The translations under genes and the position numbers were made by a program. Shown piece by piece: positions 1-64,000 of a stretch of DNA of 64,000 nucleotides; the stretch's first letter is position 1; every line of letters starts with the position of its first letter. Source of the DNA: Mesonia profundi (GTDB lineage: Bacteria; Bacteroidota; Bacteroidia; Flavobacteriales; Flavobacteriaceae). Under the pieces are notes generated by a model that was given only the letters and a program-made list of their open reading frames with translations, was not told the origin of the DNA and ran no database searches. The DNA lies in NCBI RefSeq assembly GCF_031085155.1, contig NZ_JAVHUL010000011.1, forward strand, positions 1-64,000. Direction: 5' to 3'.

Positions 1-78
1 TTAGCTCACAGGCATAAAAAACGTTACGGCATCAGCAGGGTGTGTCGTATACTCGGATGTGCTCGCTCTTTATTTTAA
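1..78 (+). other. 3' end of an open frame cut by the window edge, possibly a transposase remnant
   Basis: Frame 1 is open from the first base to a TAA at 76-78 and ends in basic, cysteine-containing residues (YGISRVCRILGCARSLF). The pattern 'ISR-C-x3-G-x2-RS' resembles the start of IS3-type OrfB transposases, but the frame stops exactly where such a protein would continue, so it would be a broken remnant. It could equally be the tail of an unrelated gene or a chance frame. It lies upstream of the thiamine riboswitch and is not part of that operon. Confidence 0.22.
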
Positions 79-144
79 TTTTTGAACTAAACCTCTAAAA
101 ACATGCTCTATTCGATAAGATAATCATTATTTTTGATGTGGCTT

Positions 145-215
145 TAGGGGTATTCTATAAAGAATTGAGACACACCCTTTGAACCTGATTCGGTTAACAC
201 CGGCGTAGGGAAAAG
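145..215 (+). promoter_or_regulatory. TPP riboswitch (thi box)
   Basis: The block from 'ggggta' at 147 through 'ttgaga' near 165-170, 'acccttTGAACCTGATT' at 174-190 and 'ccggcgtagggaa' at 200-212 matches the conserved thi-box layout: the CUGAGA-like internal loop, ACCCUUUGAACCUGAU, and the terminal GGCGUAGGGAA. It sits about 65 bp upstream of thiM and so should control the thiM-thiE-thiD-tenA unit, shutting expression down when thiamine diphosphate is abundant. A weak -33-like TTTG is at 81-84, but no good -7 box follows. Whether control is transcriptional or translational cannot be told by eye. Confidence 0.93.
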
Positions 216-280
216 TTGAAATAATATTTCTTCATATTTTAAAGGAATCATCCTTCAGCCATTTATACTAAAACCCATAA

Positions 281-1087
281 ATGATGAAAGAAAACCTTTG
301 GAAAAATATTACCCAACTTAAAGAAATAACTCCTCTTGTACATAGCATTACCAATTATGTGGTGATGAACAATACTGCCAATGCCTTACTCGCCGCAGGA
401 GCTTCACCTATTATGGCGCATGCGCAACCAGAAATGGAAGATATGCTAACTATTTGCCAAGCCCTAGTGATTAATATAGGTACGCTAGATGAATATTGGG
501 TAACTTCTATGAAAAAAGCCGCACAACAGGCCAACAAGCTCAATAAACCTTGGATATTAGACCCTGTGGGAGCAGGAGCAACACTTTATCGTGATAAGGT
601 GCTATCTGAATTACTTCACTTAAAACCAAGTATTATTCGTGGAAATGCTTCAGAAATTATCGCATTGGCAAAACATAATACTAGCCCAACAAAAGGAGTA
701 GATAGTTCTGCAGAAAGTAATGAAGCTATTGCTGCCGCCCAATTTTTAGTAAAAGAATATCATGCAACAGTTTGTATTTCTGGAGCTACAGATATAATTC
801 TAAATGATAAAAAAGAAATTCATCTCCTTAACGGAAATGAATTGATGTCAAAAATTACCGGAATGGGTTGTACCGCAACCGCTTTAGTAGCTGCTTTTGC
901 TGCCATTATTAAAGATAAAGCCGAAGCCGCAACCTCTGCCATGGCTCTTTTGGGTGTTGTGGGAGAAATCGCCTCAAAAGAAAGTCAGGGACCGGGAAGT
1001 TTACAACTAAATATCTTGGATAAACTTTACGATATTACTGAAACAGAATTTACTTCCACCCTCAAACTAAAAGTAAAACGTGATTAA
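281..1087 (+). CDS. thiM: Hydroxyethylthiazole kinase ThiM
   Basis: The 268-residue product phosphorylates 4-methyl-5-(2-hydroxyethyl)thiazole, the thiazole salvage step of thiamine synthesis. Family signatures are the N-terminal PLVHSITNYVVMNNTANALL block (residues ~18-37), the substrate-loop region GASPIMAHAQPEMEDM, the PWILDPVGAGATLYR segment and the anion-hole/catalytic motif KITGMGCTATALVAA near residue 195. Length is normal for ThiM. Two consecutive ATG codons (281, 284) both fit. It is the first gene behind the TPP riboswitch and overlaps thiE by 8 bp, implying translational coupling. Cytosolic. Confidence 0.95.
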   Translation: MMKENLWKNITQLKEITPLVHSITNYVVMNNTANALLAAGASPIMAHAQPEMEDMLTICQALVINIGTLDEYWVTSMKKAAQQANKLNKPWILDPVGAGATLYRDKVLSELLHLKPSIIRGNASEIIALAKHNTSPTKGVDSSAESNEAIAAAQFLVKEYHATVCISGATDIILNDKKEIHLLNGNELMSKITGMGCTATALVAAFAAIIKDKAEAATSAMALLGVVGEIASKESQGPGSLQLNILDKLYDITETEFTSTLKLKVKRD

Positions 1088-1712
1088 TCCTTTTCCATAT
1101 AAACTGTATTTGGTGATTACTGAAGAAGCCTGTTTGCATGATCATTTTTTAAAGGTAGCTGAACAAGCGGTAAAAGGCGGAGTGGATTTGGTTCAGCTTC
1201 GGGAAAAAGAAACTTCCACAACAGCATTCCAGCAGAAAGCTTTTCAACTAAAAGAAATTTTAGATCGCTATAATGTTCCACTAATTATTAATGACAACCT
1301 AGAAGTAGCCAAAAAAGTTGAAGCATTTGGTGTTCACGTAGGAAGATCAGACCTCCCCCCTACTCAAATCTTACAAAAATGGAAAAATATCAATTGCTTA
1401 GGGTATTCTATTGAGTATGAAAATCAATTGTACACAAAGGAAACTGAAGCCGCAGATTATTTAGGTATAAGTCCGGTTTTTAAAACCCCTACCAAAACAG
1501 ATACCATTACCGAATGGGGATTATCGGGAGTTCGCCACATACGTTCTATAACTCAAAAACCCTTGGTTGCTATTGGGCTAATGAAGGTAGAAAACGCACA
1601 AAAAGTCATTAAAGCTGGAGCTAATTGTCTTGCGGTAGTTTCAGCAATTTGTGCTTCTAAAAACCCAGCAAAAGCTGCAGAACAACTAAGAAACGAAATA
1701 GAAAAAGTATGA
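1080..1712 (+). CDS. thiE: Thiamine-phosphate synthase ThiE
   Basis: The 210-residue TIM-barrel enzyme joins HMP-pyrophosphate and thiazole phosphate into thiamine monophosphate. Recognisable elements are LVQLREKETST (~39-49), PLIINDNLEVA (~68-78), GVHVGRSDLPP (~85-95), YLGISPVFKTPTKTD (~127-141) and AIGLMKVENAQKVIKAGA near residue 170. The chosen start is a GTG at 1080 inside the end of thiM (8-bp overlap). An N-terminal MINPFPYKLYLVI beginning at the first beta strand supports it. The stop overlaps the thiD ATG (ATGA arrangement). Catalytic order in the operon is thiM, thiE, thiD. Confidence 0.94.
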   Translation: MINPFPYKLYLVITEEACLHDHFLKVAEQAVKGGVDLVQLREKETSTTAFQQKAFQLKEILDRYNVPLIINDNLEVAKKVEAFGVHVGRSDLPPTQILQKWKNINCLGYSIEYENQLYTKETEAADYLGISPVFKTPTKTDTITEWGLSGVRHIRSITQKPLVAIGLMKVENAQKVIKAGANCLAVVSAICASKNPAKAAEQLRNEIEKV

Positions 1713-2551
1713 TTCAAAAAAAATATAGGTATCCATCGGTTTTAACCATTGCTGGTTTTGATGGTAGCGGAGGCGCCGGCATTCAAGCAGATATAAAAAC
1801 CATCTCTGCTTTAGGCTGTTACGCCACTTCTGTACTTACGGCTTTACCCATACAAAATACAACTGGGGTAAAATCTATTTTTAGCATTCCTGAAGAAATT
1901 GTAGAAAAGCAATTACAAACTATTTTAGAAGATATTTTTCCCGATGCCGTAAAAATAGGTATGGTGCATACCCCTAAATTAGTTGAAATTATGGTAGGAA
2001 AATTAAAAGAATTTCCGCCATTAGCTATTGTTTTTGATCCTGTAATGGTTGCTACCAGTGGTCATCAATTAATTGAAAACAATACGATACAAACCATTAT
2101 TAAACAATTATTTCCTTTAGCAGATGTGATTACACCTAATTTAGATGAAGCTGAAATTCTGGCTGGCATGAACATTGAAACTGTGAAAGAAATGAAAATT
2201 GCAGGAAAAAAAATTATGCAACTCGGTTGTAAATCTGTACTTCTAAAAGGCGGACATTTAAAAACTAAACAACTTACTTCCCTTTATTTTTTACCTGACG
2301 GAAGTATAGAAAGTTTTGAATTCCCAAAATACGAGACCAATAATACACACGGTTCGGGTTGTACACTTTCTTCGGCAATCGCTTCTTATTTAGCGCAAGG
2401 AAAATCATTACTGGAAGCTGTAAGCTTAGGACAAAAATATATTCATCAGGCTATTTTCCAAGGAAAAGATGTATCTATAGGAAATGGCAACGGACCGGTA
2501 AATCACTTTTTTAACCCTCAAAAACTTATTAAAAATGAAATGGACCGATAA
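1709..2551 (+). CDS. thiD: Hydroxymethylpyrimidine/phosphomethylpyrimidine kinase ThiD
   Basis: The 280-residue ribokinase-fold enzyme phosphorylates HMP and HMP-phosphate to supply the pyrimidine half for ThiE. Diagnostic segments are SVLTIAGFDGSGGAGIQADI (~10-29), FDPVMVATSGHQL (~109-121), TPNLDEAEILAG (~141-152), LLKGGHL, and the C-terminal anion-hole/catalytic motif NNTHGSGCTLSSAIASYLA near residue 212-230. It starts in an ATGA overlap with thiE and its last 17 bases overlap the tenA start codon at 2535, so the four frames form one tightly coupled unit. Cytosolic. Confidence 0.95.
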   Translation: MIQKKYRYPSVLTIAGFDGSGGAGIQADIKTISALGCYATSVLTALPIQNTTGVKSIFSIPEEIVEKQLQTILEDIFPDAVKIGMVHTPKLVEIMVGKLKEFPPLAIVFDPVMVATSGHQLIENNTIQTIIKQLFPLADVITPNLDEAEILAGMNIETVKEMKIAGKKIMQLGCKSVLLKGGHLKTKQLTSLYFLPDGSIESFEFPKYETNNTHGSGCTLSSAIASYLAQGKSLLEAVSLGQKYIHQAIFQGKDVSIGNGNGPVNHFFNPQKLIKNEMDR

Positions 2552-3188
2552 AACATGGAAAAACATAGAGCCTATCTATCAAAAAATCATTGAAATGCCT
2601 TTTATTGAAGAACTTTAAAACGGCACGCTTCCGCTAGAAAAATTTCAATTCTACATGGGACGAGATTCCTTTTATTTAGAAAATTTTGCGAGAAGTTTGG
2701 CATTAATTCGGGCAAGAGCAAAAGGCATTCATCATGCCTTAGATTTTATTCGTTTTGCAGAAGGCGCTATTGTAGCAGAAAAAGCTTTACATGATTCCTA
2801 CTTTCAAGAATTTGGTTTAAAAAATCGTGGACATATTGAACCCACAACACATCATTACATCAATTTCCTTGAAAGTACTTCTGCCTTAGATCAGGTTGAA
2901 GTAGCGATGGCAGCCGTTTTACCTTGCTTTTGGATTTATAAAGAAGTAGGCGATTATATTTATAAAAATCAGTTAACTGAAGAAAATCCTTACCAAAAAT
3001 GAATTGATACCTACGCTGGAGAAGAGTTTGAAGTATTGGTAACTAGAGCCAAAACCATCTGTAATGAAGTAGATAGAAACTGTACAAAGCAGCAACAAGA
3101 AAGAATGACGCAAACCTTTATTGAAGCTAGTAAACTAGAGTTTATGTTTTGGGACGGTGCCTACCAACTTAAAACTTGGGAGGTTTAA
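2535..3188 (+). pseudogene. tenA: tenA (aminopyrimidine aminohydrolase), interrupted by two in-frame stops
   Basis: From ATG 2535 one single frame encodes a full-length (~217-codon) TenA-type thiaminase II, the enzyme that salvages HMP from thiamine breakdown products. The frame is broken by TAA at 2616-2618 (codon 28, where a Lys codon would fit, EEL-x-NGTLP) and TGA at 3000-3002 (codon 156, where Trp is expected, PYQK-x-IDTYAGEEF). Both are explained by single-base changes and there is no frameshift. Remaining TenA hallmarks are intact: ARSLALIRARAKG, LPCFWIYKEVGDYIY with the active-site Cys, and the C-terminal KLEFMFWDGAY with its Glu. A 115-residue internal frame from ATG 2655 cannot make a whole enzyme. 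Either a recent pseudogene or base-call errors. Confidence 0.88.
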
Positions 3189-3317
3189 AAGAAGTTTCCG
3201 TCATTCTGAATTCATTTTCAGTATCTTATACTTTTTAATTTGTAAATCATAAAAAGCACTTGATCAAATTCAGACTGTCGGAACTATTCTTCTTAGAGCA
3301 CCTCTGCCTTTCCTTTA

Positions 3318-3917
3318 TTATTTATTTATTTTATCGGCGATTTCTAATGTTCTCTTAACCTGAAATGAAATGGCTTGTCGTTGTTTTCCATTGAGATTGC
3401 TTCCCCCCACAATACTAAAACCATAAGGATTACCTCCTGTTTCAAAAATCACAGGATCGGCATACCCTGGAGCTGCAATAATTGCTCCCCAGTGCATCAT
3501 TGTTTTGTAAAGTGAAAGTAAAGTACCTTCCTGTCCGCCATGCAGGTTGGCAGCACTTGTCATTCCACTTACAACTTTATTGACTAATTTACCGTTTTGC
3601 CAAAGCCCACCAGTGGCATCGATTAAACTCTTAACTTGTGAAGGAGCATCTCCATAACGAGTAGGAAAGCTAAAAATAATAGCATCTGCCCAATCGAGGT
3701 CATCTACCGTTGCGGTTGTTATTTCTTTGGTTTCTTTATAATGATTGTACCATTCTTCATTTTCTTTAATCACTTTTTCGGGTACGGTTTCTTCTACTCT
3801 TCGAAAACGAATTTTTTCAACACCTACATCTTTCGCCGCAGTTTCTGCTTCCTTTGCTAATTGATAATTGGTTCCTGTAGAGCTATAATATATAATAGCT
3901 AATTTTAGATTTTTCAT
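3318..3917 (-). CDS. wrbA: WrbA-type NAD(P)H:quinone oxidoreductase (flavodoxin family)
   Basis: The 199-residue product has the FMN phosphate loop YYSSTGTNYQLA at the N-terminus (~10-21), AIIFSFPTRYGDAPSQVKSL around residues 83-103 and the WrbA-type TSAANLHGGQEGTLLSLYKTMMHWG block (~119-143) that distinguishes type IV quinone oxidoreductases from short flavodoxins. Known members are tetrameric FMN enzymes that reduce quinones by two electrons. It faces tenA and stands alone. The 5' side holds no recognisable Bacteroidota promoter. Cytosolic. Confidence 0.9.
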   Translation of the reverse strand: MKNLKLAIIYYSSTGTNYQLAKEAETAAKDVGVEKIRFRRVEETVPEKVIKENEEWYNHYKETKEITTATVDDLDWADAIIFSFPTRYGDAPSQVKSLIDATGGLWQNGKLVNKVVSGMTSAANLHGGQEGTLLSLYKTMMHWGAIIAAPGYADPVIFETGGNPYGFSIVGGSNLNGKQRQAISFQVKRTLEIADKINK

Positions 3918-4273
3918 AGTTTATTTTCTTTCAAAATACTATAAAACTATGGTTTTAAAAGAAAAACAACCTTTAAAACTTTTATAAAAAATCATTATTG
4001 TCTTGCAAAGAAAAAAGATTGCTTCGTTTTTAGAGTCAAAAATCAAGACTTAAGGTTAAGTATTTAACAAACAACATTCACATAAAAATGTGATTGTAAC
4101 TTTATTTTTTTTCAAGAAAAGTCTTAAAAAACAATTCTGCGTGCTGGCTAGCAATTATTCTTCTAAGCCTTATATACAGCAAAATAGATTTAAAAATCTT
4201 ATTACAAATAAACTTAAAACCTTTCTTTCCTCATTTCTTACTTAATTTGTACTTTTAGAAAAAAGTTTACATC
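3918..4273. other. 356-bp intergenic region between divergent genes
   Basis: Very AT-rich spacer between the WrbA-type gene and the cobalamin adenosyltransferase. It contains a small hairpin at 4079-4092 (CACAT/ATGTG) and another at 4189-4200 (GATTT/AAATC). A weak promoter-like TACTTTTA lies at 4250-4257, 16 bp before the ATG at 4274, with only a poor -33 match. I see no cobalamin riboswitch (B12 box) despite the downstream gene, and no coding sequence. Confidence 0.5.
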
Positions 4274-4849
4274 ATGAAAATATACACCAAAACAGGAGAT
4301 AAAGGCAGCACGGCTTTATTTGGGGGAACTCGCGTTCCTAAACACCACATTCGCATTGAAAGTTACGGTACGATAGATGAGCTTAATGCTTACATCGGTC
4401 TTATAAAAGACCAAGAAATAGACGAAGCATTAAAAAACGATTTAAAGAAAATACAAAATAATCTCTTTACGCTTGGCGCGGAATTAGCCACAGATCCTAA
4501 AAAAGCACAATTTAAAAATGGAAAAGAACGCCTGAACATCGTGAAAGTCAAAGAAGCTGAAATTCAGTTTTTAGAGGATCAAATAGATGCGATGAATCAA
4601 GACCTGCCGCAGATGACAAATTTTATTCTTCCAGGCGGACATACAACGGTGTCATATTGTCACATTGCGCGTTGTGTTTGCCGTAGAGCCGAACGTTTAG
4701 CTGCCGCTTTAAATGAAGTAGAGCCATTTGAAGCCTACATTCTACAATATATCAACCGTCTATCTGACTACCTCTTTGTGCTGGCACGAAAGTTGTCTAA
4801 AGACCTACAAGTAGAAGAAATAAAGTGGATTCCTACAAAAGAAAATTGA
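4274..4849 (+). CDS. PduO-type ATP:cob(I)alamin adenosyltransferase
   Basis: The 191-residue protein makes adenosylcobalamin from cob(I)alamin and ATP. PduO-family signatures are the N-terminal ATP-binding KIYTKTGDKGSTALFGG (~2-18), RIESYGTIDELNAYIGL (~27-43), the LPGGHTTVSYCHIARCVCRR region (~118-137) with the conserved R-x3-RRAER motif, and NRLSDYLFVLAR near 155-166. It is monocistronic between AT-rich spacers. Its likely client is methylmalonyl-CoA mutase, whose chaperone MeaB is encoded 9 kb downstream at 14212. No B12 riboswitch is visible upstream. Confidence 0.93.
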   Translation: MKIYTKTGDKGSTALFGGTRVPKHHIRIESYGTIDELNAYIGLIKDQEIDEALKNDLKKIQNNLFTLGAELATDPKKAQFKNGKERLNIVKVKEAEIQFLEDQIDAMNQDLPQMTNFILPGGHTTVSYCHIARCVCRRAERLAAALNEVEPFEAYILQYINRLSDYLFVLARKLSKDLQVEEIKWIPTKEN

Positions 4850-4922
4850 TCCATTCGAGTTGTTGATGTAACATCAAAAACATAAGTTCTTAATATTAAT
4901 GTTGAAATAATAGATTTTTTTC

Positions 4923-4952
4923 TTGTCATTTACAATTAAAAATTTATTTTTG
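4923..4952 (+). promoter_or_regulatory. Bacteroidota-type promoter for the DUF2795 gene
   Basis: A -33 TTG at 4923-4925 is followed after 19 nt by TATTTTTG at 4945-4952, matching the -7 consensus TAnnTTTG of the Bacteroidota primary sigma factor. Transcription would begin near 4958-4960, about 16 nt before the ATG at 4976. Confidence 0.65.
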
Positions 4953-4975
4953 CAAAAAACTAAACACAGTATCAG

Positions 4976-5197
4976 ATGTATTGGACATTAGAATTAGCAT
5001 CCTATTTAAGTGATGCTCCCTGGCCGGCAACTAAAGATGAGTTAATCGATTATGCAATTAGAACAGGTGCTCCACTAGAAGTAGTAGAGAACTTGCAGTC
5101 TATTGAAGATGAAGGAGATTCTTACGATTCTATCGAAGAAATTTGGCCAGATTACCCTACAGACGAAGATTATCTTTGGAATGAAGATGAATATTAA
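4976..5197 (+). CDS. DUF2795 family small acidic protein
   Basis: A 73-residue cytosolic protein starting MYWTLELASYLSDAPWPATKDELIDYAIRTGAP, typical of the DUF2795 family found upstream of secA in flavobacteria. The second half (~46-73) is strongly acidic (EDEGDSYDSIEEIWPDYPTDEDYLW). No catalytic motif is apparent and the function is unknown. It has its own promoter (4923-4952) and terminator (5219-5248), so it is probably transcribed as a short abundant monocistronic message rather than with secA. Confidence 0.88.
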   Translation: MYWTLELASYLSDAPWPATKDELIDYAIRTGAPLEVVENLQSIEDEGDSYDSIEEIWPDYPTDEDYLWNEDEY

Positions 5198-5218
5198 ATA
5201 ACACGCAAAAATATCAAT

Positions 5219-5248
5219 AAAAAAGTCTCTTTTAGAGGCTTTTTTTTT
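5219..5248 (+). terminator. Rho-independent terminator after the DUF2795 gene
   Basis: AGTCTC at 5224-5229 pairs with GAGGCT at 5235-5240 (one G-U pair), flanked by six A and eight T. Located 22 bp after the stop codon. Confidence 0.85.
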
Positions 5249-5251
5249 GCG

Positions 5252-5259
5252 TAACTTTG
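5252..5259 (+). promoter_or_regulatory. Probable -7 box of the secA promoter
   Basis: TAACTTTG matches TAnnTTTG 27 bp before the secA ATG. The matching -33 position falls inside the preceding terminator (TTTTA around 5230-5234), so the terminator and promoter would overlap. Confidence 0.45.
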
Positions 5260-5285
5260 AAACATAAATAAATAAAAAACAACTT

Positions 5286-8200
5286 ATGAGTTTTTTAGAC
5301 TCCGTATTAAAAGTATTTGTTGGTGACAAGTCGAAAAAAGACGTAAATGCCATGCAACCTACCGTCAATCAAATTAAAGCTTTAGAAGCTGAATTCGAGA
5401 AATTATCTATTGACGAATTGAGGGCAAAAACCACTAGTTTTAAGCAAAAGATTGCCGATGCTACCAAAAGCATCCATAAAGAAATAACCACCTTAAAGGA
5501 AGAAGCAGAAGCTTCTACCGATATTACCCGAAAAGAAGACATCTACGCTCAAATAGATGCCTTAGAGCAAAAAGAGCTCGAAGCTTCAGAGGCTATTTTA
5601 AACGACATTCTTCCCGAAGCTTTTGCTACCGTTAAAGAAACGGCCAAAAGATTTTTCCATAACGAAACCTTAGAAGTTACGGCAAGCGAATATGACCGTG
5701 AACTTTCTGCCACCAAAGAATATGTCAGCTTAAAAGAAGATAAAGCACTTTGGGCAAACACTTGGGATGCTGCAGGAAAACAAGTGAAGTGGGATATGAT
5801 TCACTACGACGTACAGCTTATTGGTGGAATTGCGATGCATCAAGGTAAAATTGCCGAGATGCACACCGGAGAAGGAAAAACCTTAGTGGCAACGCTTCCT
5901 ATGTACTTAAATGCGTTAACTGGCAGAGGAGTGCATTTGGTGACGGTAAACGATTACTTAGCCAAACGTGATAGCGCGTGGATGGCTCCTATATTTCAAT
6001 TTCATGGCCTTACGGTAGATTGTATAGATTACCACAGACCTAATTCTGCTGCAAGAAGAGCGGCTTATAATGCAGACATTACTTACGGTACCAACAACGA
6101 ATTTGGTTTTGATTACCTAAGAGATAATATGAGTCACGCTCCAAACGATTTGGTGCAACGCCCACATAACTACGCCATCGTTGATGAGGTCGATTCAGTT
6201 TTGATTGATGATGCGCGTACCCCTTTAATTATTTCTGGACCGGTTCCCAAAGGAGATGTACACGAATTTGATGCCTTAAAGCCTCAAATTTCTAAAATTG
6301 TAGAAGTACAGCGTAAATATCTAGTAGGTGTTTTGGCCGAAGCTAAAAAACTAATCGCTGCAGGAGATACCAAAGAAGGAGGATTCTTATTGTTACGCGT
6401 TTACCGCGGATTGCCTAAAAACAAAGCTTTAATCAAGTTTTTAAGTGAGGACGGAATCAAACAACTGCTTCAGAAGACAGAAAATCATTACATGCAAGAT
6501 AACAATCGCGAAATGCCTAAGGTAGATGAGGATTTGTATTTTGTCATTGAAGAGAAAAATAATCAGATAGATCTTTCCGATAAAGGAGTTGAATTCCTTT
6601 CAGGAAAAGAAGATCCAGATTTCTTCGTAATGCCAGAAATTGGTATGGAAGTTTCTAAGATTGAAAACTTAAATCTTTCTAAGGAAGAAGAAGTAGAAAA
6701 GAAAGAAGAACTCTTCCGCGATTACAGCGTAAAAAGTGAACGTATCCACACGCTTAGACAATTATTAAAAGCTTACACCCTATTCGAAAACAATACCGAA
6801 TATGTGGTGATGGAAAACAAAGTGAAAATTGTAGATGAGCAAACCGGTCGTATTATGGATGGGCGTCGTTATAGTGACGGACTACACCAAGCGATTGAAG
6901 CAAAAGAAAATGTAAAGATTGAAGATGCTACGCAAACTTTTGCTACCGTAACCCTTCAAAACTACTTTAGAATGTACCACAAGTTATCTGGAATGACAGG
7001 TACAGCGGTTACAGAAGCAGGAGAATTCTGGGAGATTTATGAATTGGATGTCGTAGAGATTCCTACCAACCGTCCTATTGCTAGATTTGATAGAGAAGAT
7101 TTAGTTTACAAAACTAAACGGGAGAAATACAACGCCGTTATTGAAGAAGTAACTAAACTTTCTCAAGCAGGCAGGCCCGTATTAATTGGTACTACCTCGG
7201 TAGAGATTTCTGAATTATTAAGTAGAATGCTTAAGATAAGAAATGTACCTCACAACGTATTAAATGCGAAATTACACAAGAAAGAAGCCGATATTGTGGA
7301 AGAGGCCGGTAAATCTGGTATTGTAACCATTGCCACCAATATGGCAGGTCGTGGTACCGATATTAAGTTGAGTAACGAAGTGAAAAAAGCCGGTGGGTTA
7401 GCGATTATTGGTACAGAGCGTCACGATTCTAGACGTGTAGATAGACAGTTAAGAGGTCGTGCTGGACGTCAAGGAGATCCAGGAAGTTCTCAGTTTTACG
7501 TTTCTTTAGAAGACAATTTAATGCGTCTTTTTGGAAGTGAGCGTATCGCTAAGTTAATGGATAGAATGGGACTTGAGGAAGGAGAAGTGATTCAACACGG
7601 GATGATTTCTAAATCTATAGAACGTGCCCAAAAGAAAGTAGAGGAGAATAACTTTGGCGTTCGTAAGCGTTTACTGGAGTATGATGATGTGATGAACGCA
7701 CAACGTGAGGTGATTTACAAACGTCGTTATCACGCTTTATTTGGCGAGCGTCTTCGGGTGGATTTGGCCAATATGATTTACGATATTTCGGAATCGATTA
7801 CGGAAAGCAATAAAAATGCAGCCGACTTTAAGAATTTTGAGTTTGAATTGATTCGTTACTTCTCTATGGATTCTCCTGTAGATGAAAAAGAGTTTGAAAA
7901 AACAAAAATTCAGGAGTTAGCCGGAAAAGTATACAAAGCTGCTTACGCTAATTATGAAGAGCGTATGAAGCGAAATGCCGAATTGGCTTTTCCTGTAATT
8001 AAGCAAGTGTACGAACAGCAAGGAAACAAGTTTGAACGGATAGGAGTTCCTTTCTCTGACGGACAAAAAACGCTTCAGGTAGCCACCAACCTAGAAAAAG
8101 CCTACGAAACTGAAGGTAGACAGTTGGTGAGTGACTTTGAGAAGAATATTACCTTAGCCATTATTGATGATGCTTGGAAAACGCATTTAAGAAAAATGGA

Positions 8201-8642
8201 TGAGTTAAAGCAAAGTGTTCAATTGGCGGTACACGAACAAAAAGATCCTTTATTGATTTATAAATTTGAGGCTTTTGAATTGTTTAAAGGCATGCTTGAT
8301 GAAGTCAACAAAGAGGTAATTTCGTTCTTATTTAAAGGAGAAATTCCTCAACAAGAAACACAAATTCAAGAAGCTGCAGATGCAAAGCCAAAAGAGAACT
8401 TAGAAACCAGTAAGGAGGATATTCCTAATATGGATGAAAGAGCTGCACAAAATCGTTCTGCAGGAGAACAGGCTAGCCAAAAGCAACCAGTCACCGAAAC
8501 CATCGTTAGAGAACAACCTAAAATTGGTAGAAACGATAAAGTGACGATTAAAAATGTGATGTCTGGCGAAAGCAAGTCTTTAAAATACAAGCAAGCCATT
8601 CCTCTACTGGAAAAAGGAGAGTGGGTACTTACTGATCATTAA
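5286..8642 (+). CDS. secA: Preprotein translocase ATPase SecA
   Basis: The 1118-residue motor drives unfolded proteins through SecYEG. Walker A MHTGEGKT is at ~192-199, followed by VTVNDYLAKRD (motif Ia), YAIVDEVDSVLIDDARTPL (DEVD Walker B), the MTGTA motif and IATNMAGRGTDIKL with RGRAGRQGDPG (motifs V/VI). The length exceeds the E. coli enzyme because of an N-terminal helical extension (~60-105) and an insertion around residues 340-480, both usual in Bacteroidota. The C-terminus lacks the Cys/His zinc-binding tail of proteobacterial SecA and instead ends IKNVMSGESKSLKYKQAIPL then GEWVLTDH. Cytoplasm/inner-membrane face. Followed by its own terminator. Confidence 0.97.
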   Translation: MSFLDSVLKVFVGDKSKKDVNAMQPTVNQIKALEAEFEKLSIDELRAKTTSFKQKIADATKSIHKEITTLKEEAEASTDITRKEDIYAQIDALEQKELEASEAILNDILPEAFATVKETAKRFFHNETLEVTASEYDRELSATKEYVSLKEDKALWANTWDAAGKQVKWDMIHYDVQLIGGIAMHQGKIAEMHTGEGKTLVATLPMYLNALTGRGVHLVTVNDYLAKRDSAWMAPIFQFHGLTVDCIDYHRPNSAARRAAYNADITYGTNNEFGFDYLRDNMSHAPNDLVQRPHNYAIVDEVDSVLIDDARTPLIISGPVPKGDVHEFDALKPQISKIVEVQRKYLVGVLAEAKKLIAAGDTKEGGFLLLRVYRGLPKNKALIKFLSEDGIKQLLQKTENHYMQDNNREMPKVDEDLYFVIEEKNNQIDLSDKGVEFLSGKEDPDFFVMPEIGMEVSKIENLNLSKEEEVEKKEELFRDYSVKSERIHTLRQLLKAYTLFENNTEYVVMENKVKIVDEQTGRIMDGRRYSDGLHQAIEAKENVKIEDATQTFATVTLQNYFRMYHKLSGMTGTAVTEAGEFWEIYELDVVEIPTNRPIARFDREDLVYKTKREKYNAVIEEVTKLSQAGRPVLIGTTSVEISELLSRMLKIRNVPHNVLNAKLHKKEADIVEEAGKSGIVTIATNMAGRGTDIKLSNEVKKAGGLAIIGTERHDSRRVDRQLRGRAGRQGDPGSSQFYVSLEDNLMRLFGSERIAKLMDRMGLEEGEVIQHGMISKSIERAQKKVEENNFGVRKRLLEYDDVMNAQREVIYKRRYHALFGERLRVDLANMIYDISESITESNKNAADFKNFEFELIRYFSMDSPVDEKEFEKTKIQELAGKVYKAAYANYEERMKRNAELAFPVIKQVYEQQGNKFERIGVPFSDGQKTLQVATNLEKAYETEGRQLVSDFEKNITLAIIDDAWKTHLRKMDELKQSVQLAVHEQKDPLLIYKFEAFELFKGMLDEVNKEVISFLFKGEIPQQETQIQEAADAKPKENLETSKEDIPNMDERAAQNRSAGEQASQKQPVTETIVREQPKIGRNDKVTIKNVMSGESKSLKYKQAIPLLEKGEWVLTDH

Positions 8643-8664
8643 TTTTTGTAATGATATAAATCTT

Positions 8665-8698
8665 TAAAAAATCCCAATTGATACGATTGGGGTTTTTT
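8665..8698 (+). terminator. Rho-independent terminator after secA
   Basis: CCCAAT at 8673-8678 pairs with ATTGGG at 8686-8691 around a 7-nt loop, with A-rich and T-rich flanks. Confidence 0.88.
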
Positions 8699-8730
8699 AT
8701 TTACTTTTAACTTTTAATTCAATCGCTAGC

Positions 8731-9222
8731 ATGAAAAATTTTAAAACTGAAATCAAGTGGGCGCTCATCTTTAGCTTTACCACTTTATTTTGGATGTATT
8801 TGGAAAAAAATATAGGTCTGCACGACAAGTACATTGCCAAACAAGCTATTTACACCAACCTCATTGCCATTCCTTATATCATTCTTTTTTACCTAGCGAT
8901 TAAAGAAAAAAAACATGAGTATTTTAAAGGCGTGATGACCTGGCAGCAAGGTTTGGTTTCTGGTGGGATTATGTCGGTGCTCATTGCCATTCTAGCGCCT
9001 TTAGTCCAGTACATTGTCTCTAAGTCGGTTACGCCCCAGTATTTTGAGAACATCATTTCGTATACGGTAGAATCGGGGACGATGAGTCAAGAATCTGCAC
9101 AGGCTTATTTCAGTCTTAAATCTTATATGATTCAATCTGTTTTTGGATCTCTAGCCATGGGAGTAGTTACCTCAGCTATTGTCTCGCTTTTCCTAAAAAC
9201 ACCGACTAAGAAGAAAAAGTAA
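8731..9222 (+). CDS. DUF4199 family membrane protein
   Basis: The 163-residue protein has four hydrophobic segments, roughly residues 8-23, 42-56, 74-95 and 134-153, and a lysine-rich tail, as in the Bacteroidota DUF4199 family. Function is unknown. An N-terminal FKTEIKWALIFSFTTLFWMY and the GVMTWQQGLVSGGIMS stretch before the third helix are family-like. The gene begins just after the secA terminator and ends 2 bp from the end of the convergent M23-like gene, with no terminator between them. Confidence 0.85.
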   Translation: MKNFKTEIKWALIFSFTTLFWMYLEKNIGLHDKYIAKQAIYTNLIAIPYIILFYLAIKEKKHEYFKGVMTWQQGLVSGGIMSVLIAILAPLVQYIVSKSVTPQYFENIISYTVESGTMSQESAQAYFSLKSYMIQSVFGSLAMGVVTSAIVSLFLKTPTKKKK

Positions 9223-9224
9223 AG

Positions 9225-9902
9225 TCAAACGATTTTTAATAACAAATTAGGATCTGGGCAATTGTGTTGATAAAATTCTAAATCTTTAAGGGCGCAAACG
9301 CCGGGATAATCTCCGCTATTGCCCTGTAAGTCTCTAATGATTTGAAAGTGTAAATGAGGTGCATAATCTCCGTTTACTTCGGCGTCATCCAAATATCCAA
9401 GCCTTTCTCCTGCTTGTAATTCGCAGTTGATTTTAATTCCGTCAAGGGAATTAAGACTCAAATGCCCGTACAGGGTATAAAAGATTTGATCTTTCAACTG
9501 GTGTTCTACCATAATTGTGGGACCATAATCGCCATGATTTATATTGTTTTGATAACTATGTATTTTTCCGTTTAACGGAAGTAAAATCGCCGTATTTTCA
9601 GGACACCAAATATCCAATCCTAAATGAATATTTCTGGGGTTTTCTTTATCAGATGTAAAATAAGGACTTCGGTTATATAAATTTCGCTTTTCTAAATAAC
9701 CGCCAAAAGCCACTTTCTTCTTGTGCGTATGCAAGTAGGAATCAATATAGCTTTGAAAAAATTGTGAAGACGAAGTAGCTATAGTATGAAGGTCTTTTTG
9801 CTGAAGAGACAAGTCTACCGCCATATAATCCTCTACAGAAACATCATCTACCAAACGCGTTAAGCCTGGAGTAAGTGAATACAAATACCTTTTAAGATTC
9901 AT
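9225..9902 (-). CDS. M23-family (LytM-type) peptidase domain protein
   Basis: The 225-residue protein has an LytM/M23 fold: the first zinc ligands HLGLD (H93, D97), central YTLYGHLS with its conserved histidine (~143-150), and the last ligand pair in YAPHLHFQII near residue 180-190. All four metal-site residues of an active M23 enzyme appear present. There is no signal peptide or transmembrane segment, which is odd for a peptidoglycan hydrolase, so the substrate may be cytosolic or export may be atypical. The 5' side is occupied by a strong hairpin (9924-9959). Confidence 0.85.
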   Translation of the reverse strand: MNLKRYLYSLTPGLTRLVDDVSVEDYMAVDLSLQQKDLHTIATSSSQFFQSYIDSYLHTHKKKVAFGGYLEKRNLYNRSPYFTSDKENPRNIHLGLDIWCPENTAILLPLNGKIHSYQNNINHGDYGPTIMVEHQLKDQIFYTLYGHLSLNSLDGIKINCELQAGERLGYLDDAEVNGDYAPHLHFQIIRDLQGNSGDYPGVCALKDLEFYQHNCPDPNLLLKIV

Positions 9903-9923
9903 AAATTAATTTTCTTTAAAAAT

Positions 9924-9959
9924 AAAAATAGTTTTACCTGATGGGGTAAAACTATTTTT
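9924..9959 (-). terminator. Strong bidirectional hairpin terminator
   Basis: Fifteen bases at 9924-9938 are perfectly complementary to 9945-9959 around a 6-nt loop. The stem is A/T at the outside and GGT/ACC at the loop. On the minus strand it follows the end of the 498-residue gene and the element at 9964-10028, so it would end that operon and insulate the M23-like gene. Confidence 0.85.
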
Positions 9960-9963
9960 AAAA

Positions 9964-10028
9964 AGAACCTCCACTACACCTCTTAGCAGAAAGGATCCTA
10001 ATACCAGTTTAACACACTGGGAGGTTCT
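9964..10028 (-). ncRNA. Candidate structured RNA / 3'-UTR element
   Basis: On the minus strand this 65-nt element begins directly after the stop codon at 10029. A closing stem AGAACCTCC/GGAGGTTCT (10028-10020 with 9972-9964) is followed by a T-run. Inside lie a stem CCAGT/ACTGG (10020-10016 with 10008-10004) and a likely stem CCTTT/AGAGG. That gives a multibranch layout that ends like a terminator, followed at once by a second hairpin. Two stacked structures are more than termination needs. It could be a small RNA processed from the 3' end, a family of flavobacterial RNA motifs, or a decayed repeat. No covariance data are available here. Confidence 0.45.
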
Positions 10029-11525
10029 CTATTTAATAATCAAGTCACTAAACTTGGCGTTAATCATAATGTTACTGTCGGTGTTTCTAGATTTATAATA
10101 GCCGTTAATCAACTGATTTCCGTAGCTATCCATTTTCTTGGTGGTTAAATTCTTCGGAATTTTAATAGCACTTCTAGACCCATTATAGGTGAAGTTAAAG
10201 GAAGATTTAGGCAAGCTCAATACCAAGTCGCTATTTTCTAGACTAATATCTAATTGTTCAAAATCATCACTCACCTCTTTAATCGTTAGCTCTCCAAATG
10301 AACCAGAAATAATTCCTATCTTTTCTATCTCTCCAATATTGACATCGCTGCCTTTTGAGGAAAGTTGAATGCTCTTCGCTTTACGGATTTGACTATTCTT
10401 CACATAACTCATTTGCAAATTTCCATGCTCCCAATAATCCATTTGTAGAGGCGAATAAGCAATATTTAAAAAATTGTTTTCTCCTAGGATACTGGCCGCT
10501 TTAAAATCTGCATAAGAAACGGAAGCCTTTAAACTTGTTACATCGTCTTGAAGATCTACTTTTCCATAACGCACATCCATACGCAAAGTAGCATCTTTTG
10601 GCATTTTCACTACAATTATTTTTCTGATGCTTTTATTATCACCCGCAGGCTCTGCAGGTTTCACATTACTGCTAGAGTAAGTAATCAGCGTTGATTTTCC
10701 TCCATTGGGATGCATCACTATTTCCTTTTTATAATTTCCTCCATTGGCATCAAACTGCTGTGCCCAAGCTTCCATTTTGGCTCCATATTGCTCCCCCCAT
10801 TGTTCCATTTCTTTTCCAAACTGCTCTCCCCATTTTTCAACGGATACCCCTTGGGTTTTTTCGAAGTTCTTCATACGAGATTCTAGCTGTTTTGACCATA
10901 CTTCGGCATTTTTCTCAAAGCCTTTTCCCCACTTTTCCATCGCTTGTTCAAAATCTTTCCCAAAGCTTTTCTCTATTTGAGCTTCATACTTTTCAATATA
11001 ATCTTCTCCTTCTTTTTGATAAGCTTCATAGTCAAATTTTAAACCACTCATACTTTCATAAAAACGGGCAGGTAATTTTACGTCTCCCATTTTCTCTAAC
11101 ATAGGACCTACCAAACTCACCATTAGTGGTTCTATCAATTCGCTATTCATCGCCCTTAAACTGGCCATAGGAACCGACTGTGAAACATTTCTTAATCCCG
11201 GTACAAAATTAGACCTACCTCCTCTTGAAATGATAGAGACGCCATTGCTATTCCCTAAGACTTGTATCTTCCAGTCTTTAGCTATTTGTTCTACTTCTTC
11301 TTTAGAAAGCTCATCGGCTTCTACATAAGCTTCTACAGCAATGGAGTTTCTATTCCAAGTTTCAATCACCACCTGCGTGTGTTTGGTATCTAATTTTACG
11401 CTAGGTTGATTCTCTACTTTGTAGGTCTCAGAGAGTTTATCCACTTTTTCTTGTGCATAAGCACCAGCTCCTAAGAACAGCAAACCCAGCGTTCCTAAGA
11501 TAATTTTTATCGTATAGTTCATCAT
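10029..11525 (-). CDS. Secreted protein of an ECF-sigma operon with 11-residue tandem repeats
   Basis: The 498-residue product has a signal peptide (KIILGTLGLLFLGAGAYAQ, cleavage near residue 24), an N-terminal beta-like region (~30-105), a long helical middle (~125-262) and a C-terminal beta-rich part (~290-498) resembling DUF4097/adhesin-like beta-helix domains. The helical part contains seven consecutive 11-residue repeats starting F188, W199, W210, F221, W232, W243 and W254. It is the last gene of a three-gene unit with an ECF sigma factor and a membrane anti-sigma-like protein. Function is unknown; an envelope stress or surface role is inferred from context only. ATG 11525 and 11522 are both possible starts. 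Confidence 0.82.
   Translation of the reverse strand: MMNYTIKIILGTLGLLFLGAGAYAQEKVDKLSETYKVENQPSVKLDTKHTQVVIETWNRNSIAVEAYVEADELSKEEVEQIAKDWKIQVLGNSNGVSIISRGGRSNFVPGLRNVSQSVPMASLRAMNSELIEPLMVSLVGPMLEKMGDVKLPARFYESMSGLKFDYEAYQKEGEDYIEKYEAQIEKSFGKDFEQAMEKWGKGFEKNAEVWSKQLESRMKNFEKTQGVSVEKWGEQFGKEMEQWGEQYGAKMEAWAQQFDANGGNYKKEIVMHPNGGKSTLITYSSSNVKPAEPAGDNKSIRKIIVVKMPKDATLRMDVRYGKVDLQDDVTSLKASVSYADFKAASILGENNFLNIAYSPLQMDYWEHGNLQMSYVKNSQIRKAKSIQLSSKGSDVNIGEIEKIGIISGSFGELTIKEVSDDFEQLDISLENSDLVLSLPKSSFNFTYNGSRSAIKIPKNLTTKKMDSYGNQLINGYYKSRNTDSNIMINAKFSDLIIK
10734..10964 (-). repeat. Seven tandem hendecad (11-residue) coding repeats
   Basis: Reading residues 188-264 of the 498-residue protein in steps of eleven gives units such as FGKDFEQAMEK, WGKGFEKNAEV, WSKQLESRMKN, FEKTQGVSVEK, WGEQFGKEMEQ and WGEQYGAKMEA. 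Position 1 is always Trp or Phe. Position 5 is aromatic or Leu in six of seven, and position 9 is Met, Val or Ala in six of seven. An 11-residue period with core positions 1, 5 and 9 is the geometry of hendecad coiled coils. Confidence 0.85.
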
Positions 11526-11533
11526 TGCTTTTT

Positions 11534-12127
11534 TTAAATTTTCACTCCCTGGATGTTCTCCTGCGAAGCTTGCTTAATCTCTCCCAGCTTACTTTTAAGC
11601 TTAGATAAAAGTCCTAACCTTAACTCTAGGTTATTGACAAGAGAATTCACAGCAGCTTCATTTACTCCTGTTTCGTCCATCTCTTCATTGAGTCGCGTGT
11701 ACTCCTTATCCAATTCTTCTAGCTGCAGCATAAAAGAATCTATAAGCTCTTTATTATCATTGGTTATGGTTAACTGCGCCAATTCGGCGTTGATATTACC
11801 CAAATAATAATCTTCTATTTTCTTGAATTGTGGAGAGACATCGCTTAAATAAACCGGACTCACCTCCAAACTTTCTGTAGAAGCATTGGTAATCATAGGT
11901 ACCTCTGGTCTCGTATTGATTGCCTGGTTTTTCAAAAAGAAACTTGTCGCCAATACCACTACCAAAACCGCGGCAATTTTCATCCATAAATAAGAGTTAC
12001 TTTTCTTCTCTTCTGGGATTTCTTCTGCTAACCGACTTAAAAATCTACTTTCATGCCCATTCGACAAACTAGGTCTTTGGGCAGCATATTTTTCTTGATT
12101 CATCAATTCTCTAAGATCCTGTGCCAT
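11534..12127 (-). CDS. Anti-sigma-factor-like single-pass membrane protein
   Basis: The 197-residue protein has a soluble N-terminal ~45 residues (DLRELMNQEKYAAQRPSLSN), one transmembrane helix (MKIAAVLVVVLATSFFL, ~49-65) and an extracytoplasmic, acidic, coiled-coil-prone C-terminal region (~100-190). The gene overlaps the ECF sigma factor by 17 bp and is followed 8 bp later by the secreted hendecad protein. This topology and position are those of membrane anti-sigma factors in Bacteroidota. No zinc-binding HxxxCxxC motif is present, so the call rests on context. Confidence 0.7.
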   Translation of the reverse strand: MAQDLRELMNQEKYAAQRPSLSNGHESRFLSRLAEEIPEEKKSNSYLWMKIAAVLVVVLATSFFLKNQAINTRPEVPMITNASTESLEVSPVYLSDVSPQFKKIEDYYLGNINAELAQLTITNDNKELIDSFMLQLEELDKEYTRLNEEMDETGVNEAAVNSLVNNLELRLGLLSKLKSKLGEIKQASQENIQGVKI

Positions 12128-12656
12128 GATATAAATGCTTTAACTTTTGTTGTAATTTTTTCTTGCCTCGGTGTACTAATGTTCTGGAGGAAACCGAAGT
12201 AATTCCCAATATTTCTGAAATCTCGTCATGATCATAACCTTCAATTAAAAAGAGCATCATTGCGTACTTATACCGTTCTGGCAGTTCTTCAATTTCACTT
12301 TTGACTTGATCGATGGTGATTTCATCATTAATATTCCAATTGTTATCTTCTTCAACCCTTCCCAAAGTTTGCTCATTAATAGCGATAACATTAAGTTTTT
12401 TCGCTTTAAGCATATCAATACTCTTATTGATGACAATGCGTTTAAGCCAAGCGCCAAAGGTCACCTCCCCTGTAAATTGATGAAGTTTTATAAAAGCTTG
12501 TATAAACGACTCCTGCATGGCTTCTTCGGCTTCAAAAGAATTTTTCAAAAACCTAAAAGCAACATAATACATAGCGTCACAATACTTATTATAGAGCTTC
12601 ATTTGCGCCTTTCTGTCGTTTTGCCGACACGCTTCTATGAGATCAGTTTGTAACAA
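12111..12656 (-). CDS. ECF-type RNA polymerase sigma factor
   Basis: The 181-residue protein has sigma region 2 (YYVAFRFLKNSFEAEEAMQE, then SFIQAFIKLHQF, ~30-65) and region 4 (LPERYKYAMMLFLIEGYDHD, then EISEILGITSVSSRTLVHRGKKKLQQKL, ~124-172) joined by a short linker, and lacks regions 1.1 and 3, as in ECF sigma factors. It heads a unit with a membrane anti-sigma-like gene and a secreted protein, so it probably drives its own operon among other targets. No recognisable autoregulatory promoter was found in the spacer to the right. Confidence 0.93.
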   Translation of the reverse strand: MLQTDLIEACRQNDRKAQMKLYNKYCDAMYYVAFRFLKNSFEAEEAMQESFIQAFIKLHQFTGEVTFGAWLKRIVINKSIDMLKAKKLNVIAINEQTLGRVEEDNNWNINDEITIDQVKSEIEELPERYKYAMMLFLIEGYDHDEISEILGITSVSSRTLVHRGKKKLQQKLKHLYHGTGS

Positions 12657-13048
12657 AATTTTCTGGTTAGTTGCTATTCATTTATAAAGACGAAAATTAA
12701 TTCTTTTTGTTGCAACTTTGCTGAATAATTTTATCTTTAAACATTAATCGTGTCCGATTAAGATGTTAGACCGCGCCGCAATTAGTATTCGGCCAGAACT
12801 TTACGAACAATTTTACTGACTGATCTATCCAAACGTTTTACTGGGCGGACGCTTTTAGATGATAGAAGTTAGATTTGATTTCAATCCTATTGAAATCAGC
12901 AGCTTAATTTTTAAATTTTATCTTAAAATTATAAGACTCATGTTGAAAGTAACATGTAAATCTAAAAATGCATCGTTTCTGACTTCTATCATTAAGAAAA
13001 CTGACACTTTTAAAACCTAAATCCAACACTAATAGTTAAAAATAAAAA
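12657..13048. other. 392-bp intergenic region with a GC-richer block and nested inverted repeats
   Basis: Between the divergent ECF sigma and DUF2911 genes. From about 12750 to 12850 the base composition is visibly more GC-rich than the flanks (gaccgcgccgcaatt, gggcggacgctttt), and short fragments of open frame occur on both strands without a convincing protein, suggesting a decayed gene or mobile fragment. From 12859 to 12992 lies a nested inverted-repeat structure listed separately. No clear promoter for either neighbour was identified. Confidence 0.45.
12859..12992. repeat. Nested inverted-repeat element
   Basis: Outer arms ATGATAGAAGT (12859-12869) and ACTTCTATCAT (12982-12992) are perfectly complementary over 11 bp. 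Inside, AGATTT (12871-12876) can pair with AAATCT (12958-12963). Two independent hairpins sit within: GATTTCAAT/ATTGAAATC (12877-12885 with 12889-12897) and CATGTT/AACATG (12939-12944 with 12951-12956). The order is that of a branched folded transcript or a small inverted-repeat element. No coding potential. Confidence 0.5.
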
Positions 13049-13612
13049 ATGCCAAAGAAGTTTAGATTTACCGTTACGATTTTAATTTTTTTGATCTTGG
13101 GAGGAACCATTGGTTTCTATGTCCTGAAAGACCAAACGAAATCTCTTAGTCCCGAAGAAACGATTAGCTATAGACACGATAACCTAAAAGTGACCGTGTT
13201 TTACAACCGTCCTTATAAAAAAGACCGACTTATTTTTGGGAATCTTGTTCCCTTTGGAGAAGTATGGCGAACGGGAGCCAATGAAGCCACTACCTTTAAG
13301 GTGAATCAAGATATTATGGTGGATGGTTCTTTATTAGAAGCCGGAGAATATTCTCTATGGACCATTCCTAACGAGGATTCTTGGAAAGTAATTTTTAATA
13401 AAAAAATGTATGCTTGGGGAATTGATCTCACTAGCGAAAAAGCGGCTAGAGATCCAGAATACGATGCCTTAATCATTGAAGTGCCTACGCATGAAAAATT
13501 AAATAGCACCGAGCAGTTTACCATCTATTTTGATAGACAACAAGAAATGCACATGATGTTTTTAACTTGGGGGGAAACCTTTATTGCATTTCCATTTAAA
13601 AAAGCGAATTAA
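13049..13612 (+). CDS. DUF2911 family protein, membrane-anchored or exported
   Basis: The 187-residue protein has an N-terminal hydrophobic helix (FTVTILIFLILGGTIGFYVL, ~6-25) and then a DUF2911 domain with RLIFGNLVPFGEVWRTGANE (~60-79), the TFKVNQDIMVDG strand and AGEYSLWTIPNEDSWKVIF near residue 97-115. The family is widespread in Bacteroidota and of unknown function. Single gene, followed by a strong bidirectional terminator shared with the convergent ohr gene. Confidence 0.87.
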   Translation: MPKKFRFTVTILIFLILGGTIGFYVLKDQTKSLSPEETISYRHDNLKVTVFYNRPYKKDRLIFGNLVPFGEVWRTGANEATTFKVNQDIMVDGSLLEAGEYSLWTIPNEDSWKVIFNKKMYAWGIDLTSEKAARDPEYDALIIEVPTHEKLNSTEQFTIYFDRQQEMHMMFLTWGETFIAFPFKKAN

Positions 13613-13633
13613 ATATAGTCGTGAGTCTTATAA

Positions 13634-13667
13634 AAAAAGCCCAAAGTTATTCAACTTTGGGCTTTTT
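13634..13667. terminator. Bidirectional terminator between DUF2911 gene and ohr
   Basis: A 15-bp perfect inverted repeat with core GCCCAAAGTT/AACTTTGGGC (13639-13648 with 13653-13662), a 4-nt loop, and A5/T5 on the flanks serves both convergent genes. Confidence 0.92.
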
Positions 13668-13685
13668 GGTACTTGCTTTATATGA

Positions 13686-14111
13686 CTACTCGTCTAAAAG
13701 TAGGTTAAGCGTTACCGTAATATTATCTCGTGTAGCTCTAGAAAACGGACAAACTTCATGTGCTTTGTTTACCAAATCTTCCCCAGTTTCTACATCTACT
13801 CCGGGAATATAAGAATCTAAAATCACTGACAGTTGGAAGTTATCCTTTTCTGTTTTTCCTATACTTACAGAAGCTGTTACGCTAAAATCTCCCATATCAA
13901 TTCCTTTCTTCTCTGCGATAGATTGTAAAGCACTACCATAACAAGCAGAATATGCCGATGCAAAAAATTGTTCTGGATTGGTTCCATCACCACCATCGCC
14001 TCCCATATCTTTTGGGACACTCAGGTTCATATCTATTTTTCCATCGTCGGTTTTAACGCTTCCAGAACGTCCTCCTTCAGCGGTTGCTTTTGCGGTATAA
14101 AAAGTTTTCAT
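13686..14111 (-). CDS. ohr: Organic hydroperoxide resistance protein (Ohr/OsmC family)
   Basis: The 141-residue thiol peroxidase has the two redox cysteines of the Ohr subfamily in SACYGSALQSIA (~56-67) and HEVCPFSRAT (~118-127), and the N-terminal KATAEGGRSGSVKTDDGKID with the conserved arginine. It reduces organic hydroperoxides. It is monocistronic. No OhrR-type regulator gene is adjacent. Confidence 0.93.
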   Translation of the reverse strand: MKTFYTAKATAEGGRSGSVKTDDGKIDMNLSVPKDMGGDGGDGTNPEQFFASAYSACYGSALQSIAEKKGIDMGDFSVTASVSIGKTEKDNFQLSVILDSYIPGVDVETGEDLVNKAHEVCPFSRATRDNITVTLNLLLDE

Positions 14112-14185
14112 TTCGTTAGTTTTTTATCAATTAATTTATAATTTCAAGATAGAAAGGATTCGTTCGCTTTTCAAAAATGAATTCA

Positions 14186-14193
14186 TAAATTTG
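14186..14193 (+). promoter_or_regulatory. -7 box upstream of meaB
   Basis: TAAATTTG matches TAnnTTTG 18 bp before the meaB ATG. The -33 region (TTCG near 14163-14166) is a poor match, and the transcript would have a very short leader. Confidence 0.4.
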
Positions 14194-14211
14194 TCCTAAA
14201 TATTCTCCCTC

Positions 14212-15300
14212 ATGGCCGCAGCTAAAAATAAATCCGCGTTAAGCGAAAATGAAAGTCCTTCAACTCCTAAAAGTATCGGCCAAAAAAGTGCCGCAAGAAT
14301 TAAAGCTTTACGGAAGAAAAAACTGGATACCAACCAATTGCTTCAAGATATCCTTAACGGAAATAAAACCGCCCTTAGTAGAGGAATTACGTTGGTAGAA
14401 AGTAAAAATGTAAAACATAACCAAAACGTAAACATCCTAATTGAAGGTTGTTTGCCACACGCTAACCAATCGGTTAGAATAGGAATTACAGGCGTTCCCG
14501 GCGTAGGAAAAAGCACGTTCATTGAAGCTTTTGGGAATTATTTAATCAACGAACACGGAAAAAAAGTAGCGGTACTCGCCGTAGACCCTACCAGTAGCGT
14601 TTCTCACGGAAGCATTCTTGGAGACAAAACCCGTATGGAAGAATTGGTAAAACAAGAAAATGCATTTATAAGACCTACAGCCTCTGGCGATTCACTTGGT
14701 GGAGTGGCACAAAAAACAAGGGAATCTATCATTTTGTGCGAAGCTGCAGGTTTTGACACCATTCTCATAGAAACCGTAGGCGTGGGACAAAGTGAAACCA
14801 TGGTCCACAGTATGACTGACTTTTTTTTATTACTGAAACTTGCAGGAGCCGGGGATGAATTGCAAGGGATAAAACGCGGTATTATGGAAATGGCCGATGC
14901 CATTGTCATCAATAAAGCCGACGGAGATAATAAACGTCCTGCAGAACGTGCCAAATCTGAATTTAGAAAAGCGCTCCACCTCTACCCTATTAAGAGCAAC
15001 GATTGGAAACCTAAAGTTATGCTAAGCAGCGCTTTACATCAAAAAGGGATTTCTCGAATTTGGGAAATGATTGAAACTTATGTGACCTCTACCCAAGAAA
15101 ACAAGTATTTCTTTCATAACCGGAAAGAGCAAAATAAGTTTTGGCTATTGCAAACCATTAACGAGCAATTAAAAAGTAATTTCTACAACCAACCCGAAAT
15201 AAAAATAGCGCTACAACAACAACTCTTGGCGATAGAAAACAATGAAACCACGCCTTTTGAAGCGGCGAATTATTTATTAAAAAAAGCTAAGGAGTTATAG
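14212..15300 (+). CDS. meaB: Methylmalonyl-CoA mutase-associated GTPase MeaB
   Basis: The 362-residue G3E GTPase has Walker A GITGVPGVGKST (~91-102), AVLAVDPTSSVSHGSILGDK (the ArgK/MeaB base-stacking loop), the IETVGVGQSE switch and the NKAD guanine-specificity motif. It gates and protects adenosylcobalamin-dependent methylmalonyl-CoA mutase. The mutase genes are not in this window, but the adenosyltransferase at 4274 is. The first ~35 residues are a lysine/serine-rich extension before the usual start of the family. Confidence 0.95.
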   Translation: MAAAKNKSALSENESPSTPKSIGQKSAARIKALRKKKLDTNQLLQDILNGNKTALSRGITLVESKNVKHNQNVNILIEGCLPHANQSVRIGITGVPGVGKSTFIEAFGNYLINEHGKKVAVLAVDPTSSVSHGSILGDKTRMEELVKQENAFIRPTASGDSLGGVAQKTRESIILCEAAGFDTILIETVGVGQSETMVHSMTDFFLLLKLAGAGDELQGIKRGIMEMADAIVINKADGDNKRPAERAKSEFRKALHLYPIKSNDWKPKVMLSSALHQKGISRIWEMIETYVTSTQENKYFFHNRKEQNKFWLLQTINEQLKSNFYNQPEIKIALQQQLLAIENNETTPFEAANYLLKKAKEL

Positions 15301-15357
15301 TTCTTGAAAGTAATCACTCCAGAAATAGTTTAAAAACTAACTTTAATCGGTTGGGTG

Positions 15358-15921
15358 TTATATTTTGAAATATTTCCTGTAGATCCATTTAAAAAGATGG
15401 TAAAATCCTAATCCTATTAAGGTTCCTATCAACATGCCTGTGAAAACATCACCAGGATAGTGCACGCCTACATATATACGGCTATAACTTACCACCAATG
15501 CCCAAATTATCAATAAAGGAAAAGCATATTTATAAAAGCGCTTTAATAAAAATCCCATAAAAATGGCTAAGGCTGTACTACTCGCGGCGTGGGCAGAAAA
15601 GTAGCCATAGCGTCCGCAACGAACCGCAATGTACCTCCCTTGTTCTATAAAATCTTCTTGGCAAGGTCTAGGCCGTTGAAACCCGTGCTTAAATACGTTG
15701 GCCAATTGGTCGGTACACGTAATCATAGCCGCTACCAATACCATGATCGTTAGCGTGGGTTTTACACCATAATTTCTATAGAGTAAAAAAAGTAAAAAAG
15801 CATATAAAGGTATGGAGGCAAATTTATTGGTGATAAATAACCAAAACCCATCCCAAGGAGAAGATCCTAAATTATTAAAAAATAGAAATAGTTCTTGATC
15901 CAGTTTTAATAACTCTTCCAT
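15358..15921 (-). CDS. PAP2-family membrane phosphatase
   Basis: The 187-residue integral membrane protein carries the three-part PAP2 motif: KHGFQRPRP (~75-83), SAHAASST (replacing PSGH, ~109-116) and SRIYVGVHYPGDV (~146-158). Five hydrophobic helices surround them. Members dephosphorylate lipid phosphates such as undecaprenyl or phosphatidylglycerol phosphate on the periplasmic face; the actual substrate is not readable. It follows the small acidic protein gene by 5 bp, suggesting co-transcription. Confidence 0.9.
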   Translation of the reverse strand: MEELLKLDQELFLFFNNLGSSPWDGFWLFITNKFASIPLYAFLLFLLYRNYGVKPTLTIMVLVAAMITCTDQLANVFKHGFQRPRPCQEDFIEQGRYIAVRCGRYGYFSAHAASSTALAIFMGFLLKRFYKYAFPLLIIWALVVSYSRIYVGVHYPGDVFTGMLIGTLIGLGFYHLFKWIYRKYFKI

Positions 15922-15926
15922 AGCTA

Positions 15927-16154
15927 TTAATCTTGGTAGCGTTCTACTTCGCGGTCATAAAACGCAGAAGCTTCTTCTATGAGCGTTTCTGCTTCACTTT
16001 CTAATTCTTCTTCGTCGTGCGCATCAAAATCTTCTAACCATTCTACCTCATCGTCTTGCAGGTTGATGATAAAACGGGGAAATTGAGTATGTACTACAAA
16101 AATAGCTTCGGGGTAATCGGTGTTATCTGCTAATAAATATTTTGGAAATTCCAT
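15927..16154 (-). CDS. Small acidic conserved protein
   Basis: A 75-residue, highly acidic cytosolic protein (VEWLEDFDAHDEEELESEAE, ~37-56) starting MEFPKYLLADNTDYPEAIFV. It resembles short conserved flavobacterial proteins without assigned function. It lies 5 bp upstream of the PAP2 phosphatase on the same strand, so both are probably in one transcript. No motif allows a role to be proposed. Confidence 0.75.
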   Translation of the reverse strand: MEFPKYLLADNTDYPEAIFVVHTQFPRFIINLQDDEVEWLEDFDAHDEEELESEAETLIEEASAFYDREVERYQD

Positions 16155-16494
16155 TTAGGAGGTATATTTTAATGATTCGTTATTTTAATTTTTTTGTCTT
16201 AACAAAGTAATCTCTTCTTGAGAAGCGTAAATTAACCATTTGCCTTTCGAATATATATTAAGTTCGTAACTATTGAAACTCTAACTTATCTACATTTTTT
16301 TGATTAGAAGCTCCATTTTGCTATGGTAACATCTGAATCCAATGAAGTTTTTACGAGGCATAAAGGTAGTATTTCTATTGATAAAATAAGCATATAATCC
16401 TTCCGAGGGAATTATTTGTCTTTCTTTTCACCTTTCTCTGAATCTGTTACCAGAGGAAACAAATTAGTTTCAGCTTACTAAGAATTGTCTTTTT
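16155..16494. other. 340-bp intergenic region with no gene seen
   Basis: AT-rich spacer between two minus-strand genes. The only structure noticed is a short hairpin at 16433-16458 (CTCTG/CAGAG core) just beyond the MATE stop codon, without a good T-run, so it is at best a weak terminator. No frame, promoter match or repeat stood out. Confidence 0.45.
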
Positions 16495-17847
16495 TTAAGT
16501 AAGTTCTGCATGGGCAATCATCTTTTTACTTAGATAAGCAAACCTAACATACAACATGATGGCGGAAGCAGATAAACCGGCTAGAAGACCAAGCCAAATC
16601 CCCATACTTCCCAAGGCTTCCGCTTTTCCTAAATAATAAGAAACCGGAAAACCAATAATCCAATACGAAATAAAACATATTATCGTAGGAATCCTAACGT
16701 CTTGCAATCCGCGTAAAGCGCCTAAAATAACCACTTGCAAACCATCACTAAGCTGAAATAATGCTGCCACAATCAACAGTTGGGAAGCTAAAAAGATCAC
16801 TTCAGAATTATCTATATAAATGATGGGAAGTACATCTTTTAATAAAATAAACCCAACGGCAAAAACCGCTTCAATTAAGAAAACCAATAAAAAGGTAGAA
16901 ATGGCGATTCTTCTAAGTTCTTTAAAATTACCCATTCCTTTTTGATTTCCTACCCGTATGGTGGCCGTTACTCCAATCCCTACCGCAATCATAAAAGTCA
17001 TCGAGGCCAAATTAAGTGCCACTTGATTGGCAGCCTGCGGATTGGTACCTAAAGTCCCAGCCAAAAAAATGGAAGAGGTAAAAATACCCACTTCAAATAG
17101 CATTTGTAATGCCGTAGGAAAACCTAAATCCCATAAGCGTTTAAACACGTGCTTTTGTAAAGATTTTTTAGCCCAAATAAAGTAAGTAGCAAACTTTTTC
17201 TTGGATTTTAAAATATAGAATAAAAAGAAAAGCATAAATACTCTAGAAATGAGCGTTCCTATAGCTGCACCCTCTAGTTCTAATCTTGGAAAAATCCAAA
17301 CCCCGTAAATCAATAAGTAATTAAAAAGCACGTTGACTAAATTGGCAAGAATAGTCGCGTACATCGCATACTTGGTTTGTGAAAGTCCGTCGCCAAACTG
17401 CTTAAAAGCTTGGAAAATCATCAGCGGAATCAATGAAAATGCTACAATATCAATGTAGGGCATCGATAAATTAACCACTTCTTCCGGTTGATCGAGATGA
17501 TACAGTAGCGGTTTACAGGCCAGCAAGATAAGGAAGAGTAAAATTCCGTTAAGGCAACACATCACAATTCCGTGCTGAAAAAAAGACCTTCCTTTCTCAA
17601 TATCTTTTGAGCCATCGGCTTCAGCAATAAGCGGCGTAATCGCAAAGCTAAACCCAATTCCTACCGAAAGTGCAATAAAAACAAGGCTATTTCCTAAAGA
17701 TACCGCTGCCAAAGGCGCTGCTCCCAACTGCCCCACCATAATATTATCTGCCAAGCCTACCAACACATGGCCCAATTGTCCCAGCATTACGGGAAAGGCT
17801 ATGTTTAGATTCTTCTTAAATTCTTTGGTATATAGGGATAGTTGCAC
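16495..17847 (-). CDS. MATE-family multidrug efflux transporter (NorM-like)
   Basis: The 450-residue inner-membrane protein has about twelve hydrophobic helices in two related halves. Diagnostic are the start FPVMLGQLGHVLVGLADNIM (~14-33), the LAAVSLGNSLVF block, and the second-half equivalent LAGTLGTNPQAANQVALNLA (~257-276). Such carriers export cationic drugs in exchange for Na+ or H+. The substrate is unknown. A possible -7 box (CAAATATA on the plus strand, 17865-17872) lies 18 bp upstream without a good -33. Confidence 0.92.
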   Translation of the reverse strand: MQLSLYTKEFKKNLNIAFPVMLGQLGHVLVGLADNIMVGQLGAAPLAAVSLGNSLVFIALSVGIGFSFAITPLIAEADGSKDIEKGRSFFQHGIVMCCLNGILLFLILLACKPLLYHLDQPEEVVNLSMPYIDIVAFSLIPLMIFQAFKQFGDGLSQTKYAMYATILANLVNVLFNYLLIYGVWIFPRLELEGAAIGTLISRVFMLFFLFYILKSKKKFATYFIWAKKSLQKHVFKRLWDLGFPTALQMLFEVGIFTSSIFLAGTLGTNPQAANQVALNLASMTFMIAVGIGVTATIRVGNQKGMGNFKELRRIAISTFLLVFLIEAVFAVGFILLKDVLPIIYIDNSEVIFLASQLLIVAALFQLSDGLQVVILGALRGLQDVRIPTIICFISYWIIGFPVSYYLGKAEALGSMGIWLGLLAGLSASAIMLYVRFAYLSKKMIAHAELT

Positions 17848-17977
17848 CGTACTGAAATTTTGGGCAAATATATTTTAAATAAGTGCAACCCATTCTTGTT
17901 TTAAGATAAGTTTTATGATGACTTTAATAAAAAATAAGCAGGAATTGAATAATTTACTAAAAATAAAATAAAACGAT

Positions 17978-18574
17978 TTGTATACAAATAAAATCATTCC
18001 CGAAATCATCTTACCTGAAGTAGAAAAAGCGCTTACTTTTTATCCTGAATTAAAGGATGTTCCTATCGAATTCAAGTTTAAAAAAAGCATTAAGAAATCT
18101 ACTATGCAAGCACAACCTGTGTTTAAAAGCTTTTTTGTACCCAAAGAGCAACGGGCATATATTATTTTGATTAGCGAGAAGTTTCATATTGAAGATGAAG
18201 AATATAAAATCACCGATATGGAGAAAGAAGTACTTATTGGTTGGATTGGCCACGAACTAGGCCACGTCATAGATTATAAAGACCGTAGCACTTTTGGAAT
18301 GCTCATTTTTGGCTTAAAATACTTATTTTCTCCTATGCATATAAAAGAGGTGGAACGCACTGCCGATACGTTTGCGGTACAACGAGGAATGCAAGAATAT
18401 ATCTTAGCCACCAAAGATTTTATATTAAACAACACCCGAATTTCACCCAAATATAAAGCGCGTATTAAACGCCTATACATGTCTCCCGAAGAAATTATGG
18501 AACTGGTGAATAAACAAGGCCCTAAAGAAACCGAAAAGAAAGTAGACAAAGAATTAGAAGAAACACCATCTTAG
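17978..18574 (+). CDS. Putative zinc metallopeptidase with HELGH motif
   Basis: The 198-residue protein contains VLIGWIGHELGHVIDYKD (~82-99), a gluzincin HExxH site, and downstream EVERTADTFAVQRG (~120-133), where the Glu and Asp match the third-ligand helix ExxAD of M48-like peptidases. There is no signal peptide. A hydrophobic stretch (GMLIFGLKYLF) follows the active site. The TTG at 17978 is the first codon after an upstream in-frame stop (TAA 17969-17971), and the next ATG would remove 40 residues, so TTG is preferred. Substrate unknown. Confidence 0.75.
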   Translation: MYTNKIIPEIILPEVEKALTFYPELKDVPIEFKFKKSIKKSTMQAQPVFKSFFVPKEQRAYIILISEKFHIEDEEYKITDMEKEVLIGWIGHELGHVIDYKDRSTFGMLIFGLKYLFSPMHIKEVERTADTFAVQRGMQEYILATKDFILNNTRISPKYKARIKRLYMSPEEIMELVNKQGPKETEKKVDKELEETPS

Positions 18575-18598
18575 CACCATTTAATTTCTTTAAAACAG

Positions 18599-18635
18599 GA
18601 AAGCCATATCACGCTAGGTCATATGGCTTTCTTTA
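18599..18635. terminator. Hairpin between convergent genes
   Basis: GAAAGCCATAT (18599-18609) pairs perfectly with ATATGGCTTTC (18621-18631). The following T-rich stretch (tttcttta) is moderate, so termination is likely on the plus strand. Confidence 0.75.
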
Positions 18636-18666
18636 TGCTCTAAGCTAAGTTAGCTATAAACAGTTT

Positions 18667-20199
18667 CTATTTAAAATCTTTCACGAACTCTTGAAACTCT
18701 TTGAGTTTTTCTTCTTTCATCACCTTCTCCATTTTTACTTGTCCGCCTTTTTTCTTGTTGGCACCACTCCATTCATAAAAAGCTTTTAATGGGAGTATAC
18801 TTACCTTTACTCCTTTTAAAGCCTTTCCTCGAGCCACCTTATAATTCTTATTGGCATCTTTAAGACTTTCATCTAGCTTCTTGGCTATCTCTTCTTCATT
18901 CATGTCAAAATCTGAATCTGAACCTATATACCATTGATGATAAAATTCATTATCAATTTTTATGGCTCCCACGGTAAACTCGGGCAACTGCACATCGTAA
19001 ATTTCTTCTAACTCTTTAATGGCGTCGTTCATCTTGTTGACAGAAAGCTGAGACCCCACCACATTTAGAAAAAACTTGGTTCTTCCGGTGATTTTAATTT
19101 CTGATTTTTCTTTATCTGTAAACGCGATGGTATCGCCAATAATATAACGCCAAGCGCCAGAAACGGTGCTCATTAACAATACATAATCTACATCTTCTTC
19201 TACATCTTCAATACTCATCACGGGTGCTTCTTGTTTTAAAGAACCATCTTCATTGATGTAATCGGGTTGAAAGGGAACAAATTCAAAGAAAATTCCATTA
19301 TCGGTAATCAGTTTCATCGACTCGGTGTCGGGACGATTTTGAAACGCGATAAATCCTTCTGAAGCCAAATAAGTATCAATCACCGTGATGGGTTTTCCTA
19401 ATAAGGCATTAAAACTTTTCTCGTAAGGCTGAAAAGCTACTCCGCCAGAGGTATATACTTGTAGGTTAGGCCAAACTTCGTGAATGTTTTTTACTTGATG
19501 ATGTTCAATTACTTTTTTAAGCATCAATTCCATCCAAGAAGGAATTCCGCTTAAAGCGCCAATATCCCAGGTTTTTGCATTTTTGGCAATGTGTTCTACA
19601 CGCTCATCCCAATCGTCAATTTTTGCAATATCTTCTCCCGGTTTATAATATCCTTTAAACCAAAAGGGAATGTTACTTGCGCTTATTCCGCTAATCTCGC
19701 CTTCCAATTTTCCTTTTCGTTCTTGTAAATTGGTAGAACTTCCCAGCATCATAATTTCTGTTTCAAAAAAATCTGATGGTAAATCAAAATTAGAAAGCGC
19801 TGCAACTTGTTTTATTCCGGCTTGACGAATGGCATCAATCATATCCTCTGTCACTGGGATACGCTTACTCGTTTTTCCTGTCGTCCCCGAGCTCAACGCG
19901 TAGTAATCTGGAGAGCCTGGCCAGGTAATGTCTTCGCTACCTTCATGCAATTGCTGCCACCAACGCTCATTAAGCTGATGGTAATCAAAGTAAGGTACTT
20001 TTTTCTGAAATGTTTTGATGACATCTTCTGACTCTAAAATACTTGAAAAATTATAAAACTTACCAAAAGAAGTCTCTTTTGCTTTTTCTAAAAGTTCTTT
20101 TAATACGTTTAACTGATCTTCTTGTACGTTAGCATCATCATTAGAAATGCTTCCGGTAACGTCAATCACTTTTTTTATAATCGAGCCTATAATTGCCAT
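18667..20199 (-). CDS. GH3 family protein (adenylate-forming, ANL-like)
   Basis: The protein (510 residues from the ATG at 20199) resembles bacterial GH3-family members: PDYYALSSGTTGKTSKRIPV (~98-117) is the nucleotide-phosphate loop of adenylate-forming enzymes, followed by IDTYLASEGFIAFQN and the YIIGDTIAFTDKEKSEIKIT hinge block. Plant GH3 enzymes conjugate amino acids to acyl substrates; the bacterial substrate is unknown. A longer start at 20217 would lie within a -7-like box (plus-strand CAAAGATA at 20215-20222), so the shorter MAIIGSIIKKVID start is preferred. Confidence 0.85.
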   Translation of the reverse strand: MAIIGSIIKKVIDVTGSISNDDANVQEDQLNVLKELLEKAKETSFGKFYNFSSILESEDVIKTFQKKVPYFDYHQLNERWWQQLHEGSEDITWPGSPDYYALSSGTTGKTSKRIPVTEDMIDAIRQAGIKQVAALSNFDLPSDFFETEIMMLGSSTNLQERKGKLEGEISGISASNIPFWFKGYYKPGEDIAKIDDWDERVEHIAKNAKTWDIGALSGIPSWMELMLKKVIEHHQVKNIHEVWPNLQVYTSGGVAFQPYEKSFNALLGKPITVIDTYLASEGFIAFQNRPDTESMKLITDNGIFFEFVPFQPDYINEDGSLKQEAPVMSIEDVEEDVDYVLLMSTVSGAWRYIIGDTIAFTDKEKSEIKITGRTKFFLNVVGSQLSVNKMNDAIKELEEIYDVQLPEFTVGAIKIDNEFYHQWYIGSDSDFDMNEEEIAKKLDESLKDANKNYKVARGKALKGVKVSILPLKAFYEWSGANKKKGGQVKMEKVMKEEKLKEFQEFVKDFK

Positions 20200-20449
20200 A
20201 CGAGTGTTTTTTATCAAAGATAATTTTAAACTTTAATGCGTAAAAAAGCCGCTCCCTAAAAGTTTGTTAATAAAGTTATTTCTCTTTAGTGCAGTTCTTA
20301 AAAAACACATTATTAAATGCTTTTGAACTATTTTTTGTCATTTAAATAAGAAGTGAAAGAACCTTACGAGTTAAAACCGATAATTTAGAGATTACATCAA
20401 ACTTTGTCTTTGCCTTTAGTTAATCATTTTTAGTTTTTAGTTGAAATAG

Positions 20450-21331
20450 CTATTCTTCTTTTAAGGCCGCTATATATTCATCTATATTCTTTTCAACTTC
20501 GGGAGAGACTGAAGGTTCTTGCACATCTTCATATTCCAACAACTTTTCTCTTAAAATTTTTGCCACTAAATACCTAGCCGCTTTTTTATCATCTGACGGA
20601 ATAATGTACCAAGGTGCTTTTTCTGTAGAGGTGTTATTGATTGCTTTTTCGTAGCAGTTTTGATATTCTTCCCACAACTTTCTTTCTTCTAAATCACTTG
20701 GAGAAAACTTCCAATTTTTCTCTGGTCTTTGTAATCGTCTTAGGAGTCGGTATTTTTGTTCTTCTTTAGAAATATGAAGAAAAAACTTAAACACAATGGT
20801 ACCATTATCTACCATGCCTTCTTCAAAATCTCTGATTTCGTTCATTCTAGTTTCCCAGAAATCTTCATCTATGTCTTCTAGACTATTGATATGCGGAATG
20901 TTTTCTCCTAAAATATATTCGGGGTGAACTCTAGTAACCAACACATTCTCATATTGAGTTCTATTAAAAACACCAAACTTTCCTCGTTCGGGTAAAGCTA
21001 CATAGTGACGCCAAAGATAATTGTGACGCAATTCTCTTTTGGAAGGGGTTTTAAAACTATGAACCACTACTCCGCGAGAGTTAAAACCTTGAAAAACTTC
21101 TCGTATTAAACTGTCTTTTCCAGAAGTATCCATCCCCTGCAAACAAACTAACACCGAATACTTTCCATGAGCGTAGAGTTTATCTTGCCATTTTGCCAGC
21201 TTCTTTCTGGTCTTTTTTAGGGCTTTTTTCTTCTCTTTTTTATCCGCGTCAAGCGAAATAGAAGTGTTTACTTCACTTATTTTTATAGGTTGCGTTACCT
21301 TAAATTGATCTATATTAATATCTTTCATCAT
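20450..21331 (-). CDS. Polyphosphate kinase 2 family protein
   Basis: The 293-residue protein matches PPK2: Walker A VCLQGMDTSGKDSLIREVFQ (~62-81), the FGVFNRTQYENVLVTRVHPE block (~119-138) and the lid region KFFLHISKEEQKYRLLRRLQ (~183-202). PPK2 enzymes transfer phosphate between polyphosphate and nucleotides. Two adjacent ATGs (MMKDI) are possible starts. Stands alone, divergent from the GNAT-like gene. Cytosolic. Confidence 0.93.
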   Translation of the reverse strand: MMKDINIDQFKVTQPIKISEVNTSISLDADKKEKKKALKKTRKKLAKWQDKLYAHGKYSVLVCLQGMDTSGKDSLIREVFQGFNSRGVVVHSFKTPSKRELRHNYLWRHYVALPERGKFGVFNRTQYENVLVTRVHPEYILGENIPHINSLEDIDEDFWETRMNEIRDFEEGMVDNGTIVFKFFLHISKEEQKYRLLRRLQRPEKNWKFSPSDLEERKLWEEYQNCYEKAINNTSTEKAPWYIIPSDDKKAARYLVAKILREKLLEYEDVQEPSVSPEVEKNIDEYIAALKEE

Positions 21332-21408
21332 AATTGTGAATTAGAATCCTAAATATACAATCTTTAAGACACTTTATTTATTTATCTTCGCCTTCTAAAA
21401 TTATCCCA

Positions 21409-22011
21409 TTGAATAAAGATGTTATTATAGACCGTGTGGCGGAGATTTTAAAGGAAACCCCGTCTGCACAAGATATTGTAAAAAAAGGAGCTGATAGAGA
21501 TCGTAGATTTCACTATTTGGCGACGCATATGGTAAACAAAGCCCTAAAGAAAGATGCTCTTGTTCTTTCTGAAAACGACATGGGAATCGCTATCTTATTC
21601 AAAACCAGTAAAAAAGATAGTAATTTTTGGAATGATATTTTTCAAGAATTAGGCCTGGTGTTTAAGGTTACCGGAGTTAAAAATGCGCTTAAAATCTTAA
21701 AAAATCAGAAGTATATTAAAAATCAACGTCCGCAAGAGGGAGAATATTTATACTGTTGGTTTTGGGGAATCGTACAAGGAAATCGTGGCGCCGACACCCA
21801 GATTGGTAAAGAAATGAAGGATGAATTTTTACGCAGGGCAGATTTATATAATATCCCGTTATATGCAGAAACACGTATTCGTAAAAATGTAATCGTTTAC
21901 CAACGTTTTGGCTTTGAACTTTTTAATACTTGGGATCGTCCTGACGGCCACAAAATGTGGTTCTTACGTTATGTTCCCAAAGCATTAAAGGAAAAGCAGG
22001 AGAAAAGCTAG
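21409..22011 (+). CDS. GNAT-like acetyltransferase fold protein
   Basis: The 200-residue protein ends with a pattern typical of GNAT enzymes: GKEMKDEFLRRADLYNIPLY (~140-159), then IRKNVIVYQRFGFELFNTW, equivalent to the family's C-terminal 'Y-x-x-FGFE' strand. The canonical acetyl-CoA loop Q/RxxGxG/A is replaced by QGNRGADTQIGKEM. The start is a TTG at 21409; the next Met is far inside. Acceptor substrate unknown. Ends 3 bp from the convergent response-regulator gene. Confidence 0.72.
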   Translation: MNKDVIIDRVAEILKETPSAQDIVKKGADRDRRFHYLATHMVNKALKKDALVLSENDMGIAILFKTSKKDSNFWNDIFQELGLVFKVTGVKNALKILKNQKYIKNQRPQEGEYLYCWFWGIVQGNRGADTQIGKEMKDEFLRRADLYNIPLYAETRIRKNVIVYQRFGFELFNTWDRPDGHKMWFLRYVPKALKEKQEKS

Positions 22012-22014
22012 TCG

Positions 22015-23181
22015 CTATTTCCCTGCAAATTGCTTCACCGCTTTTTCATCTATTTTTTGAGAAGTGCTTAAAATAATTAAGCGCTCTACCACATTTCGTA
22101 GTTCTCTAATGTTTCCCGTCCAATCGTAATCCTTTAAAAGCGCTAATGCTTCCGCAGAAAATGTTTTAACCGCCGTTCCTTGCTCTTTGGCTATTTTCTC
22201 ACAAAAATAATCTACCAATAAAGGAATATCTACTTTTCTATCATTCAGCTTAGGGACTTCAATTAAGATGACCGCCAAACGGTGGTATAAATCTTCTCTG
22301 AAATTCTTTTCTTTGATTTCTTCTTTTAAGTCTTTGTTGGTGGCAGCGATTACTCTTACATCTACCTTTATATCTCGATCGCTCCCAACCCGCTGAATTT
22401 TATTTTCTTGTAAGGCTCGCAATACTTTCGCTTGCGCGGAAAGACTCATGTCTCCTATTTCGTCTAAGAATATAGTTCCGCCATTCGCAGCTTCAAACTT
22501 ACCTGCTCTGTCTTTGTTGGCCGAAGTAAAAGCACCCTTCACGTGTCCAAAAAGTTCACTTTCAATTAATTCTGAAGGAATGGCAGCACAATTCACCTCT
22601 ATCATATTCCCTTTAGATCGGTTACTTTTTTGGTGCAACCAATGCGCTACTAATTCTTTTCCAGTTCCATTATCTCCGGTAATCAATACGCGCGCTTCGG
22701 TAGGAGCTACTTTCTCAATCATTTCCTTAATGTTGTCAATTTCGGGAGAGTTTCCTATCATTTGATAGTTTTTACCCACCTTCTTCTTCAGACGCTGATT
22801 TTCTACGACCAGTTCCTTTCGGTCTAACGCAATTCTAACCGTATTCAATAACCGATTTAAATCTGGTGGTTTTGAAATGTAATCAAAAGCCCCTTTTTTC
22901 ATGGTTTCTACGGCAGTCTCTAAATCGCCGTGTCCAGAAATCATCACAATAGGGATTTCAGGTTTTATTTTTTTGATGGCTTCTAAGACTTCTACGCCGT
23001 CCATTTTTGGCATTTTGATGTCGCAAAGCACCAAATCGTAATCTTGATCTTTTATTTTTTCAATTCCGGCAAGGCCATCTTCTGCCTCCTCCAATTCGTA
23101 AGTTTTACTTTCTTCAGAGAGTATTTTAACCAATACTCTACGTATGGCAGCTTCGTCTTCAATTATTAAAATCTTCGGCAT
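22015..23181 (-). CDS. Sigma-54-type response regulator lacking a DNA-binding domain
   Basis: The 388-residue protein has a receiver domain (LVLCDIKMPKMDGVEV, phosphoacceptor Asp near residue 54) and a sigma-54 AAA+ domain with Walker A ITGDNGTGKELVAHW (~167-181), ELFGHVKGAFTSANKDRAGK (GAFTGA loop with Ser for Gly), GGTIFLDEIGDMSLSAQAK and the arginine-finger region. It stops at AVKQFAGK right after the AAA+ lid, with no Fis-type helix-turn-helix. It could activate sigma-54 polymerase from solution. No partner kinase is adjacent; an outer-membrane-like gene follows upstream on the same strand. Confidence 0.92.
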   Translation of the reverse strand: MPKILIIEDEAAIRRVLVKILSEESKTYELEEAEDGLAGIEKIKDQDYDLVLCDIKMPKMDGVEVLEAIKKIKPEIPIVMISGHGDLETAVETMKKGAFDYISKPPDLNRLLNTVRIALDRKELVVENQRLKKKVGKNYQMIGNSPEIDNIKEMIEKVAPTEARVLITGDNGTGKELVAHWLHQKSNRSKGNMIEVNCAAIPSELIESELFGHVKGAFTSANKDRAGKFEAANGGTIFLDEIGDMSLSAQAKVLRALQENKIQRVGSDRDIKVDVRVIAATNKDLKEEIKEKNFREDLYHRLAVILIEVPKLNDRKVDIPLLVDYFCEKIAKEQGTAVKTFSAEALALLKDYDWTGNIRELRNVVERLIILSTSQKIDEKAVKQFAGK

Positions 23182-24087
23182 TTATATTTTAAATTTTATT
23201 CCTGTTCGTATATAAAATGTATTGTCGTTATCTATCACAAATACATCATCTTTATTATTATCTCTTATTCTATATTCATTGTAAACGGTATGCCCCGCAT
23301 AAAGGTAATACTGCAAATGGTCTGTAAAATAAAATTCATATCCCAGACCTAAAGTAACATTAGTCATCGAGATATTTTCTCCAGGTCTTGAATTTCCTGG
23401 AACCATCACCGGATTTTGAATGTTAGCGAAAAAATTATCTAAACTGGCAAAAGCATGCAAGTGATTTTTTTCATTAAACGTATACCTCAACAATGTTTTA
23501 GGAACTCCTAGCGTATACGACCAAGTTTCATTAACCTTTCTAAAATAGTTTATCAAAGGAAGCGGATAATTTCTTCCTGGAGTACTGGTATAAACGAGTC
23601 CCACAATCAATCGGTAAGGTTTTCCTATGATGTTACCTTTTTCGTCCCTATTTTTTACGTCATTGATTGCATAAATAGCACCTAGATAAATAAAATCGTC
23701 TTTTTCTAAAGTGGTTTCGAAAGTGGAAGCTATTCTTGCTCCTCCCCGTGCAGCAATACGCCAATTGGTATTTTTAATTTTCTTCACATAACCAAGACTA
23801 GCCTCTATACGCTGCGTAGATTCTAATGCTCCCGTCTCAAATGGAGCACTTTCTCTAAAATCTAAATCTAGTTTACGGTACTCTGCTCCTATCACCAAAT
23901 AATCATCTTTTATTGGAATTGGAGCTTGTATAAACGCCCTAAACCTGTTCATAGATTGATCTCCATTGCTAAAGGGAACACGCATATATTCTATTCGTGC
24001 TAAATCTGTGCTTTGTGCTTGTAACTGAATAAACGAGGTGCATATGAATGCTATTAGTAAACTAGTTAAGCTTAAGGCTTTTTTCAT
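23182..24087 (-). CDS. Outer-membrane beta-barrel-like protein (DUF6268-like)
   Basis: Starting at the ATG at 24087 gives a signal peptide MKKALSLTSLLIAFICTSFI ending near LQAQ; an upstream ATG at 24123 would add 12 non-signal residues, so the shorter start is chosen. The mature part consists of alternating strands such as YLVIGAEYRKLDLDFRE, RIEASLGYVKKI and FYIRTGIKFKI, and ends in a terminal beta strand as outer-membrane barrels do. Function unknown. It abuts the response regulator gene with no gap, so both are probably co-transcribed. Confidence 0.75.
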   Translation of the reverse strand: MKKALSLTSLLIAFICTSFIQLQAQSTDLARIEYMRVPFSNGDQSMNRFRAFIQAPIPIKDDYLVIGAEYRKLDLDFRESAPFETGALESTQRIEASLGYVKKIKNTNWRIAARGGARIASTFETTLEKDDFIYLGAIYAINDVKNRDEKGNIIGKPYRLIVGLVYTSTPGRNYPLPLINYFRKVNETWSYTLGVPKTLLRYTFNEKNHLHAFASLDNFFANIQNPVMVPGNSRPGENISMTNVTLGLGYEFYFTDHLQYYLYAGHTVYNEYRIRDNNKDDVFVIDNDNTFYIRTGIKFKI

Positions 24088-24196
24088 AAGGTTATTTTGG
24101 AGGCTTGTTCTTGGCTTGTCCAAGATAGAAAAATATGATTTATTCCTTAAAGGATTAACTTTTATTTGGCGCTATAGAGATTACTTTATATAAAAA

Positions 24197-25489
24197 TTAA
24201 TATTTTAACCACTTAAAGAGCTCTTTGTAACTCGCTTTTTTTCCATACATTAAAATCCCTACGCGGTAGATTTTTGCAGCCATCCAAATCACTAAAAATA
24301 CGGTAGCAAATAAAATACTCAACGAAATCAACACTTCCCACCAAGCGACTCCAAACGGAATCCGCATGAGCATCACAATAGGCGAGGTTAAGGGAATGTA
24401 AGAGAAAATCGTAGCTACAATCCCGTGCGGATTCTCAATCACCGAAAAGAAACCTACATAAATCCCCAACATTAAAGGCAAAATCACGGGAAACATAAAT
24501 TGCTGCGTATCGGTTTCGCTATCTACGGCAGCGCCTATGGCTGCATAAATAGAGCTGTATAAAAAATAGCCTCCTATAAAGTAAATTAAAAAGGCAACGG
24601 TAATAGTTCCCAATGGCAATTGTAACACATCATTAATAAATAATTGCATTTCATCTTGGTTGATGGCAGTGGCAGCAGCCTGACCTTGAATAGAGGTGCT
24701 TTCAATCCCAAAAATCGCGGTCACCGAAAACAATAAAATGCTTCCAAAAATAATCCAAATGAAAAACTGAGTGATTCCTGCCAAGCTGGTTCCCACAATT
24801 TTCCCTAACATCAATTGAATGGGTTTTACCGAAGAAATAATAATCTCAACAATGCGATTGGTTTTTTCCTCAATCACACTCCGCATCACCATATTTCCAT
24901 AGATAATAATAAACATCATTAATAAATAACCTGCAGCTCCGCCAAAGAACATTTTTACATAACTAGCCATTTTTGAAGTGGTTTGCCCCGAAAAATTTTC
25001 AATTTTGATATTTACTTGTGCTTTAGAATTTTCGATAGTAGCGAGATTGACACCCGTATTTTCTAATTTCCTATTAGAAAGAACTCCACTTATCTTTTGT
25101 TCTAAATCTGATAGGAAGAAATTGCTTGGTGCTTCTTTTGCGAAGAACTCTACATGACTGGATAGTTCTGCGTCGGTTTCTCCAGAAGGAATGTATAACA
25201 AGCCGTAGTATTCTTTTTTATCTACCGAGTCTATCGCCGTTCTCAAATCTAAATAAGAAAGATTAAGGTAGACGGTATTTTCTTGTTCTTGAAGTTGATC
25301 ATACACGATATTGGAAACATCATGAACCCCTACAATTTTTTCTTCGTCATTGTTTAAACTAGTAAGGTAAGCGATGAGCATCACCATCGCCACCATAATC
25401 ACCGGACTTAGAAACGTCATCACCACAAAGGTTTTGTTTCTTATTCTAGAGAGGTATTCTCGTTTTATAATAAGTTGAAGATTACGCAT
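24197..25489 (-). CDS. ABC-2 type transporter permease (NatB-like)
   Basis: The 430-residue inner-membrane protein has one N-terminal helix (~20-45), a large extracytoplasmic domain (~46-175) and a C-terminal group of five or six helices including IIIYGNMVMRSVIEEKTNRI (the ABC-2 signature before EKTN) and IVEIIISSVKPIQLMLGKIV. This topology is that of NatB/ABC-2 exporters. Overlaps the end of the ATPase gene by 8 bp and forms one transporter with it. Substrate unknown. Confidence 0.92.
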   Translation of the reverse strand: MRNLQLIIKREYLSRIRNKTFVVMTFLSPVIMVAMVMLIAYLTSLNNDEEKIVGVHDVSNIVYDQLQEQENTVYLNLSYLDLRTAIDSVDKKEYYGLLYIPSGETDAELSSHVEFFAKEAPSNFFLSDLEQKISGVLSNRKLENTGVNLATIENSKAQVNIKIENFSGQTTSKMASYVKMFFGGAAGYLLMMFIIIYGNMVMRSVIEEKTNRIVEIIISSVKPIQLMLGKIVGTSLAGITQFFIWIIFGSILLFSVTAIFGIESTSIQGQAAATAINQDEMQLFINDVLQLPLGTITVAFLIYFIGGYFLYSSIYAAIGAAVDSETDTQQFMFPVILPLMLGIYVGFFSVIENPHGIVATIFSYIPLTSPIVMLMRIPFGVAWWEVLISLSILFATVFLVIWMAAKIYRVGILMYGKKASYKELFKWLKY

Positions 25490-26411
25490 GTTGCCCTACA
25501 GTTTTAATGAATATATCGTTTACAGAAGGAATGACCTCTACAAAATGGTTCACCTCTCCCAAACTTATTAAATGATGCAGCAAATCGTTGGCGTTGCTAT
25601 GATCTGGTATTTTTATATGCAATTTGGTGTCGTCGTGAATGCTATGATAATGTGCAGGAGTTACTTCAAAATGTTGTTTTAAATCTCCAATAAATTCTTG
25701 TTGCTTCCGCGGACTTATTCCAACTTCATACGTATTAGATCTGAAATCTTTTTTTATATCTGAAACTTTTCCGTCAAGGATTTTGTTAGACTTATGAATC
25801 AATGCCATATAGTCACACAGTTCTTCTACGCTTTCCATACGATGCGTCGAAAATAAAATCGTGGCACCATCTTCTTTCAGCTGAAGGATTTGATCTTTTA
25901 TAAGATTGGCGTTCACCGGATCAAAACCGCTAAAAGGCTCGTCAAAAATGAGCAATTTAGGCTGATGGATTACGGTTACGATAAACTGAATCTTTTGAGC
26001 CATCCCTTTAGAAAGCTCCTGAATTTTCTTATTCCACCAATCGCCAATTTCTAATCGCTCAAACCAATAGTTTAATCGCTTCGTGGCTTCTTTTTTGGAA
26101 AGTCCTTTTAATTGAGCCAAATACAATACCTGCTCGCCTACTTTCATACTTTTATACAAACCTCGCTCTTCTGGTAAATAACCTATATGCTGCACATCGC
26201 TAGGTTGCAAAGGCTCACCATCTAACAAAATCTTGCCTGTATCTGGCATTGTAATTTGATTAATGATTCTTATAAAGGTGGTTTTCCCTGCTCCATTGGG
26301 CCCCAACAAACCAAAGATACTTTGCGCTGGCACTTCTATAGATAAGTCGTTGATGGCTTTATAATCCCCGTAAGATTTAGAAACATTTTGGGCGACGAGT
26401 AAGTTCTTCAT
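25482..26411 (-). CDS. ABC transporter ATP-binding protein (NatA-like)
   Basis: The 309-residue ATPase has Walker A GLLGPNGAGKTTFIRIINQI (~33-52), signature LSKGMAQKIQF near 136 (K replacing the usual second Gly-x), Walker B LLIFDEPFSGFDPV and the switch histidine in LFSTHRMESVEEL. A C-terminal ~80-residue extension is typical of exporter ATPases with a DUF4162-like tail. Partner of the permease encoded immediately downstream. Confidence 0.94.
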   Translation of the reverse strand: MKNLLVAQNVSKSYGDYKAINDLSIEVPAQSIFGLLGPNGAGKTTFIRIINQITMPDTGKILLDGEPLQPSDVQHIGYLPEERGLYKSMKVGEQVLYLAQLKGLSKKEATKRLNYWFERLEIGDWWNKKIQELSKGMAQKIQFIVTVIHQPKLLIFDEPFSGFDPVNANLIKDQILQLKEDGATILFSTHRMESVEELCDYMALIHKSNKILDGKVSDIKKDFRSNTYEVGISPRKQQEFIGDLKQHFEVTPAHYHSIHDDTKLHIKIPDHSNANDLLHHLISLGEVNHFVEVIPSVNDIFIKTVGQHA

Positions 26412-26439
26412 AGTTACTTTTGAGGGGATAAAGGTAATG

Positions 26440-26602
26440 ATACCAAATTAAACAAATAGTGTCGCTATTAAATCGTTTCTTTTATGCTTACTTTTTATTA
26501 AAATGATTACCATAACAAAGGCTATGCTAATCATTTTTAATTTCAATTAAACATAAAATAATTCAATTTTTTAATACGACATTACGTATTTAAATTGGTA
26601 TA
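26440..26602. repeat. Dispersed ~162-bp element, copy A (degraded)
   Basis: Begins ATACCAAATTAAAC and ends AATTGGTAT, imperfect inverted termini. It shares landmarks at identical offsets with the element at 40426-40587: GTCGC at offset 21, and AAGGCTATG at offset 78 versus 79, plus a similar 3' third (ACGACATTACG against ACGCCATTCC). This copy is more AT-rich, as if older. It lies upstream of the ABC transporter operon and downstream of dnaJ and encodes nothing. Confidence 0.75.
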
Positions 26603-26626
26603 AACGACCTGTTTTAAAACACAAAA

Positions 26627-26710
26627 CCCACCCTTAAATCTTTTGGAAATAAGGATGGGAAAAAATTGCTATGAAAAAGAAAAATATCACTATAATTAAA
26701 TAGTGATATT
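26627..26710 (-). terminator. Tandem hairpins downstream of dnaJ
   Basis: On the minus strand the first hairpin pairs AATATCACTA (26710-26701) with TAGTGATATT (26692-26683), followed by TTTCTTTTTC. The second pairs CCCATCCTT (26659-26651) with AAGGGTGGG (26635-26627), one mismatch, followed by TTTTGTGTTTT. Both have T-runs on the minus strand, in the right order to end grpE-dnaJ transcription. Confidence 0.72.
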
Positions 26711-26743
26711 CAAATATATATAAAATTTTGTTAATAGACAGGA

Positions 26744-27877
26744 TTAAGAAAACATATCTTTAACTTTTTCGAAAAAGGATTTATCGCTTTTTTCAGGATT
26801 TGGTTCGAAATTAGTATCTCCGCTCATCTTTTCAAAAAACTCTTTTTGCTCTTTAGAAAGTGTTTTGGGAGTCCATACATTTACATGAACTAATAAATCT
26901 CCTTTCCCATAACCATTGATACTTGGAATTCCTTTTCCGCGTAAGCGTAAAATTTTCCCGCTCTGTACCCCTGGTTCTATTTTGATACGTACTTTGCCAT
27001 TTACCGTTTGTATGTCTTTAGATTCTCCTAAAGCAGCTTCAGAAAAACTCACATATAAATCGTAATGCAAGTTATCGCCTTCGCGTTGTAATTGCTCATG
27101 TTCTTTTTCTTCTATAGCGACCAATAAGTCTCCAGCAATACCATTTCCTGGGGCATCATTCCCTTTACCAGCTACTTTTAACTGCATTCCTTCTACCACT
27201 CCAGGTGGAATTTTGATAGAAACAGTTTCTTCGTGCACTTTAAATCCTTGGGCATCAGCATCGGCAGATTTCTTGTCGATCATTTGTCCAGAACCACCAC
27301 ATACATTACATGGAGAAGCGGTTTGCATTCTTCCTAAAATCGTATTGGTTACACGAGTCACTTGTCCAGAACCACCACAGGTAGAACAGGTTTTATACGT
27401 AGTTCCTTCCGCTTGAGTTTTTCTTTTAACCTTTATCTTTTTCTCTACGCCATTGGCGATTTCTTCTAGAGTAAGTTTCACGCGAATACGCAAGTTGCTT
27501 CCTTTGGCTCGACGCTGACCGCCACCAAAACCTCCAAAACCACCAGAGAAACCTCCGCCGCCGCCAAAGCCGGAGCCAAAAATGTCTCCAAACTGACTAA
27601 AGATATCGTCCATATTCATGCCCCCGGCACCGCCGCCAAAGCCTCCAGAACCATCAAAAGCCGCGTGCCCCATTTGGTCGTAGCGTGCTCTTTTGTCAGG
27701 GTTGCTCAATACATCATAAGCCTCTGCTGCTTTTTTGAACTTCTCTTCCGCTTCCGTGTCATCTGGATTTTTATCTGGATGATATTTCACGGCCTTTTTC
27801 CGGTAAGCTTTCTTTATTTCGGTTACAGAAGCGCTCTTGCTTATTTTTAATATGTCGTAATAATCTTCTTTCATCAA
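26744..27877 (-). CDS. dnaJ: Chaperone DnaJ (Hsp40) with a reduced zinc region
   Basis: The 377-residue co-chaperone stimulates DnaK. It has a J domain with HPD at 33-35, a glycine/phenylalanine region (~76-120), a zinc region and the C-terminal substrate-binding domains ([20 protein letters not shown] onward). The zinc region holds only two CxxCxGxG repeats, C164/C167 and C190/C193, instead of four, so only one zinc centre can form. The rest is full-length, so this looks like a lineage feature rather than damage. Co-transcribed with grpE 21 bp upstream. ATG 27877 or 27874 can start it. Confidence 0.95.
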
Positions 27878-27898
27878 ATTAATTTTTTATGAGAATGC

Positions 27899-28477
27899 TT
27901 ATTTTCCGGTAACTACTTTTGGATACCTAATAATTTTATCTCCTAAGGTGTATCCTTTTTCTACTACATCAACAATCTTACCTTTTAATTTCTTGTCTGG
28001 AGCCGGAATCTGCGTAATGGCTTCGTGCAGGTCGGCATCAAATTTATCTCCTGACTTTACAGTCATTTCTGCAAGACCTTTACTCTTTAGCGTTTCCCTA
28101 AGTTTATTGCTGATTAGTTCCACTCCTGTTAGCAGGCTTTTATCTTCTGTCTTTCTAATTTCGTTTAAGGCTCTATCAAAATCGTCTAAAACAGGAAGCA
28201 TAGACTGCATCACCTCTTGACTTGCCGTCTTAAAAAGCTCTAGGCGTTCTTTGCTAGTTCTACGTTTATAATTTTCAAACTCAGCAAACAGACGTAAAAA
28301 TTTATCTTTTTCTTTTTCTACTTCTTGTTTTAATTGTTCTGCCTCAGAAAGCTCTTCTTGTTCTGCTTCCGCGGAAGCGTCATTATTATCTGCATCTTCT
28401 ATAGCTTGGTCTAGCGTTTCTTCTACTTGATCTTTCAAAGACTCGTCTTGGGCTTGTGAATTTTTATCTTGGCTCAT
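27899..28477 (-). CDS. grpE: Nucleotide exchange factor GrpE
   Basis: The 192-residue GrpE has an acidic disordered N-terminus (~1-55), a long coiled coil containing LRLFAEFENYKRRTSKERLE (~62-81) and the C-terminal beta domain with the family end pattern VVEKGYTLGDKIIRYPKVVT. It releases ADP from DnaK. It precedes dnaJ in one operon. The DNA coding ASAEAE contains a perfect 14-bp palindrome (28365-28378). Confidence 0.95.
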   Translation of the reverse strand: MSQDKNSQAQDESLKDQVEETLDQAIEDADNNDASAEAEQEELSEAEQLKQEVEKEKDKFLRLFAEFENYKRRTSKERLELFKTASQEVMQSMLPVLDDFDRALNEIRKTEDKSLLTGVELISNKLRETLKSKGLAEMTVKSGDKFDADLHEAITQIPAPDKKLKGKIVDVVEKGYTLGDKIIRYPKVVTGK

Positions 28478-28505
28478 CGCTTTTCTTATTTTTAAATCTT
28501 AATGG

Positions 28506-28538
28506 CAAATCTACTGCCATTGTTGTAAAAATGTCAAA
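28506..28538 (-). promoter_or_regulatory. Promoter of the grpE-dnaJ operon
   Basis: On the minus strand a TTTG at 28538-28535 and a -7 box TAGATTTG at 28513-28506 are separated by 21 nt, matching the Bacteroidota consensus. The start would be ~20-30 nt upstream of the grpE ATG (28477). No CIRCE-type heat-shock operator was seen. Confidence 0.5.
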
Positions 28539-28572
28539 ATGTCACTCCTTATTTTTTAATAAATTTTTATGA

Positions 28573-28601
28573 TTTGATTCGGTACTCTTCCACTAAATTT
28601 G
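28573..28601 (+). promoter_or_regulatory. Promoter of the YceI-like lipoprotein gene
   Basis: TTTG at 28573-28576, a 17-nt spacer and TAAATTTG at 28594-28601 form a near-perfect Bacteroidota promoter about 30 bp before the ATG. Confidence 0.7.
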
Positions 28602-28631
28602 TCGCAAATTAAATAAATCAAAATCTTACAC

Positions 28632-29309
28632 ATGAAAAAAGTATTTTTAAATGCGATGTTAGTCGCTTTTATAGGAATTACAAGTGTTTCTTGTAAAAAT
28701 GAGCCTAAGAACGAAACTAAAGCAAACGATGCAGAAGCAGCAGCAGTAGCTACAGAAGAGGCTCAGGTTTTTATGATTGACGCCAACAACTCAAAAATTG
28801 AATGGAAAGGTGCTAAACCTGCTGGAGAACACCACGGAACTGTCATGGTAAAAGATGGTAAGTTTTCTACTATGGGGGAAGAGTTAGAAAGTGGTAATAT
28901 CACTTTAGATATGACCAGCATTACGGTGAATGACTTAGAAGGAGATGATAAAGCTTCTTTGGAAGCACACTTAAAAGGAACCGCCGAAGGAAAAGAGGAT
29001 CATTTCTTTAATGTTGCAGAACACCCAGAAGCTAAATTTGAAATTACTAAAGTAGTGGAAAAAGAAGGTAAAATTTGGTTATCTGGAAATCTAACTATGA
29101 AAGGAACTTCTAAAAATGTAGATATTCCTGTAAGCTACTCTATGGAAGACGATGGAAACAAATTGGTTTTAAAAAGTGAACCTTTTACTATTGATAGAAC
29201 GCAATGGAAAGTGAACTACGGATCTAAATCTGTATTTGACGATTTAAAAGATAAGTACGTAAACGACGAAATTGAAATTACCTTTATGGTAGAAGCTAAA
29301 AAATCTTAA
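28632..29309 (+). CDS. YceI-family lipoprotein
   Basis: The 225-residue protein has a lipoprotein signal (MKKVFLNAMLVAFIGITSVS then Cys21), an alanine/glutamate-rich linker (~25-42) and a YceI lipocalin-like domain: FMIDANNSKIEWKGAKPAGE (~47-66), the GTVMVKDGKFS strand and LSGNLTMKGTSKNVDIPVSY. YceI proteins bind polyisoprenoid or amphiphilic ligands in the periplasm; the ligand here is unknown. Own promoter and terminator, so probably a strongly expressed single gene. Confidence 0.92.
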   Translation: MKKVFLNAMLVAFIGITSVSCKNEPKNETKANDAEAAAVATEEAQVFMIDANNSKIEWKGAKPAGEHHGTVMVKDGKFSTMGEELESGNITLDMTSITVNDLEGDDKASLEAHLKGTAEGKEDHFFNVAEHPEAKFEITKVVEKEGKIWLSGNLTMKGTSKNVDIPVSYSMEDDGNKLVLKSEPFTIDRTQWKVNYGSKSVFDDLKDKYVNDEIEITFMVEAKKS

Positions 29310-29336
29310 TCGATTTTTTAATAATTTAAGTGTATC

Positions 29337-29370
29337 AAAAAGTCACAACCTAAACCTTGTGGCTTTTTTT
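29337..29370. terminator. Terminator after the YceI gene
   Basis: GTCACAA (29342-29348) pairs with TTGTGGC (29357-29363) with A-run and T-run on either side, so it can also serve the convergent gene ending at 29369. Confidence 0.88.
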
Positions 29371-30274
29371 ATTTTAATAAACTCTTTAAGGCAGGAAGAA
29401 TATGGGTATAATGGTATTTAAAACCATGGGCATCTATTTTTTTATTGCTTACCAATTGGCTAGACAAAACGATAGTTGCCATTTCTCCTAAAATTAACTT
29501 AAGCATAAAAGCAGGAACATTAGGCATCCACAAGCTTTTATCTAAGACTTTCGCAATACTATGGGTAAGCTTTTTATTGGTCACAGGATTAGGAGCTACT
29601 GCGTTGTAAACGCCATCTAAATTCTTTTGTATAGCAAATAAAAAGATTCTAGTTAAGTCTTTAATATGAATCCAAGACTGCCATTGTTTTCCGCTTCCTA
29701 AGGGAGAACCAAAACCTTTTTCTATAGGCTCTTTCATTTTTTCTAAGGCACCACCACCTTCCGCTAAAACCACTCCAATTCTAATTTTGGCCACTTCTAT
29801 GCCCAACTTTTCAAATTGATCTACAGCACGTTCCCATTTAATAACTACATCTCCTAAAAAATTATCGGCTATTTTTGGGCTATCTTCTTGGTAAAGGTTG
29901 GTGAGACTGTCTGGGTAAATCCCTATGGCACTTGCCGAAACGATTTGTGTGACTTTGTTTTCTTTTGTCGCCAATAAGTTATAGAGTACGCTAGCGGTGT
30001 CTACCCTACTATCAACAATGGCTTTCTTTTGTTGATCTGTCCAGCGTTTAGAAACACTGGCTCCCACAAGGTTGATGATTTTATCTACTCCTTCAATGCA
30101 GTTTTCATCAATCTCATTTTCTTTTGGATTCCAATAAAATCCTTTATAGTTTTCTGAATGTTCTATCTTTTCCTTACTAGTGGTAAGGTAATAAACTTGT
30201 ATCTTTTTCTCTAAACAAAGCTTGATAATGGAGGATCCTATTAGCCCTGTTGCACCGGTAATTAATACCCTCAT
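29369..30274 (-). CDS. TIGR01777-type SDR epimerase-like oxidoreductase
   Basis: The 301-residue extended SDR protein has the N-terminal Rossmann motif VLITGATGLIGSSIIKL (~3-19), GVDKIINLVGASVSKRWTDQ (~64-83) characteristic of the TIGR01777/YfcH group, and the C-terminal GVYNAVAPNPVTNKKL region. It probably binds NAD(P) but the substrate is unknown; the usual YxxxK catalytic pair is not clear (SASAIGIYPD is at its place). Cytosolic, single gene. Confidence 0.88.
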   Translation of the reverse strand: MRVLITGATGLIGSSIIKLCLEKKIQVYYLTTSKEKIEHSENYKGFYWNPKENEIDENCIEGVDKIINLVGASVSKRWTDQQKKAIVDSRVDTASVLYNLLATKENKVTQIVSASAIGIYPDSLTNLYQEDSPKIADNFLGDVVIKWERAVDQFEKLGIEVAKIRIGVVLAEGGGALEKMKEPIEKGFGSPLGSGKQWQSWIHIKDLTRIFLFAIQKNLDGVYNAVAPNPVTNKKLTHSIAKVLDKSLWMPNVPAFMLKLILGEMATIVLSSQLVSNKKIDAHGFKYHYTHILPALKSLLK

Positions 30275-30366
30275 GTTTTTTACTTAAATGTAGCCATTTA
30301 CAAGCGTGACAGCCTTATGTTTAATACGGCTTTAACAGCAAAAAATTAAAATTTGTGATTTAATTA

Positions 30367-31041
30367 TCAATTCCTCTTCGTTGCCCTAAGCATTTCTCTT
30401 TTTCCTGGAGGGCCTTCGAGTCTTTCTACTGCAAATCCCACTTCCTGCAAAGCGCGTCTTACACTTCCTTTAGCCGAATAGGTCACTAAAACTCCGTTAT
30501 CTTTTACCGCCTCATACATTCTTTGAAACATAGACACTTCCCATAATTCGGGTTGTACTCTTGCTCCAAAAGCATCAAAATAAATAAGGTCGAATTCTTT
30601 TTTATTTTCAATCTCATCAAACATTTTTTCTTGCTTGATCAACTTAAATTTATCGTGAACTACAAAATTCTCTTCCCAGTTTCCTTTATGAATCTTTTGA
30701 AAATACGCTACCGCGGAAGCGTCATCTAAAGCGGTGGCATAATTAAGTTGCGACAGTTCTTGTTGAGAAACAGGATATCCCTCTACTCCGCAATAGTTTA
30801 CTTCCCGATTTTGATTTTTTGCTTCTAGGCTCGTGATGAGTGCATTTAATCCCGTACCAAAGCCTATTTCTAGAATTTTTATAGGAGAAAGCGCTTTGGG
30901 TAAGTGATTAAAACCGGTTTTAATAAACACATGGTAAGCTTCTTGAATAGCGCCGTGCTTAGAATGATATTGCTCATTCCATTCGGGTATATGGATGGTT
31001 GTAGAACCATCTGCGGTAGTCATTATCTCTCTTTTCAACAC
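30367..31041 (-). CDS. mnmD: tRNA 5-methylaminomethyl-2-thiouridine methyltransferase MnmD
   Basis: The 224-residue protein is the stand-alone equivalent of the methyltransferase half of MnmC: ILEIGFGTGLNALI (SAM-binding, ~58-71), the EFDLIYFDAFGARVQPELWE motif (~139-158) and SAKGSVRRALQEVGFAVERL then EGPPGKREMLRA. It would finish wobble uridine modification mnm5s2U34 in tRNAs. The oxidoreductase half of MnmC is absent. It follows the CxxCH lipoprotein gene with no gap. Confidence 0.9.
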   Translation of the reverse strand: MLKREIMTTADGSTTIHIPEWNEQYHSKHGAIQEAYHVFIKTGFNHLPKALSPIKILEIGFGTGLNALITSLEAKNQNREVNYCGVEGYPVSQQELSQLNYATALDDASAVAYFQKIHKGNWEENFVVHDKFKLIKQEKMFDEIENKKEFDLIYFDAFGARVQPELWEVSMFQRMYEAVKDNGVLVTYSAKGSVRRALQEVGFAVERLEGPPGKREMLRATKRN

Positions 31042-31476
31042 TTAGCGGATAAGTAATTTCTTAATTCTGGGAATAGGACCTGTACATTTTTTTTGATGGC
31101 AACTAATACACATATTAATGGCCTTATTGAAGGTTTCTTTCTGCTGGAGGCTATCGCCCACCAACTGCTCTTCATATTCTACATACAGTTTTGCCATACT
31201 TTCATATTCGGCATCGCGGTCTGTAGAGTCTGTCATTCTTGCGTAAAACAACTTAGACAAATCGTAGTGTAATGTATCTACTTTTTTGCCTGCCATGATT
31301 TCACCTTTTATACGCTGATGATCTACATACATATTTTCCATAAAAGCAGCCATTTCAGACATTTGATATAGCTGAAAAGGTTCGTCTCTTTGGGTTACAT
31401 CTTCTTTCTTGACTTCTGGTTTGTCCTTACAAGCGATCAATCCACTTAAGAAAACAAGATAAAGTAATTTTCTCAT
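31042..31476 (-). CDS. Small lipoprotein with a c-type haem motif
   Basis: The 144-residue protein has a lipoprotein signal (MRKLLYLVFLSGLIAC, Cys16) and near its C-terminus MCISCHQKKCTG, a CxxCH haem-attachment site followed by another Cys. The rest is helical and charged, resembling small cytochrome c'-like proteins. A possible axial ligand Met precedes the motif. It sits 2 bp after the DUF4920 lipoprotein gene and immediately before mnmD, forming a minus-strand operon. Function and redox partners unknown. Confidence 0.75.
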   Translation of the reverse strand: MRKLLYLVFLSGLIACKDKPEVKKEDVTQRDEPFQLYQMSEMAAFMENMYVDHQRIKGEIMAGKKVDTLHYDLSKLFYARMTDSTDRDAEYESMAKLYVEYEEQLVGDSLQQKETFNKAINMCISCHQKKCTGPIPRIKKLLIR

Positions 31477-31478
31477 GC

Positions 31479-32021
31479 TTAGTCTTGAGCAGGCTCTTCC
31501 ATTAACACGCCTGTCGCCATAAACGCATATTCTGTCTTAGGCTCTGTAATCGCGGCTATTTCTTCTTCCGTTTTACCTGCATCTTTGGCATAATGTCTTA
31601 ACTCATCGATAGAAGTTTTGGTAACAAAGGCTTTTCCTTCTAAAATGGTTTCTCTTTCTTCCGCATTTAAAGGCACAAAAAAGCTATAGTCTTTAAAGCG
31701 TACAAAAGAAGTTAAAGAATCATCTAATTTCACAGACATCCAACATCCTTTCTTCTTACAAACCTTCTCTACTTGGGTCTTAAACTTTACGTCAAGCGTA
31801 TCGCCGGTTTTCATAGAAGTAAATTTCTCTTTCATTGCTGAAGCAGAAATCACTCCTTCTTTATCTATCTTCTCTCCAAAACTAGCATAAGAAATAGCTG
31901 CATTTGCGATAAGTTCTTCTTGCTTCACCTCTTCCACTTCATTTGAAGCATCTTCTTTTTTAGTGTTGTCTTGACAAGCAATAAAAGCCAAGGCGCTGAA
32001 CATAAAAACTATTTTTTTCAT
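31479..32021 (-). CDS. DUF4920 family lipoprotein
   Basis: The 180-residue protein has a lipoprotein signal (MKKIVFMFSALAFIAC, Cys16) and a DUF4920 domain with the recognisable KVCKKKGCWMSVKLDDSLTS (~87-106) and VRFKDYSFFVPLNAE. The cysteine pair VCKKKGCW might bind metal or form a disulfide. First gene of the operon with the CxxCH lipoprotein and mnmD. Confidence 0.85.
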   Translation of the reverse strand: MKKIVFMFSALAFIACQDNTKKEDASNEVEEVKQEELIANAAISYASFGEKIDKEGVISASAMKEKFTSMKTGDTLDVKFKTQVEKVCKKKGCWMSVKLDDSLTSFVRFKDYSFFVPLNAEERETILEGKAFVTKTSIDELRHYAKDAGKTEEEIAAITEPKTEYAFMATGVLMEEPAQD

Positions 32022-32077
32022 AATTTAAAACCTTATCAATGATTTGTTTATATTTGCAAAATTAAGAAATACATTAG

Positions 32078-32108
32078 TTTTTCTTATATCTTTATTTTAA
32101 TACTTTTG
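32078..32108 (+). promoter_or_regulatory. Promoter of ilvE
   Basis: TACTTTTG at 32101-32108 fits TAnnTTTG, with a T-rich -33 (TTTT, 32078-32081) 19 nt upstream, giving a start about 15 nt before the ATG at 32129. Confidence 0.5.
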
Positions 32109-32128
32109 TAAAAATTAAACTTTATTCC

Positions 32129-33202
32129 ATGAATACTCCAAAAAAAAGCCTAGATATTACTACGGCCAAATCATCCCGTTTAGACCAAGTAGATTTTGAT
32201 AATTTAGTTTTTGGTAAGTATTATGCAGATCATATGATGATTTGTGATTACAAGGATGGGGCATGGCAAACGCCACAAATTATGCCTTATGGACCTATGG
32301 AAATAGAGCCTTCTTCTAAAGTTTTTCATTACGGGCAAGCAGTCTTTGAAGGAATGAAAGCTTTTAAAGATGACCAAGATAAAGTATGGCTTTTTAGACC
32401 CGAAGAAAATTTTGAACGTATCAATATCTCTTCAAAGCGTATGGCTATTCCTGAATTTCCTAAAGATTATTTTTTCAATTCTTTAGAAACTTTATTAGAT
32501 TTAGATCAAGAATGGGTAAAAAAAGGAGAGGGTAACTCGCTTTATATTCGTCCGTTTGCGATTGGAACCGAATACGGAGTTTCGGCTTCCCCTTCTAATG
32601 AATATAAATTTATCATTATTTGTTGCCCTGCAAAAGCTTATTATTCTACGCCAGTAAAAGTTTTAATTTCTGATCACTATAGTAGATCTGCCGACGGAGG
32701 TGTAGGTTTTGCAAAAGCTGCTGGAAACTACGGTGCTTCTTTCTACCCTACTAATTTGGCTAAAGAAAAAGGATACCAACAAGTAATTTGGACCGATGCG
32801 AGTACACACGAGTATCTAGAAGAAGCAGGAACAATGAATGTCTTCTTTAGAATTGGTGATAAATTGATTACCGCGCCTACCAGCGATCGTATTTTAGATG
32901 GGATTACACGTAAAAGTATTATCGATTTAGCTAAACACGAAGGTATAGACGTGGAGGTTAGAAAGATAAAAGTAAGTGAAATCGTAGAAGCCGCTAAAAA
33001 CGGCACGCTAAAAGAAATTTTTGGAACTGGAACCGCTGCGACTATCGCCCAGATTTCTGGTTTTGAACAAGACGGTACTTTTTATGACCTTCCAGAGGTA
33101 GAAAATGCTTACAACGTAAAACTAAAAAAGAAACTTCAGGATATTCAAGCCAATAAAGCAGAAGATCCTTTTAACTGGCGCTATGCCGTTAAGACCTCAT
33201 AA
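32129..33202 (+). CDS. ilvE: Branched-chain amino acid aminotransferase IlvE
   Basis: The 357-residue PLP enzyme is of the longer type II BCAT form: FHYGQAVFEGMKAFKDDQDK (~68-87), the LYIRPFAIGTEYGVSAS block, GFAKAAGNYGASFYPTNLAK with the PLP lysine expected in the KAAGNYGAS region, and EEAGTMNVFFRIGDKLIT. It interconverts Val, Leu and Ile with their keto acids. Own promoter and terminator. Confidence 0.95.
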   Translation: MNTPKKSLDITTAKSSRLDQVDFDNLVFGKYYADHMMICDYKDGAWQTPQIMPYGPMEIEPSSKVFHYGQAVFEGMKAFKDDQDKVWLFRPEENFERINISSKRMAIPEFPKDYFFNSLETLLDLDQEWVKKGEGNSLYIRPFAIGTEYGVSASPSNEYKFIIICCPAKAYYSTPVKVLISDHYSRSADGGVGFAKAAGNYGASFYPTNLAKEKGYQQVIWTDASTHEYLEEAGTMNVFFRIGDKLITAPTSDRILDGITRKSIIDLAKHEGIDVEVRKIKVSEIVEAAKNGTLKEIFGTGTAATIAQISGFEQDGTFYDLPEVENAYNVKLKKKLQDIQANKAEDPFNWRYAVKTS

Positions 33203-33206
33203 AATG

Positions 33207-33237
33207 AAAAGCGCTTGTAATTACGGCGCTTTTTTTA
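33207..33237. terminator. Bidirectional terminator after ilvE
   Basis: AAAAGCGC (33207-33214) pairs with GCGCTTTT around an 11-nt loop, followed by seven T. It touches the end of the convergent gene at 33235. Confidence 0.85.
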
Positions 33238-33621
33238 TTTCTTTAAAACGCGTTCCAGATTCGGTTTAAAATAGTTAGGGCCTTTTAGGACCTTTCCATC
33301 TTCCCTATAAATAGGTTTCCCATCTTCGCCTAATTTACTCCTATTGCTTCGTTGTATCTCGTCGAACACTTCTTCAATTTTATCTTGCATTCCGTGTTCT
33401 ATGATCGTTCCGCAAAGAATGTATAACATATCTCCAAGAGCATCTGCCACCTCTATAAGATCATTATTATTCGCCGCCTCCAGATATTCTTCATTCTCTT
33501 CTTTCATTAAATGATACCGCAATAAATTCTTAGCTTTTCCCAAGTGAACTTGAGGTTGTTCTTTAACACCTAAACCAAATGCTTCGTGAAACTGTTTTAC
33601 CTCATTAATTCTTTTCTTCAT
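33235..33621 (-). CDS. MazG-like nucleoside triphosphate pyrophosphohydrolase
   Basis: The product is an all-alpha NTP pyrophosphohydrolase: LMKEENEEYLEAA supplies the EExxE half and DLIEVADALGDMLYILCG the ExxD half of the Mg-binding MazG signature. The start is set at ATG 33621 (128 residues, MKKRINEVKQFHEAFGL). A longer 5' frame to 33648 would run through a -7-like box at 33646-33653. Such enzymes hydrolyse non-canonical NTPs; the substrate is not readable. The C-terminal part (GPNYFKPNLERVLKK) is typical of this small subfamily. Confidence 0.85.
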   Translation of the reverse strand: MKKRINEVKQFHEAFGLGVKEQPQVHLGKAKNLLRYHLMKEENEEYLEAANNNDLIEVADALGDMLYILCGTIIEHGMQDKIEEVFDEIQRSNRSKLGEDGKPIYREDGKVLKGPNYFKPNLERVLKK

Positions 33622-33635
33622 AACTTTTATAGTCT

Positions 33636-33653
33636 TAATTTTGCACAAAAATA
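33636..33653. promoter_or_regulatory. Overlapping divergent -7 boxes
   Basis: TAATTTTG at 33636-33643 on the plus strand and TATTTTTG at 33653-33646 on the minus strand both fit TAnnTTTG and point away from each other, toward the 61-residue gene and the MazG-like gene. The -33 matches are weak. Confidence 0.4.
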
Positions 33654-33659
33654 AACTTT

Positions 33660-33845
33660 ATGTTTTCCCAAGGACAACTTTTTTTTGCGGGCTTTTTTGT
33701 CGTAGCCTTTGTTATCATTATAACTATTAGCTATCGTAAAGATTTAAAATTACACAAAAAATATTATAAAGGTAGCCTATACGTTCTCTTGGGCTTTCTA
33801 ATTTTTATAGGTCTTCTGTTTGTAATTAAAAAGTTTTTACACTAG
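33660..33845 (+). CDS. Small two-helix membrane protein
   Basis: A 61-residue protein with two hydrophobic helices (FAGFFVVAFVIIITI, ~9-23, and GSLYVLLGFLIFIGLLFVI, ~38-56) and a basic loop (YRKDLKLHKKYYK) between them. Short conserved proteins of this type occur in flavobacteria without assigned role. It is followed 45 bp later by the cyclase-family gene. Function unknown. Confidence 0.7.
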   Translation: MFSQGQLFFAGFFVVAFVIIITISYRKDLKLHKKYYKGSLYVLLGFLIFIGLLFVIKKFLH

Positions 33846-33890
33846 GCGCATTTTTCTGAATTATGTATCTTCGTAAGCTTAACCAAGCTG

Positions 33891-34640
33891 ATGAAAGCAA
33901 CGATACAATTAGAACATAAAGACATTACCGTCAACTTAAAACAGCCTATAGATATTTCTTTAAGGCTTAGCGCCGAAGAAAATAATCCCACGGCTTGGTA
34001 TATGGATGCCCCAAAAATACAACCCGTAAAAGAGGGCGATTGGATTGCGAAAGTAAGTGAAGGCGCTTCGGTTAATTTTAATAACATTGCTTTTAATCCG
34101 CATGCCCATGGAACCCACACGGAATGCGTCGGACATATTTCCATAGAGTTTTATAGCATCAACGATTGTTTACAGCAGTTTTTTTTTTCGGCCAAAGTGG
34201 TTAGCTTAACGCCCGAAGCTCGTGGAGAAGATTTAGTATTCAGCAAAAAACAAATCGAAAAACATTTCCGTAAAGGAGAAGCAGAAGCCATTATCATAAG
34301 ATCTTTACCCAATTCAGAAAAAAAACGAAGCAAACACTACAGCCACACCAATTGGCCTTACCTTTTGGAAGAAACGGCACTTTATTTGAGAGCCTGTGGC
34401 GTGAAGCATTTGTTGATTGATTTACCTTCGGTAGATAAAGAAAAAGACGACGGGAAGCTATTGGCACACCACGCCTTTTGGGATTATCCCAAAAACACCC
34501 GACTTAAAGCTACGATTACCGAAATGATTTATGTGCCTCAAGAAGTGGAGGATGGAAATTATTTACTTAATTTACAAATCGCATCTTTTCATAATGACGC
34601 CAGTCCTAGCAAACCGGTGTTGTACAAAATTGAATCTTAA
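33891..34640 (+). CDS. Cyclase-family metal-dependent hydrolase (kynurenine formamidase-like)
   Basis: The 249-residue protein carries the family's metal site NPHAHGTHTECVGHIS (~66-81, HxGTHxDxxxH pattern with Glu for Asp) and RSLPNSEKKRSKHYSHTNWP with a later His. The family includes kynurenine formamidases and imidases. The acid residue change after GTHT may alter the metal site. It begins a compact plus-strand run to 38442 with gaps of 1-10 bp. Confidence 0.83.
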   Translation: MKATIQLEHKDITVNLKQPIDISLRLSAEENNPTAWYMDAPKIQPVKEGDWIAKVSEGASVNFNNIAFNPHAHGTHTECVGHISIEFYSINDCLQQFFFSAKVVSLTPEARGEDLVFSKKQIEKHFRKGEAEAIIIRSLPNSEKKRSKHYSHTNWPYLLEETALYLRACGVKHLLIDLPSVDKEKDDGKLLAHHAFWDYPKNTRLKATITEMIYVPQEVEDGNYLLNLQIASFHNDASPSKPVLYKIES

Positions 34641-34643
34641 ACT

Positions 34644-35285
34644 ATGGAATTACTTTTTATAGGGCTTGCTGCCGGAGCCATTGTTGCCTATCTCATCTAT
34701 TCTTTTTTTAATAAAAGCAAAAAGAAAGAGAAAGAGCAACAGCAATCTGTGGTCTTGATGGAAAAGATTAGAGCCGTATGTAAATTCATTACGGTGGAAG
34801 GTGATTTTTCTGAAATTTACCACTACGCCAATGTTAAAGACAAATGGCTTAACTTGTTTTTAGGAAGCAAAAAAGCTCTGGTACTTATTGAAGCTAAAGC
34901 GCATATTGGTTTTGATTTGACTAAAATAAAAATGAATTCTGATGTGGAAAAGAAAACCATTATTTTAAGCAACTTCCCCCTCCCGGAACTTCTTTCTATA
35001 GAAACCGATTTTAAATATTACGATAAAAAAGAAGGTTGGGCGAATCCGTTTACTTCTTCAGATTTAACTGATATTAATAAGGAAGCCAAACAATATATCG
35101 TAGAGAAAATTCCAAACAGCGGATTGCTAAACGAAGCTTCTAACCAAGCCTTAGAGACCATTCAGCTTATGGAAAAATTGGTAGAGACCATCAACTGGAA
35201 ATTGGATTATTCTTCCTTAGAAATGGGAACGAGTACGGCAACTCCTTTACAAGATAAAAGGAAAGATACCTTAGAAAATCAATAA
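34644..35285 (+). CDS. DUF4230 family membrane-anchored protein
   Basis: The 213-residue protein has one N-terminal helix (LLFIGLAAGAIVAYLIYSFF, ~3-22), a basic linker (NKSKKKEKEQQ) and a DUF4230 domain with AVCKFITVEGDFSEIYHYAN (~45-64) and LVLIEAKAHIGFDLTKIKMN. Function unknown. It sits 3 bp after the cyclase gene and 2 bp before the MmcQ/YjbR gene. Confidence 0.85.
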   Translation: MELLFIGLAAGAIVAYLIYSFFNKSKKKEKEQQQSVVLMEKIRAVCKFITVEGDFSEIYHYANVKDKWLNLFLGSKKALVLIEAKAHIGFDLTKIKMNSDVEKKTIILSNFPLPELLSIETDFKYYDKKEGWANPFTSSDLTDINKEAKQYIVEKIPNSGLLNEASNQALETIQLMEKLVETINWKLDYSSLEMGTSTATPLQDKRKDTLENQ

Positions 35286-35287
35286 GT

Positions 35288-35662
35288 ATGGAAATTGATG
35301 AATTAAGAGATTATTGTCTCTCTAGAAAAGCCGCTACAGAAGATTTCCCGTTTGATGAGCATACGCTGGTTTTTAAAGTAATGAACAAGGTATTTGCCTT
35401 GACCAACCTTAAAAAATGGGAAGAAGGAGATCATAGCATCAACCTAAAATGTGACCCAGAAAAAGCCATCGCTTTACGCGAAAAATACCCCGAAGAAATT
35501 TATGGCGGTTACCATATGAACAAAAAACATTGGAACACGGTAATCCTTAACGGACCTCATCTTACTGCTAAAAACATTCAAGGTTTTATTAATCACAGCT
35601 ACGAGCTCGTGGTTAGCAAACTCACCAAAAAACAAAAAGAAGAGTTGAAAAACACTCCTTAA
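35288..35662 (+). CDS. MmcQ/YjbR family protein
   Basis: The 124-residue protein shows the family pattern: EDFPFDEHTLVFKVMNKVFA (~17-36), then INLKCDPEKAIALREKYPEE and YHMNKKHWNTVIL near the end, followed by a C-terminal helix with the usual SKLTKKQ. The family has a CyaY-like fold and is thought to bind DNA. Role unknown. Tight spacing with its neighbours implies co-transcription. Confidence 0.92.
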   Translation: MEIDELRDYCLSRKAATEDFPFDEHTLVFKVMNKVFALTNLKKWEEGDHSINLKCDPEKAIALREKYPEEIYGGYHMNKKHWNTVILNGPHLTAKNIQGFINHSYELVVSKLTKKQKEELKNTP

Positions 35663-35672
35663 CTAGATATTC

Positions 35673-37445
35673 ATGCAAAACCCACATACCACCTACTCTT
35701 CCTATATTCTTACGTACAGTTACCAGCTTAAAAAACTAAAGCAACAACTCATTGCCTCTAGCATGCTTAGGCTTGTTCTCTTTTTGCTTTTTGCTTTTTT
35801 AATCTATCACTTTTTTGGAAACACCAAGTTGGTCATTGGTTTTGTGATTGGCGCTATTATCGGTTTCATCTTCTTAGTGTCGAGGCACGCTACGCTTCAG
35901 CAGAAAAAGAAAAAGTTAGAGGCTCTTATTGGTATTAATGAAACGGAAATCAAAGTTTTAAATCGGGATTTTCAGGAGCTCCCTACTGGGGAAGAATTTG
36001 CAAATTCACTTCATCATTTTAGTCAGGATATAGATTTATTTGGAAATCGCTCTTTCTTCCAATACCTCAACCGATCTGCTCTAGCCTCAGGAAAAAAGAA
36101 ATTAGCGCAACTTTTAACCAGTAACCACATCAGTTTTATTCCGAAGAAGCAAAACGCAATTCAAGAACTTGCCGAAAAAATAAAGTTTAGACAAGAGTTT
36201 TCTGCGGTGGCCCAATTGGTAAAAGTAGAAACCAGCACACATACCATCTTAAACTGGCTCAAGCAATATCAAACTTTTGTGCCTTCTTTTATTTCTTGGC
36301 TCCCCAAAGTGTTTTCTGTACTTTCTTTAGCAGTAATTGCAGCTTACTTTACTGATTTTATTTCGGGGTACGTTTTATTGGGATGGATGATTTTAGGCTT
36401 GGTGATTACGAGCAAATACCTGAAAAACATCAACGAGCTTTCTTCTCGCGTAAGCAAAGTGCAAGAAACTTTTAGACAATATTATCAATTATTAGCGCTA
36501 TTGGAACAGGAAGAGTTTAGCGGAGACTTGCTAAAACAAGAAAAAGAGAAAATCATCAACGATCAACACAAAGCTTCGCAAACCTTGAAACGCTTTTCAA
36601 AGGCAATTGATGCTTTAGACCAAAGAAATAATTTGCTATTTGGCGTTTTTGGAAACGGGTTTCTGCTTTGGGATTTACAACAGTCTTTAAAGTTAGAACG
36701 GTGGATTGTGAATCACCGTCAAGAAGTGGACGAATGGTTTCAAGTAATCGACTTTTTTGATGCTTATAATTCTTTAGGGAATTATGCGTTGAACCATCAA
36801 GAATATGTGTTTCCCAACATTAATGAAGACCAAGATATTTTAAAAACCACCCAAGCGGTACATCCTTTAATAGATCCTGAAGAAGCGGTTACCAACGATT
36901 ATCAAATCAAAAAGGAAGAATTTTTTATCATTACCGGCGCCAATATGGCTGGAAAAAGCACCTTCTTACGTACGGTTTCCTTACAAATTATGATGGCCAA
37001 TGTAGGTCTGCCAGTTTGTGCAAAAACTTGTGATTATTCGCCTATAAAACTCATCACCAGTATGCGAACTGTAGATAGTTTGGCAGATGAAGCTTCGTAT
37101 TTCTTTTCGGAATTGACGCGTTTAAAATTTATCGTAGAAGAAATTAAAACCGACCGTTATTTTATTATTCTCGATGAAATTTTAAAAGGAACTAACAGCA
37201 CCGATAAAGCTATTGGCTCCAGAAAATTTATAGAAAAACTGGTCGGTTCCCATTCTTCGGGGATTATCGCCACGCACGATTTAAGTTTGTGTGAAGTTTC
37301 TGAAGAATTATCCCAAGTGAAAAATCACTATTTTGATGCCGAAATTTTAAACAACGAACTCTTTTTTGACTATAAGTTTAAAAACGGAATTTGTCAAAAT
37401 ATGAATGCTTCCTTTTTACTTAAGAAAATGGAAATTGTAGATTAA
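35673..37445 (+). CDS. Membrane-bound MutS-like ATPase
   Basis: The 590-residue protein has the MutS-type ATPase at its C-terminus: Walker A FIITGANMAGKSTFLRTVSL (~416-435), MRTVDSLADEASYFFSELTR and Walker B YFIILDEILKGTNSTDKAIG. The N-terminal mismatch-binding domain is missing. In its place are four hydrophobic segments, about residues 30-48, 52-68, 209-226 and 230-247, indicating an integral membrane protein. Such MutS-related proteins occur in Bacteroidota, and their DNA role is doubtful. It is followed 1 bp later by the YdjM-like gene. Confidence 0.88.
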   Translation: MQNPHTTYSSYILTYSYQLKKLKQQLIASSMLRLVLFLLFAFLIYHFFGNTKLVIGFVIGAIIGFIFLVSRHATLQQKKKKLEALIGINETEIKVLNRDFQELPTGEEFANSLHHFSQDIDLFGNRSFFQYLNRSALASGKKKLAQLLTSNHISFIPKKQNAIQELAEKIKFRQEFSAVAQLVKVETSTHTILNWLKQYQTFVPSFISWLPKVFSVLSLAVIAAYFTDFISGYVLLGWMILGLVITSKYLKNINELSSRVSKVQETFRQYYQLLALLEQEEFSGDLLKQEKEKIINDQHKASQTLKRFSKAIDALDQRNNLLFGVFGNGFLLWDLQQSLKLERWIVNHRQEVDEWFQVIDFFDAYNSLGNYALNHQEYVFPNINEDQDILKTTQAVHPLIDPEEAVTNDYQIKKEEFFIITGANMAGKSTFLRTVSLQIMMANVGLPVCAKTCDYSPIKLITSMRTVDSLADEASYFFSELTRLKFIVEEIKTDRYFIILDEILKGTNSTDKAIGSRKFIEKLVGSHSSGIIATHDLSLCEVSEELSQVKNHYFDAEILNNELFFDYKFKNGICQNMNASFLLKKMEIVD

Positions 37446-37446
37446 T

Positions 37447-38442
37447 ATGGATTCACTCACGCAAATTGTTTTAGGAGCTGCCGTTGGCGAAGTTGTCTTA
37501 GGAAAGAAAGTAGGTAATAAAGCCATGCTTTACGGAGCCATTGCAGGGACGATCCCAGATTTGGATGTCTTGGCTTCTCAATTTACAGATACGGTAAACG
37601 CACTCGATATTCACAGAGGTTTTACACATTCTATCGTATTTTCGGTGCTTTTTGCGCCTATTTTTGGGTGGCTGGTTTCCCGCTACGAAAAATTAGGTTC
37701 TTTTAAAGATTGGTCTTGGTTGTTCTTTTGGGGGTTTTTGACTCATCCCCTACTCGATGCACACACCACTTGGGGGACGCAGTTGTTTTGGCCGCTCGAC
37801 CTTCGACTGGCGTATAAAAATATTTTTGTCATCGATCCTTTATATACGATTCCGTTTTTGATTTGTGTCATTTGGGCGATGCGACTGCCAAAAATTTCCG
37901 TTAAACGGAGAAAAATCAACTGGCTTGGAATCATTTTAAGCTCTTCTTATTTAGTAATTACCTTACTTTTAAAAGCCTATACCTACCCCAAATTCACGCA
38001 GGCTCTAGAAGACCAAGAAGTTGATTACACTTCCGTGCAAACGAAACCTTCTGCCTTTAATAGCATTTTATGGACCGCCAATGTAGATACACCAAATGCC
38101 TATCTCATTGGACATTACTCTATTTTTGACACTCAACCTATTCAGTTTGCTTCCTATCCCAAACAACACGAATTATTGGGCAAACTCAAAGACGAAGAAA
38201 AAGTGCAGCAACTCATTAGAATTACCGAAGGTTGGTATAGCATTACGCAAAAAGGAGAACGCTTATTTTTTAACGATTTAAGGTTTGGCGTTTTAGGTTT
38301 TGCTTCAGGAGAAGATCGGTTTGTATTTAGCTATGAACTCATAGAAACTCCCACAGGACTGAAGGTAGAAGAAGTCGAAAAAGACAGAGAACAAGCCAAA
38401 GAATTAGTTGGCGAATTAGGCGAACGCATCCTAGGAAATTGA
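37447..38442 (+). CDS. YdjM-like membrane metal-dependent hydrolase
   Basis: The 331-residue protein begins MDSLTQIVLGAAVGEVVLGK and carries PDLDVLASQF, HRGFTHSIVFSVLFAP and THPLLDAHTTWGTQLFWP, the spaced Asp/His motifs of the YdjM (LexA-regulated) membrane hydrolase family, among four or five hydrophobic helices. The C-terminal ~120 residues form a soluble domain. Substrate unknown. Last gene of the tight run beginning at 33891. Confidence 0.88.
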   Translation: MDSLTQIVLGAAVGEVVLGKKVGNKAMLYGAIAGTIPDLDVLASQFTDTVNALDIHRGFTHSIVFSVLFAPIFGWLVSRYEKLGSFKDWSWLFFWGFLTHPLLDAHTTWGTQLFWPLDLRLAYKNIFVIDPLYTIPFLICVIWAMRLPKISVKRRKINWLGIILSSSYLVITLLLKAYTYPKFTQALEDQEVDYTSVQTKPSAFNSILWTANVDTPNAYLIGHYSIFDTQPIQFASYPKQHELLGKLKDEEKVQQLIRITEGWYSITQKGERLFFNDLRFGVLGFASGEDRFVFSYELIETPTGLKVEEVEKDREQAKELVGELGERILGN

Positions 38443-38539
38443 TTTTTACTGAAGATGTCCTTGCAACAAATCCTATTTTTGTGAATTTGTTAACTCGAAG
38501 TTAGTATAAAAACTAACAAATTAGCTTAAAATATCAGGT

Positions 38540-39718
38540 ATGAGTAAGCGGCAGCATCGAAAAAGATATAAGAAGAAAAGGTATATACTACCTGTTATCC
38601 TTATTGTTTTACTCATAGCTTTTCGCCTGTATTTACCAACCTTGGTCAAAAACAACCTGAATAAAGTTTTAGCTGATATTCCTGGTTATCACGGCGCAAT
38701 AGAAGACGTAGATCTTTCCTTATGGCGAGGCGCTTACCAATTGGAAGGACTTTACCTGAACAAAAAAACTGCTAAAAGCGAAGTTCCTTTCTTAAATTTT
38801 CCGATGACAGATATCTCTATTGAATGGAGGTCTCTTTTTAAAGGTAAAATTGTTACCGAGATTGAAATGCACAATCCAGAAATTATTTATGTTTTAGAAG
38901 ATCAAGAAGAAACTCCCGAAGAGGGGGAAGCAGATACCGAAGATTGGACAGCAGCCTTAACAGATATTGTTCCGCTAGACATCAACAGCTTTGATATTTA
39001 CAATGGAAAACTCGCTTTCGTACAGTTAGAATCTGAACCTAATATCGACTTAAGCATTCATAATCTAAGACTTAGTGCTAAAAATTTACGAAATGTAAAG
39101 CAGGTAGAAAAGGTTCTTCCTTCTCCTATCACTGCCACAGGAACAAGCATTGGAAACGGGAAACTAAACCTAGATGGAAAAATTAACCTCATCAAAGAAA
39201 TTCCAGATATGGATATGTCTCTTTCCTTAGATGAAGTGGATGCCACTGCCTTAAATGAGTTTACCAGTTTTTATGCCGGTCTAGATTTTGAAAGCGGAAC
39301 TGTAGGTGTTTTTACCGAATTTGCCATCGCAGACGCCCATCTTAAAGGTTATGTAAAACCTCTTTTAACCGATACTACATTAATAGGGAAAGAAGATGGT
39401 TTCTTAGAAACACTATGGGAAGGTTTTGTGGGCGTATTTAAATTTATTCTAAAAAATCAAAGCACCGATACCGTAGCAACCAAAGTTCCTATAGAAGGAG
39501 ATCTTAGCGAAGTAGGACCAAAGGTTTTTCCTACCGTACTAAACATCTTTAAAAACGCCTGGATTAAGGCGTTTACAGGAAGTGTTGATGGTAACATAGA
39601 GTATAAAGATGCTTTTAAAGAGAGTGAAAAATACGATAAAAAGGAAGCTAAAGAAGAACGCAAAGAAAAGCGTAAAAAGAAAAGAGAAGAGAGAAAAGCA
39701 GAAAAAGACAAGGAATAA
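38540..39718 (+). CDS. AsmA/DUF748-like membrane-anchored protein
   Basis: The 392-residue protein has a basic N-terminus (RQHRKRYKKKRY), one helix (ILPVILIVLLIAFRLYLPTL, ~17-36), a beta-rich periplasmic part with NLNKVLADIPGYHGAIEDVD and SLWRGAYQLEGLYLNKK (AsmA-like start), and a very charged C-terminal tail of Lys/Glu repeats (~365-392). The family has roles in envelope lipid transport; this member's role is unknown. Single gene. Confidence 0.75.
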   Translation: MSKRQHRKRYKKKRYILPVILIVLLIAFRLYLPTLVKNNLNKVLADIPGYHGAIEDVDLSLWRGAYQLEGLYLNKKTAKSEVPFLNFPMTDISIEWRSLFKGKIVTEIEMHNPEIIYVLEDQEETPEEGEADTEDWTAALTDIVPLDINSFDIYNGKLAFVQLESEPNIDLSIHNLRLSAKNLRNVKQVEKVLPSPITATGTSIGNGKLNLDGKINLIKEIPDMDMSLSLDEVDATALNEFTSFYAGLDFESGTVGVFTEFAIADAHLKGYVKPLLTDTTLIGKEDGFLETLWEGFVGVFKFILKNQSTDTVATKVPIEGDLSEVGPKVFPTVLNIFKNAWIKAFTGSVDGNIEYKDAFKESEKYDKKEAKEERKEKRKKKREERKAEKDKE

Positions 39719-39734
39719 TTGAACTAAACTTAAA

Positions 39735-39760
39735 AGTTTCGCTTCCGCGGAAGCGAAACT
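39735..39760. repeat. 26-bp perfect palindrome with the iterated GC-rich core
   Basis: The 26 bases are perfectly self-complementary with core CGCTTCCGCGGAAGCG. It lies between the AsmA-like and PhnA genes and contains the same core that recurs inside grpE (28365-28379), mnmD (30706-30721) and others. It could act as a transcript hairpin; the absence of a T-run makes a terminator unlikely. Confidence 0.85.
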
Positions 39761-39844
39761 AGCATCTACCAAATAGAAGTTTTTTTGAGCGTCTTAAAGT
39801 AGAAACTCTAAAAAACGATTACCTTTACTTTTTTTAAAACTATT

Positions 39845-40426
39845 ATGAGCCTAGACCAAGATTTGATGCAACGCGCAGATTCTAAATGTGAACTCTGCGG
39901 AAGTAAAGAAAACCTAGAAATATACCCTGTTCCTCCGGAAGAAAAAGTAACTGCAGATACCGCAGTGCTTACTTGTGAAACTTGTTTTGAACAATTACAA
40001 GATTCCGATAAAATAGAGCCTAACCATTGGCGATGCCTTAACGACAGTATGTGGAATACCACACCTGCCGTACAAGTGGTAGCTTGGCGTATGCTCACCC
40101 GATTAAAAAATGAAGGCTGGCCGCAAGATTTGCTGGACATGATGTATATGGAAGACGACACTTTAACTTGGGCAAAATCTGCCGGAGTACAAGAAGAGGA
40201 AGCTCCCAAAGGATTGGTGCATAGAGATAGCAACGGAGTCGTGATTGAAGCTGGCGATACCGTGGTTTTGATTAAAGATTTACCGGTAAAAGGTTCTAGC
40301 ATGGTAGCCAAAAGAGGAACGGCTGTAAGAAGAGTTTCTTTGGTTCACGACAATGAAGAACACTTGGAAGGAAAAGTGGACGGACAACAAATTGTGATTC
40401 TTACCAAATTTGTGAAAAAGATGTAA
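39845..40426 (+). CDS. PhnA (YjdM) family protein
   Basis: The 193-residue protein contains an N-terminal zinc ribbon (CELCGSKENLEIYPVPPEEK and a second pair CETC, ~15-60) and the C-terminal PhnA domain with LVHRDSNGVVIEAGDTVVLI (~133-152), DLPVKGSSMVAKRGTAVRRV and IVILTKFVKK. Once linked to phosphonate use, the family's function is uncertain. It is longer than E. coli PhnA because of a central insertion. Its stop codon (40424-40426) overlaps the first base of the dispersed element copy B. Confidence 0.88.
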   Translation: MSLDQDLMQRADSKCELCGSKENLEIYPVPPEEKVTADTAVLTCETCFEQLQDSDKIEPNHWRCLNDSMWNTTPAVQVVAWRMLTRLKNEGWPQDLLDMMYMEDDTLTWAKSAGVQEEEAPKGLVHRDSNGVVIEAGDTVVLIKDLPVKGSSMVAKRGTAVRRVSLVHDNEEHLEGKVDGQQIVILTKFVKKM

Positions 40427-40587
40427 TACCAATTTGACAATGAGATGTCGCATTCCAACTCGTTCATTTTTCGTTCTATTTTCTTGTTCACATTTTCCGT
40501 AGCTAAGGCTATGCAAATCGATCACAGCGGCATAGAACAAAAGATTAACTTCGTTCTCTGTACGCCATTCCATAATTAAACTGGTAT
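40426..40587. repeat. Dispersed ~162-bp element, copy B
   Basis: Starts ATACCAATTTGACAATGAGA and ends in TTAAACTGGTAT. The right end read inward (ATACCAGTTTAATT) is an imperfect inverted copy of the left end. It shares GTCGC at offset 21 and AAGGCTATG at offset 79 with the copy at 26440-26602. Its first base is the last base of the phnA stop codon, so the insertion or conversion ends exactly at the gene end. An antisense frame through it (ATG near 40573) is not accepted as a gene. Confidence 0.8.
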
Positions 40588-40617
40588 AAGCAAAATTTTT
40601 GCTCCTATTATAAATTT

Positions 40618-40665
40618 AAAAATCCGTCTCCAAGCTAAATATTAGCATAGAGACGGATTTTTTTC
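40618..40665. terminator. Bidirectional terminator between phnA and the MBL-rhodanese gene
   Basis: AAATCCGTCTC (40620-40630) pairs with GAGACGGATTT (40650-40660), with an inner stem GCTAA/TTAGC (40634-40638 with 40642-40646) and seven T after. Confidence 0.9.
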
Positions 40666-40693
40666 TTAATCACTTATGTTATTTCACAAGTGC

Positions 40694-42031
40694 TTATAAG
40701 AAATCTTTGATGTCGTTGCTTAAGTCCAGCACTTCTAATTGAGGAAGTTTGTTTTCTAAAATACTACTTCCTGCGGCACTTCTATAGCCTGCTGCACAAT
40801 GCACCACAATCGGCTTGTCAGTAGGGAGTTCTTGAGCTCTTTCTCTTAGTTCGTGTAATGGAATGTTGATAGAACTTTTAAAAGGTTTATTTTCTTCTAC
40901 TTCGGGCTGATTTCGGATATCTACGATGGTATAATCCTCTTCATTCCCTTTTAATTTATCTCCAGAAATTTTTGCTGAAGTTTTTAATAAACGATGCTCA
41001 ATCGTAAGAATTCCTTTCAGTTGCTTTTCGTAGCCTATTTTTGCAATTCTTTCCAAATTTTTATCAAAGTTAGCCACAGAATCTACCACTATGTAAAAAG
41101 GTTCTCCCGGTCTTACAATGGCTCCCAACCAAGTTTCTAATTTTTGTGCATCTCTAATCGCTTCAATATTAATGCTGTTGGGTAAATGACCTGCTTTAAA
41201 ATCGTCTATCGCTCTGGTATCTACAACGGTAATGTTGTGATCTACTTGAGACCGATTGATGAATCGGGGTACTTCTCCTAAACTTTTCTCTATAGTGTTT
41301 GCTCCTGCTTTATTGGTGTCCACATCAAAACCAAAGTAATGCGGAATCATAGGTTGGTCTTTTAAAATTTCTTTTATAAACTCCGCTTCCGTTTGCTCTT
41401 TAAATGCCCAATTGCTTAAGCGTTCTTGCCCTAAAGTAGACGAAGAAGCATCACTCATATTTTTCCCGCAAAGAGAACCCGCTCCGTGCGCAGGATAAAT
41501 CACGGTTTCGTCTGGTAAATCATTAAATTTATGATTTAGCGTATGGTACATGGCTTTTGCTAACTCTTCACGTTTTGCCTGCATATTACCCGCTTTTTCT
41601 CTTAAGTCTGGTCTTCCTACATTTCCTATAAAAATGGTATCGCCTGTAAAAAGCACTTTTTCTTCTGCTTCTTCGGCCAAAATACAAATACTATCTGGGG
41701 AATGTCCAGGAGAATTTATAGCAGATAATTTAATGCTTCCTATAGAAAAATGATCTCCGTCGTCAAATGTCTTGTGAGGATATTCTGCGCCCAACAATTT
41801 ACTTACATAAATGGTCGCACCAGTTTCTCTATGAATTTGCAAATGGCTGCTCACAAAATCGGCGTGCGGATGTGTTTCTATCACTGCTACAATCTTGGCG
41901 TCTTGCTCTTCCGCGTAAGCGTAATATTGCTGCGGATTTCTAGAAGGATCTATAAGTGTCATTTTACCGTTAGAAACTATGGCGTAAGAATAATGTGCTA
42001 ATGCTTTATCGTTAAACTGTTTAAGTGTCAT
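40694..42031 (-). CDS. MBL-fold hydrolase with two rhodanese domains (persulfide dioxygenase-like)
   Basis: The 445-residue protein has an N-terminal beta-lactamase fold (~1-240) with ETHPHADFVSSH, SPGHSPDSICIL, FTGDTIFIG and PAHGAGSLCG, then two rhodanese-like domains (~265-345 and ~355-445). The metal motif is HxHxDF, lacking the last His of HxHxDH. Only the second rhodanese domain has the active Cys (VVHCAAGYRSA); the first ends VVDSVANFD with no Cys. The layout is that of bacterial persulfide dioxygenase-rhodanese fusions used in sulfide oxidation. Paired with the sterol-desaturase-like gene 5 bp away. Confidence 0.88.
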   Translation of the reverse strand: MTLKQFNDKALAHYSYAIVSNGKMTLIDPSRNPQQYYAYAEEQDAKIVAVIETHPHADFVSSHLQIHRETGATIYVSKLLGAEYPHKTFDDGDHFSIGSIKLSAINSPGHSPDSICILAEEAEEKVLFTGDTIFIGNVGRPDLREKAGNMQAKREELAKAMYHTLNHKFNDLPDETVIYPAHGAGSLCGKNMSDASSSTLGQERLSNWAFKEQTEAEFIKEILKDQPMIPHYFGFDVDTNKAGANTIEKSLGEVPRFINRSQVDHNITVVDTRAIDDFKAGHLPNSINIEAIRDAQKLETWLGAIVRPGEPFYIVVDSVANFDKNLERIAKIGYEKQLKGILTIEHRLLKTSAKISGDKLKGNEEDYTIVDIRNQPEVEENKPFKSSINIPLHELRERAQELPTDKPIVVHCAAGYRSAAGSSILENKLPQLEVLDLSNDIKDFL

Positions 42032-42036
42032 TTTTT

Positions 42037-42921
42037 TTAATTTTTGTTATGTTTCTTCTGAAAGGGATGCATGGTTTGATTGACAAAACCGTCTGGAAAA
42101 TTTTCATCTCCTTCAAAACCTAATTCTATATCTTTTCCGTTTTTCGGAATGTAAGCGGTTCTAAATAAATAATCCCAAATGCTAAGAGACAGCCCAAAAT
42201 TCATTCCTTTCTTTAAATGGTCTGGTAATTCTTTTGAATGATGCCAAATGTGCATTTTAGGATTGTTGATAATATAGCCAAAATAACCGTAACTCCAACC
42301 CAAATTGGCGTGATTAAGGTGCCCTATAAAAACGGCAAACATATGAACCACAAAAAATTGCTGAATCCCAAAACCAATCATCGCCAAAGGAATATATTGA
42401 ACCGATTTATAAAAAATGGTTTCCATAAAATGAAATCTAAACTGCGCGGCAAAGGCCATTTCTTTTACACTGTGATGCACTTTGTGAAATTCCCACAACC
42501 AAGGACGGCGGTGTAATTGGCGGTGTACATTCCATTGTATAAAATCGGCAATCACAAACATAATGAGCAACTGCGCCCATTCTGGAAAGTCTTGCACCTC
42601 TATAGCCACTAGATTAGTAATCCCAAATAAAGATAAAAAATCATTAAACAACTCTACGCCCACATTAGAAATGGCATTATATCCCACTAAGGAAAAGAGA
42701 AAGAAATTAAAGAGAATGTAAAAAGTGTCTAACCAAAAATCTTTTCTTAAAATAGGCTGGTTTCTTCGCCACGGAATCACAATTTCTAATATCCAAACTA
42801 AAAGAGATAATCCTATGAGCCAATAAAAGTAATTGTAAAGAGAGGGATGGGCAATTTCTTCTACCAAATAATTGAAATAACCTGTAAAAGAATCTTGTAT
42901 AATTTTGAGGTATTTATCCAA
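42037..42921 (-). CDS. Sterol desaturase family (fatty acid hydroxylase superfamily) protein
   Basis: The 294-residue membrane protein has the eight-histidine di-iron motif set: WNVHRQLHRRPWLWEFHKVHH (H-x3-H and H-x2-HH, ~128-148), HLNHAN and MHIWHHSKE (~225-233). Four helices surround them. Members hydroxylate or desaturate lipids using O2; the substrate is unknown. Expressed with the MBL-rhodanese gene. Confidence 0.9.
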   Translation of the reverse strand: MDKYLKIIQDSFTGYFNYLVEEIAHPSLYNYFYWLIGLSLLVWILEIVIPWRRNQPILRKDFWLDTFYILFNFFLFSLVGYNAISNVGVELFNDFLSLFGITNLVAIEVQDFPEWAQLLIMFVIADFIQWNVHRQLHRRPWLWEFHKVHHSVKEMAFAAQFRFHFMETIFYKSVQYIPLAMIGFGIQQFFVVHMFAVFIGHLNHANLGWSYGYFGYIINNPKMHIWHHSKELPDHLKKGMNFGLSLSIWDYLFRTAYIPKNGKDIELGFEGDENFPDGFVNQTMHPFQKKHNKN

Positions 42922-43073
42922 ATCTAGCGCATTTTATTTTTTCCTTTGTCAAGCTTACTAAGGTATTCCTTACTTTCTAAAAGCACTTTAAAGCTTTTGT
43001 ATCTTTTAATGATTAATTTTAGATTCCCAAATATCGGAGTTTTCTTATTAGATTTAATGAAAGTTATCATAAA

Positions 43074-43616
43074 ATGAACACCTATATCATCTTATTACGA
43101 GGCATTAATGTTGGAGGAAAGCACAAGGTTTCCATGAAAGAAGTAAAGACTCTTTTAGAACAAAGTACTTATAAGAATGTAATTACATTACTTAACTCTG
43201 GGAATGTCATTTTCAATGCAAAAGAACAAGGTATTTCTGTCTTAGAAAACAACTTGAGCGAGCTTTTAGAGCATCATTTCTCTTTTCCGATTCCTGTAAT
43301 TGCATTAAGCGCGAGAAGTCTTCAGCAAATGATAGAAGAAAATACTTTTCAAAAGGAAGAGATTCATAAAGACATACGTCTGTATGTTTCTTTTACAAAA
43401 GAAGAGATTCAAAATAAAACTGAACTTCAACTTTTAGAAGATGAATCTTTTAAAATCATAAAATCTACTTCTAATCAAATTTTTAGTATGGTAGATCTCT
43501 CTAAAGGGAAAACTACGAAAGCTATGGAAAAATTAGGCAAACTCTATAAAAAGAAAATAACCACTCGAAATTGGAATACCCTAGAGCGGATTTATAAGAA
43601 ACTGGAAACCCTGTAG
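43074..43616 (+). CDS. DUF1697 family protein
   Basis: The 180-residue protein starts MNTYIILLRGINVGGKHKVS with KEVKTLLEQSTYKNVITLLN and SGNVIFNA, the diagnostic DUF1697 block (~1-50), and ends TTRNWNTLERIYKKLETL, also typical. Function unknown; structure-based work places it in a ribosomal-protein-like fold. Monocistronic. Confidence 0.92.
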   Translation: MNTYIILLRGINVGGKHKVSMKEVKTLLEQSTYKNVITLLNSGNVIFNAKEQGISVLENNLSELLEHHFSFPIPVIALSARSLQQMIEENTFQKEEIHKDIRLYVSFTKEEIQNKTELQLLEDESFKIIKSTSNQIFSMVDLSKGKTTKAMEKLGKLYKKKITTRNWNTLERIYKKLETL

Positions 43617-43797
43617 TTTGAAAATAAACTCCATTCCTCACCCTTTAGCATAATCCTAGCTAAATATAAATTTTGCTCTTTCTTTTCGTTCTCTGCTTTT
43701 TATATTTATCCGCATGACGCCAAAAATACAGGATAAAAACAGATAGCGTTCTCTTCATCTTTTTAATTATAATGGATAGATTATTACCGATTAAGGC

Positions 43798-43845
43798 AAT
43801 AATTAACTATAACAACTCTAAACTAATAGAAATAATTAACTATAA
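43798..43845 (+). promoter_or_regulatory. Direct 15-bp repeat upstream of the metalloprotease gene
   Basis: AATAATTAACTATAA occurs exactly at 43798-43812 and 43831-43845, 33 bp apart (about three helical turns), 24 bp before the ATG at 43869. Regular spacing on one DNA face suggests a transcription-factor site, though chance in AT-rich DNA is possible. Confidence 0.35.
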
Positions 43846-43868
43846 TTGCAAAAATTTAACCTACACTT

Positions 43869-46031
43869 ATGAAACACCTTCTTCTCTTACTTAGCATTTT
43901 TACTTGCTTTTCTTTTTATGGACAAGAATTAAGACCCATTCCTCAAAAAATAGAAGACTTCAAGCAAAACAACGGAGAGTTTACCTCATTCGAACTCTTT
44001 TCTAAAGTTGAAAACAGTACAGAAATAGAAAAACTAAGCAGGCTAGCTTCAGACGCTACGGTCTTAGAGCTAAACAATTCTCAACTGCAATCGCTAATCA
44101 CCGAGAAACCCAAAGCAATTGAAGTTTCTTTTTATTACCAAGAAGAAAAAATTACGTTACACTTATTAAGAACCAATAATTTTACGGAAAGTTTTAAAGC
44201 TTTTGATGAAAAGGGAAACAAAATCGATTACGACTTAGGTGCCTATTACCAGGGTATTGTTGCCCATGAACCTAATTCTTTAGTAGGTTTTAGTTTTTTT
44301 AATGATGATGTTATGGGAGTTACTTCTTCCTTAAGTTTAAGAAATGTTGTTTTGGGAAAAATTAAAGGTTCTAATCATTTTATTACCTATGCAGATCATA
44401 ACTTAACAAAGGAAAACCCGTTTATGTGTGGTGTAGATACATTGAAAGAGAATAATGAATCTGGAAAAATTACACAAAGTAGCACCACTGCCAACACTAA
44501 TATGACTAACAATTGCGTAAGAGTTTATTATGAGATTGCTTACGCTCCTTATGTAAACAATAATAGTGACACTACTGCAACTATAAATTGGTTAACTGCT
44601 ATTCATAACAATATTGCTACCTTATATTCTAATGACAACATTCAAACTGCTTTAAGCGAGGTAATGGTTTGGACCAGCGAAGATCCTTATGAATTTGGGT
44701 TTTCTGGTAATTTATCTTATTTCGCTAATTCAAGAACTGGGTTTAATGGAGATCTAGCCCATTTGGTTAATTATCCATCTACAACCTCTGTAGCTTATTT
44801 AAACTCTCTTTGTTCAGAAAATAGGTTTGCCTATTCTGGTATTGACCAATATTACGCAGACGTGCCTACCTATTCTTGGACGATTATGGCAATGACACAT
44901 GAAATGGGACATGCTTTAGGTTCTCCACACACCCATGCTTGTGCCTGGAATGGAAACAATACCGCGATAGATGGTTGCGGACCTCAATCTGGAAACGGTG
45001 AGGGTTGTGATGCGGCTTTACCTAGTGATGGCGGTACCATTATGAGTTATTGTCATTTAGTATCTGGTGTGGGGATTAATTTCCTTAACGGATTTGGAAC
45101 ACAACCATCAACATTAATACAAAACACTATTGATTCTAAATCTTGTCTTGGGACAGATTGTACCACTTCTGAATGTTCAGCAACTGTATATGATGCAACC
45201 TTTACCGATGTTACTCAAAACTCTGCTACGGTGAATATTGTTGATAACTACTCTACCGAATGGGAATACAAAATATATCCTGTAAATTCATTCAGCAACA
45301 ACTGGATCTCTACTACGAGTCAATCTGTTGACTTATCACAATTAGATCCTAACTCCTATTACGTGATTGAAATTAAAAACATTTGTAATAATCCTGGGAG
45401 TTTAAACATTAGTACCAAAAGAATGTTTTTAACAGACGGGGATTACTGTAACGGTGATGTATTTACTGATACTGGTGGCACCAGCGGATTTTATGGCGAT
45501 CAAGAATATTTTGTGAAGACTTTTTATCCAGGAGATGGAGAAACATTAACGATGACCTTTAATGAATTTGATTTAGAGTTAGATTATGACTTTATGACCA
45601 TTTATAATGGAGAAAGTGTAAATGATCCTATCTTTCCAAATGCTGATTTGATGTCTGGAAGCACCAATCCAGGTCCGTTTACCTCAACGCATCCGTCGGG
45701 TGCCATTACAGTGAAATTTATTTCTGATCCTGCTGTTAATCTTGCTGGATGGAATGCTTCTTTCTCTTGCGAAGATCTTTCTACTTCTTCACAAGAAGTT
45801 AATTCATTTAGTATATACCCTAATCCAACTTCTTCTGTGGTTCATGTTTCTGCCAAAGAATTAATTAAAGATATTAAGGTATATGATACTTCTGGTAGAT
45901 TAATACAATCATTAAATAATCTAGAAACGGAAAGCGCAAGCCTAGATCTAGGCACACTTTCTAACGGAGTTTATTTTATACAAGTTACTTCTAAAAATGG
46001 GAAAGAAACCAAACAGATTATAAAGAAGTAA
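43869..46031 (+). CDS. Secreted zinc metalloprotease with CUB and type IX sorting domains
   Basis: The 720-residue protein has a signal peptide (MKHLLLLLSIFTCFSFYGQ), a propeptide (~20-205), a reprolysin-like catalytic domain with HEMGHALGSPH (H344, E345, H348, H354) and a downstream Met (MSYCH), a fibronectin-like linker, a CUB domain (~527-635, CNGDVFTDTGGTSGFYGDQE) and a C-terminal type A T9SS sorting signal (SFSIYPNPTSSVVHVSAKE to KETKQIIKK). It would be exported by Sec, moved out by the type IX system and cleaved at the surface. A candidate operator (43798-43845) precedes it and a terminator follows. Confidence 0.93.
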   Translation: MKHLLLLLSIFTCFSFYGQELRPIPQKIEDFKQNNGEFTSFELFSKVENSTEIEKLSRLASDATVLELNNSQLQSLITEKPKAIEVSFYYQEEKITLHLLRTNNFTESFKAFDEKGNKIDYDLGAYYQGIVAHEPNSLVGFSFFNDDVMGVTSSLSLRNVVLGKIKGSNHFITYADHNLTKENPFMCGVDTLKENNESGKITQSSTTANTNMTNNCVRVYYEIAYAPYVNNNSDTTATINWLTAIHNNIATLYSNDNIQTALSEVMVWTSEDPYEFGFSGNLSYFANSRTGFNGDLAHLVNYPSTTSVAYLNSLCSENRFAYSGIDQYYADVPTYSWTIMAMTHEMGHALGSPHTHACAWNGNNTAIDGCGPQSGNGEGCDAALPSDGGTIMSYCHLVSGVGINFLNGFGTQPSTLIQNTIDSKSCLGTDCTTSECSATVYDATFTDVTQNSATVNIVDNYSTEWEYKIYPVNSFSNNWISTTSQSVDLSQLDPNSYYVIEIKNICNNPGSLNISTKRMFLTDGDYCNGDVFTDTGGTSGFYGDQEYFVKTFYPGDGETLTMTFNEFDLELDYDFMTIYNGESVNDPIFPNADLMSGSTNPGPFTSTHPSGAITVKFISDPAVNLAGWNASFSCEDLSTSSQEVNSFSIYPNPTSSVVHVSAKELIKDIKVYDTSGRLIQSLNNLETESASLDLGTLSNGVYFIQVTSKNGKETKQIIKK

Positions 46032-46049
46032 ACTGTTTTTAACCCATAT

Positions 46050-46085
46050 AAAAAGCCTTTCAGTTAAATCTGAAAGGCTTTTTTG
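46050..46085 (+). terminator. Terminator after the metalloprotease gene
   Basis: AAGCCTTTCAG (46053-46063) pairs with CTGAAAGGCTT (46070-46080) around a 6-nt loop, with A and T flanks. Confidence 0.92.
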
Positions 46086-46105
46086 TTTACTAGATAGAAC
46101 TAAGG

Positions 46106-46420
46106 TTAAATTACTTCAGCATCAATCACATTATCATTTAAATCTTCTGCACTAATTCCGTTGAAAATATAGGCATAAACCCACATAAGTGTAAAGGAAG
46201 GAACAATATCTGTATAAGGCAATATTTCTTCGACAAATACAAGAATTGAGGCAATTTTACCTTTCTTTCCTGGATACATTTCAGACATCTGTTTAGCAGC
46301 ATATGGCGCCCACAAAATATCTAAAAAAGGTCCTACTACAGGAATGACCATAGATAACATCCCTACGCCATCAAAAAGTAATCCCTTAAAAAGTTGTTGG
46401 TATTTATGAGTTAAATTCAT
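46106..46420 (-). CDS. Small membrane protein of unknown function
   Basis: A 104-residue protein with hydrophobic segments at ~18-38 (GMLSMVIPVVGPFLDILWAP) and ~58-90. Its conserved-looking core (WAPYAAKQMSEMYPGKKGKI, then ASILVFVEEILPYTDIVPS) occurs in short flavobacterial membrane proteins without assigned function. It lies between the T9SS protease terminator and msrA. Confidence 0.65.
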   Translation of the reverse strand: MNLTHKYQQLFKGLLFDGVGMLSMVIPVVGPFLDILWAPYAAKQMSEMYPGKKGKIASILVFVEEILPYTDIVPSFTLMWVYAYIFNGISAEDLNDNVIDAEVI

Positions 46421-46464
46421 GTGTTTTTTATCTATATATATAACAAAAAAAGTGCCGAAATTAT

Positions 46465-46998
46465 CTATTCATCTAATAAATAGGCAAAAGATTCTCTCAA
46501 TTTTTTAAGTTTAGGATTAATAATAATCTGGCAATAAGGTTGTTGCGTGTAATTATTATAGAAGTTTTGATGCTGAAATTCAGCTTCGTAAAAATTGGTG
46601 TAGGAGGTAACTTCAGTGACAATCTTATCTTCAAAAACCTTCTTGTTTAACTCTTCAATTACCCGATTGGCAGTTTCTTCCTGTTCCTCATCTTGGTAGA
46701 AAATAGCGCTTCTATATTGAGTGCCAATATCATTTCCCTGTCTATTTAAAGTTGTAGGATTGTGCGTCGCAAAAAAGATATGTAGTATTTCTTCATACGA
46801 AACTTGCTTGGGATCGTAGGTAAATTGTAATGCTTCGGCGTGTCCCGTTCTTCCTTCCACCACTTCTCGGTAAGGAGGGTTTTTAATTTTTCCGCCAGAG
46901 AAACCAGATTTTACACCAGAGATTCCTTTTACCCGTTGAAAAACAGCTTCGGTACACCAAAAACAACCATTGGCTAGAGTGACTTGTTTCATTTCCAT
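46465..46998 (-). CDS. msrA: Peptide methionine-S-oxide reductase MsrA
   Basis: The 177-residue enzyme has the catalytic GCFWCTEAVF near residues 11-20, GVKSGFSGGKIKNPPYREVV (~28-47), GRTGHAEALQFTYDP and the C-terminal recycling region, though the extra C-terminal cysteines of E. coli MsrA are not evident (one Cys in QPYCQII). Repairs oxidised Met-S-sulfoxide. ATG 46998 or the ATG two codons later can start it. No MsrB in the window. Confidence 0.94.
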   Translation of the reverse strand: MEMKQVTLANGCFWCTEAVFQRVKGISGVKSGFSGGKIKNPPYREVVEGRTGHAEALQFTYDPKQVSYEEILHIFFATHNPTTLNRQGNDIGTQYRSAIFYQDEEQEETANRVIEELNKKVFEDKIVTEVTSYTNFYEAEFQHQNFYNNYTQQPYCQIIINPKLKKLRESFAYLLDE

Positions 46999-47144
46999 TT
47001 TTTGCTTAAAATTAAAAGAAGTTTTTCAGCATTAAAACAGCTAGGCTTAAATTAACGTTGATTTGTGATTTATATCACCTAGCATCACATTTTGAAAAGA
47101 AAAACCTATTTTAGCCTAGAAAATCTTGCTCAAAAAAGATATCC

Positions 47145-47813
47145 ATGATTGAAGTTAAAAATTTACATAAATACTACGAAGACCTTCACGTTCTTTACGA
47201 TGTCAATCTCGTGATAGAAAAAGGTGAAATTGTTTCTATAGTGGGCGCTTCTGGAGCTGGAAAAACCACTCTTTTACAAATTCTGGGCACCTTAGATACC
47301 CCCAGTAAAAAGCAGGATTCTTTGGTAAAGCTCAACCAGACTGAAGTGAGCAAACTCTCTAAGAAAGACTTGGCTAAATTCAGAAATCAACATATCGGAT
47401 TTATTTTTCAGTTTCATCAATTGTTACCCGAATTTACGGCTTTAGAAAATATTTGTATTCCGGCTTTTATTCATAAAACTCCCAAAGATCAAGCTGAAAA
47501 AAGAGCTTTAGAGCTTTTAGAATTTCTAGGACTTGAAGATCGCAAAGATCACAAACCCGGCCAATTAAGTGGTGGAGAGCAACAACGAGTAGCGGTTGCC
47601 AGAGCTTTAATCAATAATCCTGAAATTATCCTTGCCGATGAACCTTCAGGAAATTTAGACTCTGAATCTGCTGAAAATCTTCATCAGCTTTTTTTTAAAC
47701 TAAGAGAAGAATTCGGTCAAACCTTTGTCATTGTCACCCACAACCTAGAATTAGCTAATATGGCAGACCGTAAACTGGTTATGGTCGACGGTAGTATAAC
47801 TCCGCCCGTATAA
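47145..47813 (+). CDS. lolD: LolD-type ABC ATPase
   Basis: The 222-residue ATPase has Walker [21 protein letters not shown] (~31-50), the Q-loop [18 protein letters not shown], signature [15 protein letters not shown] (~139-153), Walker [17 protein letters not shown] and switch [10 protein letters not shown]. Belongs to the LolD/MacB group that releases lipoproteins or exports substrates. No permease is adjacent; its partner must be elsewhere. The stop TAA overlaps the ATG of the decayed gene that follows. Confidence 0.9.
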
Positions 47814-48068
47814 TGCTGTTCATTGTTGTTTCTTGGCTCTATATTTTTCTAGCTTCTACGCTAGTAGGGCTTTTTATTCAGCAACAATTAAAACTTTCTT
47901 TTCAAGCTTTAGTTATTCAGTTTCTTCTGGAATACGGGAGATGGTCCTTTGCCTAGCGTAAACAAAGACCAGATTAAATATTTTAAAGAAAAAATCCATT
48001 ATATTCCGCAGCGAAGAGGAAAAACTTTAAAAGAAGGCTTTTACAGCAAAAAAATACCCGCGGAATGA
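47813..48068 (+). pseudogene. Internally deleted gene: N- and C-terminal remnants of a membrane protein
   Basis: ATG 47813 (overlapping the lolD stop) opens a 47-codon frame [20 protein letters not shown]... that reads like the first transmembrane helix of a large membrane protein and then hits TAG at 47954. In another frame the last ~45 codons, WNTGDGPLPSVNKDQIKYFK then PQRRGKTLKEGFYSKKIPAE, read as a clean protein tail ending in TGA at 48066-48068, overlapping the next gene's ATG (ATGA). So both ends keep operon-style spacing while the ~middle is gone and the frame is lost. The ends recall a large glycosyltransferase-like membrane family (DUF8201/LIC_10190 type), from memory only. Confidence 0.7.
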
Positions 48069-48829
48069 ATAAAAGAGAACTAAAAGAGTTTTTAGACCAT
48101 AAGGTTGTTGAATACGAAAATCCCGAGTTTATAGCGACTGATCCTATTCAGATTCCGCATTTATTTACTCGAAAAGAAGATATCGAAATCGCAGGCTTTC
48201 TTACTGCCACCATCGCTTGGGGAAATAGAAAAAGCATTCTTAAAAATGCGCATCGACTCATGGAAATGATGGATCATTCGCCCTATGACTTTATCAAAAA
48301 TCATCAAGAAACAGATTTGGACTCGCTTACGGGCTTTGTTCATCGTACTTTTAATGCAAATGATTTATTCTATTTTATAAAAGCACTTCAAAACATCTAT
48401 CAAAATCACCAAGGCCTTGAAGGCATTTTTACCGAATTTAGCTCGCCTACTTCTACCCAAGTGGGAATTCACGAACTCAAAAAGATATTCTTTGAGTTAG
48501 AGCATCAAAAAAGAACCGAGAAACACGTTAGCGATCCTTTAAAAAAATCCGCTGCAAAGCGTATCAATATGTTTTTAAGGTGGATGGTACGTTCTTCAAA
48601 AAATGAAGTAGATTTCGGACTCTGGAAACATATTTCTCCGTCCGCCTTATCTTGCCCGCTAGACGTTCATAGCGGCAACGTGGCTAGAAAATTAGGCCTC
48701 TTAAAAAGAAAGCAAAATGATGCTAAAGCTTTAGCAGAATTAGACATGCAACTTAGAAAATTAGACCCTCAAGATCCTGTAAAATATGATTTTGCTCTCT
48801 TTGGATTAGGAGTTTTTGAAAAATTCTAA
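48065..48829 (+). CDS. TIGR02757 family protein
   Basis: The 254-residue protein shows the family pattern: NPEFIATDPIQIPHLFTRKE (~19-38), EIAGFLTATIAWGNRKSILK (~42-61), RINMFLRWMVRSSKNEVDFG and CPLDVHSGNVARKLGLLKRK, with a C-terminal DPVKYDFALFGLGVFE. A helical protein of unknown function restricted mostly to Bacteroidota; the 'DVHSGNVARKLGLL' segment is HhH-glycosylase-like. It starts inside the stop of the preceding pseudogene. Confidence 0.92.
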   Translation: MNKRELKEFLDHKVVEYENPEFIATDPIQIPHLFTRKEDIEIAGFLTATIAWGNRKSILKNAHRLMEMMDHSPYDFIKNHQETDLDSLTGFVHRTFNANDLFYFIKALQNIYQNHQGLEGIFTEFSSPTSTQVGIHELKKIFFELEHQKRTEKHVSDPLKKSAAKRINMFLRWMVRSSKNEVDFGLWKHISPSALSCPLDVHSGNVARKLGLLKRKQNDAKALAELDMQLRKLDPQDPVKYDFALFGLGVFEKF

Positions 48830-48900
48830 ATATAACCGCATAACTATACTTACTTTTTTATCTTTACTTAAAATTAACTACCTCCAAAAGCTTTGTCTTT

Positions 48901-50109
48901 ATGCTTACTCAACAAACTTCTCGCCGAGAATTAAAACGTTTAAAAGCTTTAGAAGAATATCGCATTTTAGATACGCCAAATGAAGCAGAGTATGATGAAA
49001 TTGCGCAGTTAGCAGCTAAAATTTCTGGTATGCCTGTTGCTCTCATTTCGTTTATAGACAAAAATAGGCAATGGTTTAAATCTAAAGTGGGCTTTGATGT
49101 GTGTGAAACCGAAAGAAATATTTCTTTTTGTACCCACGCGATTGAAGCTGAAGGTGATATCTTAGAGGTTAAAAACGCTCTAGAAGATGTGCGTTTTAAA
49201 AATAATCCGCTTGTAACTACCCCAGAATCACCTGTTATTTACTATTGCGGTTTTAAGCTTACCGATAGTAAAGGGATGACTTTAGGGACACTTTGTATTA
49301 TAGGTCATCAACCAGGATCTATGAACGAAAGTCAAAAAGCTTCTTTAAAGACCTTATCCAATCAAGTGGTAAAACTCTTAGAATTAAGACGTAATTTTGT
49401 CTTGTTAAAAGAAGCAGAGAAATCTCTTAAAGAGAAGAATAAGTTACTTAAAGATTTTGCAGGAACCGTTTCTCACGATATAAAAATGCCCTTGGCCAAT
49501 ATGGTTTTAACAGTAGATATTTTAAAGAAAAAGTACCTACCCGTTTTAGATGATGAAGGCCTAGAATATTTAAACTACTTAAAGCAATCTAGCTTTAAAC
49601 TAAGCGAATACATTACCGGTATTTTAAATTTGTATGAGAGTGAAGTCAGTACTCTAGAAAACTCTAAAGATTCTTTTGATCTAAAGAAATTATTAGAAGA
49701 AATCATTGACTTGTTTAATATTAAGCAAGAATGTGAGATTCTGTTACCAAATAACAATATAGAGCTTCAGTGTAATCGAACTGCTTTAGAGCAAATTTTA
49801 TTGAATCTTATAGGGAACAGTTTAAAATATAATGATAAGGAAAATATCATTATCAAAATTAAGTGCAAAGAGAAAGACGGGTATTATTTATTCTCCGTTC
49901 ACGACAATGGGGTAGGCATTCCTAAAGATAAGCAAAAAGATATTTTTAAGTTATTTTCTACCGCAGGAATACAAGATCGCCATGGAAATAAAGGAAACGG
50001 AATTGGTCTTTCTACCGTAAAAAAATTAGTTAAAAAATTAGGCGGAAAAGTTAAAATAAAGTCTGAAGTAGGAGAATTCACGAAAGTTTCATTTACCATT
50101 AAAAAGTAA
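48901..50109 (+). CDS. GAF-domain sensor histidine kinase
   Basis: The 402-residue kinase has a GAF domain (~20-160, YDEIAQLAAKISGMPVALIS, GTLCIIGHQPG), a short coiled coil, the H-box TVSHDIKMPLANMVLTVDIL (~192-211) and a HATPase domain with NRTALEQILLNLIGNSLKYN (N-box), FSVHDNGVGIPKDKQKDIF and KGNGIGLSTVKKLVKKLG. No transmembrane segment, so it is cytosolic. No response regulator is adjacent. Confidence 0.92.
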   Translation: MLTQQTSRRELKRLKALEEYRILDTPNEAEYDEIAQLAAKISGMPVALISFIDKNRQWFKSKVGFDVCETERNISFCTHAIEAEGDILEVKNALEDVRFKNNPLVTTPESPVIYYCGFKLTDSKGMTLGTLCIIGHQPGSMNESQKASLKTLSNQVVKLLELRRNFVLLKEAEKSLKEKNKLLKDFAGTVSHDIKMPLANMVLTVDILKKKYLPVLDDEGLEYLNYLKQSSFKLSEYITGILNLYESEVSTLENSKDSFDLKKLLEEIIDLFNIKQECEILLPNNNIELQCNRTALEQILLNLIGNSLKYNDKENIIIKIKCKEKDGYYLFSVHDNGVGIPKDKQKDIFKLFSTAGIQDRHGNKGNGIGLSTVKKLVKKLGGKVKIKSEVGEFTKVSFTIKK

Positions 50110-50119
50110 TTAATATCAT

Positions 50120-52054
50120 ATGCTATTTAAAAACCCTGCCGTTTTATATGCTTTATGTGTATTGATTATTCCCTTTTTTGTACACCTTTTTCAATTACGA
50201 AGGTTTAAGAAAGAATACTTCACCAATGTCGCATTTCTTAAAAAGATACAGCAGCAGTCTAGAAAAAGCTCTAAAGTAAAGAAGTGGCTAGTGCTGCTTT
50301 CCAGATTATTGGCATTTGCCGCTATTATTATGGCTTTTGCTCAGCCTTATTTCCCCGCGGAAGACACGAGTATCAAAGATGAAGATTTAGTGGTTTATCT
50401 AGACAACTCGTTTAGTATGCAGCAAGAAGGAGCTAATGGCACGCTTTTAAACGAAGCGGTGCAAAGTTTCATCACTTCTATTCCTGCCCAAAAAGAATTT
50501 ACTCTTTTTACCAGCAATAAAGTCTACCAAAATACCAAGCTTGATAAAATTAAAAATCAGTTGTTAGAGACGGGTTTTACCGCAAAGAACCCTAGCTTAA
50601 AATCTACTTACCTAAAAGCTCAGAACCTTTTTACTACTGAAAATAACAAGCGTAAAAGCTTTTTAGCACTATCCGATTTTCAAGCTAATACGGTAGATTC
50701 TAATGACTTTTTTGAGAAAGAAATTCATAACATCTTAATTCCGCTTCAAGCGAAAGAGCAACAAAATGTGAGTATTGATTCGGCATATATTGCCAATAAA
50801 ATCAATCAAGATTACCAAATGCATATTCGGGTTTCAAGCAACAAAAAATCTGAAGATATTTTTCCCATTGCTTTATACAATCAAGATCAACTTTTGGCCA
50901 AAAGCAGCATTAGCTTTACAGATAGTTTGGTAAGAAAAGTGGTTTTTAATCTTAATGAAAAAGAAATTCTTTACGGAAGAATAAGCTTAGAAGACCAATC
51001 TTTAGATTATGATAATCGCTTATTTTTTGGTATTGACTCCTATCAAAAAATAAAAGTAGCAGCCATTTCTGCGGAAGAGGATCGGTTCTTAAAGAAAATT
51101 TTTACCAACAAAGAAACTTTTGATTTTCATAGTTTTAAAGAAAATGAAGCCGATTATTCTGTCCTAGAAAACGCCGATTTTATAATCGTGAATGAGCTCT
51201 CACAACTCCCCACAAGTCTACAAACCTTGCTTCAGCAAAAACTGAAGCAAGAGAAAAACGTACTAATTATTCCCGGGAGTGATATAGATATTTCCAATTA
51301 CAATGCGTTTTTAGGGATACTAAACCGCGCTAAAATCATCGAAAAGAATAGTCAGGAATTAAAACTTACTCAAATCAGATTTTCACATCCTTTACTCAAA
51401 AATGTCTTCCGTAAGCAAATTTCCAATTTTGATTATCCTACGGTTTATGAAAGTTATAAGATCAACGATTATGGCTCTCCTGTGCTAATCACCAATGACA
51501 ATGCAGGTTTTTTAACCGAAAAGAATCATCTTTATCTATTTAAATCGGCTTTAAATCAAGAGGCGACTAACTTTAAAAGCTCTCCGCTAATTGTTCCCGT
51601 CTTGTATAATATGGCTTGGCAAAGTGTTTCTATCCCTCAACTCTATTATGAGGTTGGAGAAGTGAATGCGATTGATATTCCTACGCCTTTACATGATGAT
51701 GAAGTCTTGCATTTAACTCAAGGAGACGCAGATTTTATTCCGTTGCAACGGAAATTAAACAAGCAAGTAAAAATTACCACAGCTCCAGATCTTCCTCTTT
51801 TGGCGGGAAATTTTGAAGTAAGGAAACAAGATGAATTCATTACCAGCTTAGGTTTTAATTACAACCGGAAGGAAAGCGACTTAAAGGTTTATCCTCTTGA
51901 GCAATTGCAACACGTAGAAATTAAAAACAGTATTACCCAATATTTTTCTAGCTTAAGAAACCAGAGCGAAGTTGATGAACTTTGGAAATGGTTTGTTATT
52001 TTTGCACTTGTATTTTTAGCCATAGAAATGTTGCTGCTCAAGTTCCTGAAATAA
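50120..52054 (+). CDS. BatA-like protein with VWA-type fold
   Basis: The 644-residue membrane protein starts with the BatA (aerotolerance N-terminal) domain: MLFKNPAVLYALCVLIIPFF and FVHLFQLRRFKKEYFTNVAF, a second helix LLSRLLAFAAIIMAFAQPYF (~57-76), then VVYLDNSFSMQQEG, a MIDAS-like DxSxS metal site, a long periplasmic part and a final C-terminal helix (WFVIFALVFLAIEMLLLKFL). Its role is unknown; family members act with MoxR ATPases, none of which is near. Followed by the dihydroorotase-like gene, a common flavobacterial order. Confidence 0.88.
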   Translation: MLFKNPAVLYALCVLIIPFFVHLFQLRRFKKEYFTNVAFLKKIQQQSRKSSKVKKWLVLLSRLLAFAAIIMAFAQPYFPAEDTSIKDEDLVVYLDNSFSMQQEGANGTLLNEAVQSFITSIPAQKEFTLFTSNKVYQNTKLDKIKNQLLETGFTAKNPSLKSTYLKAQNLFTTENNKRKSFLALSDFQANTVDSNDFFEKEIHNILIPLQAKEQQNVSIDSAYIANKINQDYQMHIRVSSNKKSEDIFPIALYNQDQLLAKSSISFTDSLVRKVVFNLNEKEILYGRISLEDQSLDYDNRLFFGIDSYQKIKVAAISAEEDRFLKKIFTNKETFDFHSFKENEADYSVLENADFIIVNELSQLPTSLQTLLQQKLKQEKNVLIIPGSDIDISNYNAFLGILNRAKIIEKNSQELKLTQIRFSHPLLKNVFRKQISNFDYPTVYESYKINDYGSPVLITNDNAGFLTEKNHLYLFKSALNQEATNFKSSPLIVPVLYNMAWQSVSIPQLYYEVGEVNAIDIPTPLHDDEVLHLTQGDADFIPLQRKLNKQVKITTAPDLPLLAGNFEVRKQDEFITSLGFNYNRKESDLKVYPLEQLQHVEIKNSITQYFSSLRNQSEVDELWKWFVIFALVFLAIEMLLLKFLK

Positions 52055-52154
52055 AGAACCTAACAGCAACGCTTCAAAATACAACTTGGGATATGATTGT
52101 TAATTTTCGAGGGAAATCCTCGCAGTAATAACCTTCAATAAGGGAATAAAACGT

Positions 52155-53417
52155 ATGAAACTACTTATTAAGTCGGCCAAAGTGATCCAGCCCTCCAGTG
52201 AATTTCATCAACAACAGGTAGATATACTTATAGAAGATGGAGTAATTGCTTCCATTAAGCCCAAGATTGATGAACGTGCAGACCAAATCCTAGAGATAGA
52301 AAATTTACATCTTTCTGAAGGTTGGTTTGATAGCAGTGTCTCTTTTGGAGAACCTGGTTATGAAGAAAGAGAAACCCTAGAAAACGGTTTATTAACAGCA
52401 GCCAAAAGCGGATTTACTCAACTAGGTTTAAACTCCAACATCAACCCGATTGCAGACCATGCTTCTGCCCTTAATTTTTTACAAAAAGAAAATGAAAAGC
52501 AAGCGGTGCGGGTTTATCCTATCGCTGCGTTAACCAAACATAGTGAAGGAAAAGATTTAGCCGAAGTTTATGATATGCACCATGCGGGAGCCGTTTCCTT
52601 TTACGATTACAAGAAACCGGTGAACAATCCCAACTTGCTAAAAATCGCTCTACAATACGTACAAAATTTTGACGGACTCGTACAGTCTTTCCCTTTAGAT
52701 GAATCCATTGCTCACAAAGGCTATGTACACGAGAATAAGCAAAGCACCATATTAGGCTTAAAGGGAATTCCTTCTTTTGCCGAAGAATTACAAATTAGCA
52801 GAGACCTTCACGTTTTAGAATATACGGGAGGGAAATTACACATCCCAACCCTCTCAACTAAGAAAGCGGTAGCACTCATTCGTGAAGCCAAGAAAAAAGG
52901 CTTGGACGTAAGCTGCAGCGTTGCTGTTCATCAACTTGTGTTTCACAATGATAAGCTAGAAACTTTTAATAGTCACTTTAAAGTGATGCCGCCGTTAAGG
53001 TCTAAAGAAGATCAAGAAGCTTTAGTAGAAGGCGTTAAAGACGGCACGATAGATATGGTGACTACAGACCATATGCCCATAGATATTGAAAACAAAAAAG
53101 TAGAATTTGAAAATGCTCTTTTTGGAACGATTGGTTTAGAATCGGCTTTTGGAGCGCTTAACGCATTGCTAGGATTAGAAAAAACCATTGATTTACTCAC
53201 CAAAGCAAAAAAACGATTTCACATTCCTACTTCCCTTATAAAAGAAGGAAAAATGGCCAATTTTAGCTTTTTTAATCCAAAAGGCAATTATACCTTTGCC
53301 CCGCAACACATATATTCCTCTTCAAAAAATGCGATGTTTTTAAATCACTCCTTAACGGGAAAAGCGCTTGGAGTATATGCACAAAAAAATCTTGTTCTCC
53401 ATGAATCAGACTCATAG
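52155..53417 (+). CDS. Dihydroorotase paralogue without the HxH metal motif
   Basis: The 420-residue protein is of the amidohydrolase superfamily and shaped like dihydroorotase (SFGEPGYEERETLENGLLTA, DHMPIDIENKKVEFENALFG, IGLESAFGALNALLGL). In active enzymes the first metal ligands are HxH in D-x-H-x-H-x-REPG. Here the site reads D59-S60-S61-V62-S63-F64-GEPG, so both His are Ser. It is therefore probably a non-catalytic partner, like the pseudo-dihydroorotase subunits that support aspartate transcarbamoylase. A genuine PyrC must be elsewhere. Its end overlaps the DUF4870-like gene by 17 bp. Confidence 0.85.
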   Translation: MKLLIKSAKVIQPSSEFHQQQVDILIEDGVIASIKPKIDERADQILEIENLHLSEGWFDSSVSFGEPGYEERETLENGLLTAAKSGFTQLGLNSNINPIADHASALNFLQKENEKQAVRVYPIAALTKHSEGKDLAEVYDMHHAGAVSFYDYKKPVNNPNLLKIALQYVQNFDGLVQSFPLDESIAHKGYVHENKQSTILGLKGIPSFAEELQISRDLHVLEYTGGKLHIPTLSTKKAVALIREAKKKGLDVSCSVAVHQLVFHNDKLETFNSHFKVMPPLRSKEDQEALVEGVKDGTIDMVTTDHMPIDIENKKVEFENALFGTIGLESAFGALNALLGLEKTIDLLTKAKKRFHIPTSLIKEGKMANFSFFNPKGNYTFAPQHIYSSSKNAMFLNHSLTGKALGVYAQKNLVLHESDS

Positions 53418-53745
53418 TTCTTCTGAAGTAGAAAATGGCAAAACTACCGCCATTATAAGTTACCTCACTTTTGTAGGTGGCATCATCGCCATTTTTATGA
53501 ATCTAGAACCCAAAAATAAATTTGCTTCTTTTCATATTAGACAGGCCATAGGCATACATTTGCTTCAAATTCTTATTTTCACCACCATGAGTGGTTTTGA
53601 TAGTTTTTTGATTTCCTTTCCTTTATGGATATTCTTCTTTGTCTTATGGTTTTATGCTTTCTTAGGCGTAGTACAAGGAAAGAGATATATAATCCCATTA
53701 TTGGGAGAACATTTTCAAAATTGGTTTAATAAAATAGCGCCATGA
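53401..53745 (+). CDS. DUF4870-like small membrane protein
   Basis: From the ATG at 53401 (an upstream ATG at 53368 lies deeper in the preceding gene) the 114-residue protein has KTTAIISYLTFVGGIIAIFM (~14-33), FASFHIRQAIGIHLLQILIF (~42-61) and two further helices, the pattern of DUF4870/TMEM proteins. Function unknown. It overlaps dihydroorotase-like and esterase genes, so the three are co-translated. Confidence 0.82.
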   Translation: MNQTHSSSEVENGKTTAIISYLTFVGGIIAIFMNLEPKNKFASFHIRQAIGIHLLQILIFTTMSGFDSFLISFPLWIFFFVLWFYAFLGVVQGKRYIIPLLGEHFQNWFNKIAP

Positions 53746-54395
53746 TCACAAAAAAATTATCTTTAGAACACGTGTTAAGACCTTCAACATTAGAAGGAAA
53801 AGCCCCCTTAATCCTTATGCTTCATGGGTATGGAAGTGATGAAAACGATTTATTTTCGTTTGCATCAGAGCTTCCTGGTGAGTATTTAATCGTTTCCGCG
53901 AAAGCGCCACAACAAATGATGCCTTACGGAAATGCTTGGTACGAAATTAATTTTGATGCCCAAGGCGATAAGTTTACCAACGACGAACAAGCCATTGCTT
54001 CTCGAGATTTAATTGCGACGTTTATTGACGAGATTGTAGAAGCCTACCACGCAGATGCACAACAAGTAACTTTATTAGGCTTTAGCCAAGGAGCTATTTT
54101 AAGTTATGCCGTAGCGCTTTCTTATCCCAATAAAGTGCAAAATATTATCGCTTTAAGCGGATATATCCACGCTTCTATTTACAAGGCAGGATACGAGAAT
54201 AATGACTTTTCTAACCTAAGTATTTACGCTTCTCACGGAAATGTAGACCAGGTTATTCCTGTAGAGTGGGCTCGAAAAAACAAACCTTTCTTAGACGAAT
54301 TAGGAATTGAAAACAAGTATTCTGAATTTCCTGTAGGCCACGGCGTGAATCCTGAAAACTTTAAGGAATTTAAAAACTGGTTAGCCCAGCATTAG
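53742..54395 (+). CDS. Carboxylesterase/phospholipase-type alpha/beta hydrolase
   Basis: The 217-residue hydrolase has an oxyanion loop LILMLHGYGSDENDLFSFA (~25-43), nucleophile elbow GFSQGAILSYAVA (Ser ~113), Asp in HGNVDQVIPVEWA and final His in PVGHGVNPENF. It belongs to the YpfH/carboxylesterase 2 family. Substrate unknown. Its stop codon TAG and the convergent next gene's stop TAA share bases 54392-54395. Confidence 0.92.
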   Translation: MITKKLSLEHVLRPSTLEGKAPLILMLHGYGSDENDLFSFASELPGEYLIVSAKAPQQMMPYGNAWYEINFDAQGDKFTNDEQAIASRDLIATFIDEIVEAYHADAQQVTLLGFSQGAILSYAVALSYPNKVQNIIALSGYIHASIYKAGYENNDFSNLSIYASHGNVDQVIPVEWARKNKPFLDELGIENKYSEFPVGHGVNPENFKEFKNWLAQH

Positions 54396-54889
54396 TCGGT
54401 ATAAATAAAGGAGTCTGTTACTTCAATATCAATAGATTTATCTTCATTGATAAAATACTTGAACATGAACTCTCCCCAATATTTTCCATCCGTAAATTCG
54501 GCAATTCCCCATTTATGATTCAATAGCTTAATGGCATTGATCGCCATATTTCCATCCATTCCTTGGTAAGGAACCAGAGGATTGTCTTTATCAATGCTGT
54601 TTTTATCTAAAATTTGTGCTTGTAGCAACCCATTAAATTCTTCTACACGAAAGCCTCTGTCTTCAATATACATTTTTGCTTTATCGCTTTGCAGCAACGA
54701 AAATCTACTGCTGGCGTCTACTAGATTCACAAGCGAATCTTTTTCTCTTTTGAGTTCTTTTTTGTCCTTAGAAAGCTCAGTTATTTGTGCCTCTTGCATT
54801 TCCAAACCTTTCTTAGAGTTTGAGAATTGAAAGACAATATATAATAATGCAAACACAAACAAGAACATAAAAATTTTACCGCTCATCAA
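54392..54889 (-). CDS. Membrane-anchored coiled-coil protein of unknown function
   Basis: The 165-residue protein has an N-terminal helix (KIFMFLFVFALLYIVFQFSN, ~5-24), a charged coiled coil (KKGLEMQEAQITELSKDKKE, then LKREKDSLVNLVD, ~27-60) and a small soluble domain (~62-165) with MAINAIKLLNHKWGIAEFTD and SIDIEVTDSFIYTD. Recognised as conserved flavobacterial-type, without a function. It follows the MBL gene with a 4-bp overlap, so both form one minus-strand unit. Confidence 0.78.
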   Translation of the reverse strand: MMSGKIFMFLFVFALLYIVFQFSNSKKGLEMQEAQITELSKDKKELKREKDSLVNLVDASSRFSLLQSDKAKMYIEDRGFRVEEFNGLLQAQILDKNSIDKDNPLVPYQGMDGNMAINAIKLLNHKWGIAEFTDGKYWGEFMFKYFINEDKSIDIEVTDSFIYTD

Positions 54890-55647
54890 ATTTCAATTTT
54901 TAAATTATCATAGGCCAAAAATACATTTTCTGGCAACTCTGCTTCCACTTCATCGTGAAAACCTAACAAATGACTAATATGGGTTAAATAAGCTTTTTCT
55001 GGCTGTAACTCTTCAATCATAGCCAAGGCTTCTTCCAAGTTTAAGTGAGAATGATGTGGCTCTCTTCGCAAAGCATTTATCACCAAGACTTTTAGGCCTT
55101 TTAGCTTTTCTTTCTCTTCTGCTGCTATGGTTTTTGCATCGGTGATGTAAGCAAAATCATTTAACCTGAACCCAAATACCTGCAATCGATTGTGCAACAC
55201 ATTTACAGGAACTACTTCTTTATTCTTTAACGTAAATGCTTCCCCAGTAAGCTCAATTACATGTACTTCCGGGGCACCGGGATATTTATTCTTTTCTTGA
55301 AAAACATAATCAAATCTTTTCTTAAGTGCCTCCACTACTCTATGATGTGCGTAAACATCTATTTTTCCTTGACGAAAATAAAAAGGTCTTACATCATCCA
55401 ATCCAATAATATGATCGTTGTGTTCGTGAGTAAATAAAATCCCATCAATATGAGAAACATGATGAGTAAGCATTTGCTGTCTAAAGTCGGGGCCACAATC
55501 AATCACATAGCGATAATTTTCCCATTCTATCATCACAGAAACCCGTAAACGCTTGTCTCTAGGGTTCTCGCTTAAACACACAGGATGCTGGCTTCCTATA
55601 ACAGGAATACCTTGTGAAGTTCCAGTACCTAAAAAAGTAATTTGCAC
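54886..55647 (-). CDS. MBL-fold metallo-hydrolase (PhnP-like)
   Basis: The 253-residue protein has GTGTSQGIPVIGSQHPVC (~7-24), the metal motif LFTHEHNDHIIGLDDVRPF (HxHxDH, ~72-90), YVIDCGPDF, and YLTHISHLLGFHDEVEAELP near the end. This resembles PhnP-type phosphodiesterases. The substrate is unknown. It is transcribed with the coiled-coil protein gene. Confidence 0.9.
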   Translation of the reverse strand: MQITFLGTGTSQGIPVIGSQHPVCLSENPRDKRLRVSVMIEWENYRYVIDCGPDFRQQMLTHHVSHIDGILFTHEHNDHIIGLDDVRPFYFRQGKIDVYAHHRVVEALKKRFDYVFQEKNKYPGAPEVHVIELTGEAFTLKNKEVVPVNVLHNRLQVFGFRLNDFAYITDAKTIAAEEKEKLKGLKVLVINALRREPHHSHLNLEEALAMIEELQPEKAYLTHISHLLGFHDEVEAELPENVFLAYDNLKIEI

Positions 55648-55680
55648 GCATTTATTTTGTCACAAAAGTAGTTATATTTT

Positions 55681-55709
55681 TTTGTTTAAATGTCAAATCA
55701 CTACCTTTG
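55681..55709 (+). promoter_or_regulatory. Promoter of the 484-residue gene
   Basis: TTTG at 55681-55684 and TACCTTTG at 55702-55709 are separated by 17 nt, a good match to the Bacteroidota consensus, 38 bp before the ATG. Confidence 0.65.
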
Positions 55710-55746
55710 ATACTGTAATCTTATTTATTAATCTTTTTATATAGCC

Positions 55747-57201
55747 ATGCCAATTACGATAATGGGTGACAAGGAATTCGAGAGTATTCCTACCATCAAC
55801 ACCAAGGTACTTCGCATTAATTTAAACGAAAATATTTACGGAACATTTTCTGAAATTGGTGCAGGTCAAGAAACGGTTCGAAATTTCTTTAGAGCAGGCG
55901 GGGCATCTGGAACCATCGCGAAAACGATGAGTGCCTATGATAAAAATTTTAGTGATGCCATTTATGGCGCAGAAGACGATAAAAGGTATGTGACCGAAGC
56001 ACGTCTAAAAAGGATGCTTTCTCATGAGATGAATCTTATAGAAGAGCGAATTGACCGGAAAAAACATCCTAATAAATTGTTTTTTAGTTTCGCTAATACC
56101 GTAGCAACTATAGATTTCGCTAAGAAATATAAAGGTCACGGCTGGGTAGGAATTAGATACCAAGTAACGCCAGAAGAAGATTACAACGAAATTATTCTAC
56201 ACGTTAGGTTTCACGAAAATGATGCTCGTTTACAACAAAATACCTTAGGTACTCTTGGCGTTAACCTCATTCACGGAGCTTATTACAAATATGATTCCCC
56301 AAAAAAACTACTTAGGTATCTTTACGATCACATTGATAAAGAACAAATAGAAATAGATACCATCAACTTTTCTGGACCTCGTTTTAAGGAAGTCGACAAC
56401 CGTTTGATGAGTTTACAATTGGTTAAAAACGGAATGACCAAAGCAGTGATGTTTGCTCCAGACGGAAATAACGTCCTTCCTGCAAAAGTGCTTTATAGGA
56501 AAAATGTACTTGCACTAAGAGGGAGCTTTAGACCCGTTACCAAAGTAAATATGGATATCTATAAAAACTCTATGGAACTTTTTTTAGCGGAGAAACGCGT
56601 TAAGAAAGAAAATACCATGTGCATTTTTGAAATTACACTTTCTAATCTAAGGTCTGAAGGAGAAATTGACGAAAAAGACTTTATGGACAGAGCAAAGCTA
56701 CTGTGCTCCTTAGGACATACGGTTATGATTTCTAACTTTCAAGAATACTATAAGCTTGTAGAGTACTTTTCTAGGTATACCAAACAGCGGATGGGACTAG
56801 CCATGGGCGTTAGCAATTTGGTAGATATTTTTGACGAAAAATATTACCGTCACCTTAGCGGAGGAATTTTAGAAGCCTTTGGTAAACTTTTCTTTAAGGA
56901 TTTAAAAGTATACCTATACCCTTGGAAAGACGAAAAAACCGATGAAATCACCAATAGTGATAACCTAAAAGTGCATCCAAGAATGAAAGAGCTTTATAAG
57001 TTCTTTAAATATAACGGAAAAGTAGTAGACATTAAAGACTACGATCCTAGTATTATGGATATTTACTCTAGAGAAGCCCTACAAATGATTGCCAATGATA
57101 CAGAGGGTTGGGAAGAAATGCTTCCAGAAAACACGGCTAGCCTTGTACGAGAACAACATTTATTTGGGTTTAAGCCTAAAGAAAAAAAACAAGAGGCCTA
57201 A
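55747..57201 (+). CDS. Conserved Bacteroidota protein of unknown function
   Basis: The 484-residue cytosolic protein begins MPITIMGDKEFESIPTINTK and has no signal or membrane segment. Distinct segments are ENIYGTFSEIGAGQETVRNF, FFRAGGASGTIAKTMSAYDK, LGTLGVNLIHGAYYKYD, LALRGSFRPVTKVNMDIYKN and MGLAMGVSNLVDIFDEKYYR. I recognise it as a family found in Bacteroidota, sometimes labelled nicotinate-nucleotide adenylyltransferase, but no HxGH/ISSTxxR nucleotidyltransferase motif is visible and that label should not be trusted. Own promoter and terminator. Confidence 0.8.
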   Translation: MPITIMGDKEFESIPTINTKVLRINLNENIYGTFSEIGAGQETVRNFFRAGGASGTIAKTMSAYDKNFSDAIYGAEDDKRYVTEARLKRMLSHEMNLIEERIDRKKHPNKLFFSFANTVATIDFAKKYKGHGWVGIRYQVTPEEDYNEIILHVRFHENDARLQQNTLGTLGVNLIHGAYYKYDSPKKLLRYLYDHIDKEQIEIDTINFSGPRFKEVDNRLMSLQLVKNGMTKAVMFAPDGNNVLPAKVLYRKNVLALRGSFRPVTKVNMDIYKNSMELFLAEKRVKKENTMCIFEITLSNLRSEGEIDEKDFMDRAKLLCSLGHTVMISNFQEYYKLVEYFSRYTKQRMGLAMGVSNLVDIFDEKYYRHLSGGILEAFGKLFFKDLKVYLYPWKDEKTDEITNSDNLKVHPRMKELYKFFKYNGKVVDIKDYDPSIMDIYSREALQMIANDTEGWEEMLPENTASLVREQHLFGFKPKEKKQEA

Positions 57202-57228
57202 CAGCTTCACTTATAGATTACTAAAACA

Positions 57229-57259
57229 AAAAAAAACACCTTTGAAAGGTGTTTTTTTT
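57229..57259. terminator. Terminator between the 484-residue gene and murA
   Basis: AACACC (57235-57240) pairs with GGTGTT (57248-57253) around a 7-nt loop, flanked by long A and T runs on both sides; serves both convergent genes. Confidence 0.88.
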
Positions 57260-57279
57260 GTGTCATTTTTCCGTGAAGA

Positions 57280-58590
57280 TTAGACTCTTGTAATTTTAGC
57301 GCCTATAGCTCTTAATCTTCCATCTATATCTTCGTATCCACGATCAATTTGCTCAATATTATGAATGGTAGAGGTCCCTTTAGCAGAAAGTGCTGCAATC
57401 AATAAGGATATTCCCGCTCTAATATCGGGGCTTGTCATGGTGGTTGCTTTTAAAGTAGATTGAAAATCGTGTCCAATAATGGTCGCTCTATGCGGATCAC
57501 ATAAAATGATTTTCGCACCCATATCAATCAATTTATCTACAAAGAAAAGTCGGCTCTCAAACATCTTTTGATGTATAAGCACGCTTCCTCTAGCTTGAGT
57601 GGCGATCACCAACATAATACTCAATAAATCTGGTGTAAAACCAGGCCAAGGAGCATCACTTATATTCATAATAGAACCATCGATAAAGCTTTGTACTTCA
57701 TATCCATTTTTATGGGCAGGAATGTACAAATCATCGCCCTTCTTTTTAACGGTGATTCCAAGTTTTCTAAATGTAGTGGGTATTAAGCCTAGGTTATCCC
57801 AGCTTACATCCTTAATGGTAAGTTCGCTTTTGGTCATGGCGGCTAAACCTATCCAAGAACCAATTTCGATCATATCGGGAAGAACTCTATGCGTACATCC
57901 CGTTAGTTTTTCTACGCCTTCAATCTTTAAAAGATTAGAACCTATTCCCTCGATATGAGCTCCCATAGAAACCAACATCTTACACAATTGTTGTATATAA
58001 GGCTCACAAGCTGCATTATAAATGGTAGTTTTTCCTTTAGCTAAAACAGCAGCCATCACAATGTTTGCTGTCCCAGTAACCGATGCTTCCTCTAAAAGCA
58101 TATAAGCTCCCTTTAAACCTTTGGGTGCTTCTACGCCGTAAAAACGCTCCTCTTTATTGTATCTAAATTTTGCGCCTAGTTTTATAAAACCTTCAAAGTG
58201 GGTATCTAGTCTTCTTCTTCCAATTTTATCTCCTCCAGGTCTTGGGATATAGCCTTTACCGTATTTAGCCAATAAAGGTCCCATAATCATAATAGAACCT
58301 CTCAAACTACTGCCTTCTTCTTTAAAAAGCTCGCTTTCTAGGTAGTCTAAGTGGAGTTGATCGCTAATAAAGGAGTATCTTCCTTTACCTAATTTCTGAA
58401 TTTTAACTCCCAGATTACCCAATATGGTAATGAGTTTGTTCACATCCCTAATGTCTGGAATGTTTTCAATAATCACCTCGTCATCGGTTAACAAAACAGC
58501 ACAAAGTATTTGTAATGCTTCGTTTTTTGCTCCTTGCGGAACTATTTCCCCTTTTAAAGAATGTCCTCCTTCAATTTGAAAAGTAGCCAT
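57280..58590 (-). CDS. murA: UDP-N-acetylglucosamine 1-carboxyvinyltransferase MurA (Asp form)
   Basis: The 436-residue enzyme starts peptidoglycan synthesis. EPSP-synthase-fold repeats, VPQGAKNEALQILCAVLLTD (~17-36), PRPGGDKIGRRRLDTHFEGF (~116-135) and the C-terminal IEQIDRGYEDIDGRLRAIGA are diagnostic. In most MurA the loop reads PGGCxIGxRPxDxH with Cys115. Here the residue is Asp121, the substitution that makes MurA insensitive to fosfomycin in other bacteria. It precedes DUF4290 in a minus-strand pair. Cytosolic. Confidence 0.96.
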   Translation of the reverse strand: MATFQIEGGHSLKGEIVPQGAKNEALQILCAVLLTDDEVIIENIPDIRDVNKLITILGNLGVKIQKLGKGRYSFISDQLHLDYLESELFKEEGSSLRGSIMIMGPLLAKYGKGYIPRPGGDKIGRRRLDTHFEGFIKLGAKFRYNKEERFYGVEAPKGLKGAYMLLEEASVTGTANIVMAAVLAKGKTTIYNAACEPYIQQLCKMLVSMGAHIEGIGSNLLKIEGVEKLTGCTHRVLPDMIEIGSWIGLAAMTKSELTIKDVSWDNLGLIPTTFRKLGITVKKKGDDLYIPAHKNGYEVQSFIDGSIMNISDAPWPGFTPDLLSIMLVIATQARGSVLIHQKMFESRLFFVDKLIDMGAKIILCDPHRATIIGHDFQSTLKATTMTSPDIRAGISLLIAALSAKGTSTIHNIEQIDRGYEDIDGRLRAIGAKITRV

Positions 58591-58604
58591 AAATAATCAG
58601 AATA

Positions 58605-59264
58605 TTAGTAGCGCTTGCGAGTGCTACGGTTACGGTGATTTTTTTTGTTGGTGGGTTTTGAAGTAGAAGTTTTACTGTAACGCTTACTGTTACTTCCTTT
58701 TATAAGATCTGAAGCTTCCGTAAGGTCTTCTTCTTTGGCCTTCAAATTAATTTGACCATCGCTCAATTCGTACAAATGTTCAAAAATTGCCTTATCGTCT
58801 ACCGTATCACGGTTCCAATTAAGGTAACATTTCTTCATGTGATTGGCGATATTAAACACAAGTGCATCTTTTAAATCTCCATCTTCCCATTCTAACGCAG
58901 CATCAATCATGCGTTTAATATTATTTCCGTAAAAACGGTATTTAGGAAAATTTTGAGGGTATTCTAAAGGAGACGGATGCTCTTGCAACTTCTCTCTTGA
59001 AGGTTTTGGATATGGAGAATCTACATCTAGTTTAAAATCACTAATGATAAAAAGTTGATCCCATAATTTATGCTGAAAATCTGGTACATCACGCAAATGC
59101 GGATTTAGATTTCCCATCACGGCAATGATAGATTTTGCTACCTCATTCCTTTCTTTATCATCTTCTAAACTAATGGCGTGTTCTACCATTTTTTGAATAT
59201 GTCTGCCATATTCTGGAATAAAAAGTTTACTCCTCTCTGAGTTGTATTCTAAATCGTATATCAA
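58605..59264 (-). CDS. DUF4290 family protein
   Basis: The 219-residue protein starts MIYDLEYNSERSKLFIPEYG with HIQKMVEHAISLEDDKERNE and SPLEYPQNFPKYRFYGNNIK, typical of DUF4290, a Bacteroidota family that commonly neighbours murA. The C-terminal ~25 residues are a basic Lys/Arg/Ser tail (SKRYSKTSTSKPTNKKNHRN). Function unknown; the tail suggests nucleic-acid binding. Upstream partner of murA, 14 bp apart. Confidence 0.9.
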   Translation of the reverse strand: MIYDLEYNSERSKLFIPEYGRHIQKMVEHAISLEDDKERNEVAKSIIAVMGNLNPHLRDVPDFQHKLWDQLFIISDFKLDVDSPYPKPSREKLQEHPSPLEYPQNFPKYRFYGNNIKRMIDAALEWEDGDLKDALVFNIANHMKKCYLNWNRDTVDDKAIFEHLYELSDGQINLKAKEEDLTEASDLIKGSNSKRYSKTSTSKPTNKKNHRNRSTRKRY

Positions 59265-59379
59265 AATTGAAAATTATATAGGTATAAATATTGTTGAAGC
59301 TGAAGTCTTTAGCTCATAACGCTTGCAAAATAATAAATAATTAGCTACCAGCTCCATTTTTTAATAAAAAATAGCAAAT

Positions 59380-59673
59380 TTATAGCGATATAACTCCATC
59401 TACCTTTTCTCCTACTTTAATATACTTTTCTATCACCGCCTCTGGACTTTTCATTTTAACACTAACAGAAACACTGGTATAGGTTCCTTTAGAAGACTCT
59501 TTGGTAGTAATCACAGCGCCCATATTGTCAAAAATATTCTCTACTTCGGCTATTTTCTCATTACTTGAAGGAACAATAAATTTATATAAATACTCACTTG
59601 GCCATTCTGCTGTTTCTGCTAATTTAACTTTTAGATTCTTATAAAAGTCATCTCTTTCTTTATTTGAACTCAT
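59380..59673 (-). CDS. DUF493 family protein
   Basis: With the ATG at 59673 (MSSNKERDDFYKNLKVKLAE) the protein has 97 residues, a normal length for this small ferredoxin-like family: TAEWPSEYLYKFIVPSSNEK (~20-39), TTKESSKGTYTSVSVSVKMK and EKYIKVGEKVDGVISL. An upstream ATG at 59709 adds a Cys-containing non-conserved stretch and is less likely. Function unknown, ACT-like fold. Confidence 0.88.
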   Translation of the reverse strand: MSSNKERDDFYKNLKVKLAETAEWPSEYLYKFIVPSSNEKIAEVENIFDNMGAVITTKESSKGTYTSVSVSVKMKSPEAVIEKYIKVGEKVDGVISL

Positions 59674-59741
59674 AAATTTAATATCTTTTAAAATACAAAG
59701 ATACTTCATTCATTTTTTTAAATTGCCAAAAAAAAGTTATC

Positions 59742-60287
59742 ATGGCTAAGGCTCAAAAAATATTGCTCATAGGCGGACCGGGAACGGGAAAGTCTACCAT
59801 CATAAATCACTTAGATAAAATGGGTTATCGCTGCTTTCCTGAGATTTCTAGGAAAATTACCCTTACCGCTCAAAAAGAAGGCACAGAACAGCTTTTTCTA
59901 TCGCAGCCTTTACGGTTTAGCGAATTACTTTTAGAAGGTAGAATAAAACAGCATCAAGAAGCAGATGATTTAGCAGCCAATTATGTTTTTATAGACAGAG
60001 GAATTCCCGATATTACCGCTTATATGGATTTTAGAGGTGATCAGTATCCAGAGACTTTCGAGAATGCGAATCTAAAGTACACTTACGATCAGGTATTTTT
60101 GCTTCCTATTTGGGAGGCCATTTACACTTCAGATAACGAACGTTATGAAAATTTAGATCAAGCTAAAAAAATTCAGCAACAGCTTATAAAAACGTATACT
60201 GAATTGGGTTATGATTTGATTGAAGTCCCTAAAAGTTCGGTTGAAAAACGTGTCGAATTTATTTTAACGAATACTCAAATAAACTAA
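59742..60287 (+). CDS. P-loop ATPase/kinase-like protein
   Basis: The 181-residue protein has Walker A KILLIGGPGTGKSTIINHL (~5-23), YRCFPEISRKITLTAQKEGT (~30-49), FIDRGIPDITAYMDFRG and VFLLPIWEAIYTSDNERYEN (~112-131), matching the small AAA_28-type NTPase/kinase family. A nucleotide-kinase-like role is possible; substrate unknown. It begins a run with recQ and fmt, 3 bp and -4 bp apart. Confidence 0.87.
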   Translation: MAKAQKILLIGGPGTGKSTIINHLDKMGYRCFPEISRKITLTAQKEGTEQLFLSQPLRFSELLLEGRIKQHQEADDLAANYVFIDRGIPDITAYMDFRGDQYPETFENANLKYTYDQVFLLPIWEAIYTSDNERYENLDQAKKIQQQLIKTYTELGYDLIEVPKSSVEKRVEFILTNTQIN

Positions 60288-60290
60288 TTC

Positions 60291-62192
60291 ATGCCCACCC
60301 CTGAAGAAATATTACGTGAATATTGGGGTTTCTCCACTTTTAAACCTGCGCAAAAAGAAATCATCACCCATCTTATAGAAGGAAATGATGCGCTGGCATT
60401 ACTCCCCACCGGTGGCGGAAAATCTATTTGTTTTCAGGTTCCCGCACTAATGCAAGAAGGAATATGCATTGTGGTTTCGCCGCTTATTGCACTTATGCAG
60501 GACCAGGTGCAAAACCTTAATGCCAAGGGAATTAAATCGCTGATGCTTAAAGGCGGAATTTCTCTTCAGGAATTAGACACCACCTTAGACAATTGCATCT
60601 ATGGTAATTACAAGTTTCTCTACCTCTCACCAGAGCGTTTACAACAAGATTTGGTGCAAGAGAGAATTTCTAAAATGAATGTCAACCTTATTGCTATTGA
60701 TGAGGCGCATTGTATTTCTGAATGGGGACACGACTTTAGACCCGCTTATAGAAAGACCAATATTCTTAAAGAACTTCATCCCGAAATTCCCGTAGTCGCT
60801 TTGACTGCCACAGCAACCAAACGCGTACAAAGTGATATTTTAGAAACTTTAGGCATTGATGTTTCCCAAGTCTTTAAATACAGCTTTAAGCGGAATAACA
60901 TTCAGTTTCTAATTCAGAAAGAAGAAGATAAAACACATCACCTGATTGGTTTTCTGAAAAAACATCCGGGATCGAGTATCATTTACGTACGAAATAGAAA
61001 AGCGACCTTAGAGTTAAAAGAAGTTTTACTACAACATCAAATTTCTGCAGATGCTTATCATGGAGGACTAGAAACCTCTCAGAAAAATAAATTACTAGAA
61101 GGCTGGCTAAAAGAAAGGTTTAAGGTAATGATAGCCACTACTGCTTTCGGGATGGGAATTGACAAAGAAAATGTTCAGAATGTGATTCATTTTCACCTGC
61201 CAGAAAGTTTGGAAAGCTTCTTTCAGGAAGCCGGAAGAGCGGGTAGGAATGGAGAAGACGCTACTTCCCTCCTGCTCTATAACGATCATGACTTTTTGTT
61301 GCTCAACAATCAGTTTTTAAAAAATATCGCTACTGTAAAAAGCGTCAAGCTAGTCTATAAAAAGCTGAACGCTTATTTCTCCATTGCTTATGGCGAAGGC
61401 GAACAAACCGAACACAACTTTAATTTTAGTGATTTCTGTAAAAATTACCAACTTCCCTTTGCGCTTACGTATAACAGTTTAGAGTTATTAGATCGCGTAG
61501 GAGTCATCAAGCTTACCAAAGAGTTTTCAAAAAAAACAGCCTTACAATTCTTAATTAGTAGTAAGCAAGTGTTTTACTTTTTGGAAAGGAATCCGTCTTA
61601 CGAAGAACTTTTAAAAACCTTATTCAGATTAAAGGGAGGCTTTTTTGAGCATAAAACCAGTTTTTCGATTGATAGGCTGAGTGAAAAATCGGGCGTAACC
61701 CCAGAAATGATTGAAAACAAATTAGAATATTTGTCCAAAGAAAAAATCATAGATCTAAGCATTGCCAATCAAGATACGAGTTTAGTGTTTTTAGTAACCA
61801 GGGAAGATGACATTAGCATTAATCCCGTCTCTAAATATATCAAACAGCAATATAGCCTCAAAGAAGAAAAGATAAAAGCGGTTACTTTATTTGTTTCTTC
61901 CAAAGAACGCTGTAAAGTAAAGGAACTTTTAGCCTATTTTGGGGAAGATGAAAAAGAGGATTGTGGCAAATGCTCGGTGTGCTTAAAACGCAAGAAAAAG
62001 CATACTAGAAAGGTTTATAATGATGTTTACCAACAAATCTTAGTAATTTTAGAAAAGGAAGAAATGCCTTTAAAGCAATTGGTCCCAAAAATTGAAGCCA
62101 AAGAAGAAGACACTTTATACCTATTAAGAGCTATGCTAGATAAAAAATTAATTTCAATTAGCAGTAACAATATTATTCAATTAAAAAAATGA
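60291..62192 (+). CDS. recQ: ATP-dependent DNA helicase RecQ (short form)
   Basis: The 633-residue helicase has motif 0 YWGFSTFKPAQKEII, Walker A LLPTGGGKSICFQVPALM (~37-54), LIAIDEAHCISEWGHDFRPA (DEAH with RecQ aromatic loop), LTATATKR, TTAFGMGIDKENVQNVIHF and QEAGRAGRNGED. The zinc region has CKVKELLAYFGEDEKEDCGK then CSVCLK with four cysteines. A C-terminal winged-helix-like region follows, but no HRDC domain is seen, so it is the RecQ2-like short type. Overlaps fmt by 4 bp. Confidence 0.94.
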   Translation: MPTPEEILREYWGFSTFKPAQKEIITHLIEGNDALALLPTGGGKSICFQVPALMQEGICIVVSPLIALMQDQVQNLNAKGIKSLMLKGGISLQELDTTLDNCIYGNYKFLYLSPERLQQDLVQERISKMNVNLIAIDEAHCISEWGHDFRPAYRKTNILKELHPEIPVVALTATATKRVQSDILETLGIDVSQVFKYSFKRNNIQFLIQKEEDKTHHLIGFLKKHPGSSIIYVRNRKATLELKEVLLQHQISADAYHGGLETSQKNKLLEGWLKERFKVMIATTAFGMGIDKENVQNVIHFHLPESLESFFQEAGRAGRNGEDATSLLLYNDHDFLLLNNQFLKNIATVKSVKLVYKKLNAYFSIAYGEGEQTEHNFNFSDFCKNYQLPFALTYNSLELLDRVGVIKLTKEFSKKTALQFLISSKQVFYFLERNPSYEELLKTLFRLKGGFFEHKTSFSIDRLSEKSGVTPEMIENKLEYLSKEKIIDLSIANQDTSLVFLVTREDDISINPVSKYIKQQYSLKEEKIKAVTLFVSSKERCKVKELLAYFGEDEKEDCGKCSVCLKRKKKHTRKVYNDVYQQILVILEKEEMPLKQLVPKIEAKEEDTLYLLRAMLDKKLISISSNNIIQLKK

Positions 62193-63136
62193 CAGCATTA
62201 CGTATACTTTTTATGGGAACTCCCGAGTTTGCCGTAACTATTCTAGATCAAATCATTCAACAAGACTATACGGTAGTTGGCGTAGTAACCGCCCCCGACA
62301 AACCTGCTGGGAGAGGTCAAAAGCTTAGAAAATCTGCTGTAAAAGTTTTTGCAGAAGAAAAAGGCATCGAAGTATTACAGCCTACCAACTTAAAATCTGA
62401 TGCTTTTCAGGAAGATTTAAACCGTTTACAACCTAATTTAAACATTGTGGTTGCTTTTAGAATGCTTCCTAAGAAAGTATGGAACTTTCCTAGTTTAGGG
62501 ACTTTTAATTTACATGCTTCGCTCCTACCTCAATATAGAGGAGCCGCACCTATTAATTGGGCGATTATTAACGGAGAGAAGACTACGGGAGTAACTACCT
62601 TTTTTATAGATGAAAAAATTGACACGGGTTCTGTTATTTTAAGAGAGGAAGTAGAAATAGAAGCTACAGATAATGCCGGAAGCTTACACGATAAGTTAAT
62701 GCACAAAGGCGCGAGTTTGGTGATTACAACCTTAGAGCAAATTGAAAACGACAAAGTTTCTCCACAAGAGCAAAAAGAAGCTGGAGGATTAAAAACCGCT
62801 TATAAGTTGATCAATGAAAATACAAAAATAGATTGGTCTAAACCCACACAAGAGATTTACAACCACATAAGAGGTTTGAGTCCGTATCCTGTTGCTTGGA
62901 CTCAGTTAGAAAATGGAGAAGAGACTTTACGCTGCAAAATACAAGAAGCGAGTTATACTTTAAAAGAACATCAACTCCCTTTGGGTAAAATTTCTATGGA
63001 AGAAAAAAGCATCTTAGTAGCTACCCAAAATGGTTTTATTAAAATTGAGCAGATGCAATTACCAGGAAAAAGAAAAATGAAAGCAAAAGACCTTTTAAAT
63101 GGTTATGAGTTTAAAGAAAATGCAAAGATGCTCTGA
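62189..63136 (+). CDS. fmt: Methionyl-tRNA formyltransferase
   Basis: The 315-residue enzyme formylates initiator Met-tRNA. N-terminal RILFMGTPEFAVTILDQII (~5-23), the catalytic FNLHASLLPQYRGAAPINWA (~108-127), FFIDEKIDTGSVILREEVEI and a C-terminal OB-fold with INENTKIDWSKPTQEIYNHI and RGLSPYPVAWTQL. All formyltransferase landmarks are present. It starts in the end of recQ. Confidence 0.96.
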   Translation: MTALRILFMGTPEFAVTILDQIIQQDYTVVGVVTAPDKPAGRGQKLRKSAVKVFAEEKGIEVLQPTNLKSDAFQEDLNRLQPNLNIVVAFRMLPKKVWNFPSLGTFNLHASLLPQYRGAAPINWAIINGEKTTGVTTFFIDEKIDTGSVILREEVEIEATDNAGSLHDKLMHKGASLVITTLEQIENDKVSPQEQKEAGGLKTAYKLINENTKIDWSKPTQEIYNHIRGLSPYPVAWTQLENGEETLRCKIQEASYTLKEHQLPLGKISMEEKSILVATQNGFIKIEQMQLPGKRKMKAKDLLNGYEFKENAKML

Positions 63137-63186
63137 AGCCTTGAAAATGCTAGCGAGAGAGAAATAAATTGAAAAACAAGCTAGTT

Positions 63187-63218
63187 TTATTAACAATTGA
63201 CTAAAGTTATTAACAATT
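63187..63218 (+). promoter_or_regulatory. Direct 12-bp repeat upstream of the HU promoter
   Basis: TTATTAACAATT is exactly repeated at 63187-63198 and 63207-63218, start-to-start spacing 20 bp (about two helical turns), 24 bp upstream of the -33 box. It may be a regulator site or chance in AT-rich DNA. Confidence 0.35.
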
Positions 63219-63241
63219 ATAGGTATTTAGCCTGCTATTAC

Positions 63242-63271
63242 TTGTATGGCAACGAAAAGCGTATAAATTTG
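63242..63271 (+). promoter_or_regulatory. Promoter of the HU gene
   Basis: TTG at 63242-63244, a 19-nt spacer and TAAATTTG at 63264-63271 fit the Bacteroidota consensus well. It predicts a ~45-nt leader before the ATG at 63323. Confidence 0.68.
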
Positions 63272-63322
63272 TAGAGAGAATTTAATAGATGTTTAACCAA
63301 CAATTAGTTTAAAACAAAAATT

Positions 63323-63595
63323 ATGAACAAAACAAATTTAATTGATTCAATGGCAGAAGATGCTGGAATTTCAAAAGCAGCTGCTAAAAAAGCATTAGAA
63401 TCTTTCTTAGAAAACGTAGAAGGTTCTTTGAAGAAAGGAGATAGAGTATCTCTTGTAGGATTTGGTTCTTGGTCAGTTACTAGAAGAGCTGCTCGTGAAG
63501 GAAGAAATCCACAAACAGGAAAGACTATCAAAATTGCTGCAAAAAATGTAGTTAAATTTAAAGCTGGTTCAGATTTACAGAAGTCTGTTAACTAA
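63323..63595 (+). CDS. HU-family DNA-binding protein
   Basis: The 90-residue nucleoid protein has the HU fold: MNKTNLIDSMAEDAGISKAA (helices 1-2), SLKKGDRVSLVGFGSWSVTR (beta hairpin) and RNPQTGKTIKIAAKNVVKFK (DNA-binding arms with RNPxTG). It should be abundant, in line with its good promoter and the strong terminator. Confidence 0.96.
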   Translation: MNKTNLIDSMAEDAGISKAAAKKALESFLENVEGSLKKGDRVSLVGFGSWSVTRRAAREGRNPQTGKTIKIAAKNVVKFKAGSDLQKSVN

Positions 63596-63616
63596 GAGAT
63601 CTTTATAGAAAATATT

Positions 63617-63646
63617 AAAAAGACCCTTCTTTAGGGTCTTTTTTTT
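63617..63646 (+). terminator. Terminator after the HU gene
   Basis: AGACCCT (63621-63627) pairs with AGGGTCT (63633-63639) around a 5-nt loop, with A5 before and T8 after. Confidence 0.93.
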
Positions 63647-63704
63647 ATCAAAGATTTTGTTCTTTTAAAATTTTTAATTTAGTTTTAGGTAAATAAATAT
63701 ACTT

Positions 63705-64000
63705 TTGGAAGCATTAAAACCAAAAAAAGGCATCTTAATGGCCGCAGAACCCTCTATTACAGGAGACCTCTCCTTTAATCGTTCTGTCATATTATTAGCA
63801 GATCATAGTGAGGAAGGCTCTATTGGTTTTATCCTTAACAAAGTTTTAGACCATAACCTTAGCGAACTCATCCCAGGTATTAAAAAAGATTTTCTAGTGT
63901 ATTACGGCGGTCCCGTAGAGCAAGACAATCTATATTTTATCCACAAAGTCCCTAGTTTAATTCCAGATAGTATAGAAATTGCCGAAGGTATTTATTGGGG
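63705..64000 (+). CDS. YqgE/AlgH family protein (5' part, cut by the window end)
   Basis: An open frame runs from TTG 63705 to the end of the window: EALKPKKGILMAAEPSITGD, LSFNRSVILLADHSEEGSIG and FILNKVLDHNLSELIPG, then VYYGGPVEQDNLYFIH. These are the conserved DUF179/YqgE blocks. The TTG is taken as start because an in-frame TAA lies at 63690-63692 and the next ATG (63738) would cut off the strand before the first conserved block. Function unknown. The 3' part lies beyond the window. Confidence 0.9.
   Translation, partial: MEALKPKKGILMAAEPSITGDLSFNRSVILLADHSEEGSIGFILNKVLDHNLSELIPGIKKDFLVYYGGPVEQDNLYFIHKVPSLIPDSIEIAEGIYW

Follow-up and report, generated by a model that had tools for sequence, protein, structure and literature searches.

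A probable family of 160-bp non-autonomous cut-and-paste elements (MITEs) with TWA target duplications in Mesonia profundi and other Bacteroidota

Bacterial MITEs, i.e. non-autonomous cut-and-paste elements, of 100–200 bp with long stem-loops represent a known class (PMC2229807), and ERIC copies have been reviewed as occurring at the 3′ ends of Yersinia genes (PMC10969869). In Porphyromonas gingivalis, the ends of the described MITEs match those of IS5-family elements (PMC4596501), and one of these MITEs, BrickBuilt, is described as strictly intergenic (PMC10969869). REPs, another class of small repeats, are only 20–40 bp long (PMC3733652).

Here, we describe two sequence blocks of Mesonia profundi that are very probably copies of a roughly 160-bp MITE carrying the terminal inverted repeat (TIR) TACCAAWTTAA. 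Both lie in the window, by which we mean the whole stretch of 64,000 nucleotides that was analysed, and a preliminary description had already pointed to them as blocks beginning with ATACCA and ending with TGGTAT. Their positions were confirmed as 40426–40587 and 26440–26601; the length of 162 bp given for the first block stands, whereas the second is likewise 162 bp and not 163 bp, its end having been placed one base too far. As had been claimed, both blocks share GTCGC (offset 21) as well as AAGGCTATG (offsets 78 and 79). The pattern ATACCA-N131..160-TGGTAT occurs twice in the window, compared to a mean of 0.09 and a maximum of one occurrence in 100 shuffles. As the outer base of each block belongs to the target duplication, the element borders were set one base further inside, and copies A and B, counted from the initial TACCA to the final TGGTA, are each exactly 160 bp long (Table 1). 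The mismatch between the two flanks of copy A means that its duplication is either mutated or absent. Elsewhere in the window, a TPP riboswitch is located at positions 136–228 (RF00059, 75.5 bits).

Table 1. Positions of copies A and B, their flanking triplets and the conserved apex sequence in the window.
Feature	Position	Strand	Remark
Copy B, complete 160-bp element, B-type subfamily, core forward	40427..40586	+	Sequence, blastn relatives
Left target-site duplication TAA of copy B	40424..40426	+	Stop codon of the phnA-like gene (39845-40426)
Right target-site duplication TAA of copy B	40587..40589	+
AAGGCTATG, 3′ half of the conserved apex hairpin, copy B	40505..40513	+
Copy A, complete 160-bp element, A-type subfamily	26441..26600	+
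Left flank TGA of copy A	26438..26440	+	Mismatch to right flank TAA
Right flank TAA of copy A	26601..26603	+
AAGGCTATG, 3′ half of the conserved apex hairpin, copy A	26518..26526	+

Blastn searches of the own genome (3,077,385 bases in 76 contigs) returned 11 pieces with copy B and 33 pieces with copy A, which were merged by hand into 9 and 26 further places, respectively, many of them partial matches. With about 35 places in a 3.08-Mb genome, the earlier expectation of many copies per genome was borne out. The lengths of the 15 own copies for which both ends could be located ranged from 69 to 220 bp, with eight of them measuring 160–163 bp. The TIR word TWATACCAAWTTAA was found 29 times in the own genome and its reversed control not at all, while the apex word AAGGCTATGC occurred 17 times versus two for the reversed control; seven of its 12 forward matches lie inside elements and five do not appear element-like, and two of the five reverse matches are known copies (C11:48515 and C56:79494). 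The apex is also common to two further arm types, represented by L022 and L030 and by L079 and L083. The latter pair, together with L048 and L050 of genome G021, forms a further clan with the apex AACCGTAACTAAGGCTATGC or a close variant on different arms, and all of its members except L050 have TACCA ends.

Copies A and B did not match each other directly in blastn at an E-value of 0.001. Their kinship follows from intermediates, as the A-type copy L015 aligns with the B-type copy C14:19105 over positions 1–161 (67% identity, E = 3.5e-5) and both copies fit one 27-row alignment. Hence, further copies as well as an above-chance alignment were found, the latter linking A and B only via intermediates. 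The suggestion that copy A had become more AT-rich found no support because A and B represent two subfamilies, each with its own blastn relatives, and a decay of A from B is rejected on the same grounds. A chance resemblance of two AT-rich intergenic stretches would agree with the few words shared by A and B outside their ends and with the missing direct alignment, but is refuted by the window shuffles, the copies in the genome, the L015 link, the shared alignment and, as described below, 108 stretches elsewhere and the agreement of flanking triplets, which leaves its probability practically at zero.

In its general form, the family reads TACCAAWTTAA...TTAAWTTGGTA with a modal length of exactly 160 bp and flanks that are usually a direct repeat of TAA or TTA. 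The inverted ends postulated earlier correspond to the TIR TACCAAWTTAA on both sides, with 87.3% of the helix 1 cells being paired. Within 108 named loci, 128 end matches yielded 70 elements with two ends at most 300 bp apart, and 38 end matches stayed unpaired, only 13 of which are found no more than 300 bp from the edge of a locus. A size of exactly 160 bp was observed for 25 of the 70 elements, and further recurrent sizes were 74 bp (eight elements), 159 bp (six) and 181 bp (five). Identical flanking triplets were present in 55 of the 70 elements (TTA in 28, TAA in 27), a number never reached in 20,000 trials with shuffled left-right pairings (mean 28.3, maximum 45). TWA stands on both sides of 56 elements, and the same W is found on both sides in 55 of these. 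Since an extension of the TIR would give the opposite base, the shared W identifies the triplets as direct repeats, and the duplication therefore comprises three bases, TWA, which is a mark of cut-and-paste transposition. Equal triplets also flank 11 of the 15 own copies, so that the search for flanking duplications succeeded in both sets. A perfect duplication is absent from 15 of the 70 elements and from four of the 15 own copies including copy A; the 15 mismatched cases could mostly reflect point changes or wrong partners. Internally deleted forms measure 68–79 bp and 117 bp. A 74-bp form has near-identical copies at separate places of a single genome, and two of these (L122 and L178), located on different contigs, are identical and document recent copying of this form. 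In the smallest form observed, the two ends directly adjoin each other and give a palindrome of 18 bp that is enclosed by TWA triplets (G044:C36:3508-3531 and G045:C421:2723-2746).

These features also bear on the preliminary classification as a MITE- or REP-like mobile repeat, of which the MITE part is retained on account of the copies, the TIR, the 3-bp duplication and an empty site, while the REP part is dropped because length, TIR and target duplication indicate cut-and-paste transposition. IS200/IS605-type Y1 transposases are not known to generate a target duplication. A palindrome of the REP/REPIN kind, mobilised by a RAYT, i.e. a Y1 tyrosine transposase, would likewise be short, palindromic, intergenic and present in many copies, and some copies do contain a REP-like sequence of 25 bp; however, the 3-bp direct target duplication and a length of 160 bp with precise TIRs, compared to 20–40 bp for REPs (PMC3733652), make this origin very improbable. 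Membership in the REP/REPIN class was consequently rejected based on the 160-bp length and the TWA duplication.

Support for an insertion event comes from the gene that precedes copy B. This phnA-like gene, which scores 57.5 bits with TIGR00686 and thus remains below the cut-off of 80.2, has as its stop codon the TAA that serves as the left duplication of copy B. Its closest orthologue, in the relative G003 (86% identity), ends with VKKM-TAA followed by unrelated sequence and no element. In all 11 orthologues inspected (L306–L316; ten of the genus and one of the order, with three weak partial matches left out), the 200 bp after the stop codon are free of the element. An empty site as sought by the preliminary description is therefore available in G003 for one site only, namely that of copy B at the phnA-like stop codon. 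The precise abutment of copy B to this stop codon, which had been remarked on before, is accounted for by TAA being the target. Exact placement of the flanking triplet on a neighbour's stop codon was observed in seven of 65 elements, and none of the 65 overlaps a called open reading frame of at least 90 amino acids by more than 30 bp, as judged from simple calls in which the longest frame was kept and frames overlapped by longer ones were dropped first.

According to the MITE reading, a putative DDE-type transposase encoded elsewhere would bind the ends and insert the element at TWA in trans, and insertions would survive where genes stay unbroken. This would include hits on a TAA stop codon, which the target duplication would restore, and read-through of such a copy may place a long hairpin in the RNA at the gene end. 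Landing on a TAA stop codon would offer a harmless entry into a compact genome and, at the same time, add a hairpin to the 3′ end of the gene.

Beyond the own genome, the TIR word TACCAAWTTAANNNNNTAATGTCGYA was detected in 108 stretches among 84,980 species genomes, corresponding to 32 assemblies by accession prefix. The record titles of 107 of these stretches name Flavobacteriaceae or its genera, Saprospiraceae, Prolixibacteraceae, Draconibacterium or 'Bacteroidetes', including several genera that we take to belong to the Flavobacteriaceae. The sole title from outside the Bacteroidota is that of a Eubacteriaceae MAG (L214, JAENWK010000072.1), a contig that is perhaps mis-binned given that a Flavobacteriaceae MAG of the same sample series (5_8_m) is in the list. 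Viral contigs yielded no match to the family, and plasmids and phages gave no blastn match with the one query used. A blast match to L015 at an E-value of 0.001 was obtained for four of 39 relatives besides the own genome, with 1–4 places each, some of which are short and doubtful; G005 carries a full-length copy of the B-type (L046). Among 197 further genomes drawn from the phylum, TWATACCAAWTTAA was not commoner than its reversed control (50 versus 73 occurrences), whereas TIR words in 24 carrier genomes, picked for having a family match and summed by hand, amounted to 318 versus 20 for the reversed control. The spread is patchy: the family is abundant in scattered genomes, and its end word is at chance level elsewhere in the phylum.

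By structure prediction, the element forms a single long, imperfect hairpin whose arms show paired changes. Folding of 33 copies of 158–163 bp gave z-scores below −2 for 31 of them (median −4.9, 60 dinucleotide shuffles) and no better than −2 for the other two, and 91% of the predicted pairs join the two halves. An alignment was built from 27 of the 33 copies (mean column identity of 77%), leaving out L118 and L133, in which the apex differs or is replaced, and L130, L134, L167 and L171 to shorten the list. With the fold of a single row (L140) applied to this alignment, and with shuffles that ignore relatedness, covariation amounted to 0.169 compared to 0.081 after shuffling (0/500 shuffles), 80.2% of cells were paired (73.1 shuffled, 0/500), both sides had changed in 107 cells (52.4 shuffled, 0/500), and 25 pairs showed a both-sided change (19.3 shuffled, 2/500), while the number of further pair types was not above the shuffles (46 versus 43.0, 85/500). 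Sliding by 1–3 columns gave a covariation of at most 0.070. The proposed check for covariation in a folded form thus revealed paired changes above the shuffled level. RNAalifold returned no consensus structure for the same 27-row alignment, perhaps due to small bulges that shift the register. In 29 of the 33 copies, the apex word GTAACTAAGGCTATG has its best match at a distance of 71–73 bases from the left end.

Such paired changes across the arms, together with the modal length of 160 bp and an apex conserved across genera, could also be taken as signs of a conserved structured RNA or terminator that is under selection and was spread otherwise, its mobility being incidental. Placement between convergent genes, as seen for copy B and for 20 of 56 elements whose two neighbours were both called, points in the same direction when compared to the share of convergent gaps, which account for 9,992 of the 46,508 bp of gap sequence in these loci (elements included). 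We nevertheless regard this explanation as decidedly unlikely: the blank RNAalifold result counts against an RNA reading, no Rfam family reached its gathering score for the element (only the TPP riboswitch was found in the window), the family abounds in scattered genomes while its end word does not exceed chance in 197 other genomes of this phylum, 74-bp forms devoid of the apex still multiply, and arm-to-arm copying can also maintain palindromy.

Two smaller sequences were noticed within the hairpins. The same REP-like 25-mer (TACTTCGAC..CTAAGCAC or CTCAGCAC..) is located in the apical loop, between CTA and the GGCTATGC half, of the own B-type copies L004, L006 and L008 and of L143, a copy with another arm type from a Urechidicola croceus MAG, and L033 has a diverged REP-like 25-mer at the same point of the loop. 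With five copies in three arm types and two genomes, it looks as if the apical loop were a preferred landing site for this 25-mer. Separately, a small GC-rich hairpin of the CCCGTCCG..CGGACGGG type occupies the left arm of several B-type copies (L003, L005, L006, L007 and L008). An extended reading, which we consider unlikely, would describe a phylum-wide hairpin element without an autonomous parent, whose ends are moved by a stand-alone DDE transposase and whose apex (GTAAC-TAAG-GCTATG) is separately selected, forms the single-stranded loop of an extruded cruciform and is repeatedly entered by another Bacteroidota repeat. Transposase and element would, in that reading, constitute a cut-and-paste counterpart of the RAYT/REPIN system.

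With 160 bp, the element is too short for a transposase gene. An autonomous parent with the family ends was sought via DDE_Tnp_1 and DDE_Tnp_4, with loci inspected in part and draft assemblies in pieces, and none was found. Searches with PF01609 and PF13359 in 26 genomes each, including the own, gave 29 and one matches, i.e. 30 loci, without TACCA ends and equal triplets among the pairs listed. In the own genome and the 24 carriers, PF01609 produced 84 matches, about 50 of which were inspected (30 loci, consisting of L088 and 29 new ones, plus 20 further regions) and lacked family ends. No IS5/Harbinger-type transposase with TACCA ends was hence encountered among the 30 DDE_Tnp_1/DDE_Tnp_4 loci, the 29 carrier DDE_Tnp_1 loci and the 20 regions. 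The only DDE_Tnp_1 gene in the own genome (L088) has TAGTGTCC-type ends, as do relatives such as L232 and L233. In G041, the carrier with the highest density of TIR words (53 in about 2.0 Mb), 0.87 Mb (100 contigs, whole or first 20 kb) contained six end pairs 400–5000 bp apart, none with equal triplets. Allowing one mismatch, two facing pairs with equal triplets were found by eye among the matches listed, in two Tamlana genomes (about 415 bp, G042:C75:54591-55011; 2.3 kb, G060:C21:294662-296983), a yield to be read against a rough estimate of about one such pair by chance per genome. In L270 (G040:C352), a family copy was seen by eye close to a DDE_Tnp_1 frame, inside an apparent IS with ends ACTCCGTGAAAAA...

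One locus resembles an autonomous parent. Positions 3728–4902 of L200 (Psychroflexus gondwanensis) combine family ends and a TAA duplication with an intact ORF of 308 amino acids of the IS1595 family, as expected if the short elements were deletion derivatives of such an IS. However, the ORF lies within the right arm of a family copy that is otherwise complete, and five relatives (L276–L280; G057, G048, G043, G060 and G045) lack the family ends, with the visible ends of L200-type relatives being GAGTTAG.. or GAGGTCAGTA... L200 was therefore rejected as the parent and interpreted as a nested insertion, and a derivation of the family from it appears extremely doubtful.

The MITE reading has consequences beyond the two copies. 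A family defined by ends, target and consensus should allow recognition of many repeats in marine Bacteroidota, and its transposase becomes a concrete search target. The modal length of 160 bp, the paired changes and an apex common to subfamilies with different arms exceed what a decaying deletion derivative needs, which turns the question of what keeps the palindrome into a testable one.

Among the matches listed from the open-licence PMC literature, neither the end words nor Bacteroidota MITEs led to this family, and a 2024 review holds no word beginning with 'flavobacter' or 'bacteroid' (PMC10969869). The family is well supported and apparently new in print, while its class, that of the ERIC, RUP and Correia kind, is already known. 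The 3-bp TWA (TNA) duplication is a mark of the IS5/PIF-Harbinger type, and the IS1031 subgroup of IS5 generates a TNA duplication. PIF/Harbinger elements duplicate 5′-TWA-3′, the same triplet as here, whereas ANT is given for the bacterial IS5 elements used in that work (PMC4482050). ERIC-, RUP- and Correia-type MITEs resemble the family in their length of about 100–200 bp and in transcripts predicted to form long stem-loops (PMC2229807, PMC10969869), a likeness in described features; they belong to other hosts. For RUP, IS630-Spn1 was proposed as helper and the targets are TA (PMC2229807), in contrast to TWA in the Mesonia family. BrickBuilt, MITEPgRS/464, MITE239 and MITE700 of Porphyromonas gingivalis are MITEs of the same phylum that also lack transposase genes, yet their TIRs (GAGACC.., ACGTGAGTTCGA..) are unlike TACCAAWTTAA, and the duplications of BrickBuilt vary in length, unlike the 3-bp TWA reported here (PMC4596501). 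Finally, MITECca01 of Cardinium is likewise a mostly intergenic Bacteroidota MITE with a high copy number (169), but differs in its length of 240 bp, its restriction to one lineage and the continued presence of its parental IS982-family element (PMC9769881).
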